From Haloprofundus halobius (GTDB lineage Archaea; Halobacteriota; Halobacteria; Halobacteriales; Haloferacaceae): a stretch of DNA of 64,000 nt. The notes below the pieces were generated by a model. It saw nothing but the letters and a program-made list of their open reading frames with translations. It was not told the DNA's origin and did not search any database. The translations under genes and the position numbers were made by a program. Below, one piece after another: positions 1-64,000 of this stretch; positions within the stretch are counted from its first letter, which is position 1; the number at the start of each line of letters is the position of its first letter. The stretch covers positions 806,001 through 870,000 of the forward strand of contig NZ_CP083666.1 of the NCBI RefSeq assembly GCF_020097835.1, written 5' to 3'.

Positions 1-51
1 CGGAAGCCTCCGAGGAACTATACTGTGCGGTGTCGAAGTTTATTCGAGATG

Positions 52-333
52 ATGAATGACCTCAGTGGCTTCCAACGAGACCTGCTGTACGTGATGGCTG
101 GATTGGACAGACCGTCCGGACAAGAGATAAAGAGCGAACTGGAGTCGTACCTCGACTCGGAGGTCAACCACGGCCGCCTCTATCCGAACCTGGACGTGCT
201 CGTCGAGAAGGAGTACGTGGAGAAGGGTGCCATCGACCGCCGGACGAACTACTACGACATCACGGAGTCGGGAGAGGATCTCCTCCGGCAGCGCCGCGAG
301 TGGGAAGACCAGTACTTCACCGCTAACGCGTAG
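52..333 (+). CDS. PadR-family transcriptional regulator
   Basis: A 93-residue winged-helix protein of the PadR type, with the family-typical pattern GRLYPNLDVLVEKEYVEKG (recognition helix and start of the wing) followed by DRRTNYYDIT. PadR proteins bind DNA as dimers and are usually repressors. The start is set at the second of two adjacent ATGs because the paralog at 1456-1749 begins at the equivalent residue (MHDLTGFQRDLLYVIAGL against MNDLSGFQRDLLYVMAGL); a GTG at 25 would add nine unrelated residues. It lacks the long C-terminal dimerisation domain of classical PadR, so it belongs to the short class. Its target is not visible. Confidence 0.85.
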   Translation: MNDLSGFQRDLLYVMAGLDRPSGQEIKSELESYLDSEVNHGRLYPNLDVLVEKEYVEKGAIDRRTNYYDITESGEDLLRQRREWEDQYFTANA

Positions 334-498
334 CACCGGGCCGATTCGTGCGGGGGTACCCGCTGACGGATTCGCGTGCGACACCGACAGCGCTGCAGAC
401 GAAACCGACTGAGGCACTCTTTGCGCCGCCGCGAAAACCGAGGAGACGACGCCCCATCACGGTGGGGTTCTTTGGCGGCCGTCGACCTACCGGGACCC

Positions 499-645
499 AT
501 GCGCGACGAAGCGGAGATTCGAGAGCAGTACGAGTTTCTCAAGACGCAGTTGGACGACGAGGAGATGCGTCACGAGCGAGTCAGGCGGATGTTCACCCAC
601 TACAAGCGGGCGTTGGGATGGGTGCTCGAGGAGGAGCACATCTAA
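499..645 (+). CDS. 48-residue conserved-type haloarchaeal protein
   Basis: A short, highly charged protein that begins MRDEAEIREQYEFLKTQLDD and ends with ALGWVLEEEHI. It is predicted to be almost entirely helical, with no cysteines or membrane segment. An upstream extension of the frame to 376 is Arg-rich and reads as non-coding, so the start is placed at the ATG at 499. Codon use (G/C at third positions) supports real coding. I do not recognise a function. It sits between the PadR gene and a structured non-coding stretch. Confidence 0.6.
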   Translation: MRDEAEIREQYEFLKTQLDDEEMRHERVRRMFTHYKRALGWVLEEEHI

Positions 646-678
646 GCGAGAACGAACGTTTCACGCGTCGTCGGTAAG

Positions 679-686
679 TTTAAGTA
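679..686 (+). promoter_or_regulatory. TATA-like box ahead of structured non-coding stretch
   Basis: TTTAAGTA in an AT-rich patch within otherwise GC-rich DNA. The expected start site, about 25 bases downstream, falls at about 703-710, where the folded stretch begins and where no open reading frame follows on this strand. Confidence 0.4.
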
Positions 687-700
687 AAAACGTGCGGTAC

Positions 701-795
701 GTGCTTGTGACGCTTCGCTTGGAGGGCCGAAGCGTCAGCGGGGACCAATTCAGGGCGGCAAGCACCCACGCGGTATTTCGCGTGGCTTGCTTTCC
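701..795 (+). ncRNA. Candidate structured small RNA (unnamed)
   Basis: The region between two convergent genes folds strongly. TGACGCTTCG (708-717) pairs perfectly with CGAAGCGTCA (728-737). CCACGCG (766-772) pairs with CGCGTGG (779-785), extended by GCAAG (758-762) with CTTGC (786-790). In addition GTGCTTG (701-707) can pair with CAAGCAC (759-765), closing the first hairpin and competing with the second outer stem. A pyrimidine-rich TTTCCTTTC follows the last stem, like an archaeal terminator. Pairings are seen by eye; that this is transcribed is inference. It could instead be a bidirectional terminator for the flanking convergent genes. Confidence 0.4.
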
Positions 796-837
796 TTTCA
801 CCGTACTACGTCACGAGCGACGGAGCCGTTCGGATGA

Positions 838-848
838 CAAAAACAACG
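838..848 (-). terminator. T-run terminator of the amphi-Trp gene
   Basis: On the minus strand the bases after the amphi-Trp stop codon include GTTGTTTTTGT, about 20-30 bases downstream. Oligo-T runs are sufficient for archaeal termination. Confidence 0.4.
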
Positions 849-868
849 TCAACGACCGACGAGCGACG

Positions 869-1159
869 TCACTCGATACTGAGTTCGCCGCCCGTATCGC
901 CGTCGCCGTCTCCGTTCTCGTCCCACTCCAACTCGAACTCCACGCTGAGTTCGCCCGACCCGCCCGACGACGGGGTCTCGCGTTCGGCTTTCACCTCGAA
1001 CGTCGGCTGTGACGGGACGTCGAGCGTCACCGACTGGTCTCCGGCCGAGAGCGTGAGCGACTCGCCTTCGTCGAGTTTCTCGGCGACCGTCCGCAGATAG
1101 TCGGCGATCTCCGCGCGGTTACGACGCTGTTCGGCCTTGAAGAGCACTTCTTCTGGCAT
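869..1159 (-). CDS. Amphi-Trp domain protein
   Basis: A 96-residue protein that opens MPEEVLFKAEQRRNRAEIADYL and continues with a GDQSVTLDVPSQPTFEVKAERE strand pattern and an acidic FELEWDE stretch. This matches the amphi-Trp domain family found in haloarchaea and some bacteria, whose function is unknown. The C-terminus adds a Gly/Asp-rich tail (DGDGDTGG). A TATA-like box on the minus strand (ATTTAT at 1185-1190) sits about 26-31 bases before the ATG, so the mRNA is probably leaderless. It is convergent with the 48-residue gene. Confidence 0.85.
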   Translation of the reverse strand: MPEEVLFKAEQRRNRAEIADYLRTVAEKLDEGESLTLSAGDQSVTLDVPSQPTFEVKAERETPSSGGSGELSVEFELEWDENGDGDGDTGGELSIE

Positions 1160-1184
1160 ACACCTCTGTACGGGAACCGGCGGG

Positions 1185-1190
1185 ATAAAT
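1185..1190 (-). promoter_or_regulatory. TATA-like box of the amphi-Trp gene
   Basis: ATTTAT on the minus strand, 26-31 bases upstream of the start codon at 1159. The rest of the divergent region to 1455 holds no gene; on the plus side a CTTATTTC stretch near 1415 may serve the PadR paralog. Confidence 0.45.
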
Positions 1191-1455
1191 GTGACATCCT
1201 CCCGACGGCCGACGGATACGGAGGACGAGCCGCACGGGTCGAACGGTCCGCTGGGTGGATGGTCGCGACCGAAATCGATGGTCGAATTCCGGACATATTG
1301 GCCGGTTAAGCGGTCACGGAGCGAGAACCGTTCACTTCGATTATCAATACGGCGGCGGGGGAGGAGAGAGCAAGAACGGCCAGCGAACCGGAACGCGAAG
1401 TGGTAGTCGATATGCTTATTTCAAACCGACAGAAATACCGGCGTAGACGTTACCG

Positions 1456-1749
1456 ATGCACGACTTGACAGGATTCCAGCGAGATCTGCTGTACGTGATT
1501 GCCGGGTTGGAGGAACCACACGGTCTCGCCATCAAAGAGGAACTGGAGGATTACTACGAGAAAGAGATTCACCACGGTCGGCTCTACCCCAACCTCGACA
1601 CGCTCGTCGAGAAGGGACTCGTGGACAAAGGGCAGCGCGACCGACGGACCAACTACTACACGCTCACCCGTCGCGGACGACGCGAGATCAGCGCCCGCTC
1701 GAACTGGGAGTCCCGATACATCGAGACAGAGGCCGAAGCCGAGAACTAG
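1456..1749 (+). CDS. PadR-family transcriptional regulator (paralog of the gene at 52-333)
   Basis: A 97-residue winged-helix protein very like the one 1.4 kb upstream: both share GFQRDLLYV.AGL, the HHGRLYPNLD core, a VEKG hinge and DRRTNYY. The C-terminus ends in an acidic helix (ETEAEAEN). As in other PadR proteins, the HHGRLYPNL segment should be the DNA-recognition part. The close similarity suggests a local duplication. It is convergent with the AI-2E-type permease gene, so it is not in an operon with it. Confidence 0.85.
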   Translation: MHDLTGFQRDLLYVIAGLEEPHGLAIKEELEDYYEKEIHHGRLYPNLDTLVEKGLVDKGQRDRRTNYYTLTRRGRREISARSNWESRYIETEAEAEN

Positions 1750-1762
1750 GTCGACGACTTCG

Positions 1763-3187
1763 TTACGACTGTTTCCCGTCGTTCGCCGCATCGGTAGCGG
1801 CGTCTCTCTCCGCGTCGGAGTCGGTGTCGACGCCGTCGTCCGTCCCGTTCTCGGGGGACTCTGACACGTCGTTCGCCTCCGAGGCGTCGTCAGACACCGA
1901 GGAGTCACTCGCCTCCGAGGCGTCGCCTCCGGTGGTCCGTTCGTTCGTCGCTTCGGGCGTCCCCACCGTCTCAGTTCGCTCACCGGGTCGTTCGCCGCCG
2001 TTGGTCGTCTGGGCAGTCGCAGCCTCGAAGGGGTCGCCGGGCAGCCAGCCCGGGTCGACCGCGTGCGGTCGAATCGGTTCGCCGGAGACGAGTTCGGGGA
2101 GGATGATGCGCGCGAAGTGGACGACGAGCACGAGCAGCACCGGCATGAGGAAGATGCCGTACCACCCGAACAGAAGCGGTCCGAGCGTGTACGCGAGCAT
2201 CACCGCGCCGACGTGCAACGAGCGCCCGGAGACGTACGGCCGGAGCACGAGGTCCGGGATGGTGTCGACGACGACGAACGAGACGATGGCGAAGGCGGCG
2301 ACGAACCAGAGTCCGCCGGGATTCGACGGCGGCACGAACGCGGCGACGGCCATGTAGATGGCGACGGGGAAGTAGACGAGTTTCATCCCGACGACCGGGA
2401 TGAGGCTCGCGACGCCCGCGAGCAACCCGATGAGCGCCGCCGCGGGGATGGCGACGCCCGGCGGTGCGAACGCGTTCAGCGCCGAGTACGCGATGACGCC
2501 GATGGTGCCGGTGACGGCCGCGTTGAGGATGTTGCCGAAGAAGATGCTGTTGAGGTCGTTGTCGACCGCTCGCAGGTAGGCGACGGACACGCTGTTCTCG
2601 TCGGCGATGCGCCACTGAAACCACTCGGCGAGCTTCCGGTCGTCGCGGAGCAGATAGAACGCGAGCGCGACCATCACGAACAGGTGGATGAGCCCGATGC
2701 CGAGGAACGCGAGCGTGCCCGCCGCCGAACCCAGCGAGTCGAGCACCGACTGGAGGTTCGAGGCCGTGAGATACTGGAAGAGATCGCCGGACAGCAGCGC
2801 TCGAACGTCTGTCAACTCCGTGAGCTGTTCGACGACCGTGGCGTCGAGACCGAGTCGTTCGGGGTTGATTCCGTTACCCGTCACCGACCCCAGTTGGCGG
2901 AGCACGATGAGCAGCGCGTAGCCGACGAGCGCCAGCGCCGGAAGCACCAGCGCGAACATCGCGACCGCCGCGGCGAGACTCGTCGGGTGGATGCGACGGT
3001 CGAGCCGGCGGAATATCGGGCGCGTCGCGTAGTAGATAAACAGCCCGAACACGACGGTTCCGACGAACGAGTAGACCACGTAACAGAGCGCGAGCGCTAG
3101 GAGGAGTGCGAGGAACCACCAGCCGAGCCGCGAACGATCGATGCCGAGAAGCGACCTCCCGGGTTCGACCTCTTTCTCAGTCGACAT
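1763..3187 (-). CDS. AI-2E/PerM-family transporter
   Basis: A 474-residue membrane protein with about seven to eight hydrophobic segments in the order typical of the AI-2E (PerM/YdiK) family: two segments near the N-terminus, a long mostly soluble stretch (about residues 100-180) and a C-terminal bundle including the GLLAGVASLIPVVGMKLVY signature. Members export small molecules or act as Na+/H+ antiporters; the substrate here cannot be read from sequence. The last 80 or so residues are a very acidic Ser/Asp/Glu tail, a haloarchaeal addition. The ATG at 3187 gives MSTEKEVEPG; the frame stays open to 3241, but that part reads as promoter DNA. Confidence 0.85.
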   Translation of the reverse strand: MSTEKEVEPGRSLLGIDRSRLGWWFLALLLALALCYVVYSFVGTVVFGLFIYYATRPIFRRLDRRIHPTSLAAAVAMFALVLPALALVGYALLIVLRQLGSVTGNGINPERLGLDATVVEQLTELTDVRALLSGDLFQYLTASNLQSVLDSLGSAAGTLAFLGIGLIHLFVMVALAFYLLRDDRKLAEWFQWRIADENSVSVAYLRAVDNDLNSIFFGNILNAAVTGTIGVIAYSALNAFAPPGVAIPAAALIGLLAGVASLIPVVGMKLVYFPVAIYMAVAAFVPPSNPGGLWFVAAFAIVSFVVVDTIPDLVLRPYVSGRSLHVGAVMLAYTLGPLLFGWYGIFLMPVLLVLVVHFARIILPELVSGEPIRPHAVDPGWLPGDPFEAATAQTTNGGERPGERTETVGTPEATNERTTGGDASEASDSSVSDDASEANDVSESPENGTDDGVDTDSDAERDAATDAANDGKQS

Positions 3188-3265
3188 ACAGACAGGCTGG
3201 CTGGAGGCGACAAAAACGTATCGCGCCCGGAGAGTTAACATACGTCGTCGCGTAGAGGAGTGGAC

Positions 3266-4564
3266 ATGCTCTCTCCCTCGATTCTGCAGGCGGGTGGTCC
3301 GTTGCCGGCCTCGTTCGATCAGACGGTCGCTCGTCTCGTCTTGGCGGCGGCGTTGGGCCTCTTTCTCGGCCTGGAGCGCGAGTGGTCCGAGAAATCCGCC
3401 GGTATCAGGACGTTCTCGCTGACGAGCCTCGTCGGTGCGGTGTTTACTGTTCTCGCGCGCGAGGAGTATCTCGGCGAAGCGCTGCTGGCTATCGGCGGCG
3501 TGCTCGTCATCGTCCAGGGCGTGTTACTGGCGGTACAGAGCCTCCAAGAGGGGGCGGAGGAAGGCTTACTTCTGACCACCTCCGTCTCGCTTCTGGTCGC
3601 CTACGGCGTCGGCGCGCTCGTCGCGTCGGGCTACATACTCGCGGGCGTTACCGTCGCCGTCGTCTCGTCGCTGCTACTCGTGCTCAAGCGTGAACTCCAC
3701 GGGTTCGCGGGCGCGCTCTCGCGGGAGGAACTGCGGTCGTCGACCGAGTTCGCCATCCTCGCGTTCGTCGTCTACCCGCTGTTGCCACCCGGCGAGATCG
3801 ATGTCTACGGCGTCCCGCTGGAACCGCGCGTCGCGTGGCTGATGGTGGTCACCGTCGCGGGTATCGGTATCATCAACTACGCCGTCGTCCGAAGCTATGG
3901 CGGCCGGGGCATCGCCGTCACCGGCTTCTTCGGCGGCCTCGCCTCCTCGACGGCCGTCGTAGGGACGATGCTCGACCACGTCAAACAGCACCCGGAGGCC
4001 GCCACCTACGGCGTCGCCGGGGTGTTGCTCGCCAACGCCGCGATGGCCGTCCGTAACCTCGCCATCGTGCTCCTCTTCACGCTCAACTCCTCGGGGCCGG
4101 TGCTGACCACCGCCGTCGTCCCCCTCGGCGTCATTGTCGTCGGCAGCGTCGCCGTCGCCGCCGTCGTCGCCGACTGGGGGGAGACCGTCGAGATGGACCT
4201 CGAAAGCCCGTTTTCGCTGCAGAACGCGCTCTCGTTCGGTTTCGTCTTCCTGCTCATCCTCGCGACGGGCGCGCTCGCGCAGGCCGAGTTCGGATCCGCC
4301 GGTCTGCTGGTCAGCGCGTTCGTCTCCGGACTCGTCTCCTCGGCGGGAGCGACCACCTCCGCGGTCCTGCTGTACCGAAGCGGCACCATCGGCGGTTCGG
4401 ACGCCGTCGTCGCCGTCCTGCTCGCGACCGCCTCCAGCATCGTCGTCAAGGCGGCGCTGTCGGCGACTGGGCCGAAACGGTTCGCCCGCCGAGTGGCGGT
4501 GTGGAGCGTCGTCGTCCTCGCGGTGTCGGGGGTGACGACGCTGATCGTCGCGATGCTCGGGTGA
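3266..4564 (+). CDS. MgtC/SapB-DUF4010 family membrane protein
   Basis: A 432-residue integral membrane protein. The N-terminal third matches MgtC/SapB (LGLFLGLEREWSEK...AGIRTFSLTSLVGA, then three further helices), and the rest matches DUF4010, with ITGFFGGLASSTAV-type and SAFVSGLVSSAGATTSAVLL repeats typical of the family. Bacterial MgtC modulates F1Fo ATPase and helps in Mg2+ limitation; the role of archaeal DUF4010 fusions is not established. ATG at 3266 is preferred; a GTG two codons earlier is possible. It is divergent from the AI-2E-type gene. Confidence 0.85.
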   Translation: MLSPSILQAGGPLPASFDQTVARLVLAAALGLFLGLEREWSEKSAGIRTFSLTSLVGAVFTVLAREEYLGEALLAIGGVLVIVQGVLLAVQSLQEGAEEGLLLTTSVSLLVAYGVGALVASGYILAGVTVAVVSSLLLVLKRELHGFAGALSREELRSSTEFAILAFVVYPLLPPGEIDVYGVPLEPRVAWLMVVTVAGIGIINYAVVRSYGGRGIAVTGFFGGLASSTAVVGTMLDHVKQHPEAATYGVAGVLLANAAMAVRNLAIVLLFTLNSSGPVLTTAVVPLGVIVVGSVAVAAVVADWGETVEMDLESPFSLQNALSFGFVFLLILATGALAQAEFGSAGLLVSAFVSGLVSSAGATTSAVLLYRSGTIGGSDAVVAVLLATASSIVVKAALSATGPKRFARRVAVWSVVVLAVSGVTTLIVAMLG

Positions 4565-4640
4565 CCGGACGACCGAACGCCGGGTGCGACCCGTCGCCGG
4601 CGAACGTATCGCAATCATTGCCTGAAACGTAACGAACCTC

Positions 4641-4648
4641 TTAACATA
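4641..4648 (+). promoter_or_regulatory. TATA-like box of the class III aminotransferase
   Basis: TTAACATA, 22-29 bases before the ATG at 4670, which predicts a leaderless or nearly leaderless transcript. Confidence 0.5.
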
Positions 4649-4669
4649 TCAGTCTCCGTAGCGCTGTCC

Positions 4670-6013
4670 ATGAACCGCGAGACGGCCACCCCCGATGTGG
4701 AAGCGATGCCCGGGCGGCGCGCGCGCCAGTGGGCCGAGCGCCACCGCGAGCACGCCGCGCCGAGCACGTACGTTTACGACTTCGTCTGGGACACCTCCGC
4801 TCCCGCGGAGGGGCCGTTCTGCACCGACGTCGACGGTAACGTCCTTCTGGACTTCACGAGTCACGTCGCCGCCGCGCCGCTGGGGTACAACAATCCCAAG
4901 ATCGTGGAACCGATGGCGGAGTTCGACCTCGTCGACCCCCTCAAAATCGCCGGGCAGGACTTCTACGCCTCCAGCGGCCGCGGCTACGACGACGACCCGC
5001 TTCCGGGTCCGGCGGGACTGATGGAGCGTCTCGTCGACGCTACCGACCACTACGGGATGGACACGGTGTTTCTCTCGAACTCGGGTGCCGAGGCCGTCGA
5101 GAACGCGCTCAAGATCAGCTACGACCACTCCGACGGCGGCAAGTACGGCATCACCTTCGACGGCGCGTTCCACGGGCGAACGCTCGGTGCGCTCTCGCTG
5201 AACCGCTCGAAGGAGGTCTACCGTCGAAAGTTCCCCGAGATTGCGGGCGTCCACGACATGCCGTACTGCGACGACCGGACCTGCTCGGCCGACTCCTGTT
5301 CGTGCGGCTTCTTTATCGACGACACCTCGCGCCTCCGTGAGAAACTCCACCCCAAGCGCGGCCACATCAACCCCGAGGAACTCTCCTACATCATCCTCGA
5401 ACCGATTCAGGGCGAGGGCGGCTACCGCATCCCGAGCGACGCGTTCATGCGGGAACTCGCTGACCTCGTCGACGAGTACGACATCACACTCATCGCCGAC
5501 GAGATTCAGTCGGGCGTCGGCCGGACCGGGAAGATGTGGGGCTCCGACCACTTCCCCATCGAACCCGACGTCATCACCGCCGCGAAGGGGTTGCGCGTCG
5601 GCGCGACTATCTCGAAGAGAGAGATGTTCCCCGCCGAGAAGGGTCGACTCTCCTCGACGTGGGGCGCGGGCGATATCATCGCGTCGCTGCAGGGTGCGCT
5701 CACGCTCGACGCCATCGCGGAGTACGACCTGCTGGACAACGCCGTGGTCCGCGGCGAGCAGTTCCTCGAAACGATGGCCGACGCCGACCTGCCGGGCGTC
5801 GAGGACGTCCGCGGCACGGGGCTGATGCTCGGCGTCGAGTTCGAGACGAAAGAACACCGCGACGCGGTGCAGGAGGCGGCGCTGAAGCGCGGTCTGCTCA
5901 CTCTCGCGTGCGGCTACAAAGTCCTCCGAATCCTCCCGCCGCTGGACGTGACCGAGCGCGAGATCTCGCTCGGCTGTGACCTGCTCGGCGACGCCATCGA
6001 GGCGACGGCCTGA
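4670..6013 (+). CDS. Class III (fold type I) PLP-dependent aminotransferase
   Basis: A 447-residue enzyme of the ornithine/4-aminobutyrate aminotransferase class. Visible family features are SNSGAEAVENALK, the GAFHGRTLGALSL loop, ILEPIQGEGGY, the PLP-contacting LIADEIQSGVGRTGK and the Schiff-base lysine in ITAAKGLRVGATI. Between the HGRT loop and the EGEGG-type motif lies an insertion with four cysteines (CDDRTCSADSCSCGFF), which resembles a metal-binding or disulfide loop. The family uses 2-oxoglutarate or similar acceptors; the amino donor (GABA, ornithine, lysine or other) cannot be assigned. Haloarchaeal genomes often label it aspartate aminotransferase family. Confidence 0.85.
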   Translation: MNRETATPDVEAMPGRRARQWAERHREHAAPSTYVYDFVWDTSAPAEGPFCTDVDGNVLLDFTSHVAAAPLGYNNPKIVEPMAEFDLVDPLKIAGQDFYASSGRGYDDDPLPGPAGLMERLVDATDHYGMDTVFLSNSGAEAVENALKISYDHSDGGKYGITFDGAFHGRTLGALSLNRSKEVYRRKFPEIAGVHDMPYCDDRTCSADSCSCGFFIDDTSRLREKLHPKRGHINPEELSYIILEPIQGEGGYRIPSDAFMRELADLVDEYDITLIADEIQSGVGRTGKMWGSDHFPIEPDVITAAKGLRVGATISKREMFPAEKGRLSSTWGAGDIIASLQGALTLDAIAEYDLLDNAVVRGEQFLETMADADLPGVEDVRGTGLMLGVEFETKEHRDAVQEAALKRGLLTLACGYKVLRILPPLDVTEREISLGCDLLGDAIEATA

Positions 6014-6350
6014 GCTGGCGAGCCTTTTTGAACGAGAACGGGGCCACCTCGTTTCGTGACCTGAAAACCGACGCAGGAACGGCCGAGGCGGGTGTACGGA
6101 GCGCCGTCCTGCGAGTCGGAGAGGTGAACGATACTCCGTCTGTTAGCCATTCAGGGTCTGCGAAAGCGGTGCAACCGAGTGGCGCGCGCCGGAGCGCCCC
6201 CCGTGGGCGCGACCACTCGTGCGAGGGGTGAGTAGCGCAGGGAGCGGAGCGACCGAGCAACGCAGTCGGTTGGGGAGGCCGAGGCTCAGCGCGTGTCGCG
6301 CCGTCGTGCGCGACCGCGCAAGACGGCCCTGGCGGACATGCAAAGGGCGA
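6014..6350. other. Gene-free GC-rich stretch with palindromes
   Basis: No credible gene. Around 6179-6220 there is a nested inverted repeat (GAGTGG paired with CCACTC, enclosing GCGCCC paired with GGGCGC), followed by GCGAGCGGAGCGACCGAG-type repetitive bases common in haloarchaeal intergenic DNA. Frames open across it are Arg/Ala/Pro-rich and frame-independent. Confidence 0.5.
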
Positions 6351-6376
6351 GGCGACCCGCACACCGGCGGGTCGCC
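6351..6376 (-). terminator. Hairpin downstream of the 6386-6706 gene
   Basis: GGCGACCCGC (6351-6360) and GCGGGTCGCC (6367-6376) form a perfect 10-bp stem with a 6-base loop. It lies ten bases past the stop codon of the minus-strand gene and is followed by CGCCCTTTGC, so it probably ends or stabilises that transcript. Confidence 0.5.
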
Positions 6377-6385
6377 GAGGGCTTT

Positions 6386-6706
6386 CTACATCTGATACCG
6401 ACGCACGTCGTCGCGCTCGGGGTACTGGTTCGCGCCCGTCATCTCGTCGTACGTCATCCCGGCGAGATACTCGTCGTAGGTGGTGTCGTACGCCTGCCGG
6501 AGATGAAAGTCCAGGTCGCCGCTGGCGACGGTCGACTGGAACAGCGCGTGCACCGCGCGTCGAAGCAACTCGCCGTCGTCGCCGTCGAAGACGGCAGACA
6601 GCATCGCCAACTCGTGTTTCGTCTCGCGGTCGAGGTCGAGCGAAATCGAGTCGCCGTACTCACCGTACTGCGCGTCCACGTCGTCGCGGAGATCGTCGAG
6701 GCTCAC
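6386..6706 (-). CDS. Uncharacterised 106-residue acidic protein
   Basis: A small soluble protein. The N-terminal half has a strand-like SISLDLDRETKHELAML followed by two helices (DDGELLRRAVHALFQSTV), an arrangement reminiscent of ribbon-helix-helix proteins, though the match is weak. The C-terminal part (YDTTYDEYLAGMTYDEMTG) is Tyr/Asp-rich. I do not know its function. It is transcribed in the same direction as, and just downstream of, the zinc-ribbon membrane protein at 6761-7018 with a 54-base gap, so the two may be co-transcribed. Confidence 0.65.
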   Translation of the reverse strand: MSLDDLRDDVDAQYGEYGDSISLDLDRETKHELAMLSAVFDGDDGELLRRAVHALFQSTVASGDLDFHLRQAYDTTYDEYLAGMTYDEMTGANQYPERDDVRRYQM

Positions 6707-6760
6707 ACCCGCAGGTGGAGCGGCGGCCGATTACCGTTTTCGGCTTCGTGGAAGGCCGAC

Positions 6761-7018
6761 TCAGGCGATACCCGCGCCGCAGTCCCGGCAGACGGTGCGC
6801 CCGGTGACGTTATGCGTCCCACAGTCGGGACAGTCGGTGTAGCTGCCGCGCCGTCGCGACGGCAGGCGGTCGCGTTCGCCGAGCGCGCCCGAGACGACGA
6901 GCGAGACGCCAACGAGCAGCACGAGCCAACCGAGCGGGCCGGCCGCGAGCAGCACGAGCGTGGACGCCGGGAAGACGATAACCGCGACGCCGAGTCGGAT
7001 AGCGGTGCGTGGATTCAT
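6761..7018 (-). CDS. Small membrane protein with C-terminal zinc ribbon
   Basis: An 85-residue protein with two adjacent hydrophobic segments (about residues 7-26 and 29-45), then a short Arg-rich linker and a two-knuckle zinc ribbon: YTDCPDCGTHN and VCRDCGAGIA, that is CPxC and CRxC. Such membrane-anchored ribbons are common in haloarchaea with no assigned role. The ATG at 7018 (MNPRTAIRL) is preferred over the longer open frame from 7084, whose first 22 residues are not hydrophobic or conserved-looking. Confidence 0.75.
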   Translation of the reverse strand: MNPRTAIRLGVAVIVFPASTLVLLAAGPLGWLVLLVGVSLVVSGALGERDRLPSRRRGSYTDCPDCGTHNVTGRTVCRDCGAGIA

Positions 7019-7161
7019 AGCCGCCGATTCGACTCCGGCACCATATACTTTCACCCTGATTCGTATTGGTGTCAACAAAATCACGGGAGCGACGAACGTT
7101 CGCCGAATCGAGACGTTCGGGAACCGTCACCGCTTAACCGCCGGGAGACCACGAGCCGACG

Positions 7162-8118
7162 ATGACCGACGTATCGGCCGACGCCGAGGAGAATCCCGAC
7201 CACCGACTCTCGGCCGCGCCGACGGAGTTCGACGCCGTCCGCGACGCCCTCGTCGAGTGGTACGAGGCGGACCACCGCGACTACCCGTGGCGGCGGACCG
7301 ACAGCTCGTACGCGATTCTCGTCTCGGAGGTGATGAGCCAGCAGACGCAACTCGACCGCGTCGTCCCCGCGTGGGAGGCGTTTCTCGACCGCTGGCCGAC
7401 CGTTTCCGACCTCGCGGCGGCCGACCGCGCCGACGTGGTCTCCTTCTGGTCGAGCCATAGCCTCGGCTACAACAACCGCGCAAAGTATCTCCACGAGGCG
7501 GCGAACCAGGTCGAATCCGAGTACGACGGCGAGTTCCCGCGGACGCCCGAGGAGTTGCAGAACCTAATGGGCGTCGGGCCGTATACCGCCAACGCGGTGG
7601 CGAGTTTCGCGTTCAACAACGGTGACGCCGTCGTCGACACCAATGTGAAACGGGTGCTGCACCGCGCGTTCGACGTCCCGGACGAGGACGCGGCGTTCGA
7701 GACGGCGGCAGCCGAACTCATGCCCGAGGGCGAGTCGCGCGTTTGGAACAACGCCATCATGGAGTTAGGGGGAGTTGCCTGCACGAAGACGCCGACGTGC
7801 GACGAGTCGGGGTGTCCGTGGCGGCGCTGGTGTCACGCGTACGAGACGGACGACTTCACCGCGCCGGACGTGCCGACGCAGCCCAGTTTCGAGGGGAGTC
7901 GACGACAGATGCGTGGGCGAGTGATCCGGATTCTGGGGGAGTACGACGAACTCGCGCTCGACGCGCTCGGCCCCCGCGTCCGCGTCGACTACGGCGGCGA
8001 GACGGGCCGCGAGTGGCTCCGCAAGCTCGTCGACGACCTGGCGAGCGACGGGCTCGTGGCGGTCGTCGACGCCGACGACGAACCCGACAGCGAGACAAGC
8101 GTTCGGCTCCGGCGCTGA
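7162..8118 (+). CDS. mutY: A/G-specific adenine DNA glycosylase
   Basis: A 318-residue HhH-GPD DNA glycosylase that removes adenine mispaired with 8-oxoguanine. Features: PWRRTDSSYAILVSEVMSQQTQ with catalytic Glu56 in the MutY position, the helix-hairpin-helix LMGVGPYTANAV, catalytic Asp159 in VVDTNVKRVLHR, and a four-cysteine iron-sulfur cluster site (C-TKTPT-C-DESG-C-PWRRW-C) near residues 210-228. Spacing within the cluster differs slightly from the bacterial Cx6Cx2Cx5C pattern. The C-terminus is short, so the bacterial NUDIX-like 8-oxoG recognition domain is absent or replaced by a small winged-helix-like segment. Confidence 0.9.
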   Translation: MTDVSADAEENPDHRLSAAPTEFDAVRDALVEWYEADHRDYPWRRTDSSYAILVSEVMSQQTQLDRVVPAWEAFLDRWPTVSDLAAADRADVVSFWSSHSLGYNNRAKYLHEAANQVESEYDGEFPRTPEELQNLMGVGPYTANAVASFAFNNGDAVVDTNVKRVLHRAFDVPDEDAAFETAAAELMPEGESRVWNNAIMELGGVACTKTPTCDESGCPWRRWCHAYETDDFTAPDVPTQPSFEGSRRQMRGRVIRILGEYDELALDALGPRVRVDYGGETGREWLRKLVDDLASDGLVAVVDADDEPDSETSVRLRR

Positions 8119-8133
8119 ACCGCCGACACCCGC

Positions 8134-8475
8134 TCAGGGCACTTTGAGGTACGCGTAGCCGTCGGCCTGTCGCCGCGTGAGTTCACCGACTCCCGAGGAG
8201 ACACGCTCAACCCCGGCGAGGAGGTCGTCGGTCGAGAGGTTGCGGTTTCGCATCGCGTTTCCGCAGGCGCAAAAGTCGATGCCTCGGTCTGCGAGTGCCG
8301 CGAGTCGGTCGGGCGCGACGGAGTCGTTGGTGAGCAGAAAGACCGCGTCGCCGGTCGCGACGAGCACGACCCGGTCGATGTCGGCGCTGCTGTCGTCGAG
8401 CAGGTTCTCGACGTTCGCCAGCGCGTGCGTTTGGTCGTCTCCGTCGCCGCTGGAGAGGTGAAAGGCGGTTCGCAT
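8134..8475 (-). CDS. DsrE-family protein
   Basis: A 113-residue single-domain DsrE/DsrF-like protein. It starts MRTAFHLSSGDGDDQTHALANVENLL, continues with VVLVATGDAVFLL and has a cysteine pair in IDFCACGNAMRNR, equivalent to the active-site cysteine region of sulfur-relay proteins (TusD/DsrE). The family moves sulfur as persulfide in tRNA thiolation or sulfur oxidation, but many archaeal members have no known partner. The true start is the ATG at 8475; upstream codons overlap the divergent FMN-reductase promoter. Confidence 0.8.
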   Translation of the reverse strand: MRTAFHLSSGDGDDQTHALANVENLLDDSSADIDRVVLVATGDAVFLLTNDSVAPDRLAALADRGIDFCACGNAMRNRNLSTDDLLAGVERVSSGVGELTRRQADGYAYLKVP

Positions 8476-8575
8476 AGGGAGGAGACGACGTCCGAGGGGA
8501 TGAACTTGAGCGACGGTCGCTGAGGCGATGGTCTCCGTCCCCACAGTTTTGTGTGGCGGCATCCGAGCACTCGTC

Positions 8576-9163
8576 ATGCCGACACACGTCGTCGCCGTCT
8601 GCGGGAGCCTCCGGGAACGGAGCTACACCCGGCTGTCGCTACAGCGTGCGCTCGAGGCCGTCGAGGAGACCGGAGGAACCGCCGAGCTGGTCGACCTCCG
8701 GGAGTACGACCTCCCGACGCTGAACGCCGACGAGCGGACCGCAGGCGACGCGGAACCGTTGCGTCGAACGCTCCGCGAGGCGGACGCCGTCCTACTCGGC
8801 ACGCCCGTCTACCACGGGTCGTACTCGGGCGTGCTGAAGAACGCGCTCGACTACTGCCGGTTCGACGAGTTCGAGGGAAAGACGGTCGGTCTGCTCGCCG
8901 TCGCTGGCGGGGCGTTTCCGGTAACGGCGCTCGACCAACTCAGGTCGGTCTGTCGGGCGTTCAACGCGTGGGTGCTCCCGCATCAAGTCGCCGTGCCGCG
9001 AGCCAGCGGCGCGTTCGAAGACGGGGAGTTAGTCGACGAACGGCTCGACTCGCGCGTCGCGACGCTCGGGCGGCGAGTCGTCGAGTACGCGACCATCGAA
9101 CCCGACCCGCCGACGTTCGAGAGCGACCAGAACGTCGGCGCGGGCGAGCGGTCGGCGGAGTAA
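8576..9163 (+). CDS. NAD(P)H-dependent FMN reductase
   Basis: A 195-residue flavodoxin-fold enzyme of the SsuE/NadR-FMN reductase group. The phosphate-binding loop is VAVCGSLRERSYTRLSL, followed by LLGTPVYHGSYSGVLKNALDY, the signature of the family. It should pass electrons from NAD(P)H to FMN or quinones and dyes. The ATG at 8576 fits; upstream residues of the same frame read as promoter. It is divergent from the DsrE gene and convergent with the glycosidase. Confidence 0.85.
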   Translation: MPTHVVAVCGSLRERSYTRLSLQRALEAVEETGGTAELVDLREYDLPTLNADERTAGDAEPLRRTLREADAVLLGTPVYHGSYSGVLKNALDYCRFDEFEGKTVGLLAVAGGAFPVTALDQLRSVCRAFNAWVLPHQVAVPRASGAFEDGELVDERLDSRVATLGRRVVEYATIEPDPPTFESDQNVGAGERSAE

Positions 9164-9183
9164 CCCGGGAGGAGGTACCGCTC

Positions 9184-10341
9184 TCAGTTCGTCTCGGCGC
9201 GAGTGAGGTCCGGCGGCAGCCACAACGGTTGCCGGTGTCGCTCTTCGAAATCGAGGGAGTCGTCGCCCGCGAGCGCCCGCGCGTCAGCAACCGAGTAGAC
9301 GGAGCCGTTCTCGTGAAAGACGCCGTTGATTCGCCCTTTCTCGCGCTGTACAGGCAGGTACGCCGGTTTTAGCATCAGCGACCAGAAGAAGTCGCCGGCG
9401 ACGGGACCGCCTCGAATCGTCTCTGCGAGCGAGGCGTAGTTGGGCAGAAACTTGTTCGGCGGTTCCTCTCTGGTCCGCTGCCACTCGGTGAGCCATACTG
9501 GTTTGCCGTGCTCGTCGGCGAACTCGCGGGCCTCCTGCATCTTTTCGTTCATCTTCCGCGCCGTCGGCGGGAGATTGAAGTGGAACTGGAGCACGTCGAG
9601 TTCAGGGTCGTCGTACAGCGCATTGTATCGGAGTCCCTTACAGCCCATCGTCAGCGGGAGATTCTCACGATTCTCGTCGGCGACGCGGAGCATCCGGCGT
9701 GCGAACTTCAGCCGCTTGCCCCAGTCACCCGGTTCGTTCATGATCTCGAGCGCGAGCAGCGCGTCGTCGTCGCCGTAGCGGTCGACGAACCACTCGACGT
9801 ACTCGCGCGGACCACCCGACCGCCGACCGAATCGGTCGTCGGTGTCGCGTTCCTCGTCCGTGTGTTCCGCCCTGTTGCCGAGGCCGAGCGCCCGCTTCGC
9901 CTCCGAGAAGATGCCGCCGTCTCCGTCGCCGCTTCCGCCACCGTCGCCGCGACCCGTCCACCGACTCTCGTCGTTGATAATGTCGTGTGACGGCGATCGG
10001 ACGGCGCAGGCGGTGTGCGGGTCGCGGTCGCGACAGCGTTCGCGGGTCGGCTCCTTGCCCGCGCTCTCGAAGAGAATCGGGAGGACGCGGACCCCCTCCT
10101 CCTCGGCGGTCGACAGCAGGTCGTCGACGCGTCGCTCCATCACCTCCGGCGCGTCGAACCAGTACTCGTAGCTGAGAAAGAGGCGGAGCGCGTCGCGGTT
10201 CAATCGCTTGGCGAGGCGGAAGTCGCGCTCGGTCTCGTCGGGGTCGTACGCCTCCCAGAACTGGTAGGCGTTGAACGCCCGCGCGGGGACGTACACCGCG
10301 CCGTGGACGCCCGAGAGCGTCTCGTCCGTGGCGGTCGACAT
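9184..10341 (-). CDS. Clan GH-A glycoside hydrolase (GH5-like cellulase/mannanase fold)
   Basis: A 385-residue TIM-barrel hydrolase. The acid/base glutamate is in LALEIMNEPGDW (the NEP motif after strand 4) and the nucleophile is in PVWLTEWQRT after strand 7, so the retaining mechanism is intact. No signal peptide is visible, so it would act in the cytoplasm unless a longer start is used. A low-complexity Gly/Asp stretch (GDGGGSGDGDGG) is inserted in the first half of the barrel, probably as a surface loop. The exact substrate cannot be told; GH5 or GH113-type mannan or glucan is possible. Confidence 0.75.
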   Translation of the reverse strand: MSTATDETLSGVHGAVYVPARAFNAYQFWEAYDPDETERDFRLAKRLNRDALRLFLSYEYWFDAPEVMERRVDDLLSTAEEEGVRVLPILFESAGKEPTRERCRDRDPHTACAVRSPSHDIINDESRWTGRGDGGGSGDGDGGIFSEAKRALGLGNRAEHTDEERDTDDRFGRRSGGPREYVEWFVDRYGDDDALLALEIMNEPGDWGKRLKFARRMLRVADENRENLPLTMGCKGLRYNALYDDPELDVLQFHFNLPPTARKMNEKMQEAREFADEHGKPVWLTEWQRTREEPPNKFLPNYASLAETIRGGPVAGDFFWSLMLKPAYLPVQREKGRINGVFHENGSVYSVADARALAGDDSLDFEERHRQPLWLPPDLTRAETN

Positions 10342-10447
10342 GACGTGGACGAGTGCCACGCGGAGTCGGTTATCGGTTCGGTGCGAAACGACGACACTCC
10401 GACGAAGAAGACAATCGTTTTGGTCTCGCTCGCACCGAGAACACCTC

Positions 10448-11035
10448 ATGCACGCCATCACCGGGAGCGGCTGGGTCGAACTCATCACCGGCTCCATGTT
10501 CTCCGGGAAGACAGAGGAACTGCTGCGACGCCTCCGCCGCGCCGAAATCGCGGGGCAGGAGGTAGCGGTGTTCAAACCGGCTATCGACGACCGTTACGGC
10601 GAGACGACCATCGGGTCGCACAACGGCCGTCAGTGGGCGGCGACCGTCGTCGACAACGAGGGCGACGGCGTCTGGCAGATGCTCGACGACCTCAACGGCG
10701 AGCAGGTCGTCGCAATCGACGAGGCGAACTTCTTCTCGGCGACGCTCGTCGAAGTGTGCGAGGCGCTCGCCGCCGACGGCCGCCGCGTTATCGTTTCCGG
10801 GACCGACCAGACGTTCCGCGGCGAACCGTTCGACCCGGTTCCGCAGTTGATGGCATTGGCCGAGTACGTCGACAAGCTACAGGCTATCTGCACCGTCTGC
10901 GGCGAACCCGCGACGCGGAACCAGCGACTCATCGACGGCGAACCCGCCCACGTCGACGACCCGACCATCATGGTCGGCGCGGAGGAGTCCTACGAGGCCC
11001 GCTGTCGGAACTGTCATACCCTCCGGAGCGACTAG
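10448..11035 (+). CDS. tdk: Thymidine kinase
   Basis: A 195-residue type II thymidine kinase that makes dTMP from thymidine and ATP. The P-loop is LITGSMFSGKTEELLRRL, the catalytic region is VVAIDEANFF, and the lasso and zinc site are visible as CTVCGEPA and, near the end, CRNCHTL. Length and order are normal. The gene is followed after seven bases by the Yip1 membrane-protein gene, which may be translationally linked but has no obvious functional link. Divergent from the glycosidase. Confidence 0.95.
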   Translation: MHAITGSGWVELITGSMFSGKTEELLRRLRRAEIAGQEVAVFKPAIDDRYGETTIGSHNGRQWAATVVDNEGDGVWQMLDDLNGEQVVAIDEANFFSATLVEVCEALAADGRRVIVSGTDQTFRGEPFDPVPQLMALAEYVDKLQAICTVCGEPATRNQRLIDGEPAHVDDPTIMVGAEESYEARCRNCHTLRSD

Positions 11036-11042
11036 TACGACC

Positions 11043-11675
11043 GTGACTACGTGGGTGGAGAACCCCCGGAACGGCCGCGATCGCGGCCCGCGCGGTCTGG
11101 CGCGCGCGTGGGTCGAGGTGCTGATTCGCCCGCGGCGCTTCTTCCGCAACGGCGTCGCCCCCGGCGACCAGGCTCCGGGGTTGGTGTTCGGCGTGCTGGT
11201 CGCGCTCTGTTTCGTCGGCGGGACGCTCGCGTTCTCCAGCGGGACGGTGCTCGGAACCGACCTGATTCCGCTCGTCGCCGACAGTCGCGCGGTGACGGGC
11301 CTCCTGTTGCTCCTCGGCGTGGCGTTGTTCGTCGCGCCCGCGACGCTTCACTTGACCGCTGCGCTACAGACGGTGCTTCTCGTGCTCGCCGTCCGCGACC
11401 GCGCGGGCGTCAGCGAGACGGTCCAGACAATCGCCTACGCGACAGCGCCCTGCGTACTCGCCGGCATCCCGATACCCGAACTCCGGGTCGTCTGTGCGTT
11501 CTACGGGGCAGGGTTGCTCGCCATCGGCATCAGCGAGGTGCACCGGACCTCGTTGCTGCGGGCGGCGCTCGTCTCGGCGCTTCCCTCGGTGGTCGTCTTC
11601 GGCTACGCGTTTCGGGGACTGAGTCCGCTCGTGACCCTCGTCGAAGGGTTCCTTCGCTCGTTGACGCTCATCTGA
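11043..11675 (+). CDS. Yip1-domain membrane protein
   Basis: A 210-residue membrane protein with about five hydrophobic segments and the haloarchaeal Yip1 start pattern (WVEVLIRPRRFFRNGVAPGDQAPGLVFGVLV), followed by the loop that includes SETVQTIAYATAPCVLAG-IP. The GTG at 11043 is seven bases after the thymidine kinase stop, and no ATG alternative precedes the conserved start. Yip1 proteins in eukaryotes act in vesicle traffic; the role in archaea is unknown. Confidence 0.8.
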   Translation: MTTWVENPRNGRDRGPRGLARAWVEVLIRPRRFFRNGVAPGDQAPGLVFGVLVALCFVGGTLAFSSGTVLGTDLIPLVADSRAVTGLLLLLGVALFVAPATLHLTAALQTVLLVLAVRDRAGVSETVQTIAYATAPCVLAGIPIPELRVVCAFYGAGLLAIGISEVHRTSLLRAALVSALPSVVVFGYAFRGLSPLVTLVEGFLRSLTLI

Positions 11676-11880
11676 GCACCGCGATCGGTTACGGAGGCTA
11701 GCGAGACGACGCCACGAACACGAATCGAAATTCGAAACCGACTGACACAGCCGTTATCGCCGCCGATTTCGGGACGGTAAGTGTCCACTCGAACACGGAA
11801 CGCCGTCGCGTCGATTCTGCCGCTCGCTCGTAGAGGACTTTCGACAACCGTTTTAGGGCGGGGCCATTTTCTCCGAGCAA

Positions 11881-13977
11881 ATGGGTACGTGTATCATTTG
11901 CGGCACGCCCGTCGAGGGCCGAATTTGCGATAGCCACCAAGAAGACGTAGTGTTCGAATTCCGCGGTAACGACGCGTCACAGTTGGTTTCGGGCCGCTTC
12001 TACAGCGGCACCGTCGACGGCTACGCCGACTTCGGCGTCTTCGTCGACCTCGCGTCGAACGTCACCGGTCTGCTGCACCGCAGCGAACTCGACCGCCGAC
12101 TCGAGAGTCTCCACTGGGAACCGGGCGACACCGTCTTCGTCCAGGTCAAGAACGTCCGCGACAACGGCAACATCGACCTCGGCTGGTCGATTCGCCAGTC
12201 CGAACGCGACTTCCGCGGTGCGCTCGTCCAGGATGCAGAGGGCGACCACGACGTCGGCGAGGGAGACGAGAGCGCCGACGAGACCGAGGACGAGCCTGAC
12301 GAACCCGAGACGCCGACGGTTCGGCACGGCAGCACCTCGCGCACCGACGAGGCCAGCACCGACGAAAACAGCACCGACGACAGCAGCGCCGGCCGCGACG
12401 ACAGCCAGAGCCGAGAAGAGGCGGCGTCCGAACCGACCGCGAGTTACGAGCGCGTCGAAATCGGCACGCTGAGTGACCGCGTGGGTGAGACGGTCCGCAT
12501 CGAAGGCGAAGTCGTCAGCGCCCAACAGACGGGCGGCCCGACCGTCTTCGAGGTCCGCGACGAGACGGGCGTCGTCGACGCCGCCGCGTTCGTCGAGGCG
12601 GGCGTCCGCGCCTACCCCGAAGTCGACGTCGGGTCGCTCGTCCGACTCGACGGCGAGGTCGAACTCCGCCGCAACGAGATTCAGGTCGAGACGGAGGCGC
12701 TCGTCTCGCTTGCGGGCGACGACGCGGACGCGGTCCAGTCGCGACTCGACGACGCGCTCCGCGGCCGCGCCCGCCCCGATAGTGTGACGCCGCTGGCGGA
12801 CCACGACGCCGTCTCCGCGGTCGAGACGCAACTGCAGGACGCCGCCGAGGAGATTCGCCGCGCCGTCTTCGAGTCCCGCCCCATCATCGTGCGCCACACC
12901 GCCACCGCCGACGGCTACGTCGCCGGCGCGGCCGTCGAGCGCGCCGTCCTCCCGCTGATCCGCGAGGAGCACGCCAAATCCGACGCCGAGTACCACTACT
13001 TCGACCGTCGTCCGCTCGAAGAGGCCGTCTACGGGATGGACGCCGCGACCAACGACGTGACGCGGATGCTGCAGGACCGCGACCGCCACGGCGAGAAACT
13101 GCCGCTCGTGCTCCTCGTCGGGACGGGCGCGACGGTCGAATCCAGCGACGGACTCGACCTGCTCAGCATCTACGGCGCGAAGCGCGTCGTCGCCGACGCT
13201 GCCGCCGTCGACGCCGAAATCGAGGAGTCGACCGACGTGCTCGTCTCGCCGGTGCTCGCCGACGCCGACGCGTCGGACCTCTCGACGGGCGCGCTCGTCG
13301 CCAACCTCGCGGCCGCCGTCAACGACGACGTGCGCGACGACCTGCGACACTTGCCTGCAGTAAGCTACTGGGAGAACGCGCCCGAAGCGTACCTCGACGC
13401 CGCGATCGACGCGGGCTACGACGAGACGTACGTCCGCGAACTCCGCGAGGCCGTCGCGCTGGAGGCGTACTACCAGTCCTACGAGGACAAGCGCGAACTC
13501 ATCACCGACCTGCTGTTCGACAACGGCGTCACCCCGAACGGCGACGGCGAGAACGCGGGCAACCTCGCCAGCCACGTCTCCGAGCAGTTCCGCTTGAAAC
13601 TCGACGCCGAAGTCGAGACGGCGCAGGCGAACCTCGAATCGCGCGAGGCCGAGGGCGTCGACTTCGCCGTCCTCGACACGGACGCGTACACCCACCGCTT
13701 CGACTTCCCGCCGACGGCGCTGCTGCTCGACGAACTCCACCGCCGCGAACGCGAGGGGGAGACGTTCGTCACTATCGGCGTCGCGATGGACGAACTCTAC
13801 CTCCGCAGCACCGCCGACGTGGACCTCCGCGCCGTCGCCGAGGCCGCCCGTGAACGAGCGCCCGAGGCAGGCATCACGGCCGTCGGCATCCGCGAGGGTC
13901 GCATCGAGTTCCTCTCGGGTCGTCGCGAGCAGGTGAAAGAGGCCGTCGTCGGCGCCGTCGCCGAGCAACTGGCGTAA
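11881..13977 (+). CDS. RecJ/Cdc45-like DHH-superfamily protein with zinc knuckle, S1 and OB domains
   Basis: A 698-residue protein. Order: zinc knuckle C4-x2-C7-x8-C16-x2-H19; S1 RNA-binding domain (about 30-110, SGTVDGYADFGVFVDL); acidic linker (about 115-185); OB fold (about 190-280); degenerate DHH phosphoesterase domain (about 300-500); C-terminal domain. The DHH domain keeps only part of motif I (HTATADG, H339-D344). Where motif III should read DHH, it reads ADAA (Asp439-Ala440-Ala441), and the GGGH motif of the C-terminal subdomain is missing. The fold relative is archaeal RecJ/GAN and eukaryotic Cdc45; nuclease activity is doubtful. The ATG follows the AT-poor leader after TTTTAGGG, so the mRNA is probably leaderless. 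Confidence 0.75.
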   Translation: MGTCIICGTPVEGRICDSHQEDVVFEFRGNDASQLVSGRFYSGTVDGYADFGVFVDLASNVTGLLHRSELDRRLESLHWEPGDTVFVQVKNVRDNGNIDLGWSIRQSERDFRGALVQDAEGDHDVGEGDESADETEDEPDEPETPTVRHGSTSRTDEASTDENSTDDSSAGRDDSQSREEAASEPTASYERVEIGTLSDRVGETVRIEGEVVSAQQTGGPTVFEVRDETGVVDAAAFVEAGVRAYPEVDVGSLVRLDGEVELRRNEIQVETEALVSLAGDDADAVQSRLDDALRGRARPDSVTPLADHDAVSAVETQLQDAAEEIRRAVFESRPIIVRHTATADGYVAGAAVERAVLPLIREEHAKSDAEYHYFDRRPLEEAVYGMDAATNDVTRMLQDRDRHGEKLPLVLLVGTGATVESSDGLDLLSIYGAKRVVADAAAVDAEIEESTDVLVSPVLADADASDLSTGALVANLAAAVNDDVRDDLRHLPAVSYWENAPEAYLDAAIDAGYDETYVRELREAVALEAYYQSYEDKRELITDLLFDNGVTPNGDGENAGNLASHVSEQFRLKLDAEVETAQANLESREAEGVDFAVLDTDAYTHRFDFPPTALLLDELHRREREGETFVTIGVAMDELYLRSTADVDLRAVAEAARERAPEAGITAVGIREGRIEFLSGRREQVKEAVVGAVAEQLA

Positions 13978-14047
13978 GCGGTCGGAAGACCCTCTCGTTC
14001 TCGCTATCTCTCGCTCTCTGAACTCGACGCTCGCAGCGACCGCGCCG

Positions 14048-14908
14048 TCACGCCTCGGCCGTCGACTCCAGCGGAACCGAGTCCGTTCGATAGGCCTCGA
14101 AGACGCGGCGCGCCCACTCGCGGGCGATGCCGTCGTCGGTGTCGACGAAGACGCGCATCGACCCCGTCTCGTCGTCGTAGCCGCCGATGCCGACGCGGTC
14201 GTCGAAGATGGCTAATCCGTAGGGAAGCGCCTCGCGCGTCCGGAGTGCGAGGTGGCCGCGCTCGATAGCGTTGGCGACCTGCTCGGGGTGCGTCGAGCGA
14301 AGCGCGTCGACGACGACAGGGAGGTAGATGAGCTCACTCTCGGTGTCGTCGAACAGCGAGGCGTAGAAGTGCTCGGCGCCCGGGGGGACCATGTGCGTCG
14401 TGTTGAAGCCGCGGAAGGTGTCGCTCTCCTCCAAGAGGGCGAGGAATCGCGCGACGGGTCTATACGGGTCTTCTGGCGTGGGCGTCGTCACGACGGCGTC
14501 GGCGAACGGCTCGACGATGAACTCCTTGTGGTCGGGGCAGATACACTCCAACAGCGGTTCGAGTCGGGCCGCTGCGCGGAGGTTCCGCTCGAATCGGAGC
14601 ATCTCCTCTGCGACCGTCTCCCCGCGACCGGTGAGGGCCCAGCGACCGTCGCGACGCTCGGCGAGTCTCCCCTCCTGAAGCCAGCGAGTGAACCGGTGGC
14701 TCGTCGCGCGCGAGATTCCCAGTCGCGTCTGGATGTCGCGTCGGTCCAGCGGTCCCTCGATGAGCAGTTCCAGTAGCTCCCGGTGTCGGAGCACGTCCAG
14801 CAGTTCGTCCGTCTCCAGTCGTCGGCCCCCGGTCTCTCGTTCCAGCGAGTCCGGTCGGAGCGCGTACGACTGCTGGAGCAACTCCTCGAATAGTGATGCT
14901 CTGTCCAT
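14048..14908 (-). CDS. Winged-helix transcriptional regulator with DUF1724/FilR1-type C-terminal domain
   Basis: A 286-residue two-domain protein. The N-terminal winged helix (about 30-95) contains RRDIQTRLGISRATSHRFTRWL, a clear helix-turn-helix; the C-terminal half resembles the domain of methanogen/haloarchaeal regulators annotated DUF1724 or FilR1 (LPVVVDALRSTHPEQV, ALPYGLAIFDDRVGIGGYDDETG). It is divergent from the methyltransferase-MFS pair and a palindrome at 14970-14988 lies between, so it likely controls its own gene and that pair. A Shine-Dalgarno-like GGAGG on the minus strand just before the ATG at 14908 supports this start. Confidence 0.8.
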   Translation of the reverse strand: MDRASLFEELLQQSYALRPDSLERETGGRRLETDELLDVLRHRELLELLIEGPLDRRDIQTRLGISRATSHRFTRWLQEGRLAERRDGRWALTGRGETVAEEMLRFERNLRAAARLEPLLECICPDHKEFIVEPFADAVVTTPTPEDPYRPVARFLALLEESDTFRGFNTTHMVPPGAEHFYASLFDDTESELIYLPVVVDALRSTHPEQVANAIERGHLALRTREALPYGLAIFDDRVGIGGYDDETGSMRVFVDTDDGIAREWARRVFEAYRTDSVPLESTAEA

Positions 14909-14969
14909 AGTCTCTCCTCCCCCGTGAGGAATCCGTACAGAATCGGAGGCCGTCTCGCGGCATAACCGT

Positions 14970-14988
14970 TGTCTCAGGCCGTGAGACA
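14970..14988. promoter_or_regulatory. Operator-like palindrome TGTCTCA-N5-TGAGACA
   Basis: Perfect 7-base arms (14970-14976 and 14982-14988) separated by GGCCG. It lies between the divergent regulator (ATG at 14908) and methyltransferase (ATG at 15054). Size and symmetry fit a dimeric helix-turn-helix site. Confidence 0.7.
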
Positions 14989-15018
14989 CGTCCGTTTCCG
15001 GGAGACGGATCTCCGAAA

Positions 15019-15026
15019 TTAACTAT
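15019..15026 (+). promoter_or_regulatory. TATA-like box of the methyltransferase gene
   Basis: TTAACTAT in GAAATTAACTATAGC, 28-35 bases before the ATG at 15054, placing the start site at about the start codon. The operator-like palindrome is about 30 bases upstream of it, outside the TATA element. Confidence 0.5.
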
Positions 15027-15053
15027 AGCTGAGTCGGTCGCCTCCGGACAGCT

Positions 15054-16163
15054 ATGGCAGAAGCAGCCGACACCACGACACCGACACCGACCGACCGAAC
15101 CGAAGCGCTCGCGGGCGAACTGTTCGCCGGCGCGAACGCGGCGCTCACGCTGTTCAGCGTCTACCTCGGGACGCGACTCGGACTGTACGACGCGCTCGCG
15201 GCGGCGGGGGCGCAGACGCCCGGCGAACTCGCGGACCGAACCGGAACCGACGAGCGGTACGTCCGCGAGTGGCTCGAACACCAGACCGTCTCGAAAATCC
15301 TCACGGTCGACGACGAGCGCGCCGCGGCCGGAGAGCGACGCTACTCGCTCCCCGAGGCGCACGAACCCGTCCTCGTCGACCGCGACAGCCTTTACTACCT
15401 CGCGCCGCTGGCGCGGGCGGGCGCCGGACTCGTCGGGCCGCTCGACGACATCGTCGACGCCTACCGCACTGGTGAGGGCGTCCCCTTCGCCGACTACGGG
15501 GCGAATCTCCACGAGGGACAGGCGGCGATGAACCGCCCGGCGTTTCTCCACCTGCTCGGTGAGGCGTGGCTACCGAGCATCTCGGACGTGCACGAACGGC
15601 TCTCCGCGGAGTCACCGGCGCGCGTCGCCGACATCGGCTGCGGCCACGGCTGGTCGAGCATCGGCGTCGCGCGGGCGTATCCGAACGTCCGCGTCGACGG
15701 CTACGACCTCGACGAAGCGTCCATCGAGGCGGCGAAGAAGAACGCCGAGGCGTACGGCGTCGCCGACCGCGTCAGTTTCGAGGTGCGCGACGCGAGCGAC
15801 CCCGCGCTCGAAGGCAAGTACGACCTCGTAACGGCGTTCGAGTGCGTCCACGACATGGCCGACCCGGTCGGCGCGCTGACGACGATGCGCCGCCTCGCCA
15901 ACGGCGAGGGGACCGTCGTCGTGATGGACGAGCGCGTCGGCGACGAGTTCACCGCCGACGCGGGCGAGATAGAGCAGTTCCTCTACGGCTGCAGCGTCTT
16001 CCACTGCCTGCCTGTCGGACGCGTCGGCGAGCACTCCGCCGCCACGGGGACCGTGATGCGGACCGAGACGCTCCGCGGCTACGCCGAGGAAGCCGGGTTC
16101 GGGACCTTCGAGGTGCTCCCCATCGAGAACGAGTTCTGGCGGTTCTACCGGATGGAGGCCTGA
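15054..16163 (+). CDS. SAM-dependent methyltransferase with N-terminal winged helix
   Basis: A 369-residue enzyme. The N-terminal third looks like the dimerisation/winged-helix part of O-methyltransferases (YLGTRLGLYDALAAAGAQTPGELADRTGTDERYVREWLEHQ), then follows the Rossmann-like domain: motif I VADIGCGHGWSS, acidic motif II YDLDEA, then YDLVTAFECVHDM. This layout resembles methyltransferases acting on small molecules (natural products, phenols, toxic compounds). The next gene starts two bases after its stop, an MFS exporter, so the two form a tight operon: modify and export is the simplest reading. It is divergent from a regulator. Confidence 0.85.
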   Translation: MAEAADTTTPTPTDRTEALAGELFAGANAALTLFSVYLGTRLGLYDALAAAGAQTPGELADRTGTDERYVREWLEHQTVSKILTVDDERAAAGERRYSLPEAHEPVLVDRDSLYYLAPLARAGAGLVGPLDDIVDAYRTGEGVPFADYGANLHEGQAAMNRPAFLHLLGEAWLPSISDVHERLSAESPARVADIGCGHGWSSIGVARAYPNVRVDGYDLDEASIEAAKKNAEAYGVADRVSFEVRDASDPALEGKYDLVTAFECVHDMADPVGALTTMRRLANGEGTVVVMDERVGDEFTADAGEIEQFLYGCSVFHCLPVGRVGEHSAATGTVMRTETLRGYAEEAGFGTFEVLPIENEFWRFYRMEA

Positions 16164-16164
16164 G

Positions 16165-17442
16165 ATGAGTGCGGGAGAAGAACACCAGAACGCCTCGGTG
16201 CCGTGGAAATCGCCGGTCGTCCGCGTCGTGCTCGCGAGCACGTTGCTCGCGCCGCTCGGCGTGCCGCTGGTCAGTCCGGCGCTACCCGTCATCCGAGACG
16301 TTTTCGGCGTCACCGACGCCGCGGCGAGTCTGCTCATCACCGCGTACTTCCTGACGGGCATCGTGCTCTCGCCGTTCATCGGCATGCTCGCCGACCGAAT
16401 CGGCCGGCGGCGCGTGCTCGTCGTGAGCCTGCTCGTCTTCGGCCTCTCCGGCGGCGCGGTCTACGTCGCCGCCGACTTCGCGACGGTGCTCGCGCTCCGC
16501 CTCGTCGGCGGGACGGCCGCGGCGGGCGTGTTCATCACGACGGTCACCATCCTCGGCGACGCGTTCGACGGCGTTCAGCGAAACGCCGTCCTCGGCGCGA
16601 ACACGGCGATGCTCTCGGCGGGCGCGGCGGCGTTCCCCATCGTCGGCGGGGCGCTCGTCGCCTACGGCTGGAACGTCCCGTTTCTGGCGTACTTGCTGGC
16701 CGTCCCGTTGGCGGTCGTCGCGTGGTTCGCGCTCGCCGACCTCGAACACGACACCGAACCCGAGGAGGAGGGGTCCGTCCAGTATCTCCGCGGCGTCGCG
16801 GGGTCGCTCGTCGCCTCGGGGACCGTCGTCTACTACGTCGCGACGTTCGCCGCGGAGCTACTGTTCTTCGGCGCGGTGCTGACGACGCTGCCGTTCCTCC
16901 TGACGGGGACGTTCGCGCTCTCGCCGCTTCTCGTCGGTCTGACGCTGACCGTCGCGGAGGTGGCGGCCATCGCCGTCGCGGTGTCGAACGGTCGATTCGC
17001 GAAGCGCGTCCGCAACGGACCGCTCGTCGCCGCCGGCTTCGCCTGTCTGGCGGTCGGCCTCGGCGTCGGGTGGCTCGCGACCGGCTTCGGTCCAGCCTCG
17101 GGGGCGGTGGGTCCGCTCGTCGTCGGCGTCGGCGTGCTGTTCGTCGGCGCGGGCGCGGGGCTCGTCCTCCCTTCGGTCGACGCCGAAGTGAGCCGTCTCG
17201 TCCCGACGCACTTCCGCGCCGGGGCGCTCAGCCTCCGCAACAGCGCGACGTTCCTCGGCCGCGCAGCCGGACCCGTCGTCTTCGCCGGAATCGCGGTCGT
17301 GACCGGCTACGCGACGCTGCTGCTGGTCGCGGGCGTCGCGTCGCTCGTCTGCGCGGTCGTCCTCGCGTTCGTGACCGGACGCGTAATCGAGGACGTGGAG
17401 GACGCCGTCGACGACGCGGTTGCGACCACGGAGGTGCGCTGA
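16165..17442 (+). CDS. MFS transporter, drug-efflux-like
   Basis: A 425-residue protein with about 12 hydrophobic segments and the major facilitator loop 2-3 motif LADRIGRRRVLV. The stretch VVGGALVAYGWNVPFLAY fits motif C of drug:H+ antiporters, which points to export. The ATG is two bases after the methyltransferase stop, so translation is coupled and both products should be made together. The C-terminus ends in an acidic cytoplasmic tail. Substrate unknown. Confidence 0.85.
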   Translation: MSAGEEHQNASVPWKSPVVRVVLASTLLAPLGVPLVSPALPVIRDVFGVTDAAASLLITAYFLTGIVLSPFIGMLADRIGRRRVLVVSLLVFGLSGGAVYVAADFATVLALRLVGGTAAAGVFITTVTILGDAFDGVQRNAVLGANTAMLSAGAAAFPIVGGALVAYGWNVPFLAYLLAVPLAVVAWFALADLEHDTEPEEEGSVQYLRGVAGSLVASGTVVYYVATFAAELLFFGAVLTTLPFLLTGTFALSPLLVGLTLTVAEVAAIAVAVSNGRFAKRVRNGPLVAAGFACLAVGLGVGWLATGFGPASGAVGPLVVGVGVLFVGAGAGLVLPSVDAEVSRLVPTHFRAGALSLRNSATFLGRAAGPVVFAGIAVVTGYATLLLVAGVASLVCAVVLAFVTGRVIEDVEDAVDDAVATTEVR

Positions 17443-17518
17443 GATGGCCGCCGGAAGACGCGACGCCGACTAACGGGTTCCGCCGAGAATCGCGGGCGAC
17501 ACGCCTATTCAGAACTCG

Positions 17519-17947
17519 TTGCCGGAACTGACCTGTCACGGCTGCGGCCCGGCGAACCCGCACGGCCACCACCTGCACAGCTACCTGAGCGACGACGGCG
17601 AGTCACTGGTGGCGGTCGCCGACCCCGACGCCCGGTACAACGCGGGCGCACCGAACGTGATGTACGGCGGCTACATCGCGTCGTTGCTCGATTGCCATTC
17701 GATGTGGACCGCGATGACGTTCGCGGCGGAAGCAGAGGGAGTTCCGCTCGACACCGACCCGCACATCACCTACGCCACCGCCGAGTTGACCGTCGAGTCC
17801 CACCGACCGACGCCGCTGGACCGCCCGATTCACCTCCGCGCGTGGGTCGACGGCGACGTGGGTCGGCGGATGCGAATCCGGAGCGAACTCGGTCCCGTCG
17901 GCGAGGTGACGGCGACGGGGAGCGTCGTCGCCGTCCGAATCGTCTGA
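17519..17947 (+). CDS. PaaI-type hotdog thioesterase
   Basis: A 142-residue hotdog-fold protein. The N-terminus has a CHGCGPANPHGHHL motif and the core has VMYGGYIASLLDCHSMWTA, the usual helix of PaaI/YbgC-like thioesterases, with LTVESHRPTPLDRPIHLRAWV as the strands behind it. It probably hydrolyses an acyl- or aryl-CoA thioester. The start is not secure: the only near start codon is TTG at 17519, but the residues before it (ATT at 17507, IQNS) look plausible and the frame is open from 17474 after a TAA. It lies 76 bases after the MFS gene on the same strand. Confidence 0.7.
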   Translation: MPELTCHGCGPANPHGHHLHSYLSDDGESLVAVADPDARYNAGAPNVMYGGYIASLLDCHSMWTAMTFAAEAEGVPLDTDPHITYATAELTVESHRPTPLDRPIHLRAWVDGDVGRRMRIRSELGPVGEVTATGSVVAVRIV

Positions 17948-18021
17948 CCGCGGTCGCCGTCCTTTCACGATTGCCCGCGGGAGCGACACCCTTAACCCCG
18001 AAAACCGACGACACGGAGGTA

Positions 18022-18066
18022 ATGAATCGACTCGTCGCCCGTACGGAGGTCTCACCGACGCGATGA
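18022..18066 (+). CDS. Possible 14-codon leader ORF overlapping elp3
   Basis: ATG at 18022 opens a 14-residue frame (MNRLVARTEVSPTR) whose TGA overlaps the elp3 ATG as ATGA. GGAGG is seen upstream of each ATG (18016-18020 and 18045-18049). It could be a translationally coupled leader peptide or simple chance; nothing else supports it. Confidence 0.25.
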   Translation: MNRLVARTEVSPTR

Positions 18067-19781
18067 GTACCGACAGTCCCGACGCTTCCGACGCGACCGA
18101 AGAAGAATCCGAAGCGTTCCGCGAAGCGTGCGCAGAGCTCGCCCGACGCATCGTCGACGGCGACATCGATCGCGACGACCTCGAATCCGAGAAGCTCAAG
18201 GTCTGTTCGGAGTTCTCCTCGCCGAAGGTACCGAAGAACACCGAGGTTCTCGAACACGCGCCGGACGAGCACCGCGACGACGTGAAGGAGGTCGTCCGAC
18301 GCAAACCCGTCCGGACGGCTTCGGGTGTCTCGCCGGTCGCCATAATGACCTCGCCGCAGATGTGCCCGCACGGGAAGTGTCTCTACTGCCCCGGCGGCCC
18401 GGCGTCGGAGTTCTCCTCCTCGCAGAGCTACACTGGCCACGAACCCGCCGCCGCCCGCGGGGTGCAGAACGACTACGACCCGTACGGGCAGGTGACGCTG
18501 CGACTCGAACAACTGCGCCACATCGGCCACCCCGTCGACAAGGTCGAACTCATCCTGATGGGCGGGACGATGACCGCCCGCAGCCACGACTACCAGGAGT
18601 GGTTCGTCAAGCGCGCGCTGGAGGCGATGAACGACTACGATCTGGATTCGAAGCCAGCGCCCGCCGAGGACCAGTCGTTCAAGCCCGACCCCGAAAATGT
18701 CGAGTTCCGCTACCTGGAAGACGTCATCGCCGAGAACGAAACTGGACAGATTCGAAACATCGGGACGACGTTCGAGACGAAGCCGGACTGGTGCGACCCC
18801 GAGCAGATCGACAGGATGCTCGATTTGGGCGCGACGAAGGTCGAGGTGGGCGTCCAGACCACCTACGAGCGCATCAACCGCGAGATGCATCGCGGTCACG
18901 GCAACCAAGCTTCCATCGACGCCAACCGCCGCCTGCGCGACGCGGCGTTCAAGGTCGGCTTCCACATGATGCCCGGCCAGCCGGGCATGACGCGCGACAT
19001 GTGCGTCGAGGACTTCCGTCAGCTGTTCGAGAACCCGCAGTGGCGACCCGACTACCTCAAAATCTACCCGACGCTCGTCGTCCGCGGCACGCGCATCTAC
19101 GACCGGTGGCGGCGCGACGACTACGACCCGCTGACGAACGAGGAGGCCGCCGACATCGTCGCAGAGGCGATGGGGAAGATTCCGAAGTACACGCGCCTCC
19201 AGCGCGTCCAGCGCGACATTCCCGCCGACTTCATCGACGCCGGAGTGTGGAAGTCGAACCTCCGGCAACTCGCCGAACAGCGAGCCGAGGAGAGAGGAAT
19301 CGAACTCCACGACATCCGCGCCCGCGAGGTGGGGATGAACGAGGCGACGCCTAACCAGCCGGACATCGAACTCGGCGTGCTTGAGTACGAGGCCGGCGGG
19401 GGTACCGAGAAGTTCATCAGCTTCGAAGATACGGAACAAAACCTCCTCGTCGGCTTCTGTCGCCTCCGCTTCCCGTCGTACTCGCACGCCGCTCCCGAGG
19501 GCGGCGCGGCACTCTCCGCGCGCGACCCCGTGCGCCGCGAACTCGAAGACGCGGCGCTCGTCCGCGAACTCCACGTCTACGGGAGCGAGGCGGGCATCGG
19601 CGCGGACGGCGAGTGGCAGCACAAGGGCTACGGGAAGAAGCTGCTCCGAGAGGCCGAAGATATCGCGGCCGACGCCGGCTTCGAGAAGATTTCGGTCATC
19701 TCCGGCATCGGCGTTCGCCAGTACTACCGCGAGAAGATGGGCTACCACCAGGACGGTCCGTACGTCAGCAAACGACTCTGA
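18063..19781 (+). CDS. elp3: Elp3-type tRNA uridine-34 modifying radical SAM/acetyltransferase
   Basis: A 572-residue Elp3 homolog. Radical SAM domain: iron-sulfur site MCPHGKCLYCPGG (Cx4Cx2C), GGTMTARSHDYQEWF and the VEVGVQTTYERINREMHRGH segment. C-terminal GNAT domain: LVRELHVYGSEAG and YGKKLLREAEDIA (acetyl-CoA pocket), then SGIGVRQYYREKMGYH. In archaea the single-protein Elp3 makes the cm5-type modification at uridine 34 of tRNA. Length and order match archaeal Elp3. Repeated GCGAGCGAAGCGAGCGAGCGC bases follow the stop codon. Confidence 0.95.
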   Translation: MSTDSPDASDATEEESEAFREACAELARRIVDGDIDRDDLESEKLKVCSEFSSPKVPKNTEVLEHAPDEHRDDVKEVVRRKPVRTASGVSPVAIMTSPQMCPHGKCLYCPGGPASEFSSSQSYTGHEPAAARGVQNDYDPYGQVTLRLEQLRHIGHPVDKVELILMGGTMTARSHDYQEWFVKRALEAMNDYDLDSKPAPAEDQSFKPDPENVEFRYLEDVIAENETGQIRNIGTTFETKPDWCDPEQIDRMLDLGATKVEVGVQTTYERINREMHRGHGNQASIDANRRLRDAAFKVGFHMMPGQPGMTRDMCVEDFRQLFENPQWRPDYLKIYPTLVVRGTRIYDRWRRDDYDPLTNEEAADIVAEAMGKIPKYTRLQRVQRDIPADFIDAGVWKSNLRQLAEQRAEERGIELHDIRAREVGMNEATPNQPDIELGVLEYEAGGGTEKFISFEDTEQNLLVGFCRLRFPSYSHAAPEGGAALSARDPVRRELEDAALVRELHVYGSEAGIGADGEWQHKGYGKKLLREAEDIAADAGFEKISVISGIGVRQYYREKMGYHQDGPYVSKRL

Positions 19782-19872
19782 ACGCGAGCGAAGCGAGCGA
19801 GCGCAAGCGCGACCGTAGGGAGCGTGAAGCGCTTTTGATCGATGTTTTACCGAGGGCGCGCGGAGCGCGCCC
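19782..19872. repeat. GCGAGCGAAG-type repeats and a perfect GC hairpin
   Basis: Just after elp3 the bases are GCGAGCGAAGCGAGCGAGCGC, a low-complexity tract. Further on, GGGCGCGC (19854-19861) pairs with GCGCGCCC (19865-19872) around GGA, making a perfect 8-bp stem. It may end the elp3 transcript; T runs (GCTTTTGATC, ATGTTTTACC) lie just before it. Such tracts are frequent in haloarchaeal intergenic DNA. Confidence 0.5.
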
Positions 19873-19927
19873 GCAGCGTAAACGGTCGTGGTGGTAGGTT
19901 TATACCGTCCGTGAATTATTTCGGAGT

Positions 19928-20392
19928 ATGGACGATGAGACGCCCGCCGACCGACTTTGCGAGAACGCGACCGAGATCGCGTCCGTCGTCGTCACCGGTT
20001 TCTGGCTCGCCGCCCTCTTCACGGGGCAGAGCTGGTGGCTCGCTGCCCTGCTCATCGGCTACATCGTCGTCGTGCCGCTCGTGGCGCTGCTGTTCGGCGA
20101 CGACGAGGACCGCAAGGAGTGGTGGGACGACGACGACTGGTGGGACGACGATTGGTGGAACGACTGGTGGGGGTCGTCGACGGACGAGGAGAAACAGGAG
20201 CGGAAATCGGACGACTCTACCGCCGTTGAGACCGACGAGACGCCACTTGAGACGCTTCGGCGGCGGTACGCTGCTGGCGAGCTGACCGAAGCGCAGTTCG
20301 AGCGGAAACTGGAGCTACTGCTCGAGACGGAGACGCTCGAAGACGTCGAGGACCGTGCCCGCGCTCGTGATCTGATCCGCGAGCGAGAGTAA
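19928..20392 (+). CDS. SHOCT-domain membrane protein with Trp/Asp-rich linker
   Basis: A 154-residue protein. Two hydrophobic segments lie near the N-terminus (about residues 17-36 and 39-57), then an extraordinary linker of Trp pairs and Asp runs (EWWDDDDWWDDDWWNDWWG, about residues 62-81), an acidic spacer, and a C-terminal SHOCT domain (LRRRYAAGELTEAQFERKLELL). SHOCT domains are short interaction or oligomerisation modules found at protein ends. Its TATA-like GGTTTATACC is about 30 bases before the start. Function unknown. Confidence 0.75.
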   Translation: MDDETPADRLCENATEIASVVVTGFWLAALFTGQSWWLAALLIGYIVVVPLVALLFGDDEDRKEWWDDDDWWDDDWWNDWWGSSTDEEKQERKSDDSTAVETDETPLETLRRRYAAGELTEAQFERKLELLLETETLEDVEDRARARDLIRERE

Positions 20393-20621
20393 TACGGGGA
20401 CGAACGATTCTGACGGGTGTGCGCTATCGTCGACCGTTCGGCGGACGCGTGACCTTCGCCGATAACCGACTCGCAGGCGCCACATACAAAAACACAAGTG
20501 AGTATCAACCACCTGAAAAACTGCCTAGGCAATCGATACGATCGCCACAATTTCCAAAATTTTTGAAAGAGTAGAGGTTTTTGATGAATGAAACCCAGAT
20601 TATTCTTGGAGGAAACTCGAA

Positions 20622-21443
20622 ATGATAGACACGTCACGTCGAACAGCGTTGAAAGTCATCGGCGGGAGCGCAGTAGCGCTCGGAGCCGGAGCACAGACCG
20701 CCGCAGCCCAGCAACAGACAGCCCGCGTCAGAGCGGTTCACGCGGTGCCGGACGCGCCGCCCGTCGACGTCTACCTCGATGGTGAGATGGTGCTCGAAGG
20801 ACTGGAGTTCCAGCAGGTCAGCCCGTATCTCTCCGGTCCGATAGGTACGTACCAGATTACCGTCACCCCGACTGGTGCAAGCCAGGACCAGGCGGTAATC
20901 GACACGCAGGTGAACCTCGAACGAGGTAACTACTCGCTCGCGGCCATCGGCGAGTTGAGCGACGGAAGTATCCAACCGCTCGTGACGCGCACGCCGGTGC
21001 TCTCCGGCCGGCCAGGTCAGGGGCTGGCCGTCGTACAAGCCGTTCACGCGTCCCCGGACGCACCGCCGGTCGATGTGACTGCCGTCGTCGAGTCCGAGCG
21101 ACTCAATCAACAGCTCCAACAGTTGCCGCCGGAGGTGGTGATGGGTATTCCGGAGAGCCAACTCCGGTTCAACGACGAGGGACAGGCCGTGCTCACGCTG
21201 ATAGACGGCCTCAGCTTCGGCAACGCGAGCGATGCGTTGCCAGTCCCGGCGACCGAGTATACGTTACAGATTCGTGCGGCGACTCCCAGAAACGACGGCG
21301 ACATCGTCGCGAGCGTACCCGCTTCGCTCGAATCGGGCGTCAGCTACACCGCCTACGCTTCCGGCTACCTCGAACCACCGCAACAGGTGGTCGACGAACT
21401 GGGCAACCGCGACTTCGCGCTGTTCTTCGCGACGACCGCGTAG
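20622..21443 (+). CDS. DUF4397 protein with Tat-type signal
   Basis: A 273-residue exported protein. The N-terminus has a twin-arginine signal (SRRTALKVIGGSAVALGAG) ending near AAAQQ, suggesting a soluble or cell-surface product rather than a lipoprotein (no cysteine). The mature part contains two DUF4397 units: VRAVHAVPDAPPVDVYLDGE (about residue 34) and VVQAVHASPDAPPVDVTAV (about residue 135). DUF4397 domains are beta-sandwich surface modules of unknown binding. A GGAGG lies 12 bases before the ATG, so this gene has a leader, unlike most neighbours. The upstream 20393-20621 stretch is AT-rich (AAAATTTTTGAAAG) and holds no gene. Confidence 0.8.
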   Translation: MIDTSRRTALKVIGGSAVALGAGAQTAAAQQQTARVRAVHAVPDAPPVDVYLDGEMVLEGLEFQQVSPYLSGPIGTYQITVTPTGASQDQAVIDTQVNLERGNYSLAAIGELSDGSIQPLVTRTPVLSGRPGQGLAVVQAVHASPDAPPVDVTAVVESERLNQQLQQLPPEVVMGIPESQLRFNDEGQAVLTLIDGLSFGNASDALPVPATEYTLQIRAATPRNDGDIVASVPASLESGVSYTAYASGYLEPPQQVVDELGNRDFALFFATTA

Positions 21444-21505
21444 AAACCGAAGCATCGCCTCGCCGGAACGACACGCCTTTTTTGCCGCCGCGGGAACCGA
21501 ACGGT

Positions 21506-23629
21506 ATGGACCCAAAGCGGGAGCTTTCGAGTATTGACCTCGCCGCGCTCGTGACCGAGCTTCGTCGGTACGAGGGTGCGAAGGTCGACAAGGCCTATCT
21601 GTACGGCGACGACCTCCTGCGACTCAAGATGCGAGATTTCGACCGCGGCCGCGTCGAACTGCTCGTGGAGGTCGGCGACGTGAAGCGAGCACACGTCGCC
21701 GCCGCCGAGCACGTGCCGGACGCCCCCGGCCGCCCGCCGAACTTCGCGAAGATGCTCCGTAACCGCCTGTCGGGCGCGGACTTCGCGGGCGTCGAACAGT
21801 TCGAGTTCGACCGGATTCTCGTCTTCACGTTCGAGCGACCCGACGCCGACACCGAACTCGTCGCTGAACTGTTCGGACAAGGCAACATCGCCGTCTTGGA
21901 CGAGAACCGCGAGGTCGTGAGCAGTCTCTCGACGGTTCGGCTCAAATCGCGGACCGTCGCGCCGGGCAGTCAGTACGAGTTCCCGAGTTCGCGGCTGAAC
22001 CCGCTGGACGTGCGCTACGAAGCGTTCGCGCACAAGATGGACGACTCCGACACCGACGTGGTGCGGACGCTGGCGACACAGTTGAATCTCGGCGGCCTCT
22101 ACGCCGAGGAGGTGTGCAGTCGCGCGGGCGTCGAGAAGACGCTCGACATCGCCGACGCCGGCGACGAGCAGTACGAGAAGCTGTACGAGGCGCTCGGACG
22201 ACTCCGCGAGCAACTCGCCAAGGGAGAGTTCGACCCACGCGTCTACCTCGAGGACGACGCCGTCGTCGACGTGACGCCGTTCCCGCTGGAGGAGCACGAA
22301 TCGGAGGGTCTCGACGCCGAGGCGTACGACTCGTTCAACGGCGCGCTCGACGAGTACTTCTACCGCCTCGACCGCAGCGACGACGACGGAGGCGGTGGGA
22401 GCGGGGCCGCCGGCGACAGCGGCAGACCTGACTTCGAGGAGGAGATAGAGAAGAAACAGCGCATCGTCGACCAGCAGGAGGGCGCTATCAGCGGCTTCGA
22501 CGAGCAAGCCCAGGAGGAACGAGAGCGCGCCGAGCAGGTGTACGCGCGCTACGACCTCGTCGACGAGATTCTGACGACGATTCGCGGCGCGCGGGAGCAA
22601 AGCGTCTCGTGGGACGAAATCGGCGAGAAGTTCGAGGAAGGAAGAGAACAGGGTATCGAGGCGGCCGAGGCCGTCCGCGGCGTCGACGGCGCGAACGGAA
22701 CCGTCACCGTCGCGCTCGACGACACGACCGTGACGCTCGACGTGTCGATGGGCGTCGAGAAGAACGCCGACCAGTTGTACAAGGAGGCCAAGCGCGTCGA
22801 GGAGAAGAAACAGGGCGCGCTCGAAGCCATCGAGGACACCCGTGAGCAACTGGAGGCGCTCGAACAACGCCGCGAGGAGTGGGAACGAGACGACGAGGGC
22901 GACTCGGACGAGGAAAGCGGGGACGACGAGCAAGAAGAGATCGACTGGCTCTCGCGGCAGTCGGTCCCCATCCGCCAACAGGACTACTGGTTCGAGCGGT
23001 TCCGCTGGTTCCGCACCAGCGACGACTTCCTCGTCATCGGCGGGCGCAACGCCGACCAGAACGAGGAACTGGTGAAGAAGTATCTCGGGAAGAGCGACCT
23101 GTTCTTCCACACGCAGGCCCGCGGCGGCCCGGTAACGATTCTGAAGGCGACCGGCCCGAGCGAACCCGCCCGCGACGTGGAGATCCCCGAACAGAGCAAG
23201 CAGGAGGCGGCGCAGTTCGCCGTCTCGTACGCCTCCGTCTGGAAGGAGGGGCGGTTCGCCGGGGACGCGTACATGGTGACGCACGACCAGGTGTCGAAGA
23301 CGCCCGAGAGCGGCGAGTACGTCGAGAAAGGGTCGTTCGTGGTTCGCGGCGACCGGACGTACTACCGCGACGTGAAAGCCGAAGTCGCCGTCGGCATCGC
23401 CTGCGAACCGGAGACGCGCGTCGTCGGCGGACCGCCGTCGGCCATCGAACCACAGGCCGAAACGTCGATTCGGGTCCGACCGGGGCGCTACGCCCAAAAC
23501 GACATGGCGCAGATGTGCTACCGCGAACTCCGCAAACGGTTCGCCGACCAGTCGTTCGTCAGAAAAGTCTCGAGCGCGGACAAAATTCAGGAGTTCCTCC
23601 CGCCGGGTGGAAGCGAGATGGTCGAGTAA
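21506..23629 (+). CDS. rqcH: Ribosome rescue protein RqcH (NEMF/Rqc2 family)
   Basis: A 707-residue protein with NFACT-N domain (about 1-230, including the conserved Asp-Arg pair D102-R103 in FEFDRILVF), an HhH-like middle region (NLGGLYAEEVCSRAG), long coiled coils (about 310-360 and 420-475) and the C-terminal NFACT-R domain (RTSDDFLVIGGRNADQNEELVKK, DLFFHTQARGGPV). The family binds 50S subunits with a stalled peptidyl-tRNA and, in bacteria, adds alanine tails; archaeal members are expected to act in the same way. ATG at 21506 matches the family start. Pelota is encoded 2.9 kb downstream on the same strand. Confidence 0.9.
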   Translation: MDPKRELSSIDLAALVTELRRYEGAKVDKAYLYGDDLLRLKMRDFDRGRVELLVEVGDVKRAHVAAAEHVPDAPGRPPNFAKMLRNRLSGADFAGVEQFEFDRILVFTFERPDADTELVAELFGQGNIAVLDENREVVSSLSTVRLKSRTVAPGSQYEFPSSRLNPLDVRYEAFAHKMDDSDTDVVRTLATQLNLGGLYAEEVCSRAGVEKTLDIADAGDEQYEKLYEALGRLREQLAKGEFDPRVYLEDDAVVDVTPFPLEEHESEGLDAEAYDSFNGALDEYFYRLDRSDDDGGGGSGAAGDSGRPDFEEEIEKKQRIVDQQEGAISGFDEQAQEERERAEQVYARYDLVDEILTTIRGAREQSVSWDEIGEKFEEGREQGIEAAEAVRGVDGANGTVTVALDDTTVTLDVSMGVEKNADQLYKEAKRVEEKKQGALEAIEDTREQLEALEQRREEWERDDEGDSDEESGDDEQEEIDWLSRQSVPIRQQDYWFERFRWFRTSDDFLVIGGRNADQNEELVKKYLGKSDLFFHTQARGGPVTILKATGPSEPARDVEIPEQSKQEAAQFAVSYASVWKEGRFAGDAYMVTHDQVSKTPESGEYVEKGSFVVRGDRTYYRDVKAEVAVGIACEPETRVVGGPPSAIEPQAETSIRVRPGRYAQNDMAQMCYRELRKRFADQSFVRKVSSADKIQEFLPPGGSEMVE

Positions 23630-23651
23630 TGTCGAAATAAACGCCCCGAAC

Positions 23652-23680
23652 GTCTGAATTTCAGACTTTCGCGAAGAAAG
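23652..23680. promoter_or_regulatory. Two adjacent inverted repeats between rqcH and the DUF4013 genes
   Basis: GTCTGAA-T-TTCAGAC (23652-23666) is a perfect 15-base palindrome and is overlapped by CTTTC-GCGAA-GAAAG (23666-23680). Either may be a terminator stem of rqcH or an operator for the DUF4013 genes; a TATA-like GGGCTAAATCC follows at about 23681. Confidence 0.45.
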
Positions 23681-23784
23681 GGCTAAATCCTCCGAATGAG
23701 TATCAAGAGGCTGAGAACTACACGAGGAGCGTCGCGTTCGTGACGAACGCCCGGAGCGACTCGCGGGGGTTCTCGGAAAACATC

Positions 23785-24480
23785 ATGCTTACCGAATCGC
23801 TCACATACGTACGAAACAGCGACGACTGGGTCAAGAACGTCCTCATCGGCGGAATACTCAGTCTGCTCGGCTTCCTCATCGTCCCGACGTTCCTCGTCAT
23901 CGGTTACCTGCTCCGCGTCGTCCGCAGTTCGATGCGTGGGGACGAAGAACCACCCGCGTTCGACGAGTGGGGTGAGATGGCCGTCGACGGGCTGAAAGGC
24001 TTTGTCATCGGCCTCGCCTACGGGTTCGTCCCGATCGTCCTGGCCATCGTTTTCGCCGTCCTCACGGGCGTAACCGCCAACGGCGGCAACATCGGCGTCG
24101 TCAGCGGCCTCTTCGGCCTCGTCGGCGTGCTCGTCGTCTTCGTGACGGCTCTGGCCGTCGCCTACGCGTTGCCCGCCGGATTGGCGAACTACGCCGAGAC
24201 TGGCCGGATGGGTGCCGCGTTCGACATCGGAATGCTCCGATCGACGCTCACCTCAGGGACCTACGCGACGGCGTGGCTGACGGCGTTCGCCGTCTTCCTC
24301 GTCGCCGGTCTCGTCGCGGGTGCGCTGAACGTCGTTCCGATACTCGGCACCGTCGTCGGCGTGTTCGTCACGTTCTACGCCGCCGTCGCGGGATACTATA
24401 TCATCGGTCGCGCGTGGGGCGAGATGCATCACGTCCCGATGCGCGACGACGAGATGCCCGAGGAACGCGCCGCCATCTGA
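23785..24480 (+). CDS. DUF4013 membrane protein (1 of 3)
   Basis: A 231-residue membrane protein with about six hydrophobic segments. The start MLTESLTYVRNSDDWVKNVLIGG is typical of DUF4013, followed by LLGFLIVPTFLVIGYLLRVVRSSMRGDEEPPAFDEWGEMAVDGLKG, the conserved loop. GRMGAAFD and SGTYATAWL are also family features. The upstream codons (from 23740) are dropped because this start matches the other two copies. Part of a tandem set of three. Function unknown; suggested roles in the literature of the family are not specific. Confidence 0.85.
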   Translation: MLTESLTYVRNSDDWVKNVLIGGILSLLGFLIVPTFLVIGYLLRVVRSSMRGDEEPPAFDEWGEMAVDGLKGFVIGLAYGFVPIVLAIVFAVLTGVTANGGNIGVVSGLFGLVGVLVVFVTALAVAYALPAGLANYAETGRMGAAFDIGMLRSTLTSGTYATAWLTAFAVFLVAGLVAGALNVVPILGTVVGVFVTFYAAVAGYYIIGRAWGEMHHVPMRDDEMPEERAAI

Positions 24481-24559
24481 CGGTCGTCGTCGGAAGACCG
24501 CTTTTTCGAGACTCGGTGTTGAGGTACGGTTATGTGTCGACGGTCCGACTGTGCGGTCG

Positions 24560-25534
24560 ATGCTTCGCGACGCGCTGAACGCTCCCGCTCGCACGACAGA
24601 CGCGGTTCAGACGCTGTTTTTGGGCGGGTTTCTGACGTTGCTGGCGTTCTTGCTGCCGCTGGGGTGGCTGACGACGGTGGCGACCGTCCCGTTTCTCGTC
24701 GTCGCGCTTCCGGTGGTGTTTCTCCCGTCGTTGCTGCTCCGGGGGTACTACGTTCGGACGATGCAGGCGGGCCTTCGCGGCGCGGAGCGTGCGCCGTCGT
24801 TCGTCCGGTGGGGAGAACTGGTCCGAGACGGACTCCGTTCGTATTTCGTCGCGTTCATCTATCTGGTCCCTGTCATCGTGTTGTGGACACTCGTCGGCGT
24901 GACGGCAGTAGCGGTCGAACTGCGCCCCGTCGGCGGTCCGACCGGGTCGATGCTCGTGACGCTCTCGGCGGCGTCCGCGACGCTCCTGAGCGGACTCTAC
25001 CTTCCAGTTTTCGCGTACCTCTTTCCCGCCGCGCTCGTGACGTACGCCGCGACCGGGCGGCTCACCGCTGCGTTCGCCCCGCGGGCAGTCAGCCGAACCC
25101 TCCTCGACGGCGGATACGCGAAGGGGTGGGTGCTAGCGAGCGGTGTGCTCGTCGTCGCGCTGGCGGTCGGGGCTCCGACGTCGTTGTTTCTCGTCGGCGT
25201 GTTCGTCGTCTTCTACCTCCAGACCGTCGTTCACTCGGTGTACGGACTGGCGGCGCGGACGGCGCTCGGAGCGGAACTGGACGACGACGGACGGGTGCGC
25301 GTCGAACGAGCACAGCGCCGCCCGGAGGTCGAGGCGTCGGTTCAGGTCGGGCGGAGTGTCGGTCTCACCGACGGACGCGGAAGCGAGACCGACTCACCGG
25401 CGGACGGCGAAATTCGGGACGAGACCGAAGTCGGTGCCGACCGGAACGACGACGCGGGCGGCGACGACAATCGGAGCGACCGAGATGGACCCGATGACCG
25501 ACGTTTCGAGCGTGGGGAACGCGGAGAGCAGTGA
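24560..25534 (+). CDS. DUF4013 membrane protein (2 of 3), with acidic C-terminal extension
   Basis: A 324-residue copy of the same family: MLRDALNAPARTTDAVQTLFLGG, then loop RGAERAPSFVRWGELVRDGLRSY and GRLTAAFAP. About six to seven hydrophobic segments occupy residues 15-235. The last 90 residues are hydrophilic, rich in Asp, Glu, Arg and Gly, and absent from the other two copies. ATG at 24560 is chosen; a GTG at 24551 is three codons upstream. Confidence 0.8.
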   Translation: MLRDALNAPARTTDAVQTLFLGGFLTLLAFLLPLGWLTTVATVPFLVVALPVVFLPSLLLRGYYVRTMQAGLRGAERAPSFVRWGELVRDGLRSYFVAFIYLVPVIVLWTLVGVTAVAVELRPVGGPTGSMLVTLSAASATLLSGLYLPVFAYLFPAALVTYAATGRLTAAFAPRAVSRTLLDGGYAKGWVLASGVLVVALAVGAPTSLFLVGVFVVFYLQTVVHSVYGLAARTALGAELDDDGRVRVERAQRRPEVEASVQVGRSVGLTDGRGSETDSPADGEIRDETEVGADRNDDAGGDDNRSDRDGPDDRRFERGERGEQ

Positions 25535-25594
25535 GAGCGTTGCGACCAGCGCGGAGCGATACGATGAAACGACTCGCCCCGAAACGACGAGCGC

Positions 25595-26290
25595 ATGCTC
25601 CGGGAGTCGATTCGGTATCCGTTCGGCGGTGACGACGCCGCGGAGACGCTAATCGTCGGCGGTGGACTCCACGTCGCCACCGCCTTCGTCCCGCTGGTCC
25701 CGCTGGTGTTCGTTCTCGGGTATCTCGTCCGGGTGCTCGACGAGGCGAGCAGCGGCGGTTCGGCGGCGCTCAGAGACGGAACGCCGCCAACGTTCGACGA
25801 CCTCCGGGGACTCACAGCGGACGGAGTGAAAGCGACGCTGGTGGTCGGACTCTACTCGGCCGGACCGCTCGCCGTGCTGCTCGTGACGGTCGGCGGGGCG
25901 AGCGGTCTCTCGGCCGGAGCGCTGACGGGGACGGCGAGTCTCGGCGTTCTCGTCGGGTCGACGGCGGCGTTGTTCGCTGCGCTCGGCGTCGCGTACCTCC
26001 TCCCGGCGGCGCTCGTCGGATACGCGCAGTCGCGCCGCTTCCGCGCGGCGTTCGACCGGTCGACGCTTCGGGCGGCCACCGACGCTCGGTACTTCGTCGC
26101 CGTCGTCGCCGCCGGTGGACTTCTGAGCGCCGCCGCGGTAGTGGTGTCGATGGGCGCACCGCGGACGCTCCCCCGGTTCGTGGGTTTCTTCGTGCTGTTC
26201 TACGCTGAGGTCGCGGCGGCGGCGCTGGTCGGCCACGTCTGCGGCGAGAGCGTCCCGACGGAGCGGCCGGAACGGTCGGGGTCGGCGTAG
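25595..26290 (+). CDS. DUF4013 membrane protein (3 of 3)
   Basis: A 231-residue third copy: MLRESIRYPFGGDDAAETLIVGG, loop GTPPTFDDLRGLTADGVKATLVVGLYS, and RRFRAAFDRSTL. About six hydrophobic segments. Its N-terminal motif is closest to copy 1 (both keep RES..YP/TYVR plus Asp-Asp). The gap after copy 2 is 60 bases, so the genes may share a transcript. Next is Pelota after about 260 bases with no gene in them. Confidence 0.8.
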   Translation: MLRESIRYPFGGDDAAETLIVGGGLHVATAFVPLVPLVFVLGYLVRVLDEASSGGSAALRDGTPPTFDDLRGLTADGVKATLVVGLYSAGPLAVLLVTVGGASGLSAGALTGTASLGVLVGSTAALFAALGVAYLLPAALVGYAQSRRFRAAFDRSTLRAATDARYFVAVVAAGGLLSAAAVVVSMGAPRTLPRFVGFFVLFYAEVAAAALVGHVCGESVPTERPERSGSA

Positions 26291-26551
26291 TTGCACCGCT
26301 GATGTGGCTGAATGGCGAACTGGCGGTCGTCTCCTCTCCTGCGGGCGGCGACCGCGCTACAGCCTCGGCCTCGCTCCGAGCGAAATCGGAGCGACCCGCA
26401 GTCAATCTTCAACGCACGGGCGGGAGTGGCTCCGTCATCCGGGATAAGGGTTCGTCGTGTTCTCTCGTGGGGGAGCGTCGCGGGAGTCGGTCTGGTGTCG
26501 TCGACTACGGCGATGCAAAGCCACCTTAACCCCCGAGAGCGAGAGTCGAGT

Positions 26552-27619
26552 ATGCGAATCGCAGGCCGTGGTCGCGGCGAGGAGGGGCGCGAGCGCATCA
26601 CGCTCGTCCCCGAGAACGTCGACGACCTCTGGCATCTCTCGTACGTGCTCGAACCCGGTGACCACGTCTCCGGCGACACGACCCGCCGCATCCAGCGTGA
26701 CGACGACCAGATGCGCGACACCGGCGGCGAGCGCGAACACCTCCACATCACCCTCGAAGTCGAGGACGTGGAGTTCGCCCGCTTCGCCAACCGACTGCGC
26801 GTCAGCGGCGTCATCGTCGGTTGTTCCCGCGAGGACCAACTCGGCCACCACCACACGCTCAACGTCGAGGAGCGCGGCGAGATAACCATCGAGAAACGGT
26901 TCAAACCGGACCAGATCGACCGCATCGAGGAGGCCGAGCGCGCCACCGAGAACCCCGACGTGGTCATCGCTACCGTCGAGGAGGGCGAGGCGTACATCCA
27001 CACCGTCGCCCAGTACGGCACCGAGGAGTACGCATCGTTTACGGCTCCGACGGGGAAGGGTGAGTACGCCCGCCCGCGGAGCGAACTGTTCGACGAACTC
27101 GGGTCGGCGCTGTCGCACGTCGACGCCGACACCGTCATCCTGGCTGGACCGGGTTTCACGAAGCAGGACGCCCGCGACCACATCGCCGACAACTACCCCG
27201 AGGTGGCCGAGAAGCTGACCACCGTCGACACCGCGAGCGTCGGGGACCGCGGCGTCCACGAAGTGTTGAAGCGCGGCGCGGTCGACGACGTACAGAAGGA
27301 GACGCGCATCGCCCGCGAGGCCGAGCGCATCGACGACCTGATGGAGCGAATCGCCGAGGGCGCGAAGGCCGCCTACGGCGTCGAACAGGTGGCGCAGGCC
27401 GCGGAGTTCGGCGCGGTCGAGGAGCTCCTAATTTTGGACTCCCGCCTGCGCGACGAGCGACAGGGCCGCGGCGACTGGGAGCGCGACGTCAACGAGATAA
27501 TCGAGACGGTCGAGCAGAAAGGCGGCGAGGTGACCGTCTTCTCCGCAGAGTTTCAACCGGGCCAGCAGTTGAAAAACCTCGGCGGCATCGCGGCGCTCTT
27601 GCGGTACCGGTTGGAGTAA
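26552..27619 (+). CDS. pelA: mRNA surveillance protein Pelota
   Basis: A 355-residue Pelota (Dom34) homolog. The N-terminal domain (about 1-130) is the Sm-like RNA-binding domain starting [27 protein letters not shown]; the middle and C-terminal domains resemble eRF1 domains 2 and 3 ([32 protein letters not shown]). There is no GGQ, so it does not hydrolyse peptidyl-tRNA. It works with aEF1A or aABCE1 to split stalled ribosomes. Its place downstream of rqcH makes a ribosome-rescue cluster. The C-terminal part ([23 protein letters not shown]) is full length. Confidence 0.92.
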
Positions 27620-27723
27620 CGCGACAGCCCCGTTCTTAAGACCGGCAATCGGCCGTCTCCACCCTCGCGAACACGTCACGAGGTGGGGATGACGCTTTTG
27701 CATCTCGAACCCTACACGTTTCC

Positions 27724-28167
27724 GTGGCGCGCCGCAGCGGAGTCCGACGAACGGTATCCGACCGCTTCGAGCGATGGTTCGACTTCGTCTTCTTCGCGGG
27801 GATGGAAGTGTCGTTTCTCGCGCTGCCGGTGCTCGTGCTCCTGCTGGGCGTTCGCCCCATCGGGCCGGTGTCGGCGGCGGCGTTGGCGTCGCTTTCGACC
27901 ACCGTGTTCGCCGCCGGGAGTTTCCGCGGCCGGTATCTCGACGTCGGTGCGTGGCCGCGCGTCGGCCAGATCCGAACGATGCCGGTTCGATCGGCGTACT
28001 ACGGCGGTGTCGTCGGTATCGGGACGTATCTCGGGACCGAGGCCTACCTCCGAACCGGCGTCGGGTGGGCTGTCGTCGTCGTCCCCGCCGTCCTCTCGGT
28101 AGTCGCGCTAGCGGCGTTACCGCGGGTCCTCGACGCGCTGTTTCACGTCTCCAGAGTGAGCATCTGA
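27724..28167 (+). CDS. Uncharacterised small membrane protein
   Basis: A 147-residue protein with about four hydrophobic segments (residues near 22-42, 48-66, 94-110, 115-135). No domain recognised. The GTG at 27724 is the best start because the first residues (MARRSGVRRTVSDRFERWFDF) give a positive cytoplasmic head before the first segment; an ATG at 27799 would lie inside that first segment. It is located downstream of Pelota and convergent with the ornithine cyclodeaminase-like gene. Confidence 0.65.
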   Translation: MARRSGVRRTVSDRFERWFDFVFFAGMEVSFLALPVLVLLLGVRPIGPVSAAALASLSTTVFAAGSFRGRYLDVGAWPRVGQIRTMPVRSAYYGGVVGIGTYLGTEAYLRTGVGWAVVVVPAVLSVVALAALPRVLDALFHVSRVSI

Positions 28168-28252
28168 CGGCGGTTCGGCGTCGAATCGGCGTCTCGGTCA
28201 CGCGGCGACCGGCCACCGTTACTCGTCGGACGACGCCGCAGTCACCGTGTCA

Positions 28253-29251
28253 TCACTCGCCCGTGAGCGCCTCGCTGGCCGGCGCGAAGTCGATGCTCGT
28301 CCCCAAACCCTCCTCGCGCGCTCTCTCGTACAGCATGTACGCGGAGGCGACCGTCTCGATGCCGGTCCCGCCACTATCGAACAGCGTAATCTCCCCGTCG
28401 CCCTCGCGACCCGCCGCCTCGCCCGCGACGACCTCGCCGAGTTCGGCATAAATGTGGTCCTCGGTGACGACGCCTTCCTCCATCGCGTGGAGGAACGACC
28501 CGGCGTCTCTCGTCGCGCGCGCCCGGAGGTCGGGGACGTACTTCGAGCGCTCGATGGTCGTCGTATCGACCTCCCGTTTGTGCGCGCTGTACTGGCCCAT
28601 CGCGGTGACGTGCGTTCCCGGTTCGAGCAGGTCGCCGTCGAACACCGGTTCCGAAGCGTTCGTCGCCGTGACGACGACGTCCGCGCCTTCGACGGCGGCG
28701 GCGCTGGAGGCGACGGCGGCGACGCTCGCGTCGAGCAGTCGGTCCATCTCTCCGGCGAACGACTCACGATGCTCCTTCGTCGGCGAGTACACCCAGACGG
28801 TGTCGACGTCGCGGACCGCGGCCGTCGCGCGCAACTGTCCGCGCGCTTGCGCGCCGCTGCCGATGATGGCGACCGACTCGGCGTCGTCGCGGGCGAGGGC
28901 GTCGACGGCGACGCCGCCCGCCGCACCCGTCTTGAACGGGTTCATTCTCGCACCGTCGAGTAACGCGAGCGGTTCGCCCGACTCGGCGTCGAAAAGCGGC
29001 GTCATGAACCACGCGTCGCGCTCGCCAAAGCCGGCGGCGTACGTGTAACCGCCCATCGCACCGGTCTCCGGCAGGACGGCGGCGTACGTGGTCAGCATCC
29101 CCGGAGGGTCGTCGTTGGTGAGCTTCGTCCGCGGTTCGGCGGGTGCGCCTTCGCCGCGCTGGCGGTAGCCTTCTCGGACCGCCTCGACGTACTCTGTAGG
29201 CGTCGCGAGTCCGGCGACATCGTCGCTCGTGAGAAACAGCGCGTCTGTCAT
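28253..29251 (-). CDS. Ornithine cyclodeaminase/mu-crystallin family enzyme
   Basis: A 332-residue Rossmann-fold oxidoreductase. NAD(P)-binding loop VAIIGSGAQARGQLRA, then the family pattern RMNPFKTGAAGGVAVDALARDD and VVVTATNASEPVFDGDLLEPGTHVTAMGQYSAHKREVD. The group includes ornithine cyclodeaminase, alanine dehydrogenase and imine reductases; which reaction runs here is not clear. The ATG at 29251 (MTDALFLTSDDVAGL) is chosen, as the sixteen codons before it read as promoter (TATA-like CGTTTTTAGGC on the minus strand). Confidence 0.85.
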   Translation of the reverse strand: MTDALFLTSDDVAGLATPTEYVEAVREGYRQRGEGAPAEPRTKLTNDDPPGMLTTYAAVLPETGAMGGYTYAAGFGERDAWFMTPLFDAESGEPLALLDGARMNPFKTGAAGGVAVDALARDDAESVAIIGSGAQARGQLRATAAVRDVDTVWVYSPTKEHRESFAGEMDRLLDASVAAVASSAAAVEGADVVVTATNASEPVFDGDLLEPGTHVTAMGQYSAHKREVDTTTIERSKYVPDLRARATRDAGSFLHAMEEGVVTEDHIYAELGEVVAGEAAGREGDGEITLFDSGGTGIETVASAYMLYERAREEGLGTSIDFAPASEALTGE

Positions 29252-29350
29252 ACCCGTCGCAACGGACGCGACGCCTAAAACCGTGCGGGCGTCGGCCAAA
29301 CGAACGCCTCGCTACGAGTACTGGACAGAAGGAGCGTACGAGCGAAGAAC

Positions 29351-29413
29351 GAGAGAGAGGAGAGAAGAGGAGAGGAGAGAAGAGAAGAGAAGAGGAGAGA
29401 AGAGGAGAAAGGA
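29351..29413. repeat. 63-base uninterrupted purine tract
   Basis: All bases from 29351 to 29413 on the plus strand are G or A, in irregular repeats of GAGAA, GAGGA and GAGAG. It follows the stop codon of the small membrane protein gene on the minus strand, where it reads as a C/T tract. Such tracts can form triplex (H) DNA and slip in replication; on the minus strand the C/T tract could also end a transcript. Confidence 0.8.
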
Positions 29414-29424
29414 CGGGGACGGAC

Positions 29425-29649
29425 TCAGTCGGCGTTGAGCGGCTGGGTGTTGGCGCTCTGGGAGGCCGCAACCGGTTGACTCTCCACCGGGCCGTTGACG
29501 AACAGCGCGTGACCCATGATGCCGACCGAGCCCATCGCCGCGATGGGGACGGCGGTCGTGAGACCGACGCCGGCGATGGTGAGTATTGCAGTAACGCCGA
29601 ACAACACGAGCGGAATGAGTCCAAGAACGTAGTCGTAGTATCCCGTCAT
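29425..29649 (-). CDS. Small two-helix membrane protein
   Basis: A 74-residue protein with two hydrophobic segments (about residues 8-26 and 33-50: LIPLVLFGVTAILTIAGVG and AVPIAAMGSVGIMGHALFV) and a polar, Ser/Gln/Asn-rich C-terminal tail of about 22 residues (NGPVESQPVAASQSANTQPL). No domain recognised. A minus-strand TATATAT stretch near 29675-29683 sits about 30 bases upstream of the ATG. Confidence 0.7.
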   Translation of the reverse strand: MTGYYDYVLGLIPLVLFGVTAILTIAGVGLTTAVPIAAMGSVGIMGHALFVNGPVESQPVAASQSANTQPLNAD

Positions 29650-29924
29650 AATGTATTACAAAGTATGCACGGGGGATATATAATTCTTTCCTATGACTGA
29701 AAGGCAACCACAGCAAAATTACCACATGGGATTTTCATAAGTTATGGAGATATGGACCCGCTGCACTTCGAACGCGACACTCAGAGGCGGAGCCGTTCGA
29801 CTACCATCTGAACGCTTCTATCGGCTGTTTTCGGCAGGTATTCCTACCCACACCCATGGATCTATATGCCACGGTCGGTGAATTCCGCTCGTGTAACCAT
29901 CGCGCTATTCTCGGGTCGTCGGCC
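29650..29924. other. AT-rich, gene-free stretch
   Basis: Divergent region between the small membrane protein and the MFS gene. It is much more AT-rich than its surroundings (GGGATATATAATTCTTTCC, ACAGCAAAATTACC) and has no open frame of coding quality. It holds the minus-strand promoter described above. Confidence 0.5.
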
Positions 29925-29957
29925 GTCGACAGGTGGGGTCGACTGTCGACAGGTGGG
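29925..29957. repeat. Direct repeat GTCGACAGGTGGG x2
   Basis: GTCGACAGGTGGG occurs at 29925-29937 and again at 29945-29957, a 20-base period, about two helical turns. It lies about 45-75 bases upstream of a GAGTTAAACC TATA-like box (30001-30010) for the MFS gene, so it may be a regulator-binding site. Confidence 0.5.
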
Positions 29958-30034
29958 ACCGACTTCCGAGAGGGGGAGTCGTCCGGCTTGCCCCCATCGG
30001 AGAGTTAAACCCTTCAGTCGTTAGAATCTCCAGC

Positions 30035-31354
30035 GTGAACCGTAACGACCGTTCGATCGTGGCGCTCGTGATGCTCGCTCACGGGATGGTCCACACCTAC
30101 GAGTTGTCCGTTCCCATCTTCGTCACTATCTGGCTGAGCGAGTTCAGCGTCATCGACCTCGGTATCGCGCAGTTCCCGGTGAACGAGGCGACGCTCGGCC
30201 TCGTCGTCACCGTCGGCTACGGCCTCTTCGGTCTCGGCGCGCTCCCCGGCGGCGTACTCGTCGACCGACTCGGCTCACGGCGTCTCATCACGCTCTGTTT
30301 GCTCGGCATGTCGGCGTCGTTCTTCGTCCTCGGCGTCGCGCCGAGCGTCATCGCCATCGCCTTCGCGCTGTTGTTGTGGGGTGCCGCTGCGAGCGTCTAC
30401 CATCCCGCCGGACTGGCGCTCATCAGCAAAGGCGTCGAAGAGCGCGGGACCGGGTTCGCCTACCACGGTATCGCCGGAAACGTCGGCATCGGACTCGGCC
30501 CGCTTTTGGCTGCCATCCTGCTCCTGTTCGTCGACTGGCGCGTCGTCGCGGTCGTGCTCGCCGTTCCGGCGTTACTGGCCGCCCTGTTTGCCTCCCGCGC
30601 CGAGTTCGACGAGACCGCCGCCGTCAGCGGCGCGGCAGCGGAGACCGACGGCGGCTCGAAGGCGGATGCGGGCGTCGAGTCGTGGGCCGAGTTCGTCACC
30701 GAGTCGAAGCGACTGTTCGCCGGGAGTTTCGTCTTCGTCTTCGTCGTCGTGATGTGTTCGGGGCTGTACTACCGCGGCGTCCTCACGTTCCTCCCGCAGT
30801 TGCTCGCCGGACTGCCGGGCGTCGATCCGGTGCCGCTGTCGGCGTTCGTTCCCGAGAGTCTGCTCTCGTCGGTGGGGTTGGAAACCTCCGGAGACAGCCA
30901 ACTCAACCCCGAGCGGTACATCTACTCGGGGCTACTCATCATCGGCGTGTTCGGCCAGTACGCCGGCGGGAAACTGACCGACAGCGTCGCACCCGAGAGA
31001 GGAATCGCAGGCGCGTTCGGCGCGCTCGCCGTGCTCGCGCTCGTCTTCCTCCCGGTGGCGAACCTCGGTATCGTGCCGCTTCTGGCGGTCGCGGCCGTGC
31101 TCGGCTTCTCGCTGTTCGTCGTCCAACCGCTGTATCAGGCGACCGTCGCCGAGTACACGCCCGCGGGGACGCGCGGCCTCTCGTACGGCTACACGTATCT
31201 CGGCGTCTTCGGCGTCGGCGCGCTCGGCGGCGCTATCGCGGGCGCGATTCTCGAATACGCCTCCCCGGGTGCGCTGTTCGTGACCCTCGCCGGGTTCGCC
31301 ACCGTCGCGTCGCTCGTCGGCGTGTATCTCTCGCGGAACGCGTCGACGGTCTGA
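30035..31354 (+). CDS. MFS transporter
   Basis: A 439-residue protein with about 12 hydrophobic segments. The A-motif loop is LPGGVLVDRLGSRRLITL, and a soluble central loop of about 40 residues (GAAAETDGGSKADAGVE) joins the halves. It resembles fosmidomycin-resistance/multidrug or sugar-like MFS proteins of haloarchaea (WGAAASVYHPAGLALISKG). The GTG at 30035 is used: VNRNDRSIVALVMLAHGMVHT is a good first segment, and the 34 codons before it read as promoter DNA, including the direct repeats. Confidence 0.8.
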   Translation: MNRNDRSIVALVMLAHGMVHTYELSVPIFVTIWLSEFSVIDLGIAQFPVNEATLGLVVTVGYGLFGLGALPGGVLVDRLGSRRLITLCLLGMSASFFVLGVAPSVIAIAFALLLWGAAASVYHPAGLALISKGVEERGTGFAYHGIAGNVGIGLGPLLAAILLLFVDWRVVAVVLAVPALLAALFASRAEFDETAAVSGAAAETDGGSKADAGVESWAEFVTESKRLFAGSFVFVFVVVMCSGLYYRGVLTFLPQLLAGLPGVDPVPLSAFVPESLLSSVGLETSGDSQLNPERYIYSGLLIIGVFGQYAGGKLTDSVAPERGIAGAFGALAVLALVFLPVANLGIVPLLAVAAVLGFSLFVVQPLYQATVAEYTPAGTRGLSYGYTYLGVFGVGALGGAIAGAILEYASPGALFVTLAGFATVASLVGVYLSRNASTV

Positions 31355-31393
31355 GTTCGGGTCGACCGTCGAGAGACGAACCGAGTTCGGTTT

Positions 31394-31813
31394 TCAGCGA
31401 ACCTTGAAGACGAGCCACCGCCAGACGCCGAGTCCGACGCCGACAGTGACGAGCGAGATGACGATGAAGACGGGGTCCGCGCCGCCCTCGAAGAACGGCG
31501 AGGCGCGGATGCCGAGGCCGACGATGTCCGCCGGAACCCACGAGCGAATCGCGAGCGGAATCGACGCCTTCGCCGACTCACCCGCCCCGGCGGAGTACGC
31601 CCCGATGAGCGGCGCGCAGATGAACCAGCCGATGTAGAACGGTACGAGCGTCGAGAGCCAACCGACGGGGTCGGCCGTGAGGTAGGAGACGTCGTTGTGC
31701 ATGACGACGCCGAACGTCAACACGAGGCCGATGACGAGCAGGTCGCCGACAGCCAAGGGCAGCGTTCCCCGGTCGATTCGTTGGTCCCAGAACGATTCCG
31801 ATTGGGTGGCCAT
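31394..31813 (-). CDS. DUF3054 membrane protein
   Basis: A 139-residue protein with four hydrophobic segments. The family pattern is visible: [19 protein letters not shown] near the N-terminus and [17 protein letters not shown] in the second segment, then [21 protein letters not shown]. No biochemical function is known for DUF3054. Convergent with the MFS gene and divergent from the GNAT gene. Confidence 0.8.
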
Positions 31814-31958
31814 ATCGGGTGATTCGTACGGGGCCTAATGATTGTCCGGTTTGTCGGTTGGCGCGTGAGAAAGTGGCATACAGATCGCGCCGACGCGGTC
31901 TCCGAAGTTCGCCGACGCGACCGGGCGGCCTTTTGTCGCAGCGAGCGAATCCGACAGT

Positions 31959-32558
31959 ATGGAGTTCCTCGTGCTCGGCTGGCCGGAAGACGGGCCGACG
32001 CTGCGCCTCGACTACCGACAGTTCAGCTACGCCGGAAAGTTCGTCATGTCGAACACCGGGAAGGCAGTCGTCCGCGACGAGGAGCGAGGGGCCGATCAAG
32101 CGGTCGCAGACGACGAGTTCGATCGCGACGTGCTCGCCGCAGTCGCGTTCAACGAGGACCGAACCGACGCCTCGACGCTCTGGATTCGCTACGTCACCGT
32201 CCGCGAGGACCGCCGCGGCGACCGACTCGGACCGAAACTCGTCGCGTTTCTCGTGGAACGAGCGAGGGAACGAGGGTACGACCGACTCCGCATCGCCGTC
32301 AACAACCCGTTTGCCTACGAGGCGCTGTACAGGGCCGGATTCGCGTACACCGGACGGCAGACCGGGTTGGCAGAGTTGGTGTTGGAGCGAGCGTTGGTCG
32401 ACGAGAGACGAGGAGACAGAGACCGCGAGGCGTACCAATCCGGCTTGGACGCATACCGCGGCCGCGACCTCGGCGACGGCGAGCGGGCGTTTCTCGAATC
32501 CGAGGAGAGAGCCGACCCGCCGGGGCGTATCGAGGCCCCCGAAAGTGGGGACGTTTAA
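31959..32558 (+). CDS. GNAT-family N-acetyltransferase
   Basis: A 199-residue acyltransferase. The acetyl-CoA site is in [36 protein letters not shown] (motif A, R/Q-x-x-G-x-G/A variant: RRGDRLG), followed by [19 protein letters not shown] (motif B). The C-terminal 50 residues are hydrophilic. The substrate is unknown. It ends 25 bases before FEN-1 and is likely in the same transcript. Confidence 0.8.
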
Positions 32559-32583
32559 CTCGGAGACGGTCCAACGTCGCCCA

Positions 32584-33564
32584 ATGGGAAACGCAGCGTT
32601 GCGCCAGTTGGCGGCGCTCTCGGAGGTGTCGTTTGACGATTTGGACGGCCGAATCGTCGCCGTCGACGCGCACAACTGGCTCTACCGGTATCTGACGACG
32701 ACCGTGAAGTGGACCCGCGACGAGGTATACACGACGGCAAACGGAGAGGAAGTCGCAAACCTCGTCGGCATCGTTCAAGGGTTGCCTAAGTTCTTCGAGC
32801 ACGACCTCGTCCCCGTCTTCGTCTTCGACGGCGGGGTGACGGAGTTGAAAGACGACGAGGTGGCCGAGCGACGCGAACAGCGCGAGAAAGCCGAGGAACG
32901 GCTCGAAGACGCACGCGAGCGCGGCGACCACATCGAAGTCGCGCGCCTCGAAGCACGCACGCAGCGACTGACGGGCGTCATCCAGCAGACCAGCCGTGAA
33001 CTGCTCGACCTGCTCGACGTCCCCTACGTCGAAGCACCCGCCGAGGGCGAGGCGCAGGCGTCGTACATGGCTCGGCGCGGCGACGCCGACTACGTCGGTA
33101 GCGAGGACTACGACACCCTGCTGTTCGGTGCGCCGCTGACGCTCCGCCAGCTAACGAGTTCGGGCAACCCCGAACTGATGGATTTGGACGCGACGCTCGA
33201 CGAACACGACCTCACCTACGAGCAACTCGTCGACGTTGGCATCCTCTGCGGGACGGACTTCAACCCGGGTATCGACGGCATCGGTCCGAAGACGGCGCTC
33301 ACGTTGGTGAAAGAACACGGCGACCTCTTCTCGGTGCTGGAGGCGCGCGGCGAGCACGTCGAGTTCGCCGATCGCATCCGCGACCTCTTCTTGGACCCGC
33401 CGGTCACCGACGAGTACGAGTTCGACACCGACCTCGACCCCGACGTCTCGGCGGCGCGCGCGTACGTCACCGAGGAGTGGGAGGTCGACGCCGACGAGGT
33501 CGAACGCGGCTTCGACCGCATCGACGACGCGCTCAGTCAGACGGGACTCGACCGCTGGACCTGA
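32584..33564 (+). CDS. fen: Flap endonuclease 1
   Basis: A 326-residue FEN-1/XPG nuclease that removes 5' flaps in Okazaki fragment maturation and repair. Metal-binding acidic residues lie in [51 protein letters not shown] and [21 protein letters not shown] (H3TH). The C-terminus ends QTGLDRWT, which fits a PCNA-interacting box. The start ATG is just after a TATA-like GTTTAACT. Length is normal for archaeal FEN-1. Confidence 0.95.
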
Positions 33565-34017
33565 CTACCGGAGTTCGACGGAGACGATTTCTGCGGGCGT
33601 TCTCCCCCGGCGGCGGTACCGCGGGCCGCCCGCACCGTCGTCGTCGCTGCCGTCGCTGTCGTCGCCGCGTTCGACCTCGAAGACGCGAAGCGAAATCACG
33701 AGTCGACCGGGTTCGAGCGTCGCTCTGAGCACCGGACCCGTCGCGGTGACGACCACGTACGGCGGTGCGGCCACGGGCGGTGCCGCGAGTTCCTCCCCCG
33801 CGGCGTCGACGCAGCGAGCGAGCAGACCCGGCAACCGTCCGGTGACACCCGTCCCGGTGAGGACGGCTTCGAGCGGCGGAACGAGACGTTCGCGGTCACG
33901 CGTCGTCTCGCTGGACCATCCGGCGGCGACGGCGTCCGCACAGTCGACGATCGCGTCGAGGAGGTCGGACTCCTCGGAGAGCAACTGCGTTCGAACGCGA
34001 TCGGTGGGAGACGACAC
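33565..34017 (-). CDS. Uncharacterised 150-residue protein
   Basis: A soluble protein with an N-terminal helical half (VRTQLLSEESDLLDAIVDCADAV...) and a C-terminal beta-rich half (PPYVVVTATGPVLRATLEPGRLVISLRVFEVERG) with an acidic Gly/Asp insert (DDSDGSDDDGAGG). No domain recognised. It starts at GTG 34017. Its stop codon directly abuts the FEN-1 stop (convergent). Confidence 0.65.
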   Translation of the reverse strand: MSSPTDRVRTQLLSEESDLLDAIVDCADAVAAGWSSETTRDRERLVPPLEAVLTGTGVTGRLPGLLARCVDAAGEELAAPPVAAPPYVVVTATGPVLRATLEPGRLVISLRVFEVERGDDSDGSDDDGAGGPRYRRRGRTPAEIVSVELR

Positions 34018-34167
34018 GCGGAGTGCTCACACTACGAGTACAAAACGGTTGACCACCGGAAGCGACGTACTGGCCCGGGAACCGACCGGTTCCGACGGGC
34101 GAGAGTCGGATTGGTTATGAACGCTAGTTTATGTTTTTGCGTGACCATCACACGACTGTTGAGTACC

Positions 34168-34773
34168 ATGAGTTCCGAAGAGACATCCACAATACAGATG
34201 AACCGCCCCGTCGCCGACGTATCCGCGACGTGGCGCACGCTCATGATCGTCGGGGGAATCCTCGCGGTAATGGGCGTTATCGCCATCCTCGCGCCGTTCG
34301 TGACGGGCGTCGCGCTCTCGATGTTGCTCGGAGCACTCCTCATCGTCGGGGCGGCGCTGCGCGGCATCCACGCGTTCGGTGCGAAGAGTTGGACGGGTGC
34401 CCTCGTACAGGGTGGAATCGCGATTCTCTACACCGTCGCCGGTGTGGCGCTCATCGCAAATCCCGTGTACGGCCTCGTCTCGCTGACGATACTGCTCATC
34501 GCGTACTTCCTCGTCGACGGCCTGCTGGAGATCGCGATGGGGCTGCGTCTCCGCCCTGATGCCAACTGGGGGTGGGTCGTCGCCAGCGGCGTCCTCGGCC
34601 TCGTCGTCGCGGCGCTGCTGTTCGTCGGCTTCCCGAGCACCGCTCTCTGGGCGGTCGGCCTCCTGTTCGGCGTGAACCTCCTCGCATCCGGCATCTCGAT
34701 GGTGATGGTCGCCATGGATGGCCGCAGCCACGCCCGCGAGGACGCGGCGTCCTCGGCGGCCCGGAGCGTCTGA
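34168..34773 (+). CDS. HdeD-family (DUF308) membrane protein
   Basis: A 201-residue protein with six hydrophobic segments in three repeated pairs, as in HdeD. The typical loop patterns AFGAKSWTGALVQGGIAILYTVAGVALIANP and FLVDGLLEIAMGLRLR fit DUF308. HdeD is an acid-stress membrane protein of Escherichia; the archaeal role is unknown. The start is the ATG at 34168 because the upstream part contains a promoter (GTTTATGTTTTTGC). Confidence 0.85.
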   Translation: MSSEETSTIQMNRPVADVSATWRTLMIVGGILAVMGVIAILAPFVTGVALSMLLGALLIVGAALRGIHAFGAKSWTGALVQGGIAILYTVAGVALIANPVYGLVSLTILLIAYFLVDGLLEIAMGLRLRPDANWGWVVASGVLGLVVAALLFVGFPSTALWAVGLLFGVNLLASGISMVMVAMDGRSHAREDAASSAARSV

Positions 34774-34856
34774 GAGACCGCCGCGGCCGACGCGCCGTCG
34801 GGACGTGTCGGACAGATATCCACTTTATTTTAGGTGCTGCGTGCCTCGCATTCGAC

Positions 34857-35114
34857 ATGGACCTCAGCGAGATAGAGCAACTCATCGAAGCCCATATCGA
34901 GAACGCCGAGGCGACCGTGTCGCGACCGCGAAGTCCCGACGAGAACTACGAGGACGCCCACTTCGCCGCGGTCGTCGTCTCGCCGGCGTTCGAGGGGAAG
35001 TCACTCGTCCAGCAGCACCAGATGGTGTACGACGCCCTCGGCGAGCGCATGACGACGGACATCCACGCGATGGAGATAAAGACCTACACGCCCGACGAGT
35101 CCGACGCGCGGTAG
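34857..35114 (+). CDS. BolA-family protein
   Basis: An 85-residue BolA/IbaG-type protein: helix DLSEIEQLIEAHIENAEATVS, then DAHFAAVVVSPAFEGKSLVQQHQMVYDALGERM and the C-terminal MEIKTYTPDE. BolA proteins bind monothiol glutaredoxins and help insert or sense iron-sulfur clusters. The invariant helix-turn-helix-like core is complete. The ATG is preceded by a TATA-like ACTTTATTTTAGG about 23 bases upstream. Confidence 0.88.
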   Translation: MDLSEIEQLIEAHIENAEATVSRPRSPDENYEDAHFAAVVVSPAFEGKSLVQQHQMVYDALGERMTTDIHAMEIKTYTPDESDAR

Positions 35115-35197
35115 CGGCTGCGCGTCCCGGCGCTCGCCGTCTCGACCGTCTGCTCCCCCCACGCTTTTGCGCCGCGCTCGCGTCGAATCCTACAACG

Positions 35198-36421
35198 ATG
35201 ACCGACCGGTTCCGCGACCCCGGGTGGCTTCGGGGCCACGTCGCCGACGTGTTGACGTTCTACTACCCGACCTGCGTCGACGAGGCGCGCGGCGGTTTCG
35301 TCGCCCAACTCGACGAGCGCGACGGCGGCGTCTACGACCCCGAACCCCGACACCTCGTCGCCTCCGCTCGCTTCGTCGTCAACTTCGCTCGCGGCGCACG
35401 TCTCGACGAGTCGGCGGCGGACTCGAACGTCGCCGACGCGGACACGCTCGACTGGTGTCGCACGGCGGCCGCCCACGGCGCGGACTTTCTCGCCGACGCC
35501 CACCGCGACCCCGAGACCGGCGGCTACCGATGGCTCCTCTCGGGCACCGACCCCGTCGACGAGCGGCGCTCCTGTTACGGTCACGCCTTCGTCCTACTCG
35601 CGTACGCCGAGGCGGCGATGGCGGGTATCTCCGGCGCACGCGAGCGCCTCGAAGAGACGGTCGACGTCGTCGACGACCGCTTCTGGGAGGAGGAGCACGG
35701 CCTCTGCCGGAGCGAACTCGATGCCGACTGGAACCCCGTCGAACCGTATCGCGGCCAGAACGCGAACATGCACATGTGCGAAGCGATGCTCGGCGCGTAC
35801 GAGGCGACCGACGACCGGCGGTACCTCGACCGGGCGCTGACCATCGCGCGGCGTATGACCGTCGACCTCGCCGCCGAGACGGGCGGTCGCCTCTGGGAAC
35901 ACTACACCGAGGAGTGGGAGCACGACTTCGCGTACAACCGCGACAAGCCTGACGACCGTTTCCGACCGTGGGGTTACCAACCGGGCCACCACGCCGAGTG
36001 GGCGAAGTTGACCGTAATGCTCTCCCGGCACAGCGACGAACCGTGGCTCCGTAAACGAGCGACCGAACTGTTCGAGGCGGCGCTCGACGGCTGGGACGAC
36101 GAGTACGGCGGCTTCTACTACACGCTCGACCGCGAGGGCGACCCGGTCGTCGACGACAAGTACGGCTGGCCGGTCGCCGAGGCCATCGGCGCGGCGATAG
36201 CACTGTCGGACATCGTCGACGAGAGCGACGAGGAGCGGTATCTAGCGTGGTACGACCGATTCTGGGCGTACGCCGAGGCGAATCTCGTCGCCCCCGGCGG
36301 CAACTGGTACGGGCGGCTCACGCGCGAGAACGAGTACGTCGACACGAACGAGAGTCCAGCGGTCGAACCGGGGTATCACCCGGTCGGGGCGTGTTGGGAG
36401 GCGCTACGGAGTCTCGGCTGA
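35198..36421 (+). CDS. AGE-family sugar 2-epimerase/isomerase
   Basis: A 407-residue (alpha/alpha)6-barrel protein of the N-acylglucosamine 2-epimerase family, which also includes mannose and cellobiose epimerases. Matching stretches are RHLVASARFVVNFA, CYGHAFVLLAYAEAAMAG, NANMHMCEAMLGAYEAT, FRPWGYQPGHHAEWAKL (with catalytic His residues) and WPVAEAIGAAIAL. A sugar ABC transporter is encoded convergently directly next to it, so it may convert a sugar imported by it. Confidence 0.85.
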   Translation: MTDRFRDPGWLRGHVADVLTFYYPTCVDEARGGFVAQLDERDGGVYDPEPRHLVASARFVVNFARGARLDESAADSNVADADTLDWCRTAAAHGADFLADAHRDPETGGYRWLLSGTDPVDERRSCYGHAFVLLAYAEAAMAGISGARERLEETVDVVDDRFWEEEHGLCRSELDADWNPVEPYRGQNANMHMCEAMLGAYEATDDRRYLDRALTIARRMTVDLAAETGGRLWEHYTEEWEHDFAYNRDKPDDRFRPWGYQPGHHAEWAKLTVMLSRHSDEPWLRKRATELFEAALDGWDDEYGGFYYTLDREGDPVVDDKYGWPVAEAIGAAIALSDIVDESDEERYLAWYDRFWAYAEANLVAPGGNWYGRLTRENEYVDTNESPAVEPGYHPVGACWEALRSLG

Positions 36422-36427
36422 CTCCGT

Positions 36428-37567
36428 TCACAGCCGTGGTTCGGTGTCTTCGAGTTCTTCGAGCGACCGGTTTTTGAGCGTCTCTCCGGTCTCGGCGTCG
36501 AAGAGGTGAATCGCCGACTCGGGGATGTGTGCGACGGCCGGCTGTCCGGCCTCCACCGAGCGCATCCCGCCGATGGTCGCGACGAACGTGACGTCGCTGT
36601 CGGCGGTGAAGCTCAGATAGACGTTGTTCTCGTTGCCCATCGGCTCGACCACGTCGACGACCGTCTCGTAGTCGTGGTCGCCGGTGACGTCGGAGACGAG
36701 TTCGACGTCCTCGGGGCGGACGCCGAGGACGACGCGCGTCGAGTCGCCGAGGCTCTCGCGAGTGCTCTGCGAGAGCGGGTAGGCGAACTCGTCGCCGACG
36801 AGTCTGTCGCCCTGCAGTTCCATCTCGAAGAAGTTCATCGACGGTTCGCCGATGAAGCCGGCGACGAACTGGTTGGCGGGCTGGTGGTACGCCTCCAGCG
36901 GCGTCGCAACCTGCTGGAGTCTTCCGTCGTTGAGTATGGCGATGCGGTCGCCCATCGTCATCGCCTCCGTCTGGTCGTGGGTGACGTACATCGTCGTTAC
37001 GCCGAGGTCCTCCTGGAGACGCTGGAGTTCGGTGCGCATCCCCGACCGGAGTTTGGCGTCGAGATTCGACAGCGGTTCGTCCATCAGGAACACCTCGGGG
37101 TCGCGGACGATGGCGCGCCCGAGCGCGACGCGCTGTTGCTGCCCGCCGGAGAGTTCGCGCGGTTTGCGGTCGATGAGGTCGCCGATGTCCATCATCTCGG
37201 CGGTCTCGGTCACCTTTCGGCGTATCTCGTCGTTCGACATCTCCGTCGACTCCTCGAGGCCGAACGACATGTTCTCGCGGACGGTCATGTGCGGGTAGAG
37301 CGCGTACGACTGGAACACCATCGCGATGTCGCGATCCCGCGGCGACCGGTCGTTGATGACGGTGTCGTCGAGTCGGATCTCGCCGCTCGTGACGGTCTCC
37401 AGTCCGGCGACCATCCGGAGCGTCGTCGACTTTCCGCAGCCGGAGGGGCCGACGAGCACGAGGAACTCCCCGTCGTCGATGTCGATGTTCACGTCGTCGA
37501 CGGCGACGACGTCGGTTCCGTTGTCGTCGAACACTTTCGTCACGTGGTCGAGTGTGAGTTGTGCCAT
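36428..37567 (-). CDS. Sugar ABC transporter ATP-binding protein (CUT1, MsmX/UgpC-like)
   Basis: A 379-residue ATPase. Walker A GPSGCGKST, signature LSGGQQQRVALGRA, Walker B VFLMDEPLSNLD, followed by the H-loop in VTHDQTEAMTMGD. The C-terminal TOBE/MalK-type domain (about 240-379; FVAGFIGEPSMNFFEM, GVRPEDVEL) identifies the CUT1 class. It is the last gene of the four-gene operon on the minus strand; one base separates it from the upstream permease. Confidence 0.93.
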   Translation of the reverse strand: MAQLTLDHVTKVFDDNGTDVVAVDDVNIDIDDGEFLVLVGPSGCGKSTTLRMVAGLETVTSGEIRLDDTVINDRSPRDRDIAMVFQSYALYPHMTVRENMSFGLEESTEMSNDEIRRKVTETAEMMDIGDLIDRKPRELSGGQQQRVALGRAIVRDPEVFLMDEPLSNLDAKLRSGMRTELQRLQEDLGVTTMYVTHDQTEAMTMGDRIAILNDGRLQQVATPLEAYHQPANQFVAGFIGEPSMNFFEMELQGDRLVGDEFAYPLSQSTRESLGDSTRVVLGVRPEDVELVSDVTGDHDYETVVDVVEPMGNENNVYLSFTADSDVTFVATIGGMRSVEAGQPAVAHIPESAIHLFDAETGETLKNRSLEELEDTEPRL

Positions 37568-37568
37568 G

Positions 37569-38459
37569 TTAGGATTCTCCCGCGACGCCTTCCGCGAACT
37601 GTTCGCCGAACAGGACGTAGACGACGAGCGTGGGAAGCGCCGCGACGAACGCGCCCGCCATCTGGAGGTTGTACTGCTGGACCATCGAGCCTTTCAACTG
37701 GTTCAGAGAGAGGGTGACGACCTGATTGCTCGGGTCCGAGAGGATGACGAGCGCGAACAGCAGATCGTTCCAGATCTGGGTGAACTGGTAGATGAGCGTC
37801 ACCGCGAAGATGGGCACCGACAGCGGGAGGATGATCTTCCAGTAGATGCGTCCCACCGTCGCCCCGTCGAGTCGGGCCGCCTCCAGCATCTCCGCGTCGA
37901 TGGTCGCGTAGTACGACCGAAAGAGGATGGTGCAGATGGGGATACCGTAGGCCGTGTGCGTCAGGATGAGCTCTATCAACTGCGCGCGGTCGGCGAGCAC
38001 CGGGACGGCCGCGAGCAGGCCGGGCAGGTCGACCATCGTCCAGAACTGCGTCAGCGGCACCAGCACCGACTGGTACGGGACGAAGATGCCGGCGACGAAC
38101 AGCACGATGACGGCCACCTGTCCCCGCCAGTTCACGTTCGTCAGTCCGTACGCCGCGAGCGAGCCGAAGATAGCCGACAGAATCGTCGCCGGCACGGCGA
38201 GCAGGATGCTGTTGAACACGCCCTGCTGCAGTCGACTCCACGCCTCGAACCACGGGGCGACGGTGACCCCCGACGGCGGCGGCGGGGCGAACGGCGTCGA
38301 CCCGAAGAACGCGTCCTGGGTCTTGAACGCCGTCATCAGACCGCTCTCCAGCGGCGCGAGGTAGAACGCGACCATCGCGAGCAGGGCGGCGTACACGCCC
38401 ACGCGCCGCTTGTCGATGTCGAATCTCGATTCGTCTCGGGTCTCACGTCGATTGCTCAT
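37569..38459 (-). CDS. Sugar ABC transporter permease (MalG-like)
   Basis: A 296-residue permease with six hydrophobic segments and the EAA loop EMLEAARLDGATVGRIYWKIILP that contacts the ATPase. It lacks the extra large periplasmic loop, as MalG-type proteins do. Its ATG overlaps the stop codon of the other permease (TGA/ATG at 38456-38459), showing translational coupling. Confidence 0.92.
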   Translation of the reverse strand: MSNRRETRDESRFDIDKRRVGVYAALLAMVAFYLAPLESGLMTAFKTQDAFFGSTPFAPPPPSGVTVAPWFEAWSRLQQGVFNSILLAVPATILSAIFGSLAAYGLTNVNWRGQVAVIVLFVAGIFVPYQSVLVPLTQFWTMVDLPGLLAAVPVLADRAQLIELILTHTAYGIPICTILFRSYYATIDAEMLEAARLDGATVGRIYWKIILPLSVPIFAVTLIYQFTQIWNDLLFALVILSDPSNQVVTLSLNQLKGSMVQQYNLQMAGAFVAALPTLVVYVLFGEQFAEGVAGES

Positions 38460-39481
38460 AGGTCACCTCGGGTGTACTGCAGGTAGAGGTACGGACCGAT
38501 GACGCCGAGCGCCATCAGGAAGAGGACGGTAGCGATGGCCGACCCGTACGCCCAGTTCGTCGAACGGAACGCCTCGCGGAACATCATCACCGAGAGGATA
38601 TCCGCGGAGGGACCGGGTACCGGACCGAACAGGACGAACAGGAAGTCGAACGCTTTCAGCGCGAACACCATCAGCACGACCGCCGCGCTCGTCGTCGACG
38701 CGCGCAACTGCGGGATGATGACGCGGCGGTACATTCGATACGAACTCGCCCCGTCGGTTTTGGCCGCCTCGTACTGCTCGGTCGGTATCGCCCTGAGCCC
38801 GGCGAGGTAGACGACCATACAGTAACCGGAGAACTGCCACATCAGCGCGAAGATGACCGCGGCGAGTTTGAACTGCGGGTCGCTGATCCACGCCTGCGCG
38901 AAGTAGCCGAGGCCGACCGTCCGCAGGAAGACGTTTATCACCCCGATTTCGGGGTTGTACATCCACGCCCAGAAGATGGCGGTCACGACGAACGAGAGGC
39001 TCATCGGGAGCAGGTAGATGGTTCGGAGCGTGTTCTCGAAGCGAATCTGCTGGTCGACGAGAATCGCCAACACCAGCCCGAGAAGGAGCGTCACCGCGGT
39101 GAACGCCACCAAGAGGACGACCGTGTTCCGCGCCGCCGTGATGAACGTCGGGTCCGACAGCATCTGTCCGTACATCTCGAAGCCGAGCGTGCCGTAGTCG
39201 GGGTCGGGTTGCAGTCCCGACCAGTCGGTCAGCGAGATGACGAAGTTCCAGCCGATGGCGCCGTAGACGAACAGCCCCATGAACAGCGCCGCCGGGAGCC
39301 AAAAGGGCAGCGACCGGACGAACTCGCTGTCGAGGACACTCGTCAGGCGCGATTGCCCGACTGCGGTCTCCTGCGTCGTCGTGCCGCCGTCGGTTCGCGC
39401 ATCACCATCTGTTCGCGCGTCGGCACCAGCACCGCCGCTGTCGCCGGTGCGGCCCAACAGTCGAAGGATGAAACCTCGCAT
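38456..39481 (-). CDS. Sugar ABC transporter permease (MalF-like)
   Basis: A 341-residue permease with six to seven hydrophobic segments, an N-terminal Gly/Asp/Thr-rich cytoplasmic segment of about 50 residues and the EAA loop EQYEAAKTDGASSYRMYRRVIIP. The MalF-like partner of the downstream MalG-like permease. It follows the binding protein gene after 13 bases. Confidence 0.92.
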   Translation of the reverse strand: MRGFILRLLGRTGDSGGAGADARTDGDARTDGGTTTQETAVGQSRLTSVLDSEFVRSLPFWLPAALFMGLFVYGAIGWNFVISLTDWSGLQPDPDYGTLGFEMYGQMLSDPTFITAARNTVVLLVAFTAVTLLLGLVLAILVDQQIRFENTLRTIYLLPMSLSFVVTAIFWAWMYNPEIGVINVFLRTVGLGYFAQAWISDPQFKLAAVIFALMWQFSGYCMVVYLAGLRAIPTEQYEAAKTDGASSYRMYRRVIIPQLRASTTSAAVVLMVFALKAFDFLFVLFGPVPGPSADILSVMMFREAFRSTNWAYGSAIATVLFLMALGVIGPYLYLQYTRGDL

Positions 39482-39494
39482 GTCGAAGAGGCGT

Positions 39495-40871
39495 CTAGAA
39501 CGCGTTCGTCATGCGGTTGTACGTCTCGTCGACGTTCCAGCTCTCGTTGAAGCCGGCGAACGCCTCCTCGAGGTTGCTCTTGATCTCCGGGTTGACGGCC
39601 GTCCCGTGGGCGATGGTCGGCGGCTGGTTTTCCGAGTCCTCGAACTCCTGGCGCTGGGACCGCAGGAACGGTCCGAACTCTTCGTTCGGGACGTCGGTTC
39701 GCGGCGGAATCGAGCCCTTGACCGGGTTGAACCGCTCTTGGGCGTCGACGGAGCCACAGTACTCGAGGAACGCCGAGGTGACGTCCGGCGACGGGTTGTT
39801 CGTCGGGAAGACGAACGAGTCGGGGACGATGGCGTAGAGCCCCTCGGTACCGGGGAACGCGACGTGGTTCCAGTCCTCTTCGTACGCGAAGTCCTCGGCG
39901 CTCTCGTACTGCCCCGCGGCCCAGTCGCCCTGGTGAATCATCGCCGCGTCGCCCTCGATGACCTTGCTGTTGCCCTGGTCCCACGTGATGGAACCGGCGT
40001 CGTCGTTGAAGAACTCGCTGTAGTCCTTCACCGTCTGGAGCGCGTCTTTGACGCCCTGTTCATGGTCGCTGACGTTGCCGTCCGTGAACTGGTTGTAGGC
40101 CTCGACGCCCTGCTGGCCCTGGAACACCGCCTCCCAGAGCTGTAGCGACGACCACGGCGACTGAGTCTGGTGCGCCATCGGCGTGGCGTCGGTCTCGTCG
40201 GCGATGGTCTGCATCACCTGCGTGAGTTCCTGCGGGTTCGAGACGTTCTGCATGTCGACGCCCGCCTCCTCGACGACCGAGACGTTGTAAAAGAGGTTGT
40301 TCAGCCGGTGGATGTTGATGGGGACGCTCACGTAGTTGCCGGCCGGTTGGGCGAGCTGTCTGACGCCTTCGAGGTACGCCTCCTCCATCTCGCCCGACCA
40401 GATGTCGCCGATGTCCTCCAGCACGTCCGCGTCCGTGTACGGCGTCAGCGCCTGTCCCGGCCATATCTGGAACGTGCTCGGCGGGTTCTCGTTGAGCACG
40501 CGGTTCTGGATGACCGTGTCGAGCGCGCTGCCCGCGCCGCCGGGCGCGGGGTTGTTGTTGATGTCGTCTTCGCTGTAGTCCGTCTGCTCGACGAAGCCCT
40601 CGAGGAGCGCGTTCAGTGCGTCCTCCTCTCCGCCCGCGGTCCACCAGTGAACGATTTCGAGTTGTTCTCCGCCGCCGTCTTCGCCCCCGGAGTCGTTTCC
40701 GCTGTCGGAACCGTTGCCATCGCCTGTTTGGCCGCCCTGGCTGTCGTTTCCGTCGCCGTCGCCGTCACCGCCCTGTGAACAACCGGCGAGCGCCGTCACG
40801 CCCGCGGTCCCCACGAGGCCGGTCAGCTTCAGATACGTGCGTCGAGGGAGCGTGTCGTCGTTTTTTGTCAT
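39495..40871 (-). CDS. Sugar-binding lipoprotein of the ABC transporter
   Basis: A 458-residue extracellular solute-binding protein of family 1. The signal is Tat-type with a lipobox: PRRTYLKLTGLVGTAGVTALAGC, where Cys32 is the lipid-modified residue; a Gly/Asp/Ser-rich spacer of about 45 residues lifts the domain off the membrane. IVHWWTAGGEEDALNALLEGF and the closing strand INNNPAPG fit the family. First gene of the operon; the ligand (glucose-type or disaccharide) is not readable. The adjacent 40872-41084 stretch has no gene. Confidence 0.9.
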   Translation of the reverse strand: MTKNDDTLPRRTYLKLTGLVGTAGVTALAGCSQGGDGDGDGNDSQGGQTGDGNGSDSGNDSGGEDGGGEQLEIVHWWTAGGEEDALNALLEGFVEQTDYSEDDINNNPAPGGAGSALDTVIQNRVLNENPPSTFQIWPGQALTPYTDADVLEDIGDIWSGEMEEAYLEGVRQLAQPAGNYVSVPINIHRLNNLFYNVSVVEEAGVDMQNVSNPQELTQVMQTIADETDATPMAHQTQSPWSSLQLWEAVFQGQQGVEAYNQFTDGNVSDHEQGVKDALQTVKDYSEFFNDDAGSITWDQGNSKVIEGDAAMIHQGDWAAGQYESAEDFAYEEDWNHVAFPGTEGLYAIVPDSFVFPTNNPSPDVTSAFLEYCGSVDAQERFNPVKGSIPPRTDVPNEEFGPFLRSQRQEFEDSENQPPTIAHGTAVNPEIKSNLEEAFAGFNESWNVDETYNRMTNAF

Positions 40872-41084
40872 GATCTTTCCTTGGAGAGATACGGTCTCAT
40901 ATGTTCTGTAACGACAGTTAAGTATTGTCCCCTTTGCTCGATTTCGAGTGAATCGTCGTCACACGGTCTGACGGACAGGTGAGTACCGGACAGCGACGGA
41001 TCGACCGTAGTGAGGGCCGTTTCGCCCCACGAGAACAGGTTGTGAACCGCGAACCGTAATATCCCAACTCAGCGGTGCGGTGCC

Positions 41085-41122
41085 GTGGGATTCCCGCGTC
41101 TTCAGGCGCGGGAGGATGTCAA
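41085..41122 (+). mobile_element. Orphan right-end-like hairpin of an IS200/IS605-family element
   Basis: GTGGGATTCCCGCGTCTTCAGGCGCGGGAGGATGTCAA. The stem CCCGCGTC (41093-41100) pairs with GGCGCGGG (41105-41112) around a TTCA loop, one G-T wobble included, extended by one T-A pair. This looks like the right end (and omega-RNA 3' hairpin) of haloarchaeal tnpB elements as I remember it, but no tnpB or tnpA frame is nearby. It lies between the sugar-binding protein gene and fumC. Confidence 0.5.
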
Positions 41123-41215
41123 CCGACGACGGATCAGTCGCGGGGTCCGACCGGTCTCCGGGGCGAGTCGGCCGGTATCGGTGGCTTTTACGCGCCGCTC
41201 CACGTGGGGGCGACC

Positions 41216-42622
41216 ATGAGCGACGAGTACCGCACGGAGCGGGACAGCCTCGGCGAGATGCAGGTACCGGCCGACGCGTACTGGGGCGCACAGACCCAGC
41301 GCGCCGTGGAGAACTTCCCCATCTCGGGCATCACGTTCGGACGGCGGTTCGTCCGCGCGCTCGGCGTCGTCAAGAAGGCCGCCGCGCAGGCCAACCGTGA
41401 ACTCGGGCTGATTCCCGAGGAGAAAGCCGACGCCATCGTCGACGCCGCCGACGAGGTCATCGCCGGCGACCACGACGACCAGTTCCCGGTCGACGTGTTC
41501 CAGACCGGGTCCGGAACGTCGTCGAACATGAACGCAAACGAGGTCATCGCCAACCGCGCCGCCGAACTCGTCGGCGCCGAAATCGGCTCCCGCGAGGTTC
41601 ACCCGAACGACCACGTCAACTTCGGGCAGTCCTCGAACGACGTGATTCCGACCGCGATGCACGTCGCGTCGCTCGGAGCCGTCGAGAAGGACCTGATTCC
41701 GGCGCTGTCGGAGCTCGCCGAGGCGCTCGGCGAGAAAGAAGAGGAGTTCGACGGCGTCGTCAAGACCGGGCGAACGCACCTGCAGGACGCGACGCCGGTC
41801 CGCCTCGGTCAGGAGTTCGGCGGCTACCGCACCCAGATAGAGAAAGGCGTCCGCCGCGTCGAGAACACCCGCGAACACCTCTCGGAGCTGGCGCTCGGCG
41901 GGACGGCCGTCGGAACGGGACTCAACACCCACCCCGAGTTCCCCGAGAAGGCCGCCGAGTACATCTCTGAGGAGACGGGCATCGAGTTCCGCGAGGCAGA
42001 CGACCACTTCGAGGCGCAGGCCGCCCACGACGCGATGAGCGAGGCCCACGGCGCGCTCCGAACGGTCGCGGGGTCGATGAACAAGATCGCCAACGACCTC
42101 CGGCTGCTGGCGTCCGGCCCCCGAAACGGCCTCGGCGAGCTAGAGCAACCGGAGAACCAGCCCGGTAGCTCCATCATGCCCGGCAAGATCAACCCGGTCG
42201 TCGCCGAGGCGGTCAACCAGGTCCACAAGCAGGTCGTCGGCAACGACGCCGCCGTCGCAGCCGGAGCCGCGGAGGGCCAGATAGACCTCAACCTCTACAA
42301 ACCGGTGCTGGCGCACGACTTCCTCCAGTCGTCCGAACTGCTCTCGAACTCGGCTACCGTGTTCGCCGACCGCTTCGTCCGCAAGCTCGAAGCCAACGAG
42401 GAGTACGTCGCCGAGCAGGTCGAGCGGAGTATGGCGCTGGCGACGGCGCTGAACCCCGCCATCGGCTACGACAAGGCGTCGAAAGTCGCCAAGAAGGCGC
42501 TCGCGGAGAACAAGACGGTCCGCGAAGTCGCCGTCGAGGAGGGCTACCTCACCGAGGCGGAGGCCGACGAGGTGCTCGACCCCGAGAAGATGACTCACCG
42601 CGGCATCCTCGGCGACGACTGA
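41216..42622 (+). CDS. fumC: Fumarate hydratase, class II
   Basis: A 468-residue enzyme of the citric acid cycle that converts fumarate and water to malate. Family features include PVDVFQTGSGTSSNMNANEV, NDHVNFGQSSNDVIPTAMHV, KTGRTHLQDATPV and the GSSIMPGKINPV signature loop with the catalytic serine. The start ATG at 41216 matches the known family start (MSDEYRTERDSLGEM); frames upstream to 41075 are not coding-like. The class II, oxygen-stable form needs no iron-sulfur cluster. No other citric acid cycle gene is close. Confidence 0.95.
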   Translation: MSDEYRTERDSLGEMQVPADAYWGAQTQRAVENFPISGITFGRRFVRALGVVKKAAAQANRELGLIPEEKADAIVDAADEVIAGDHDDQFPVDVFQTGSGTSSNMNANEVIANRAAELVGAEIGSREVHPNDHVNFGQSSNDVIPTAMHVASLGAVEKDLIPALSELAEALGEKEEEFDGVVKTGRTHLQDATPVRLGQEFGGYRTQIEKGVRRVENTREHLSELALGGTAVGTGLNTHPEFPEKAAEYISEETGIEFREADDHFEAQAAHDAMSEAHGALRTVAGSMNKIANDLRLLASGPRNGLGELEQPENQPGSSIMPGKINPVVAEAVNQVHKQVVGNDAAVAAGAAEGQIDLNLYKPVLAHDFLQSSELLSNSATVFADRFVRKLEANEEYVAEQVERSMALATALNPAIGYDKASKVAKKALAENKTVREVAVEEGYLTEAEADEVLDPEKMTHRGILGDD

Positions 42623-42795
42623 GCCGACGGAACGTCGGCGTCGGTACCCGTCAGGTCTATCAGCCGCTGACGACTGTTCGCATTCGACACCGGTCCGCGA
42701 CGACGAAATCGACAGACGGCGACACGACGCGAGAACAGTTCACGAAACCGGCGAAAAGCGACATCTTGATGGGGTGTGCGCGTGATTTTCCCGCT

Positions 42796-42966
42796 ATGGT
42801 CGGGATGAACGTCCTACGCGAGTCGAAGGGCCGCGACATGTTGCTGTGCCGAAAGTGCGGAGCCGAATTCCCCGAGGGCCAAGCCACCCGCGACGGCTGG
42901 CACTATCGATGCCCCGAAGACGACTGCGACGCCGAGGGACTCGGCGAGGGGCTTCGACGCGCCTGA
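42796..42966 (+). CDS. Zinc-finger microprotein (HVO_2901-like)
   Basis: A 56-residue protein (or 53 if it starts at the second ATG, 42805). The zinc site is CRKCGAEF...YRCPEDDCD: two CxxC-like knuckles, with the second written CPEDDC. The sequence GQATRDGWHYRCPE and GEGLRR fit a haloarchaeal small zinc-finger family I recall as HVO_2901-like, with no known function. The upstream ATG at 42766 is unlikely. Small zinc proteins of this kind are common in haloarchaea. Confidence 0.7.
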   Translation: MVGMNVLRESKGRDMLLCRKCGAEFPEGQATRDGWHYRCPEDDCDAEGLGEGLRRA

Positions 42967-43174
42967 ACGCTCATCACTATCACCGTATCGACACGAAAAC
43001 CGAGTTACTGCGGCCCGCTGTTGCTCACCGACGACGGTCGAACGCGACCCGTGTCGGACGCTCTCATCTCCCACGTTCTTCCCCACATTTCCGTCTCCGC
43101 CGACGAGTGTCCACCGGCGGCTCGCGGACGGGAGACTGAACCATTTTTACGCCCCCCGCGCACAGGGAGAGACA

Positions 43175-45043
43175 ATGACGGAGTACGACTACGAGGAGCT
43201 CGGCCTCGTGGCGGGGCTGGAGATTCACCAGCAACTCGACACCGCGACGAAGCTGTTCTGCGACTCGCCGACGGTGCGCCGCGAACCCGAGGAGGCGACG
43301 CGGACGTTCACGCGCTACCTCCACCCCACGCGGAGCGAACTCGGCGAGATCGACGAGGCGGCGCTCGAAGAGAGCCGCGTCGACCGCGAGTTCGAGTACC
43401 TCGCCTACGACACCACCTGCCTCGTCGAGGAGGACGACGAGCCGCCGGCGGAACTCGACCGCGAAGCGCTCGACGTCGGGATGCAGATAGCCGAACTCAT
43501 GCGGATGTCGGTCGTCGACCAGGCGCACGTGATGCGGAAAATCGTCGTCGACGGGTCGAACACGTCGGGCTTCCAGCGCTCGTCGCTCGTCGCCCAGGAC
43601 GGCGAAATCCAGACGAGCGAAGGCGCAGTCGGCATCGAGGACCTGATGCTCGAAGAGGAGTCCGCCCAGCGCATCGAGGAGCGCGACGACGGCGTCCTCT
43701 ACGGTCTCGACCGCCTCGGTATTCCACTCGTGGAGATCGGCACCAAGCCGGACATCTCCTCGCCCGAACAGGCCCACGAAGCGGCCGAGACTATCGGCAT
43801 GCTGCTGCGGTCGACGGGCAAGGTCAAGCGCGGCCTCGGCACGATTCGACAGGACGTGAACGTCTCCATCGCCGACGGCGCGCGCGTGGAGATGAAAGGC
43901 GTCCAGAGCCTCGACGACATCGACGACATCGTCCGCAACGAGGTCGGCCGACAGGTCGAACTGCTCGCCATCCGCGACGAGTTACAGGGGCGAGGCGCTC
44001 ACGTCGGCGACCCGCAGGACGTGACCGACGTGTTCGCCGACAGCGATTCTGGAGTTATTCGCGGCGCACTCGATTCTGGAGGGAAGGTTACTGGCGTCCG
44101 CCTCGCCGGTTTCGACGGCCTCGTCGGCCGCGAACTCCAACCGGACCGCCGCCTCGGGACTGAACTGTCGGACCATGCCAAGCGTCACGGCGCGGGCGGC
44201 ATCTTCCACACCGACGAACTTCCCGCCTACGGCATCACCGAAGAGGAGGTCGACGTACTGCGCGAGGCCGTCGGTGCCGAGGACGAGGACGCGGTAGCCA
44301 TCGTCGCCGCCGACTCTCAGACCGCCGACCTCGCCATCGACGCGGCGGCGGCACGCGCGGAGGCCGCCATCGAGGGCGTCCCCGAGGAAACCCGCGGCGC
44401 GAACGAGGACGGCACGACGCGCTACCTGCGCCCGCTGCCGGGCGCGGCGCGGATGTACCCCGAGACGGACGTCCCGCCGGTCGAACCCGACCCCTCGGAG
44501 GTCGAGGTGCCCGAACTACTCACCGAGAAGGTCGAGCGCTACCAGGAGGAGTTCGGCCTCGACGCGGGACTCGCCGAACAGGTGGCCTACGGCCGCCGGA
44601 TGCCGCTGTTCGAGCGAGCCGTTCGTGACGGCGCGGACCCGACGTTCGTCGCCGGCCTGGTCGAGAGCACCGTCACCGAACTGCGGCGCGACGACGTGGC
44701 CGTCGAGAACCTCGACGACGACCACTTCCTGGCCGTCGTCGAACTCGTCACCGCCGGTGACCTCGCCAAAGAAGGCGTCAACGAGGTGCTGACGCTCCTG
44801 GCGGAGAAACCGCAGCTGTCGGCCGAGGAAGCCGTCGAGGAGGCGGGTCTCTCGGGCGTCGGCGAGGACGAGGTGCGCGAGGCCGTCGTCGACGTGGTCG
44901 AACGCAACGAAGCACAGGTCGAAGAGGAGGGAATGGCCGCCTTCTCGGGACTGATGGGCGAGGCGATGGGCGCGCTCCGCGGCCGCGCCGACGGCGAGGT
45001 CGTGAGCAGCGTGCTGCGAGAAGAGATTCAGAAGCGCACCTGA
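43175..45043 (+). CDS. gatE: Glutamyl-tRNA(Gln) amidotransferase subunit E
   Basis: A 622-residue archaea-specific GatE. With GatD it converts Glu-tRNA(Gln) to Gln-tRNA(Gln). Visible: the GatB/E core starting GLVAGLEIHQQLDTATKLFCDSP, DGSNTSGFQRSSLVA, GIPLVEIGTKPDISSPEQA and GLGTIRQDVNVSIADGARVEMKGVQ, the inserted GAD-type domain (AGFDGLVGRELQPDRRLGTELSDHAK), and a C-terminal YqeY-like helical tail that contacts tRNA. The partner gatD is not in this window. A TATA-like CATTTTTACG lies about 30 bases before the ATG (43139-43148). Confidence 0.95.
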   Translation: MTEYDYEELGLVAGLEIHQQLDTATKLFCDSPTVRREPEEATRTFTRYLHPTRSELGEIDEAALEESRVDREFEYLAYDTTCLVEEDDEPPAELDREALDVGMQIAELMRMSVVDQAHVMRKIVVDGSNTSGFQRSSLVAQDGEIQTSEGAVGIEDLMLEEESAQRIEERDDGVLYGLDRLGIPLVEIGTKPDISSPEQAHEAAETIGMLLRSTGKVKRGLGTIRQDVNVSIADGARVEMKGVQSLDDIDDIVRNEVGRQVELLAIRDELQGRGAHVGDPQDVTDVFADSDSGVIRGALDSGGKVTGVRLAGFDGLVGRELQPDRRLGTELSDHAKRHGAGGIFHTDELPAYGITEEEVDVLREAVGAEDEDAVAIVAADSQTADLAIDAAAARAEAAIEGVPEETRGANEDGTTRYLRPLPGAARMYPETDVPPVEPDPSEVEVPELLTEKVERYQEEFGLDAGLAEQVAYGRRMPLFERAVRDGADPTFVAGLVESTVTELRRDDVAVENLDDDHFLAVVELVTAGDLAKEGVNEVLTLLAEKPQLSAEEAVEEAGLSGVGEDEVREAVVDVVERNEAQVEEEGMAAFSGLMGEAMGALRGRADGEVVSSVLREEIQKRT

Positions 45044-45108
45044 GTCGAGCACCTCGGATCTTCGGTTCGGCTCGGTTCAGTTCGGTTTCCGGACGAGTCG
45101 ACCGCAGG

Positions 45109-45414
45109 CTACGTCGCTTCGGTGGGGTCGAGCGTCATACAGCCGCCGCTGCGAATCGTCACCTCGAACTCTTCGTACTCGAAGGTGACGGCGTAGTGGC
45201 TCTCCCGCTCGCGCGCGTTCGACCGCCCGAACAGCGACTCCAGCGCGTCCGGGTCGACGACGGGGTAGAGGGGCGAAAGCTCGACGGGCGTCGCACCGCG
45301 GATCGAGGAGACCGTCTCCACGAGTTCCTCGACGACGGAGTCGACGTAGGGGTTGAACAGGGCGCAGTAGCCGTTCGAAACCGAAGCGCTGCTCACGTGG
45401 TTCTGTGTCGACAT
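45109..45414 (-). CDS. HalOD1-domain protein
   Basis: A 101-residue protein with the haloarchaeal HalOD1 output domain: VSSIRGATPVELSPLYPVVDPDALESLF, then ESHYAVTFEYEEFEVTIRSGGCMTL. HalOD1 domains are common C-terminal parts of haloarchaeal signalling proteins but here stand alone. Role not known. The ATG at 45414 is chosen; upstream codons to 45606 are Arg-rich and probably non-coding. Confidence 0.8.
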   Translation of the reverse strand: MSTQNHVSSASVSNGYCALFNPYVDSVVEELVETVSSIRGATPVELSPLYPVVDPDALESLFGRSNARERESHYAVTFEYEEFEVTIRSGGCMTLDPTEAT

Positions 45415-45614
45415 TAGACGCGTTACGTCATCGGGAAGCATAACCCGGCGTATTCTCCCAAATTTGGCTGCTTCCACACGCGCGCGAGTGTCGTCTCGAA
45501 GAACTGATACGGCACGGTGACCGTAACGCGCCGCCGGGAACCCGACGACGAGATCGCGAGCGCGGTACTCCGCGAGCCGATTCGAGCGCGCGTCCGACGA
45601 AATCACGACCGCTA

Positions 45615-45917
45615 CTACTCGGAGGAGGGGTCGCCGGTCTCCTCGATGCGCGTTTCATACTTCGAGAGCGCGTCGTCCAGCGCTTCGCTCGCGTCGATGT
45701 CGAGGGAGTCTGCGAACCCCAACAGCGCGACCAGCACGTCGCCCACTTCGTCGCGTTTGACGTCTATCGTCCAGCGATTGCTCCCGTAGTCAGACGACTC
45801 GTTGACGTCCTTGGCGAGTTCGCCGAGTTCCGAGACGAGCGCGAGCAGGCGAAACTCCGGTTCCGTCTGCATGTCGTGTTCTTCGAGAAACGTCGCTACC
45901 CGCTGTTGTTCCTGCAT
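45615..45917 (-). CDS. MazG-like nucleotide pyrophosphohydrolase
   Basis: A 100-residue all-helical protein with the MazG metal-binding patterns SELGELAKD (ExxE) and RDEVGDVLVALLGFA (ExxD). It probably hydrolyses a (d)NTP or related house-cleaning substrate to the monophosphate. The ATG at 45917 (MQEQQRVATFLEEHDM) is preferred. The gene is downstream of the Lrp-type regulator on the same strand with an 85-base gap and upstream of HalOD1. Confidence 0.8.
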   Translation of the reverse strand: MQEQQRVATFLEEHDMQTEPEFRLLALVSELGELAKDVNESSDYGSNRWTIDVKRDEVGDVLVALLGFADSLDIDASEALDDALSKYETRIEETGDPSSE

Positions 45918-46002
45918 GTGTCCGGAGTCGACCGCCAGGGTCTTAGCCGGTAGCTGAGCGCCGCTGGTAAGTCCGGTCGCGAAGAGTAGTCGTGATCGGT
46001 CA

Positions 46003-46488
46003 CTACTCTTCGGCGAGTTCCTCGACGAGCGTCTCGACGCTGTAGCTCTGCAGCACTCGTTGGCTGTCCCGCAGCGTCGAGATGACGTACGTCGAGTTCG
46101 TCCGGTCGACTTCCTCGACGGCTTCGAACTCCGAAATGAGCCGTTCGACCATCTCGCTGCCGGTGAGCCGCGCGATGACGATGAAATCTGTCTCGCCCAT
46201 CGTGAAGTACGTCTGCGTGACTCCCTCGATCTCCATGAGTTTCTCGCCGACGTCCTCGTACGAGCCGCTGTAGTCGGCCAGCACCTCGACGATGACGGTG
46301 ACACCGAGGCCGAACTTCTCCAAATCCACGTCGTAGAGGTCGTTCTCGATGACGCCGTCCTCCTTCAGGTTGTTCAACCGGTAGTGAATCGTCGACACCG
46401 GGATGCCGGTCGCTTCGTGGAGGCGCTCGGGACTACCGGTTCCGAGGTCGGAGATGGCCTTCAGAAGCGTGATGTCGCGTTCGTCCAT
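46003..46488 (-). CDS. Lrp/AsnC-family transcriptional regulator
   Basis: A 161-residue regulator with an N-terminal winged helix (about 1-60; DLGTGSPERLHEATGIPVSTIHYRLNNLKEDGVIE) and a C-terminal RAM domain (about 65-150; VIVEVLADYSGSYEDVGEKLMEIEGV, TDFIVIARLTG) that binds amino acids and forms octamers. It is divergent from an EamA transporter gene, with about 190 bases between, AT-rich and likely to hold both promoters. Lrp members often control amino-acid transport genes next to them. Confidence 0.9.
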   Translation of the reverse strand: MDERDITLLKAISDLGTGSPERLHEATGIPVSTIHYRLNNLKEDGVIENDLYDVDLEKFGLGVTVIVEVLADYSGSYEDVGEKLMEIEGVTQTYFTMGETDFIVIARLTGSEMVERLISEFEAVEEVDRTNSTYVISTLRDSQRVLQSYSVETLVEELAEE

Positions 46489-46681
46489 AGCCAGTCGGTT
46501 CGGACGACTCCCGTATGTAGGCTCCGACGAGGTGCCATATTGAACGAATCTCTAACTCAATTGCGGAGACTCGCGAGTTTCTCTAACGTCCCCTCATTGA
46601 GGTCTATCACGTTCTATCCAAACTGATTTTATTGTAGACAAATTTAAGAATGAAGAGCAAATACGAACGTAGTACGAACCA

Positions 46682-47638
46682 ATGTCTCTCCGTCGTCTCT
46701 ATCGCCAACATTCGACCGCAGTACTGTTCACCCTCCTCGCCGTGTTCTGGGGAACCTCCTTCGTCGCCATCGAGGTGGGCCTCCACTACGTTCCGCCGCT
46801 GTACTTCGCGGGTGCGCGCTACGCCGTCGCGGGCGCAGTCGTCTTCGCGTACGCCGTCGCGACGGCAGACCGGTGGGTACCGTCGGGTCGCGACGAGTGG
46901 CTCGTCGTGAGCATCGCCGGGCTGTTTCTCATCGGCGCGTACCACGGGATGCTGTATCTCGGTGAGCTCCAGGTCTCCGCCCCCGTCGCGGCCGTCGTCA
47001 TCAGTCTCACGCCCGTTCTGACCGCCGTCTGCGCGAGTGCGCTCCTCCCGTCGAAGGGGCTGAGCGCCGGCGAACTCGTCGGCCTCGGTCTCGGCCTCGT
47101 CGGCGTCGTCGTCCTCGTCGCGCCCGACCCGACGTCGCTCGAACTCGGGTCGGCACTCGGCGTCGCGCTCGTGTTCCTCAGCGCCGTTTCGTTCGCGCTC
47201 GGCTCCGTACTGACTCGGCCGCTCGACTCCGAGTTGCCGCTCGTGTCGATGGAGGCGTGGGCGATGCTGCTCGGCGCGGGCTCGCTGTTCGTCGGCGGCG
47301 CGCTGCGCGGCGAGTCGCTCGCGGCGGTCCACGTCACGCCGGTCGCCGTCGTGTCCTTTCTCTACCTGACGTTCGTCTCCGGCGTCGTCGGCTTCCTGCT
47401 CTACTTCGAGTTGCTCGACCGGACCGGACCGACCGAAATCAACCTCATCGGCTACGCCGAACCGGTCGTCGCGACGCTCGCGAGTGCGGCGCTCGTCGGC
47501 CACGTCGTCGAGGCGAACGCGTTCGTCGGCTTCGTCGCCATCTTCACCGGGTTCGGCGTGCTGAAGCGGGACGCGCTCCGCGCATTCGTCGGTGGCGACG
47601 CGCCGGTTCCGAACGACGCCTACCCGGACGCTGACTGA
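46682..47638 (+). CDS. EamA-family (DMT) transporter
   Basis: A 318-residue protein with ten hydrophobic segments in two EamA repeats of five. The first repeat has FWGTSFVAIEVGLHYVPPLYFAGARYAVAG; the second has TRPLDSELPLVSMEAWAML and EPVVATLASAALVGHVVEANAFVGF. DMT exporters carry amino acids, nucleotide sugars or drugs. Divergent from the Lrp-type regulator, which may control it. A GACAAATTTAAGAATG promoter-like stretch lies about 40-50 bases before the start. Confidence 0.85.
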   Translation: MSLRRLYRQHSTAVLFTLLAVFWGTSFVAIEVGLHYVPPLYFAGARYAVAGAVVFAYAVATADRWVPSGRDEWLVVSIAGLFLIGAYHGMLYLGELQVSAPVAAVVISLTPVLTAVCASALLPSKGLSAGELVGLGLGLVGVVVLVAPDPTSLELGSALGVALVFLSAVSFALGSVLTRPLDSELPLVSMEAWAMLLGAGSLFVGGALRGESLAAVHVTPVAVVSFLYLTFVSGVVGFLLYFELLDRTGPTEINLIGYAEPVVATLASAALVGHVVEANAFVGFVAIFTGFGVLKRDALRAFVGGDAPVPNDAYPDAD

Positions 47639-47691
47639 CGAACCGATACGTTGTCACCCGAATCGATACGTCGCCTCCCGAGACGATTCGG

Positions 47692-48981
47692 TCAGTCGGC
47701 CGAGAAGGGCGAGCGCCGCACCGTGACGGTCTCTTCGACCTGCGTCCACACCAAGACGACGCCGACGGCCGCCAGCGACGCGCCGAAGGCGAACGGGACA
47801 ACGAAGCCGAACGAGACCAGAAAACCCGCCGCCAGCGGGCCGAAGGCGACGCCGAAGCCGAACGCCATCGTCAACACCGAGAGCGTCGTCCCCGACTTGC
47901 CGTCGGGCGCGAGGTCGCCCGCTAGCGCGAGCGCTGGCGCGAACACCATCGCCCCCGCCACGCCCTGCGCGAAGCGGGCGGCGAACATCAGCCACGGGTC
48001 GTACAGCATCCCTTGCACGAACGTCGTCGGGACCAACAGTGCCATCCCGACCACGATGAACCTCTTTCGGCCGTAGAAGTCGGTCGCTCGACCGACCGGC
48101 ACCTGGAGGAATATCTGTGCGAGGACGAACGCCGCGAACTGCAGGCCGAACAGCGTCGGCCCCTGATCGAGTCGGGCGTTGATGATGTCGCCCAGCGTGG
48201 CGAACAGCGCGATGCCGACCGCCATGAAGAAGGAGACGACGCCGAGCGTGAACACCGGGTCCAGAACACCACGGCCGGCCGGGTCGAAGACGGAGAACCC
48301 GTCGAGAGCGCCGGCGTCCGTCTCGTCTCGCGCGTCGGCGTCTATCTCCTCGGGGTCGCGAATCAACGAGAGGATGAGAAAGAAGCTGACGCTCGCGGTG
48401 AGGGTGGCGAAGTAGAACGCGGCGTCGAAGCCGCTGAACTCGGCCGCCATCCCCCCGAATTCGACCGCGTACGGGCCGGCCGAGACGACGGCTCCCGCCG
48501 CGATGGGACCGACGCCGAAGCCGACGAGCCTGAACGTGTTGTACGTCCCCATGTTGCCGCCGCGGTTCGTCTCCGACGCGAGGTCGTTGACGAGCGCGAC
48601 GGTGGTCGGAATGATGAGCGCGCCGGCGACGCCCTGGAGCACGCGCAGGCCGACGAGATGCCAGTACGACGACGCCAACGAGTACGAGAAACTGGCGACG
48701 CCGATGAGCGACAGGCCGACGAGGACGAAGATTTTGCGCTTGCCCGTGCGGTCGGAGAGCCGCCCGGTGAAGGGCTGTAGCGGGCTGTTGACGAAACCGA
48801 ACAGCGAGAGCACGACGCCGGTGATGGCGACTTCGGTCAGCCCGAACGAGTTACCGGTGACGAACTCGCTCCCGATGAAAAGCGGAAGCACCACGATGAG
48901 AAACGAGTTGCCGACCGACTCGGTCATCCGCGCCAGCGCCAGCGCCAACACTTGGGGGTCGACTCCCAATCGGTTCGCCAT
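47692..48981 (-). CDS. MFS transporter
   Basis: A 429-residue protein with about 12 hydrophobic segments. The motif A loop is FTGRLSDRTGKRKIFVLVG; a soluble loop of about 40 residues (DPEEIDADARDETDAGALDGF) lies between helices 6 and 7, and the second half has GRATDFYGRKRFIVVG. It resembles multidrug-type MFS exporters. The start is the ATG at 48981 (MANRLGVDPQVLALAL); upstream codons to 49113 are Arg/Pro-rich promoter DNA. Convergent with the EamA gene. Confidence 0.85.
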   Translation of the reverse strand: MANRLGVDPQVLALALARMTESVGNSFLIVVLPLFIGSEFVTGNSFGLTEVAITGVVLSLFGFVNSPLQPFTGRLSDRTGKRKIFVLVGLSLIGVASFSYSLASSYWHLVGLRVLQGVAGALIIPTTVALVNDLASETNRGGNMGTYNTFRLVGFGVGPIAAGAVVSAGPYAVEFGGMAAEFSGFDAAFYFATLTASVSFFLILSLIRDPEEIDADARDETDAGALDGFSVFDPAGRGVLDPVFTLGVVSFFMAVGIALFATLGDIINARLDQGPTLFGLQFAAFVLAQIFLQVPVGRATDFYGRKRFIVVGMALLVPTTFVQGMLYDPWLMFAARFAQGVAGAMVFAPALALAGDLAPDGKSGTTLSVLTMAFGFGVAFGPLAAGFLVSFGFVVPFAFGASLAAVGVVLVWTQVEETVTVRRSPFSAD

Positions 48982-49145
48982 CAGTCCGAACTCACCGCAC
49001 CTGACCGCGCCATACTCCCGCTTCGGAGTCTCGACGCAATACGGTTGTGGAAGCGGCGGTCGGCGAGGGACGGTCGGCGAGCGGCGGTGCCGACGTCGGG
49101 CGACCGCGGGCAAACTATTTGCGCCGCTCGCGTCTTTGAGCGACC

Positions 49146-49586
49146 ATGCCGATCTACTTCGAGGATCTGGAAGCGGGAGCGACGACCGAGTTCGGCGAGT
49201 ACGAAGTGACCGAGGCGGAGATAGTCGAGTTCGCCGAGCGCTACGACCCGCAGTTCTTCCACGTCGACCCCGAACGAGCCGAGGAGACGATGTACGGCGG
49301 TCTCATCGCCTCCGGGTGGCACACGGCGTCGATGACGATGCGGATGCTCGTCGACGGGTTTCTCTCGGAGGCGGCCTCGCTGGGCGCGAAGGGGGTCGAC
49401 GAACTTCGGTGGTATCGCCCCGTTCGACCGGGCGACGTGCTGACGCTGCGAAACGAGGTGTTGAAGAAGGAAGTCGAGAGCGACGTACGCGGTCTCGCAC
49501 ACGTCCGGACGACGACGACGAACCAAGAGGGCGAGGCGGTGTTCTCGATGATTGGGCTGGTGATGTTCGGTCGGAACCCCGAGTAG
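49146..49586 (+). CDS. MaoC-type hydratase
   Basis: A 146-residue hotdog protein of the R-specific enoyl-CoA hydratase/MaoC type. The catalytic Asp and His are seen in FAERYDPQFFHVD (Asp-x4-His). The next stretch YGGLIASGWHTASMTMRMLVDG is the overhang and helix of the fold. It probably hydrates trans-2-enoyl-CoA to a 3-hydroxyacyl-CoA, in fatty acid or polyester pathways or in another CoA-ester pathway. Start ATG at 49146. Confidence 0.85.
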   Translation: MPIYFEDLEAGATTEFGEYEVTEAEIVEFAERYDPQFFHVDPERAEETMYGGLIASGWHTASMTMRMLVDGFLSEAASLGAKGVDELRWYRPVRPGDVLTLRNEVLKKEVESDVRGLAHVRTTTTNQEGEAVFSMIGLVMFGRNPE

Positions 49587-49610
49587 TCGGGACTTCGTAC
49601 TCGTAACGCG

Positions 49611-50381
49611 CTATCGCCAGCGGTCGGGTTCGTCGTACGTTTCGAGCAACTGGCGACGGTGCCTGAGTTGGCGGTTCGTCCGCCGAAAGAGGCCGAGAAG
49701 CGTCGAAATCTCGCGATCGGTCGGATGCGCTCGGCCGACCAAGCGGCGCATCAGCCGCGTCGTCTTGTCGCGTTTGTGCTCGTCGTAGCCGGTCGCGTCG
49801 AGCAGGTCGCCGAAGAGGTCGTAGAAGCGTTCGATGTCCTCCTCGGGCGCGCGCGACAGCTCCACGTCCGGCAACTGCGTCTCCTCGACGGTCAGTTCCC
49901 GGAGTTCGTACATGAGCACGGTGGCGGCCTGTCCGAGGTTGAGCACGGGGTAGTCGTCGCTGGCGGGGATCGAGCAAATTTCGTCCATTTGCTCCAGTTC
50001 GCCGTTGTCGAGGCCGGTCCCCTCGCGGCCGAAGACGAGCGCGGTGCGCGTCTCGACTGTTTCCAAGCTCTCACGGAGTTCGACCGGCGTCTTGAACGGG
50101 TAGCGGACGTGGCGACGGCTGTCCTCGTTCGTGATGGCCGTGGTGGCGACGGTGTGGTAGTTCTCGACGATATCGTCGAACTCGACCGTCTCGGCGTTCG
50201 GCAACACGTCCTCGCGGGCGTGGCCGGCGAAGCCGTAGGCGTCGCCGTCGCGGTGCAGTTCCGGCGGGTCGACGAGTTTCAGTTCGGAGAGACCGAAGTT
50301 CTTCATCGCCCGTGCGATAGTGCCGACGTTGCCGGGCGTCTTCGGTTCGACGACGACGACGACGGGTTTCTGTCTGCTCAT
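49611..50381 (-). CDS. SpoU-type RNA 2'-O-methyltransferase (TrmJ-like)
   Basis: A 256-residue SPOUT enzyme. Motif 1 PGNVGTIARAMKNFG, motif 2 ALVFGREGTGLDN and motif 3 SIPASDDYPVLNLGQAATVLMYEL are all present, giving the knotted SAM site. TrmJ methylates the 2'-O of position 32 in tRNA; archaeal relatives do likewise. A C-terminal helical extension (about residues 165-256, Arg/Asp-rich) follows. The upstream gene's stop overlaps its ATG (TGA in ATGA), so the two are coupled. Confidence 0.88.
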   Translation of the reverse strand: MSRQKPVVVVVEPKTPGNVGTIARAMKNFGLSELKLVDPPELHRDGDAYGFAGHAREDVLPNAETVEFDDIVENYHTVATTAITNEDSRRHVRYPFKTPVELRESLETVETRTALVFGREGTGLDNGELEQMDEICSIPASDDYPVLNLGQAATVLMYELRELTVEETQLPDVELSRAPEEDIERFYDLFGDLLDATGYDEHKRDKTTRLMRRLVGRAHPTDREISTLLGLFRRTNRQLRHRRQLLETYDEPDRWR

Positions 50382-50995
50382 CTCTTCGGGTACTGCTGGC
50401 CGAGGTCCACACCCTCGAGGTCCAACTCCTCGGGTTCGTCTTCCCCGTCGGGTTCGCCACCGTTCGCGTCGCCCGCATCCACGTCCTCCGCGTCGGGTCC
50501 ATACTTGCGCAGGTCGATGCGTTCGCCCTCGAACTCCTCGTTGATGCGTTCGTGGAGTTCGTTCGCGTCGGGCGGGCTCGGCATGTCGTCGGGGTCGGTG
50601 TCGACGTGTTCCATCCCGCCGTAGCCGTCGGGTGCCCGGCCGCCGTCGGCGAACCACTCCTGAAACTCGTCGCGGAACAGTTCGTCGCCGACGAACTCGC
50701 GGCCGCCCGCCTCGCGGAACCAGTAGAGGAAGTCGGCCTCGTGCTGGTCGCAGAGGACGACTTCGTTCAGCGGTTCGCCGTAGACGATGGTCGCCTGCCG
50801 ACAACGCTCGACGTTCTCCTCGCCGTGGACGAGATAGCAGGCCTGACACGGTTTCTCGACGAGCAGACTCAGGCGGAGGAGTCGCTGGCGAGGGTCCTCC
50901 GGAATCTCGTTGAGCGGTCTGAACTCGCCCTCCTCGGTGAAAATCTCGGACTCCTCGAACCGCCAACCGCGGAGTCCGACGCTCACTTTCGCCAT
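50378..50995 (-). CDS. Uncharacterised Cys-rich acidic protein coupled to the TrmJ-like gene
   Basis: A 205-residue protein that begins MAKVSVGLRGWRFEESEIF. It contains a zinc-like set: KPCQACYLVHG (CxxC), ENVERCRQA, and VVLCDQHEADF (CxxH), about residues 48-85, then a conserved-looking EFVGDELFRDEFQEWFADGGRAPDGYGGMEHV. The C-terminal third is very acidic and low-complexity. I know no domain. Its TGA overlaps the ATG of the methyltransferase, suggesting a joint function, perhaps in RNA or tRNA handling; that is inference. The upstream codons from 51151 are not counted. Confidence 0.7.
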   Translation of the reverse strand: MAKVSVGLRGWRFEESEIFTEEGEFRPLNEIPEDPRQRLLRLSLLVEKPCQACYLVHGEENVERCRQATIVYGEPLNEVVLCDQHEADFLYWFREAGGREFVGDELFRDEFQEWFADGGRAPDGYGGMEHVDTDPDDMPSPPDANELHERINEEFEGERIDLRKYGPDAEDVDAGDANGGEPDGEDEPEELDLEGVDLGQQYPKR

Positions 50996-51074
50996 TACAC
51001 GGTGGTAGCCGGTCGCCGGATAAAAAGCACGTGACTTCGGCGGTACAGAGTCGCCGTGATTCAGCGGTGGCCGT

Positions 51075-51671
51075 CTACTGTGCGGCTTCGACCGCCAATC
51101 GCCGCTCGACGTACTTCGCCAGTACGTCGGCTTCGAGGTGGACAGGGTCACCGACGTCCTTCTCAGAGAGCGTCGTCAGCCGAAGCGTCTCCGGAATCGC
51201 GGCGACCGTGAACGTCGAATCGTCGTAGTCGGCGACGGTCAGCGACGCGCCGTCGACGGCGACGGCCCCCTTCTCGACGAGGTAGCCCGAAAAGGAATCA
51301 GGGACCTCGAAGACGAACTCGAGGCCCTCCACCTGCTCGCGAATTCCTGCGACCGTACCGGTAGTGTCGACGGTTCCCTTGACCACGTGACCGTCGAAGC
51401 GGCCGTCGGCGGGCATCGGTCGTTCGAGGTTCACCGCGTCGTCGACGCGGAGCTCCGAGAGGTAGGTTCGACTCAGGGTCTCGTCGGTGGCGAACGCCTC
51501 GAACCAGTCGTCGCTCCGGCGTTCGACGGTGAGACAGACGCCGCTGACGGAGATACTGTCGCCGACGGCGAGGTCCGAGGCAAAAGCGGTCGAGACGCGG
51601 AGTCGTCGACCCTCGGCGGCGGATTCGGTGTTCGAGATACTGCCGGTCGCTTCGACCAGTCCCGTGTACAT
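51075..51671 (-). CDS. ribE: Riboflavin synthase alpha chain
   Basis: A 198-residue bacterial-type riboflavin synthase that dismutates two 6,7-dimethyl-8-ribityllumazine molecules. Two lumazine-binding repeats: MYTGLVEATGSISNT... with DSISVSGVCLTV, then GHVVKGTVDTTGTV with GAVAVDGASLTV. Start MYTGLVEA (MFTGIVE in others). A standalone gene; the lumazine synthase and other rib genes are not in the window. Confidence 0.93.
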   Translation of the reverse strand: MYTGLVEATGSISNTESAAEGRRLRVSTAFASDLAVGDSISVSGVCLTVERRSDDWFEAFATDETLSRTYLSELRVDDAVNLERPMPADGRFDGHVVKGTVDTTGTVAGIREQVEGLEFVFEVPDSFSGYLVEKGAVAVDGASLTVADYDDSTFTVAAIPETLRLTTLSEKDVGDPVHLEADVLAKYVERRLAVEAAQ

Positions 51672-51721
51672 GTGCTGACGGATGCGAAGTTGTGTGAAAT
51701 TCGTTATGGTTCTCAGAACTG

Positions 51722-52750
51722 TTACATCCCGGGCGTGGTCTGCACCTCTCGCTCGGCCTCACGTAGTCTCGACACCCGGTCGCTCACGGACGGGTGCGTC
51801 CGCAGGAACGTCCGGTAGACGAACGCCTCGTAGCGGTCCGAGTAGTAGGTCATCGTCGCCGGTTGGTCGCCCTCCGCGCCGAGCATGATGGGTTCGTCGG
51901 GTTCGACCTGTTCGGGTGAGACGACGGTGAACGCGGCGACGCTCTGGGCGCTGCGGAGGTCCTCGACCGGGTGTTCGCCGAGTTCGGTCTCGATGGACGA
52001 AAGCGCACTCGCCAACGAGGCCGGGTCGCCTGTGATGGCGACGGCTCCGCGGTCGGCGGCGAGTTCGCGCACGCGAGAGAAGGATGCGATGAGCGAGCGG
52101 CCGATAAAGGAGAACAGGCCGGCAACGAGCGCGACCACAGCCGAGAGGAACGCGACGACGAAGACGAGGCCACGTCCTCTGACCGCGCCGCCGCTGCCGC
52201 TGGTGAGTCGTTCGCTGGTCGCGCTCGACAGTTCGTGTAATCGACTGGCGACGGCCGTCGGAACCGAAATCGCGGTCATCAGCGCCACGTCGCGGTTCTT
52301 CACGTGCGCGAGTTCGTGCGCAACGACGGCTCGGAGTTCCGCGTCGTCGAGCGCGCGGAGCATGCCGAGCGAGACGACGAGCGTCGCGCTGCCGGCGGTG
52401 TAGCCTGTGACGAAGGCTTCCGGCGCGTCGTCGTCGGAGACGGCGATTGCGGGCATCGGGAGGTCGGCTTGCTGAGCGACGCTGCGGACGACTCTGTGGA
52501 GTCGTGGTGCGGTTTCGGCGTCGACTTCGTAGGCGTCGGCCTCGCGGACGACGCGCGCGCCCTGCGTCAGTTCGAGCGCACCGAAGCCGAGGAGGACGAC
52601 GGTAGCGCCGACAGGTGCGACGATCATCGGCCAGCCGAAAAACGCCGCGAGCGCGGCGAATCCGGCGACGAGTGCGGCGGTGAACGCGAGGGCGACGACG
52701 GCGAGGAGAACGGTAGCGAGCGCCATGCGAACGAGGAGGGACCGGTCCAT
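51722..52750 (-). CDS. HtpX-like M48 zinc metalloprotease
   Basis: A 342-residue membrane protease. Two hydrophobic segments near the N-terminus (about 9-30 and 35-55), then HELAH in RAVVAHELAHVKNRD (about residue 158), followed by two further segments (about 195-220) and the third zinc ligand region RVRELAADRGAVAITGD. This is the HtpX layout of membrane-protein quality control. The start could be 52750 (MDRSLLVRM) or 52765 (MNSTRMDRS); the former is preferred. A decayed relative lies directly upstream. Confidence 0.85.
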   Translation of the reverse strand: MDRSLLVRMALATVLLAVVALAFTAALVAGFAALAAFFGWPMIVAPVGATVVLLGFGALELTQGARVVREADAYEVDAETAPRLHRVVRSVAQQADLPMPAIAVSDDDAPEAFVTGYTAGSATLVVSLGMLRALDDAELRAVVAHELAHVKNRDVALMTAISVPTAVASRLHELSSATSERLTSGSGGAVRGRGLVFVVAFLSAVVALVAGLFSFIGRSLIASFSRVRELAADRGAVAITGDPASLASALSSIETELGEHPVEDLRSAQSVAAFTVVSPEQVEPDEPIMLGAEGDQPATMTYYSDRYEAFVYRTFLRTHPSVSDRVSRLREAEREVQTTPGM

Positions 52751-52772
52751 GCGTGTACTGTTCATTCTTGTT

Positions 52773-53113
52773 TCATAACTCCGTCGCCGCCCGTGTTTCG
52801 AGTTCGTGAGCGAACACCGCTCGTAACTCCGCGTCGTCGAGTGCCGCGAGCAACCCGGTCGGACTGTCACCGTCGTCTCCTCCGAGGAGAAACCGAGCGT
52901 CTACGCTTTCGGTTCGCTACTCTCGGCCAACTGAAGCGTTGGCGTCGGTATCCCGTACTGCTTCGCCGCGTATTCGAGTGCTCGGTACAGTTCCGGGTGT
53001 TCCGAGCGCGCTGGATAGTAGAGGCTCGAATCGAGCAATAGCCGACGCTCCACCGAGCGCCGAACTACCGACACCGGTTCGCCTATCACGGATGCGTCCT
53101 TCCGGAGAGACAT
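52773..53113 (-). pseudogene. Broken M48 (HtpX-like) protease fragment
   Basis: Two pieces in different frames. From 53113 to 52901: MSLRKDASVIG... with HPELYRALEYAAKQYGIPTPTLQLAESSEPKA then a TAG. Continuing one base later in the next frame: DARFLLGG, then GLLAALDDAELRAVFAHELETRAATEL then TGA at 52773. The second piece matches the intact neighbour's ALDDAELRAVVAHELAHVKNRD but ends at HELET, without the second histidine. So an M48 gene has lost its frame and its 3' half. It directly abuts the intact gene and the dihydropteroate synthase-like gene. Confidence 0.7.
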
Positions 53114-54281
53114 GCGAAACGTGGACGCCGCCGGTCTCGGTATCGGCGACGACTATCCGCCCCGAATCATGGGGGTGCTCAACGTCTCGGAGGAGTCGCC
53201 GTACGAACCGAGCGTCTTCGACGACGCCGCCGAAGCCGCCGACTTCGTCGACACCGCGCTCATCGACGAGGGCGCGGACATCGTCGACATCGGTCTCGAA
53301 TCGGCGAACAAGCGGTTCGAGGTCCTCTCTGTCGAACAAGAACTCGACCGCCTCGACACCGCCGTCGAGGTGCTCGAACACGTCTCCGGCGACGCGGTGT
53401 TCTCCATCGAGACGCGGTACCACGAAGTCGCCGACGAGGCGCTCTCGCGTGGGTTCGACATGGTCAACGACATCTGTGGCTTCGCCGATCCGAAGCTGCC
53501 CGAGGTGTGCGAGGCCCACGACGTCGCCGTCGCCAAGATGGCGAGTCCGCCGGATCTCGAACGGCCCGGGGCGGTCGAGAAAGTCGACGACATCTACGAG
53601 GCGCTGAAGCAGAACGGCCTGACCGACAAGACCATCGTCGACCCGGCGTTCGGCGGCTGGTCCGAGGCGAAAACACTGGCGGACGACCGCGAGACGTTCC
53701 GCCGTCTCCGCGAGTTCCGCGGGTTCGGTCAACCCATCTTGGTCTCCATCAACCGCAAGAACTTCCTCCGCGATTTGGCGGATCGCTCCACCGAGGAAGC
53801 GCTGCCGGTCAGCCTCGCGGCCACCTCGATGGCCGTCGAACGCGGTGCGCACGTGATTCGAACCCACGACGTGGCGGAAACGCGCGACGCGGCGCTCGTC
53901 GGCGCGGCGTTCGAACGCGAACGCGTCCGCGAGACGGGCGCAGTCGAGGTCGAAGAACTCGACGTGACGACCCCGAGAGAGGCCGCCCGCCACATCGAAC
54001 GCGTCGGTGGCGACGAACGGGCCGCGCCCGAATCCGTCTCGAACGTGTTCGAGTTCGCGTCGCTGTCGCCCGAAGAGCGCGGGGCACTCGTCGCCGCGAC
54101 GAGGGACTCGGGAGCGATGCTCGTCGGCGGCGACACCGGTCGAATACTGCTCGTCGGCACACCGGGGTCGCTCGTCCGAACTTCAACCGCCGCATCCGGC
54201 GTCTCAGCCGGTCTCGACGTCGCGCTAAAGAAGATAGCGGAAACATTCACGTACGAGAAAACTTATGGCGAACGGGCTTGA
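53112..54281 (+). CDS. Dihydropteroate synthase-like protein
   Basis: A 389-residue protein with a TIM-barrel of the pterin-binding type. IMGVLNVSEESPYEPSVFDD is a variant of the LNVTPDSF motif; ALIDEGADIVDIGLESANKRFEVLSVEQELDRL and FDMVNDICGFADP match DHPS strands, and AFGGWSEAKTLADDRETFRRLREFRGFGQPILVSINRKNFLRDL matches the C-terminal part. Additional C-terminal residues (about 280-389) are not in bacterial DHPS. It is followed by mptE, so it likely acts in folate or methanopterin-type cofactor synthesis. The ATG is on opposite bases from the pseudogene start (overlapping at 53111-53114). Confidence 0.8.
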   Translation: MRNVDAAGLGIGDDYPPRIMGVLNVSEESPYEPSVFDDAAEAADFVDTALIDEGADIVDIGLESANKRFEVLSVEQELDRLDTAVEVLEHVSGDAVFSIETRYHEVADEALSRGFDMVNDICGFADPKLPEVCEAHDVAVAKMASPPDLERPGAVEKVDDIYEALKQNGLTDKTIVDPAFGGWSEAKTLADDRETFRRLREFRGFGQPILVSINRKNFLRDLADRSTEEALPVSLAATSMAVERGAHVIRTHDVAETRDAALVGAAFERERVRETGAVEVEELDVTTPREAARHIERVGGDERAAPESVSNVFEFASLSPEERGALVAATRDSGAMLVGGDTGRILLVGTPGSLVRTSTAASGVSAGLDVALKKIAETFTYEKTYGERA

Positions 54282-54296
54282 ATCGAGCAAGTGGAC

Positions 54297-54339
54297 GCCG
54301 GAACGGCACGCGGGTAGGGGTACTTGGTGCCACTCCGGC
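54297..54339 (+). terminator. Hairpin after the DHPS-like gene
   Basis: GCCGG (54297-54301) pairs with CCGGC (54335-54339) and, inside, GGCAC (54305-54309) with GTGCC (54327-54331) around a 17-base loop. It lies just past the DHPS-like stop at 54281 and may end its transcript; a TATTATTATTGCC stretch then follows at about 54350 and could serve mptE. Confidence 0.4.
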
Positions 54340-54470
54340 CCATACCGTATTATTATTGCCGAGCAATCGCTCCGTGAGCGCCCACGCCGCGACCACGCAG
54401 GCGTGACGCCGTCGGCGACGACGACCGGTGAGCGACGGCGCTCCCGTGCTCGACGGGGGACGGTCCGCTC

Positions 54471-55154
54471 GTGAACTTCGAGACCTGGGAACCCGTCTAC
54501 GAGCGGATTCTCGCCGACTTCGGCTTCGAGCGGAGTGCCGACGAACGCGCCCGCGACGAACTGGCGGCGCTCTCCGAACCGTTCGACGAGTCGCGCCTCC
54601 GCGTCGTCGACGGGGCGAGCGTCGCCGTCGTCGGCGCAGCGCCGTCGCTCGCCGACGAGGAGGAGGTCGAACGCGCGGCCGCCGCGGAGTACGTCTTCGC
54701 AGCGTCGACGGCCGTCGACGTCCTGTGCGACCACGGCGTCGAGGCCGACCTGATGGTGACCGACCTCGACAAGAACCCCGAGACGGCGCGCGAGTTGACC
54801 CAACAGGGCGTTCCGGTGGCGGCGCACGCCCACGGCGACAACCGGCCCGCCATTCGCGAGTGGGTGCCGCAGTTCGAATCCGAGTACGTACTGGCGACGA
54901 CGCAGGCCGCCCCCGCCGGACCGGTCGTCGACTACGGCGGCTTCACCGACGGCGACCGGGCGGCCTTCTTGGCCGACGAGTTCGGGGCCAGGGAGTTGAC
55001 GTTCGTCGGCTGGGAGTTCGACGACCCGACGGTCGGCGCAGCGAAGGCGAAGAAACTCGCGTGGGCCGAGCGGCTGCTCGAATGGCTGGAGCGTCGCCGC
55101 GGCGAGCGGTTTTCGGTTCTCGACGGCCGCAGAACGTCTCTAAATCCCCTGTAG
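54471..55154 (+). CDS. mptE: 6-hydroxymethylpterin pyrophosphokinase (MptE-like)
   Basis: A 227-residue DUF115-type protein. It starts MNFETWEPVYERILADFGF, and has SVAVVGAAPSLADE (nucleotide-binding loop-like), CDHGVEADLMVTDLDKNPET and AHAHGDNRPAIREWVPQF, all typical of archaeal MptE, which makes 6-hydroxymethyl-7,8-dihydropterin pyrophosphate for folate or methanopterin. The start is GTG at 54471. Its place after the DHPS-like gene gives two consecutive steps of one pathway. The 3' end overlaps the signal-peptidase fragment on the other strand. Confidence 0.85.
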   Translation: MNFETWEPVYERILADFGFERSADERARDELAALSEPFDESRLRVVDGASVAVVGAAPSLADEEEVERAAAAEYVFAASTAVDVLCDHGVEADLMVTDLDKNPETARELTQQGVPVAAHAHGDNRPAIREWVPQFESEYVLATTQAAPAGPVVDYGGFTDGDRAAFLADEFGARELTFVGWEFDDPTVGAAKAKKLAWAERLLEWLERRRGERFSVLDGRRTSLNPL

Positions 55155-55403
55155 GAGGAAATCGCGGAGTTCGGTCACTGCGAGGAGACCGAACGGGACG
55201 AGGACGAGGGCGACGAACCCGACGGATGTGTCGGCGAACGTCGAGACGTAGCCGACGTACGGGAGTGTGACGACTACGCGTCCGACGATCGACCCGGCGG
55301 CGACGGGACTGGGATCGACTTTCTCGTTGGCGTCGCCTTTCGTGACGAACGACAGTTCGTTCCCGTCGCGTTCGACGCTCACGACACGGTGAGTGACCGG
55401 AAT
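55140..55403 (-). pseudogene. 5'-truncated signal peptidase I
   Basis: The frame reads IPVTHRVVSVERDGNELSFVTKGDAN (55403 downward), then DPSPVAAGSIVGRVVVTLPYVGYV and a C-terminal hydrophobic segment. This is the second half of a haloarchaeal S26 signal peptidase (THRVV, TKGDAN, VVG). The N-terminal segment with the catalytic serine is missing, and codons upstream do not restore it. The only start-like codon left is GTG at 55380-55382. It overlaps mptE by 15 bases. Confidence 0.65.
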
Positions 55404-55779
55404 CTCACTCGTCTCCGCGGTGCTGTGGGCGAGCGTCTTCCTCGGCGTGTTCGCCCTCTCGTCGGGCTACCAACTGTGGAGCAAACGCTGGCAGGTCTTC
55501 CGGGCACTCGTCCGACTTAGCTGTCCGTGAGACGCTGACTGGTGCGCCACGGTGTAACTTTCGCCGCCAATTCCGTATCAAAATAGTTATCATCCACCGT
55601 TCTGTACCGTGAGGTGGTTGTCGGTGCTAACGGTCTGAGCAGCCGATATAACGCACGTGAAGGTGATGGAACCGCTCTTGGTTTCACACGCATCGACAAT
55701 CATCTCATCTCTCCGCCCCGAGAGCTGGCGGTAGGTGCCGGTCGACGAACGAGCCGAACGGAAGCGAAGGATGCGACCC
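55404..55779. other. Gene-poor stretch with a 45-codon remnant
   Basis: No intact gene. On the plus strand 55393-55530 opens VTGISLVSAVLWASVFLGVFALSSG and ends TGA: one hydrophobic segment, then YQLWSKRWQVFRALVRL, which may be a relic of a membrane protein. The remainder (55531-55779) is AT-richer (ATCAAAATAGTTATCATCC) with no frame of coding quality. Confidence 0.4.
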
Positions 55780-56655
55780 TCAGCCGACGAACGCGCCGTC
55801 CGCCGCGTCGTACTCGGCTTCGAAGTAGCGCACGTCGCAGTGGTCGCACGTCGCCGCGATGACGTCGTAGTTCCGGCAACACGACTCCACGGCGCGCTTG
55901 CCGATTTCGACCGAACCGCCGCAGACCGGGCAGTGTTCGATGCAGGCGCGAAGCCCGGCGAGAACCTGCCCCCGAGCGTCGACGGAGAGTCGGTCCCACT
56001 TCTCGGAGCGGTCGCCGAGTTCGGCGCTCGCCGCCATGTCCGCCGCGAACGCCTCCCGCGACTCCCACTGACCGAGCCAGTCGTCGTCGAGCCACGCGGC
56101 CACGGCGTTTCCGTGGTCGCTCAGCGACACCCGCTCGGCGTCGACACCGACGGCCTTCGCGAGTTGTCCGATACCCCCGTCACCGTCGCGCAGCACGTCG
56201 ATACGGCGGTACCACGCCCGCTCGAACCTCGTGTCGAGGAGGATGTCCTCGTCGCCCTCGCGGAGCGCGCTCACCTCGAACAGGTACGTCTCCGGGTCGA
56301 ACGACACCGGGTCCGCCGTCGACTCGACCACCGTGGAATCGTAGGCTGCCGAATCGCGAGCCGTGCGGACGCCCGCCGTCGACGGATGTGCGTCGGGGGC
56401 GCTCTCGAAGCGTCGCAACAGCCAGTCCGGGAAGTACCGTTTCGTGAGGTCGGGCGTGCCGGGGACGAGATAGCCGCGGACGTAGACGAGCGCGATTGAG
56501 ACGACGAAGAAAGCGACCCCGACCGGCGGGGAGGCGACCGACAGCACGAGCGCCCCGACGCTGGCGATGCCGACGTTGGCAGCCGTGCAGGGGATGCAGC
56601 GGTTCTCGCCGGTGTAGTCCGACTCTCTCAGGCGTTCGAGTAGTGTGCGTATCAT
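55780..56655 (-). CDS. Uncharacterised membrane protein with cysteine clusters
   Basis: A 291-residue protein. It starts MIRTLLERLRESDYTGENRCIPCTAANVG (CxxC), then two close hydrophobic segments (about residues 28-62), a long acidic soluble part (about 90-235) and a C-terminal cysteine-rich region: CIEHCPVCGGSVEIGKRAVESCCRN and CDHCDVRYFE, which looks like a four-cysteine zinc site. I do not recognise the family beyond haloarchaeal membrane proteins of this layout. Minus strand, alone. Confidence 0.7.
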   Translation of the reverse strand: MIRTLLERLRESDYTGENRCIPCTAANVGIASVGALVLSVASPPVGVAFFVVSIALVYVRGYLVPGTPDLTKRYFPDWLLRRFESAPDAHPSTAGVRTARDSAAYDSTVVESTADPVSFDPETYLFEVSALREGDEDILLDTRFERAWYRRIDVLRDGDGGIGQLAKAVGVDAERVSLSDHGNAVAAWLDDDWLGQWESREAFAADMAASAELGDRSEKWDRLSVDARGQVLAGLRACIEHCPVCGGSVEIGKRAVESCCRNYDVIAATCDHCDVRYFEAEYDAADGAFVG

Positions 56656-56801
56656 CGAATCGACTCGGCGTCCGCAGCGGACGATGTCGGCTAATTCGCG
56701 TGTGACGGCATAGGTATGGGGTGCGTAACTCGTCCCCCGGCGACCGTGGACACTCGGACGGCGACGCGTGCTCCGGGGACCGCTCTGTGTCTCGTCGGCG
56801 T

Positions 56802-57055
56802 CTACGGTTCCAGAACCACCTTACCGGTCGACCGTCGGTTCTCGATGTAGTCGTGGGCGTCGGCGGCCGCCGAGAGGGGGAACCGCTCACCGACGACGAC
56901 TTCGAGGTCGCCGTCGGCGAGCAACTCGGTCAGTTCGGGTATCGCCTTCAGCACCGACTGCGGGTCGCGTCGCATCGCCCGCCCGAGATGAAAGCCGACG
57001 ACGGATTTGTTCTCGAACAGAAGACGCGTCGTGTCCGCCTGTGCGGGGCCGACAC
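56802..57055 (-). pseudogene. 3' remnant of a quinone oxidoreductase-like dehydrogenase
   Basis: The minus-strand frame ends TRLLFENKSVVGFHLGRA, ELTELLADGDLEVVVGERFPL, DAHDYIENRRSTGKVVLEP, which is the C-terminus of an NADPH:quinone reductase of the MDR family. The N-terminal two thirds, including the catalytic domain and most of the Rossmann fold, are missing. At about 57050 the bases switch to the plus-strand fragment of another MDR dehydrogenase. Confidence 0.6.
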
Positions 57056-57442
57056 CGACGATGTCCCGGGTGCGGTGAAAGCGCTCGCCGGTGGCGGCAC
57101 GCAGGTGTCCGTCGACGCGCTCGGCATCGAGACGACGTGTCAGAACTCGGTGCTCAGTCTCGGCAACCGCGGCCAGCACGTCCAGATCGGGTTGACGACG
57201 CAGGACGAACAGGGGATGGTGTCGCTGCCGACCGACGCGATGGTGATGCAGGAGATAGAGTTCATCGGGTCGCTCGGGATGCCGCCGACGCGCTACGACG
57301 AGATATTCCGCCTCGTCGCCAGCGGCAAACTCGACCCGAGCGCCGTCGTCTCCGAGACCGTCGGTCTCGACGACGTGCCCGAGAAACTCGACGCGATGAC
57401 CGACTTCGAACGGTCGGTATCCCGGTCATCGACGAGTTCTGA
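57051..57442 (+). pseudogene. 3' remnant of a zinc-type alcohol dehydrogenase, frameshifted
   Basis: The plus-strand frame from about 57051 reads DTDDVPGAVKALAGGG, VDALGIETTCQNSVLSLGNR, MQEIEFIGSLGMPPTRYDEIF, ASGKLDPSAVVSETVGLDDVPEKLDAMTDFE, then shifts: TVGIPVIDEF in the next frame and TGA at 57442. The family pattern would read DFETVGIPVIDEF, so one base was lost near 57410-57414. The 5' part of the gene is absent. Confidence 0.6.
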
Positions 57443-57526
57443 AGGGACCGAGCGACCCTCTCGGGTCGACGCGACGACTTCCCGAACCGCCGGTAAGTTA
57501 ACGGAAACTGCGTCCTTCTCGACCCC

Positions 57527-58945
57527 ATGCAACTGTACTGGCACCGCCGCGACCTGCGGGTGTCGGACAACCGCGCGCTCGCGACGGCGGCCGACGACGC
57601 CGGGGGTCGCGGCGAGGTCGTTCCCGTGTTCGTCTTCGACGACCTGATCCTCGAACACGCCGCCGCGCCGAGAGTCCGGTACATGCTCGACTCGCTCGCG
57701 GCACTCCGGGGGCGGTACCGTGACCGCGGTAGCGACCTCGTCGCCGTCCGCGGCGACCCCTCGACGCTGCTCGTGGACCTCGTCGAGGAGTTCGACGCCG
57801 AGCGAGTCGTCTGGAACGACGACTACTCCGGACTGGCCGAGGAGCGCGACGAGGCGGTTCGGGCGGCGCTCTCCGATGCGGGAATCGAGTACGACTCCGT
57901 CTGCGACGCCGTCCACCACGAACCCGGAGAGATTCGGACGAACGCGGGCGACCCGTACTCGGTGTTCACGTACTTCTGGAAGAAGTGGCTCGACCGGGAC
58001 AAGGCCGACCCGTATCCGGAACCCGGCGACGAGCGGTTGGCGTCCATCGACGAGGACGACGGGTTGCCGACTATCGACGAGTTGGGCTTCGAGGAACCCG
58101 ACTCCGAGGTCCAGACCGCAGGTACCGAGGCGGCGCGCGAGCGACTCGCCGATTTCTGCGACGACGCCATCTTCCGGTACGCGGAGGACCGTGACTACCC
58201 GACGCGGGACGCCACCTCCCGACTGTCGGCGGACCTCAAGTGGGGAACTATCGGGATTCGGGAGGTGTACGAAGCGACCGAGGCGGCGAAATCGGAGGCC
58301 GACGGCGACAGGGAGGAATCAGTCGAGGTGTTCCAGTCGCAGTTGGCGTGGCGCGAGTTCTACACCCAAGTGCTGTACTTCAACCAGTCGGTCGTCTCGG
58401 AGAACTACAAGGAGTACGAGAACGAAATCGAGTGGCGAAACGACGAAGGGGAGGTGCAGGCGTGGAAGGACGGCGAGACGGGCTACCCAATCGTCGACGC
58501 GGGGATGCGCCAACTGCGGGAGGCGGCGTACAGGCACAACCGCCTGCGGATGGTCGTCGCCTCGTTTCTGACGAAGGACCTCCTCGTCGACTGGCGCGAG
58601 GGGTACGACCACTTCCGCGAACTGCTCGCGGACCACGACACGGGCAACGACAACGGCGGGTGGCAGTGGGCGGCCTCGACGGGCACCGACGCCCAACCGT
58701 ACTTCCGGGTGTTCAACCCGATGACTCAGGGCGAACGCTACGACCCCGACGCCGAGTACATCCGCGAGTACGTCTCCGAGTTGGCGGACGTCGACGCCGA
58801 CACGATTCACTCGTGGCACGAGTTGTCGGCCGACGAACGGGAGGACGCCGCACCCGACTATCCGGCACCCATCGTCGACCACGGCGAACGGCGCGAGGAG
58901 GCCATCTCGATGTTCGAACGCGCCCGCGGCGAGACTGACGACTAG
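57527..58945 (+). CDS. Cryptochrome/photolyase, class I CPD-type
   Basis: A 472-residue flavoprotein that repairs cyclobutane pyrimidine dimers using light. The N-terminal Rossmann domain starts MQLYWHRRDLRVSDNRAL; the FAD domain has SRLSADLKWGTIGIREVY, QLAWREFYTQVLYFN, YPIVDAGMRQLREAAYRHNRLRMVVASFLTKDLLVDWREG and the core GNDNGGWQWAASTGTDAQPYFRVFNP with the typical tryptophans and asparagine. The C-terminus has no long cryptochrome tail, so repair is the likely role. A TATA-like TAAGTTAACGG lies 26-36 bases upstream of the ATG. It also ends the decay zone. Confidence 0.92.
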   Translation: MQLYWHRRDLRVSDNRALATAADDAGGRGEVVPVFVFDDLILEHAAAPRVRYMLDSLAALRGRYRDRGSDLVAVRGDPSTLLVDLVEEFDAERVVWNDDYSGLAEERDEAVRAALSDAGIEYDSVCDAVHHEPGEIRTNAGDPYSVFTYFWKKWLDRDKADPYPEPGDERLASIDEDDGLPTIDELGFEEPDSEVQTAGTEAARERLADFCDDAIFRYAEDRDYPTRDATSRLSADLKWGTIGIREVYEATEAAKSEADGDREESVEVFQSQLAWREFYTQVLYFNQSVVSENYKEYENEIEWRNDEGEVQAWKDGETGYPIVDAGMRQLREAAYRHNRLRMVVASFLTKDLLVDWREGYDHFRELLADHDTGNDNGGWQWAASTGTDAQPYFRVFNPMTQGERYDPDAEYIREYVSELADVDADTIHSWHELSADEREDAAPDYPAPIVDHGERREEAISMFERARGETDD

Positions 58946-59129
58946 TCGATTACACGACATCTGAACTGTTACAGGGAGTAAGCTGTCGATATCCGGACGC
59001 CTGGGGCGTCGGGTGGTCGTCTCCTTCTCGCGGAGCCAGAGCCGCTGCAGAGACACCCTGCACGAACCCGTACGGACTCTCATCGGGCCAGATTCACGTT
59101 AGACGGGCATTAATTATAGTGTCCACGCT

Positions 59130-59151
59130 CGTCGCGAACAACAACGCGACG
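59130..59151. promoter_or_regulatory. Inverted repeat near the UbiA gene start site
   Basis: CGTCGCG (59130-59136) and CGCGACG (59145-59151) are perfect 7-base arms around AACAACAA. A TATA-like TTAATTATA (59110-59118) puts the start site near 59140, in the middle of the repeat, so an operator is likely; an RNA hairpin is the alternative. The rest of 58946-59109 holds no gene. Confidence 0.45.
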
Positions 59152-59192
59152 GGTCGGAACTGCATGGCTGCCGTCCCGTCGAACCGAAACAC

Positions 59193-60134
59193 ATGGCACA
59201 CGAGAGTTCACACCAGACGGTAGACACGGAATCGACGGCGGCGTGGGGAGAGCGCATCGTCGAACGACTGACGACGCACGGCGAACGGGCGGGCGACGCT
59301 TTGATGTACAGTTCGGCGTATCTCGCGGTCATCGCAACGGTGGAACTCGCCATCGTGATGATGGTTCTCGGTATCGAGGCGAATCTCGCGCCGGTCGTCG
59401 TGGCGCTCGTCACCTTCGCCGTCTACAGCTACGACCGACTCGTCGACGTCGACGCCGACGAACTGTCGAATCCGCGGCAGGCCGCGTTCGTCAGACGGCA
59501 CCGTGACGTGCTCTACCTGTTGGCGTCAGCCTCGTACGGTTTCGCCATCGCGCTGTCGGTGCTCGGCGGCCCGCTCGCGCTCGGTATCACGCTCCTACCG
59601 GGGATGTTCGGCGTGTTGTACGCCTCCGACTGGGTGCCGGACGTCGGCGTCCAGTTCGCCCGGTTCAAGGACGTCTTCGTCGTCAACACGGCCGTAGTGG
59701 CGTTCGCCTGGGCGATTACGTTGACGTTCCTGCCGCTGGCCTTCGCCGCACGTGCGTTCACCCCCGCCGCGGGCGTCGTCTTCGTTTACTTCTTCCTCAG
59801 ATCGGTCGTCGACACCGAACTCCCGAACGTCGGAGACGTCGAGAGCGACCGGGCGTCGGGCGTGTCGACGCTTCCCATCGTCCTCGGGGTCCGAGGTGCG
59901 CGGTACGCGCTGTACGGCGTCGACCTGTTCTCGCTCGGACTCGTCGCCTACGCGGCCGACATCGGCGCGATTCCGCTCGGGGCGGCCGCGGCCCTCAGCG
60001 TCGGTATCGTCTACTCGATAGCCGTCGTCTCTCGAATCGGCCGAACCGAGGACTACGAACTGCTCACGCTCGTCTCGGAGTGCGAGTATCTCCTCGTCGG
60101 CGTCGCGATGATCGTCACCGTCTGGGGCGTCTGA
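59193..60134 (+). CDS. UbiA-type prenyltransferase
   Basis: A 313-residue membrane protein with about eight to nine hydrophobic segments. First Asp-rich motif: YDRLVDVDAD in the loop after segment 2 (NDxxDxxxD-like, with N replaced by Y). Second: NVGDVESDRASGVSTLPIVLG. These bind the prenyl diphosphate through Mg2+. Candidate products are a menaquinone or ether-lipid precursor or, in haloarchaea, a carotenoid/bacterioruberin lycopene elongase; the substrate is not certain. The start ATG at 59193 is chosen. Confidence 0.8.
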   Translation: MAHESSHQTVDTESTAAWGERIVERLTTHGERAGDALMYSSAYLAVIATVELAIVMMVLGIEANLAPVVVALVTFAVYSYDRLVDVDADELSNPRQAAFVRRHRDVLYLLASASYGFAIALSVLGGPLALGITLLPGMFGVLYASDWVPDVGVQFARFKDVFVVNTAVVAFAWAITLTFLPLAFAARAFTPAAGVVFVYFFLRSVVDTELPNVGDVESDRASGVSTLPIVLGVRGARYALYGVDLFSLGLVAYAADIGAIPLGAAAALSVGIVYSIAVVSRIGRTEDYELLTLVSECEYLLVGVAMIVTVWGV

Positions 60135-60229
60135 GCGCGACCCGACGCCGACTACCTGGGAGACAGTACGTTGCGGCGCATTTTCATCAATTTATTAATA
60201 GGTGGGCAGTTACATCAGCCACTACGCCG

Positions 60230-61984
60230 GTGAGCGCACTCAGTCAGCTGTACGTCGTGGTACTCGCCACCGTCGGTATCGGGTCGACCGCGGCGCTACT
60301 CGCGTGGCGCGAACGGCCCGAACCGGGAGCGACGCCTCTGGTCGCGATGCTCGTCGGACAGAGCTGGTGGTCGGTGTTCTTCGCGTTCGAACTGGAGGCG
60401 ACGACGCTCGCCGCCAAGACGTTCTGGTCCGACGTCCAGTGGGTGGGCGTCGTCGTCATCCCCGTCGCCTGGGTGCTGTTCGCGATGGAGTACACCGGCC
60501 GCGACCAGTACGTTCGGCTCAAGTACGTCGCGCTTCTCTCGGTCGTTCCCGTCGTCACGCTGGTGTTGGCGGCGACAGGTGGCTCCCACGACCTTCTCTA
60601 CACCGGGTCGGAACTCGTCGAACGAAACGACGTCGTGATGCTGCGACGAGACGGCGGCCCGTGGTACTGGGTGACCGCCAGTTACACGTACCTGCTCGGC
60701 TTGGTCGGCTCCGTTCCGCTGCTCGAATACGTCCGAAGCGAAACGTCACAGTTCCGCGGACAGAGCGTCGCGCTCTTGGTCGGCACCGTCGCGCCGTGGG
60801 CGAGCAACGCCCTCTTTCTGTACGGAGCGGTGCCCGTGCCCGGCTTGGACCCGACGCCCGTCGCGTTCGCCGTCTCCGGCGTCGCCTATCTCGGCGCACT
60901 CTCCCGGTTTCGCCTGCTCGGAACCAGTCCCGCGCCCAACCATCGCGCGCGACGACTCGTCTTCGAGCGCATGCAGGACGCCGCCATCGTGGTCGACAGC
61001 CACGACTACGTCGTCGACATGAACGAGAGCGCGACGGAGATGCTCGGAACGACGCCCAGAGAGATACTGGGTCGACCCGCCCGCGAGGTACTCCCGAAAT
61101 ACGACGGCGTCCCGGACGACGGCGTGGCGTCCGAGTACGTCACCGTCGACGGTCGAAGCGGACAGCGACACTACGACGTCACCGTGACACAGGTCAACGA
61201 CTTTCACGGCCGGAACGTCGGTCGAATCGTCTCGTACCACAACGTCGACGAACACCTGCGCCACCAGCAACGATTGGAGGTTCTCAACCGGGTGCTCCGA
61301 CACAACATCCGCAACGAGACGAACGTCATCTACGGCTACGCCGACCTCGTCGCCGACGAGGGCGGCACCGATGTCGAACGCGCCGAAATCATCAAGGAGC
61401 GGGCTATATCCATCGCGGAGATGGGCGAGAAAGCCAGACAGATCATCGACATCTTCGAGCAGGTACGTCGGGAATCACAGTCGGTCCCGCTCGACAAACT
61501 CGTCTCGAAACGCGTCGCCGACGCCGACGAGGAGTTCTCGGAAGTTCGGGTGCGCGCCGGTTCGCTGCCCGACGGCGTCCGCGTGAACGCGGTTCTCGGA
61601 CCGGCCGTCTCGAACCTCGTCGAGAACGCCGCCGAGCACAACACCGACGCCGACCCGCTCGTCGAGGTGGACGCGACCGTTACCGACGGCTGGGTTCGCG
61701 TCGTCGTCGCCGACAACGGTCCGGGTATCAGCGCCCACGAGCGGGTGGTGCTCGAACGCGGAACGGAGACGGCGCTCGAACACGGCAGCGGCCTCGGGCT
61801 CTGGCTGGTCGTCTGGGCGGTCGGTATCGCCGACGGAACCGTCGAGTTCGAGGAGAACGACCCGACGGGGTCGGTCGTCACCGTCGAGGTCCCGACGGTT
61901 TCGACGACGAGCGAGACACCGCGGGAGTCGGAGACAGACCCGGGTCGAGCGGAGGCGAGCGAATCCGCACCCGTCGGCGAGTGA
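60230..61984 (+). CDS. Seven-helix membrane sensor histidine kinase with PAS domain
   Basis: A 584-residue sensor. The N-terminal seven segments (about 1-225; LSQLYVVVLATVGIGSTAALLAW) match the histidine kinase N-terminal 7TM domain of haloarchaea. Then a PAS domain (about 240-340; DAAIVVDSHDYVVDMNESATEMLG), the phosphate-accepting His358 in RVLRHNIRNETN, and the HATPase with N-box NLVENAAEHN and G-box VVADNGPGI and GSGLGLW. The start is GTG at 60230. No response regulator gene is adjacent. A TATA-like AATTTATTAATAGG lies about 30-40 bases upstream. Confidence 0.88.
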   Translation: MSALSQLYVVVLATVGIGSTAALLAWRERPEPGATPLVAMLVGQSWWSVFFAFELEATTLAAKTFWSDVQWVGVVVIPVAWVLFAMEYTGRDQYVRLKYVALLSVVPVVTLVLAATGGSHDLLYTGSELVERNDVVMLRRDGGPWYWVTASYTYLLGLVGSVPLLEYVRSETSQFRGQSVALLVGTVAPWASNALFLYGAVPVPGLDPTPVAFAVSGVAYLGALSRFRLLGTSPAPNHRARRLVFERMQDAAIVVDSHDYVVDMNESATEMLGTTPREILGRPAREVLPKYDGVPDDGVASEYVTVDGRSGQRHYDVTVTQVNDFHGRNVGRIVSYHNVDEHLRHQQRLEVLNRVLRHNIRNETNVIYGYADLVADEGGTDVERAEIIKERAISIAEMGEKARQIIDIFEQVRRESQSVPLDKLVSKRVADADEEFSEVRVRAGSLPDGVRVNAVLGPAVSNLVENAAEHNTDADPLVEVDATVTDGWVRVVVADNGPGISAHERVVLERGTETALEHGSGLGLWLVVWAVGIADGTVEFEENDPTGSVVTVEVPTVSTTSETPRESETDPGRAEASESAPVGE

Positions 61985-62050
61985 CTCGGGTGCGACGCTC
62001 CGGGCGAGGTCCGCGGAAACGACTTTCTCCCCGCCGCGTCCACAGTCACC

Positions 62051-62662
62051 ATGCGCATAGACATCGTCCTCTACGACGGCTTCGACGAACTCGACGCCGT
62101 CGGCCCGTACGAGGTGTTCTCGACCGCCGCGGCGTTCGGCGCGGAGTTCGACGTGCAACTCGTGACGGTCGACGACCGCGAGCAGGTCACCGCCAGCCAC
62201 GGCCTCCGCGTCGGCGTCGACGACGTTCTCTCTGGGGCCGACACAGCGGACCGACCGGACCTCGTCGTCGTCCCCGGTGGCGGATGGAACGACCGAAGCG
62301 AGGCCGGAGCGCGAACGGAGGCCGAGCGCGGCGCGATTCCCGAAGCCGTCGCCGAACTCCACGCCGCCGGTACGACCGTCGCGTCGGTCTGCACCGGTGG
62401 AATGCTGTTGGCGACGGCCGGACTCACTAACCGACGACCGGCGGTGACTCACGGCGGCGCACTCGACGACTTACGCGAGTCGGGTGCGGAAGTCGTCGAC
62501 GCCCGCTTCGTGGACGACGGCGACGTACTCACCGCGGGCGGCGTCACCTCGGGTATCGACCTCGGCCTCCACCTGGTCGAACGCGAGGCGGGTGCGGAGA
62601 TAGCCGACCGAGTCGCCGCCGAACTGGAGTACGAGCGTCGGGAGACGCCATACCGGGGGTGA
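62051..62662 (+). CDS. DJ-1/PfpI-family protein
   Basis: A 203-residue glutamine-amidotransferase-like protein. It starts MRIDIVLYDGFDELDAVGPYEVF; the nucleophile elbow is SVCTGGMLLATAGL, with Cys in position and a Glu/Asp near the N-terminal strand; THGGALDDL and TAGGVTSGIDLGLHLVER complete the AraC-associated PfpI type. Members are isonitrile hydratases, thiol or glyoxal-damage repair proteins, or ThiJ-like; here none is certain. Confidence 0.85.
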   Translation: MRIDIVLYDGFDELDAVGPYEVFSTAAAFGAEFDVQLVTVDDREQVTASHGLRVGVDDVLSGADTADRPDLVVVPGGGWNDRSEAGARTEAERGAIPEAVAELHAAGTTVASVCTGGMLLATAGLTNRRPAVTHGGALDDLRESGAEVVDARFVDDGDVLTAGGVTSGIDLGLHLVEREAGAEIADRVAAELEYERRETPYRG

Positions 62663-62714
62663 CGCGTCTGCGTTCGAGACGCTGCGTCGACATCGAGGAG
62701 AGCTATCAGCACTC

Positions 62715-62730
62715 GAGAAAATATTTTCTC
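62715..62730. promoter_or_regulatory. 16-base perfect palindrome upstream of the first superoxide dismutase
   Basis: GAGAAAATATTTTCTC is self-complementary (62715-62730). It lies 56-71 bases before the TATA-like box and about 90 bases before the ATG. A second half site, GAGAAA, occurs at 62735-62740 on the same strand. A dimeric oxidative-stress or metal regulator is a likely ligand. Confidence 0.6.
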
Positions 62731-62785
62731 TCACGAGAAAGGACGCCTTCGGTTACACTCTCGAATGTTGACTTCTGACAGTACG

Positions 62786-62791
62786 TTTAAT
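62786..62791 (+). promoter_or_regulatory. TATA-like box of the first superoxide dismutase
   Basis: TTTAAT, 28-33 bases before the ATG at 62819, suggesting a leaderless transcript. Confidence 0.5.
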
Positions 62792-62818
62792 CGTTTCTTC
62801 GTTGACCGTCCCCACGGA

Positions 62819-63436
62819 ATGACGACTTACGAACTCCCCGACCTTCCGTACGACTACGACGCGCTCGAACCGTCCATCGACGCGCGCATCATGGAACTGC
62901 ACCACGACAAACACCACCAGGGCTACGTCGACGGCGCAAACGCTGCGCTCGACAAACTGGAACAGATGCGGAGCGACGGCGACTACGGCGACATCAAAGG
63001 CGTCGAGCGCAACCTCGCGTTCAACCTCTCGGGACACGTCAACCACACGATCTTCTGGGAGAACATGTCCCCCGACGGCGGCGGCGAACCCGGCGGCGAA
63101 CTCGCCGACGCCCTCGACGAACACTTCGGCGGCTTCGACCAGTTCAAAGACCACTTCTCGGCGGCCGCGAAGGGCGTCGAAGGCTCCGGTTGGGGTTTCC
63201 TCGCCTACGACCACGTCGCGGACAAACCCATCGTGACGATGGCCGAAAACCACCAGAATCAGACCCCGCAGGGCGTGACGCCGCTTCTGGTGCTCGACGT
63301 CTGGGAGCACGCGTACTACCTCCAGTACGAGAACGGACGCGGCGACTACGTCGACAACTTCTGGGACGTCGTCGACTGGGACGACGTCGCCGAGCGCTAC
63401 GACCAGGCGCAGTCGGCGAGTCTCATCACCGCATAG
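62819..63436 (+). CDS. sod: Fe/Mn superoxide dismutase (first copy)
   Basis: A 205-residue enzyme that converts superoxide to hydrogen peroxide and oxygen. N-terminal LPDLPYDYDALEPSIDARIMELHHDKHHQGYVDG includes metal ligand His; SGHVNHTIFWENM carries the second; DVWEHAYYLQYEN carries the Asp and last His. The ATG at 62819 is the family start (MTTYELPDLPYDYDALEP). Expected to be manganese-dependent, as in other haloarchaea. A second copy follows after 168 bases. Confidence 0.95.
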   Translation: MTTYELPDLPYDYDALEPSIDARIMELHHDKHHQGYVDGANAALDKLEQMRSDGDYGDIKGVERNLAFNLSGHVNHTIFWENMSPDGGGEPGGELADALDEHFGGFDQFKDHFSAAAKGVEGSGWGFLAYDHVADKPIVTMAENHQNQTPQGVTPLLVLDVWEHAYYLQYENGRGDYVDNFWDVVDWDDVAERYDQAQSASLITA

Positions 63437-63592
63437 TCGTCTCCGTCGGCGGAGCGAAGGCCGTCGACTCGTTTCGAAAAGGCGTCGGCTACAGATGCGG
63501 TGGCGCGGGTACGCGTAGCCTAACCGCTGCGTGTCTCGTGCTACCGTATGTCTCCTCAATCTTTAACATCGCAGCGGAGTATCATTCGGACT

Positions 63593-63598
63593 GGAGGT
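63593..63598 (+). promoter_or_regulatory. Shine-Dalgarno site of the second superoxide dismutase
   Basis: GGAGGT ends six bases before the ATG at 63605, the ideal spacing. This differs from the leaderless first copy. An ATCTTTAACATC box about 40 bases upstream (63559-63570) may drive it. Confidence 0.6.
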
Positions 63599-63604
63599 AT
63601 CAGT

Positions 63605-64000
63605 ATGAGCTACGAACTCGACCCACTCCCGTACGACTACGACGCACTCGAACCCCACATCTCCGAACAGGTGCTCACCTGGCATCACGACACCCACCAT
63701 CAAGGCTACGTCAACGGGTGGAACTCCGCCGAGGAGACGCTCGCGGAGAACCGCGAAGCCGGCGAGTTCGGCTCCTCGGGCAGCGCGCTCCGCAACGTCA
63801 CCCACAACGGCTGCGGCCACATCCTTCACGACCTGTTCTGGCAGAACATGTCCCCGGAGGGTGGCTCCGAACCCGACGGTGACCTCGCAGACCGCATCGA
63901 ACAGGACTTCGGTTCCTACGACGCCTGGAAGGGCGAGTTCGAGGCCGCCGCGAAGAACGCCTCCGGCTGGGCGCTGCTCGTCTACGACACGTTCTCGAAC
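63605..64000 (+). CDS. sod: Fe/Mn superoxide dismutase (second copy, cut by window end)
   Basis: The first 132 residues of a second superoxide dismutase: MSYELDPLPYDYDALEPHISEQVLTWHHDTHHQGYVNGWN, NGCGHILHDLFWQNM and FEAAAKNASGWALLVYDTFSN. It differs from the first copy at many core positions (TWHHDTHH against ELHHDKHH; NGCGHILHDLFW against LSGHVNHTIFW), so it is an older duplicate, not a recent one. The C-terminal ligands lie beyond the window. Confidence 0.95.
   Translation, partial: MSYELDPLPYDYDALEPHISEQVLTWHHDTHHQGYVNGWNSAEETLAENREAGEFGSSGSALRNVTHNGCGHILHDLFWQNMSPEGGSEPDGDLADRIEQDFGSYDAWKGEFEAAAKNASGWALLVYDTFSN

Follow-up and report, generated by a model that had tools for sequence, protein, structure and literature searches.

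What has brought several DUF4013 membrane proteins into the space between two genes of ribosome rescue, and do these proteins take part in rescue themselves? The window, i.e., the whole 64-kb stretch of haloarchaeal DNA analyzed here, carries rqcH and pelA on one strand (+), with 2.9 kb from the rqcH stop to the pelA start. The earlier note on this DNA had pointed out this proximity and named three DUF4013 genes as the only ones in the interval. Both observations hold, and all three genes score above the PF13197 gathering score (26.9 bits). The note had gone on to propose that the three proteins work in the rescue of ribosomes stalled on membrane-protein insertion, and it is this functional claim that needs to be weighed.

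Genes of the rqcH–pelA locus

The rqcH gene (21506..23629, + strand) encodes a full-length archaeal NEMF/Rqc2 homologue with NFACT domains (PF05833, PF05670), matching NF041120 with 831.9 bits over residues 8–705, above the equivalog cut-off of 400 bits. By analogy with eukaryotic and bacterial homologues (bacterial RqcH is reviewed in PMC8012679), archaeal RqcH would tail nascent chains on the 50S subunit. At the other end, pelA (26552..27619, +) encodes a full-length archaeal Pelota/Dom34 with three eRF1-like domains (PF03463, PF03464, PF03465) and 297.8 bits to TIGR00111, for which the equivalog cut-off is 177.65 bits; the protein shows no difference from this family, and it is the neighborhood alone that is unusual. 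The usual neighbor 5' of rqcH, elp3 (18063..19781, +; TIGR01211, 748 bits), is also present, and the order on the + strand is elp3, a SHOCT-domain gene, a DUF4397 gene, rqcH, the DUF4013 genes D1, D2, and D3, and pelA. The window gave no matches in searches against Rfam or for tRNAs.

D1 (23785..24480, +; PF13197, 142.3 bits) is the first gene after rqcH and belongs to clade A of the DUF4013 tree; D2 (24560..25534, +; 96.1 bits) belongs to the tail-bearing clade B, described below; and D3 (25595..26290, +; 84.8 bits), assigned by score and clade position, lies directly 5' of pelA. Their probable starts are ATG codons at 23785, 24560, and 25595, respectively, with an alternative GTG start possible for D1 upstream, at 23740. 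The three proteins share ~30–36% pairwise identity and, besides their gathering-level scores, the conserved P/G/Y positions of the family. The genome has eight DUF4013 genes, three here and five elsewhere. Two very divergent genes form a tandem with touching ends at a distant locus of the same genome (L194; G000:C1:478742-480174) and have the longest branches of the tree.

A probably ancestral gene pair and its interruption in haloarchaea

We compared 116 haloarchaeal genomes and 37 DUF4013-bearing genomes from other classes of the phylum. RqcH and Pelota were both found in 116/116 haloarchaeal genomes, and their genes are linked (≤15 kb) in 77 of them, with rqcH first and on the same strand in every case (77/77). 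Coordinate comparison in the other classes placed rqcH immediately 5' of pelA, with nothing between and gaps of ≤ ~230 bases, in 30 of the 37 genomes; similarly, eight haloarchaeal genomes have the two genes adjacent, with 50–110 bases between them. Thus, the adjacent rqcH–pelA arrangement is most simply read as the ancestral pair of the phylum, and DUF4013 as a probable insertion in the haloarchaeal lineage. We found no open-access paper on haloarchaeal RqcH or on a link between archaeal rqcH and pelA. At one haloarchaeal locus (L096; G044:C23:19969-20906), pelota matches as two separate pieces, the better of which scores under the family cut-off; either the gene is broken or the assembly is in error there.

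The earlier note had suggested counting the genomes in which DUF4013 adjoins rqcH or pelA. Direct adjacency occurs in 59/116 haloarchaeal genomes, spanning 20/46 genera and 7/9 families; this count includes genomes in which rqcH and pelA are apart, and its cases are not independent events, being shared by descent among related genomes. Among the 77 linked genomes, DUF4013 lies between the two genes in 39 (one copy in 19, two in 15, and three in 5) and is absent from the interval in 38. The arrangement is also seen in named genomes of Haloprofundus, Halogranum, Haloferax, Salinigranum, Halobium (four copies), Halogeometricum, Halobellus, Halohasta, Haladaptatus, Halalkalicoccus, Halorubellus, and Natronocalculus. 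In the Haloferax species sampled, the rqcH–pelA interval contains two DUF4013 genes. All intervening DUF4013 genes are co-directional with the pair (64/64), whereas other inserted genes run both ways (34 with, 52 against). For instance, at loci of one family (f4; among them L122, L150, and L177), unrelated and mostly opposite-strand genes, including ABC-transporter-like ones, replace DUF4013 between rqcH and pelA. In 17 further genomes, DUF4013 accompanies pelA while rqcH is elsewhere; as these belong to only two genera, they represent few independent events. Linkage of the pair with intervening DUF4013 recurs across haloarchaea and exceeds chance. At the same time, 21/116 haloarchaeal genomes have no detectable DUF4013, and both rescue genes are kept in all 21.

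Conserved order and strand, as found in all 77 linked genomes and for all 64 intervening DUF4013 genes, would be compatible with an rqcH–DUF4013–pelA operon. A simple operon nevertheless seems the less likely reading, since promoter-like signals suggest a separate start for pelA. A T-rich promoter-like element (21477..21483, +) lies ~27 bases 5' of rqcH, and a TTAA element (26526..26529, +) lies 23–26 bases 5' of pelA. Across the 116 genomes, the A+T fraction before rqcH peaks at position −27 (0.67, as compared to ~0.15–0.23 just downstream). The same peak precedes pelA even where the gene follows DUF4013 (0.66 versus 0.21 just downstream, n = 54), which makes a dedicated pelA promoter probable. 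Judged from base composition alone, rqcH and pelA thus appear to have separate promoters, and, if so, nothing requires the DUF4013 genes to function in rescue.

Beyond the haloarchaeal locus, the 37 genomes sampled from other classes contain no DUF4013 gene ≤15 kb from pelota, and in the genome studied here no recognized rescue gene accompanies five of the eight copies. Other DUF4013 copies adjoin metabolic genes. In other classes, two to four DUF4013 genes in tandem stand beside purH (L222, L223, L228, L215, and L221), most of these arrays also beside leuA/ilv-type genes, with dnaK nearby. These arrays are a second conserved context of the family, unrelated to rescue. A general association of DUF4013 with rescue was therefore rejected outside haloarchaea, where the arrays are flanked by purH and leuA/ilv-type genes in the vicinity of dnaK; the lack of association among copies elsewhere, which the earlier note had named as the finding that would speak against its idea, is largely what we observed. 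In the open-access literature, we found no paper on DUF4013 function, the sole text match for DUF4013 being a cotton paper.

A locus-specific clade with an invariant tail motif

We built a tree from 109 haloarchaeal DUF4013 sequences, a quick reconstruction with no bootstraps and with some long branches. It contains a 47-row clade (SH-aLRT 96), 46 rows of which are locus copies. Nested within it, clade B comprises 27 rows (SH-aLRT 95), includes D2, and consists entirely of genes beside pelA or rqcH (27/27). A 13-row clade likewise contains locus copies only, and a third clade, to which D1 belongs, mixes locus and non-locus copies. The topology is consistent with an old insertion, subsequent duplication, and numerous losses. 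On a quick species tree from RqcH+Pelota, parsimony counts 13 changes, with several apparent gains. Repeated independent recruitment was nevertheless set aside, since locus copies from different families group together in the DUF4013 tree, which makes one old insertion with many losses at least as likely.

Clade-B proteins extend into a hydrophilic C-terminal tail of roughly 70–144 residues. In D2, this tail contains the element ASVQVGRSV (25334..25360, +), corresponding to the consensus E..[PA]x[VI]Q[TV]GRxV, in which Q, G, and R are invariant in all 27 members while most flanking tail columns are unconserved. Shuffled tails would be expected to yield 0.1 proteins with Q[TV]GR, versus 27 seen. 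The DNA pattern of the motif has a single match in the whole genome, namely D2. Across the 116 genomes, it has ~78 matches, of which 25 are clade-B genes by position and 53 are others; as a reversed-pattern control gives ~40, the pattern is near chance level outside clade-B genes. The non-DUF4013 genes called at the loci contained no QxGR motif. Outside Haloprofundus, most genera combine QxGR with FxWG near the C-terminus. FxWG was ruled out as a general haloarchaeal tail signal, since among the 1221 proteins called at the loci it occurs almost exclusively in the tails of clade-B DUF4013 proteins. A different repeated element, PA[VI]xR[VIL], occurs in the locus DUF4013 tails of one genus (g28 of family f3; L086, L087, L102, and L171) and may be a diverged version of QxGR.

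The structural model of a relative predicts the tail, including the motif, to be disordered, with low confidence exactly there. Docking peptides commonly show this signature, a short invariant motif within a disordered segment. Positive loop charges suggest that the tail is cytosolic, and we infer both this location and a role in binding for clade-B tails. Taken together, these features suggest that D2 is a membrane-anchored adaptor with one soluble partner, RqcH and Pelota being candidates. Of all the features, only the tail motif predicts a dedicated soluble partner, without indicating which one. The QxGR (usually with FxWG) tail is what clade B adds to the DUF4013 family, and neither other clades nor family members from other classes showed it. 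This locus-only clade with its invariant motif is new here and previously unreported.

Explanations for the locus and their meaning

The explanation that we prefer, and to which we give an even chance, is that an ancestral rqcH–pelA pair was split by a duplicating DUF4013 gene, that D2 is a membrane adaptor docking through its tail, and that a role in rescue is not needed. The starting point would be the adjacent pair, ancestral in the phylum. In haloarchaea, DUF4013, a general archaeal membrane-protein family, would have been inserted between rqcH and pelA and then duplicated; the inheritance of locus-specific clades is visible in the sequences, as is the long hydrophilic tail of clade B with its invariant QxGR. 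Each DUF4013 protein would be a small polytopic membrane protein, and D2 a membrane-anchored adaptor whose motif docks one soluble partner, be it RqcH, Pelota, or something unrelated. The genes may have ended up in a block of synteny that is slow to decay. Against this explanation, complete co-directionality and the retention of DUF4013 with pelA in 17 genomes exceed what purely neutral insertion would call for, and more than one insertion event would also be compatible with parsimony on the quick species tree, which allows several.

Other genes of the block bear on how much adjacency can mean. The gene elp3, the third translation-related gene of the rqcH–pelA block, lies ≤3 genes 5' of rqcH on the same strand in 56/116 haloarchaeal genomes (19 genera), and 34 genomes (17 genera) retain an opposite-strand metallo-beta-lactamase gene 3' of pelA. 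Both are retained about as widely as DUF4013, and adjacency by itself is weak evidence at this locus. An ornithine-cyclodeaminase-like gene is also retained within one family. Such neighbors, the separate promoter-like signals of rqcH and pelA, and the metabolic surroundings of other DUF4013 copies are what one would expect if the locus copies were merely hitchhiking in a slowly decaying synteny block while doing an unrelated membrane job, with the tail motif, if functional, binding an unrelated protein. We regard this as a possible but doubtful account of the whole, since the DUF4013 genes are co-directional in 64/64 cases and form tree clades confined to the locus.

The same strict co-directionality and locus-only clades, together with a long shared inheritance at a single locus, persistence next to pelA in genomes with rqcH elsewhere, and a tail motif confined to these proteins, could instead mean that the locus DUF4013 proteins are the membrane arm of archaeal ribosome-associated quality control, where chains stalled in membrane insertion are tailed or cleared; the D2 tail would then recruit Pelota, RqcH, or the split 50S subunit to the membrane. 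We consider this unlikely. The interval lacks DUF4013 in 38/77 linked genomes, the family is undetectable in 21/116, and the association does not extend outside haloarchaea. Moreover, clade-B D2 is much faster-evolving than pelota (32–41% versus 74–84% identity between genera), the motif was not found in the Haloferax locus copies, and the proteins have no fold match (see below). That clade-B D2 specifically is a quality-control adaptor, its QxGR/FxWG tail binding Pelota, RqcH, or the stalled 50S subunit for rescue at the membrane, seems to us rather improbable as well.

Polytopic membrane proteins beside translation genes call to mind the Oxa1/YidC/Get1/EMC3 insertases and the Sec translocon, but DUF4013 shares with them only its polytopic nature. 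The AlphaFold model of D1, with long helices and a pLDDT of 94.9, has no match with E ≤ 0.001 among PDB structures or in a viral structure library; the weak PDB fold matches listed for it include no insertase or translocon, and a DUF4013 sequence search of the PDB gave no convincing match. An insertase or translocon role is thus left without structural support, and we dismiss insertases or translocon parts of this kind as highly improbable.

Of the proposed link between DUF4013 and rescue at stalled membrane insertion, the genomic context stands in haloarchaea, with adjacency in about half of the genomes and clades restricted to the locus. The functional part fares poorly: haloarchaea without DUF4013 keep both rescue genes, other classes show no linkage (0/37), and no insertase or translocon fold is recognizable. 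A DUF4013 role in ribosome rescue is possible, and several sequence-based tests go against it.

The rqcH–pelA pair itself ties nascent-chain tailing and ribosome splitting into one unit. For DUF4013, a locus-only clade with a unique tail motif offers a precise peptide for a partner search. Should the partner be RqcH, Pelota, or the ribosome, D2 would mark a membrane arm of archaeal quality control; should it be another protein, the result would still be the first function for a DUF4013 protein.
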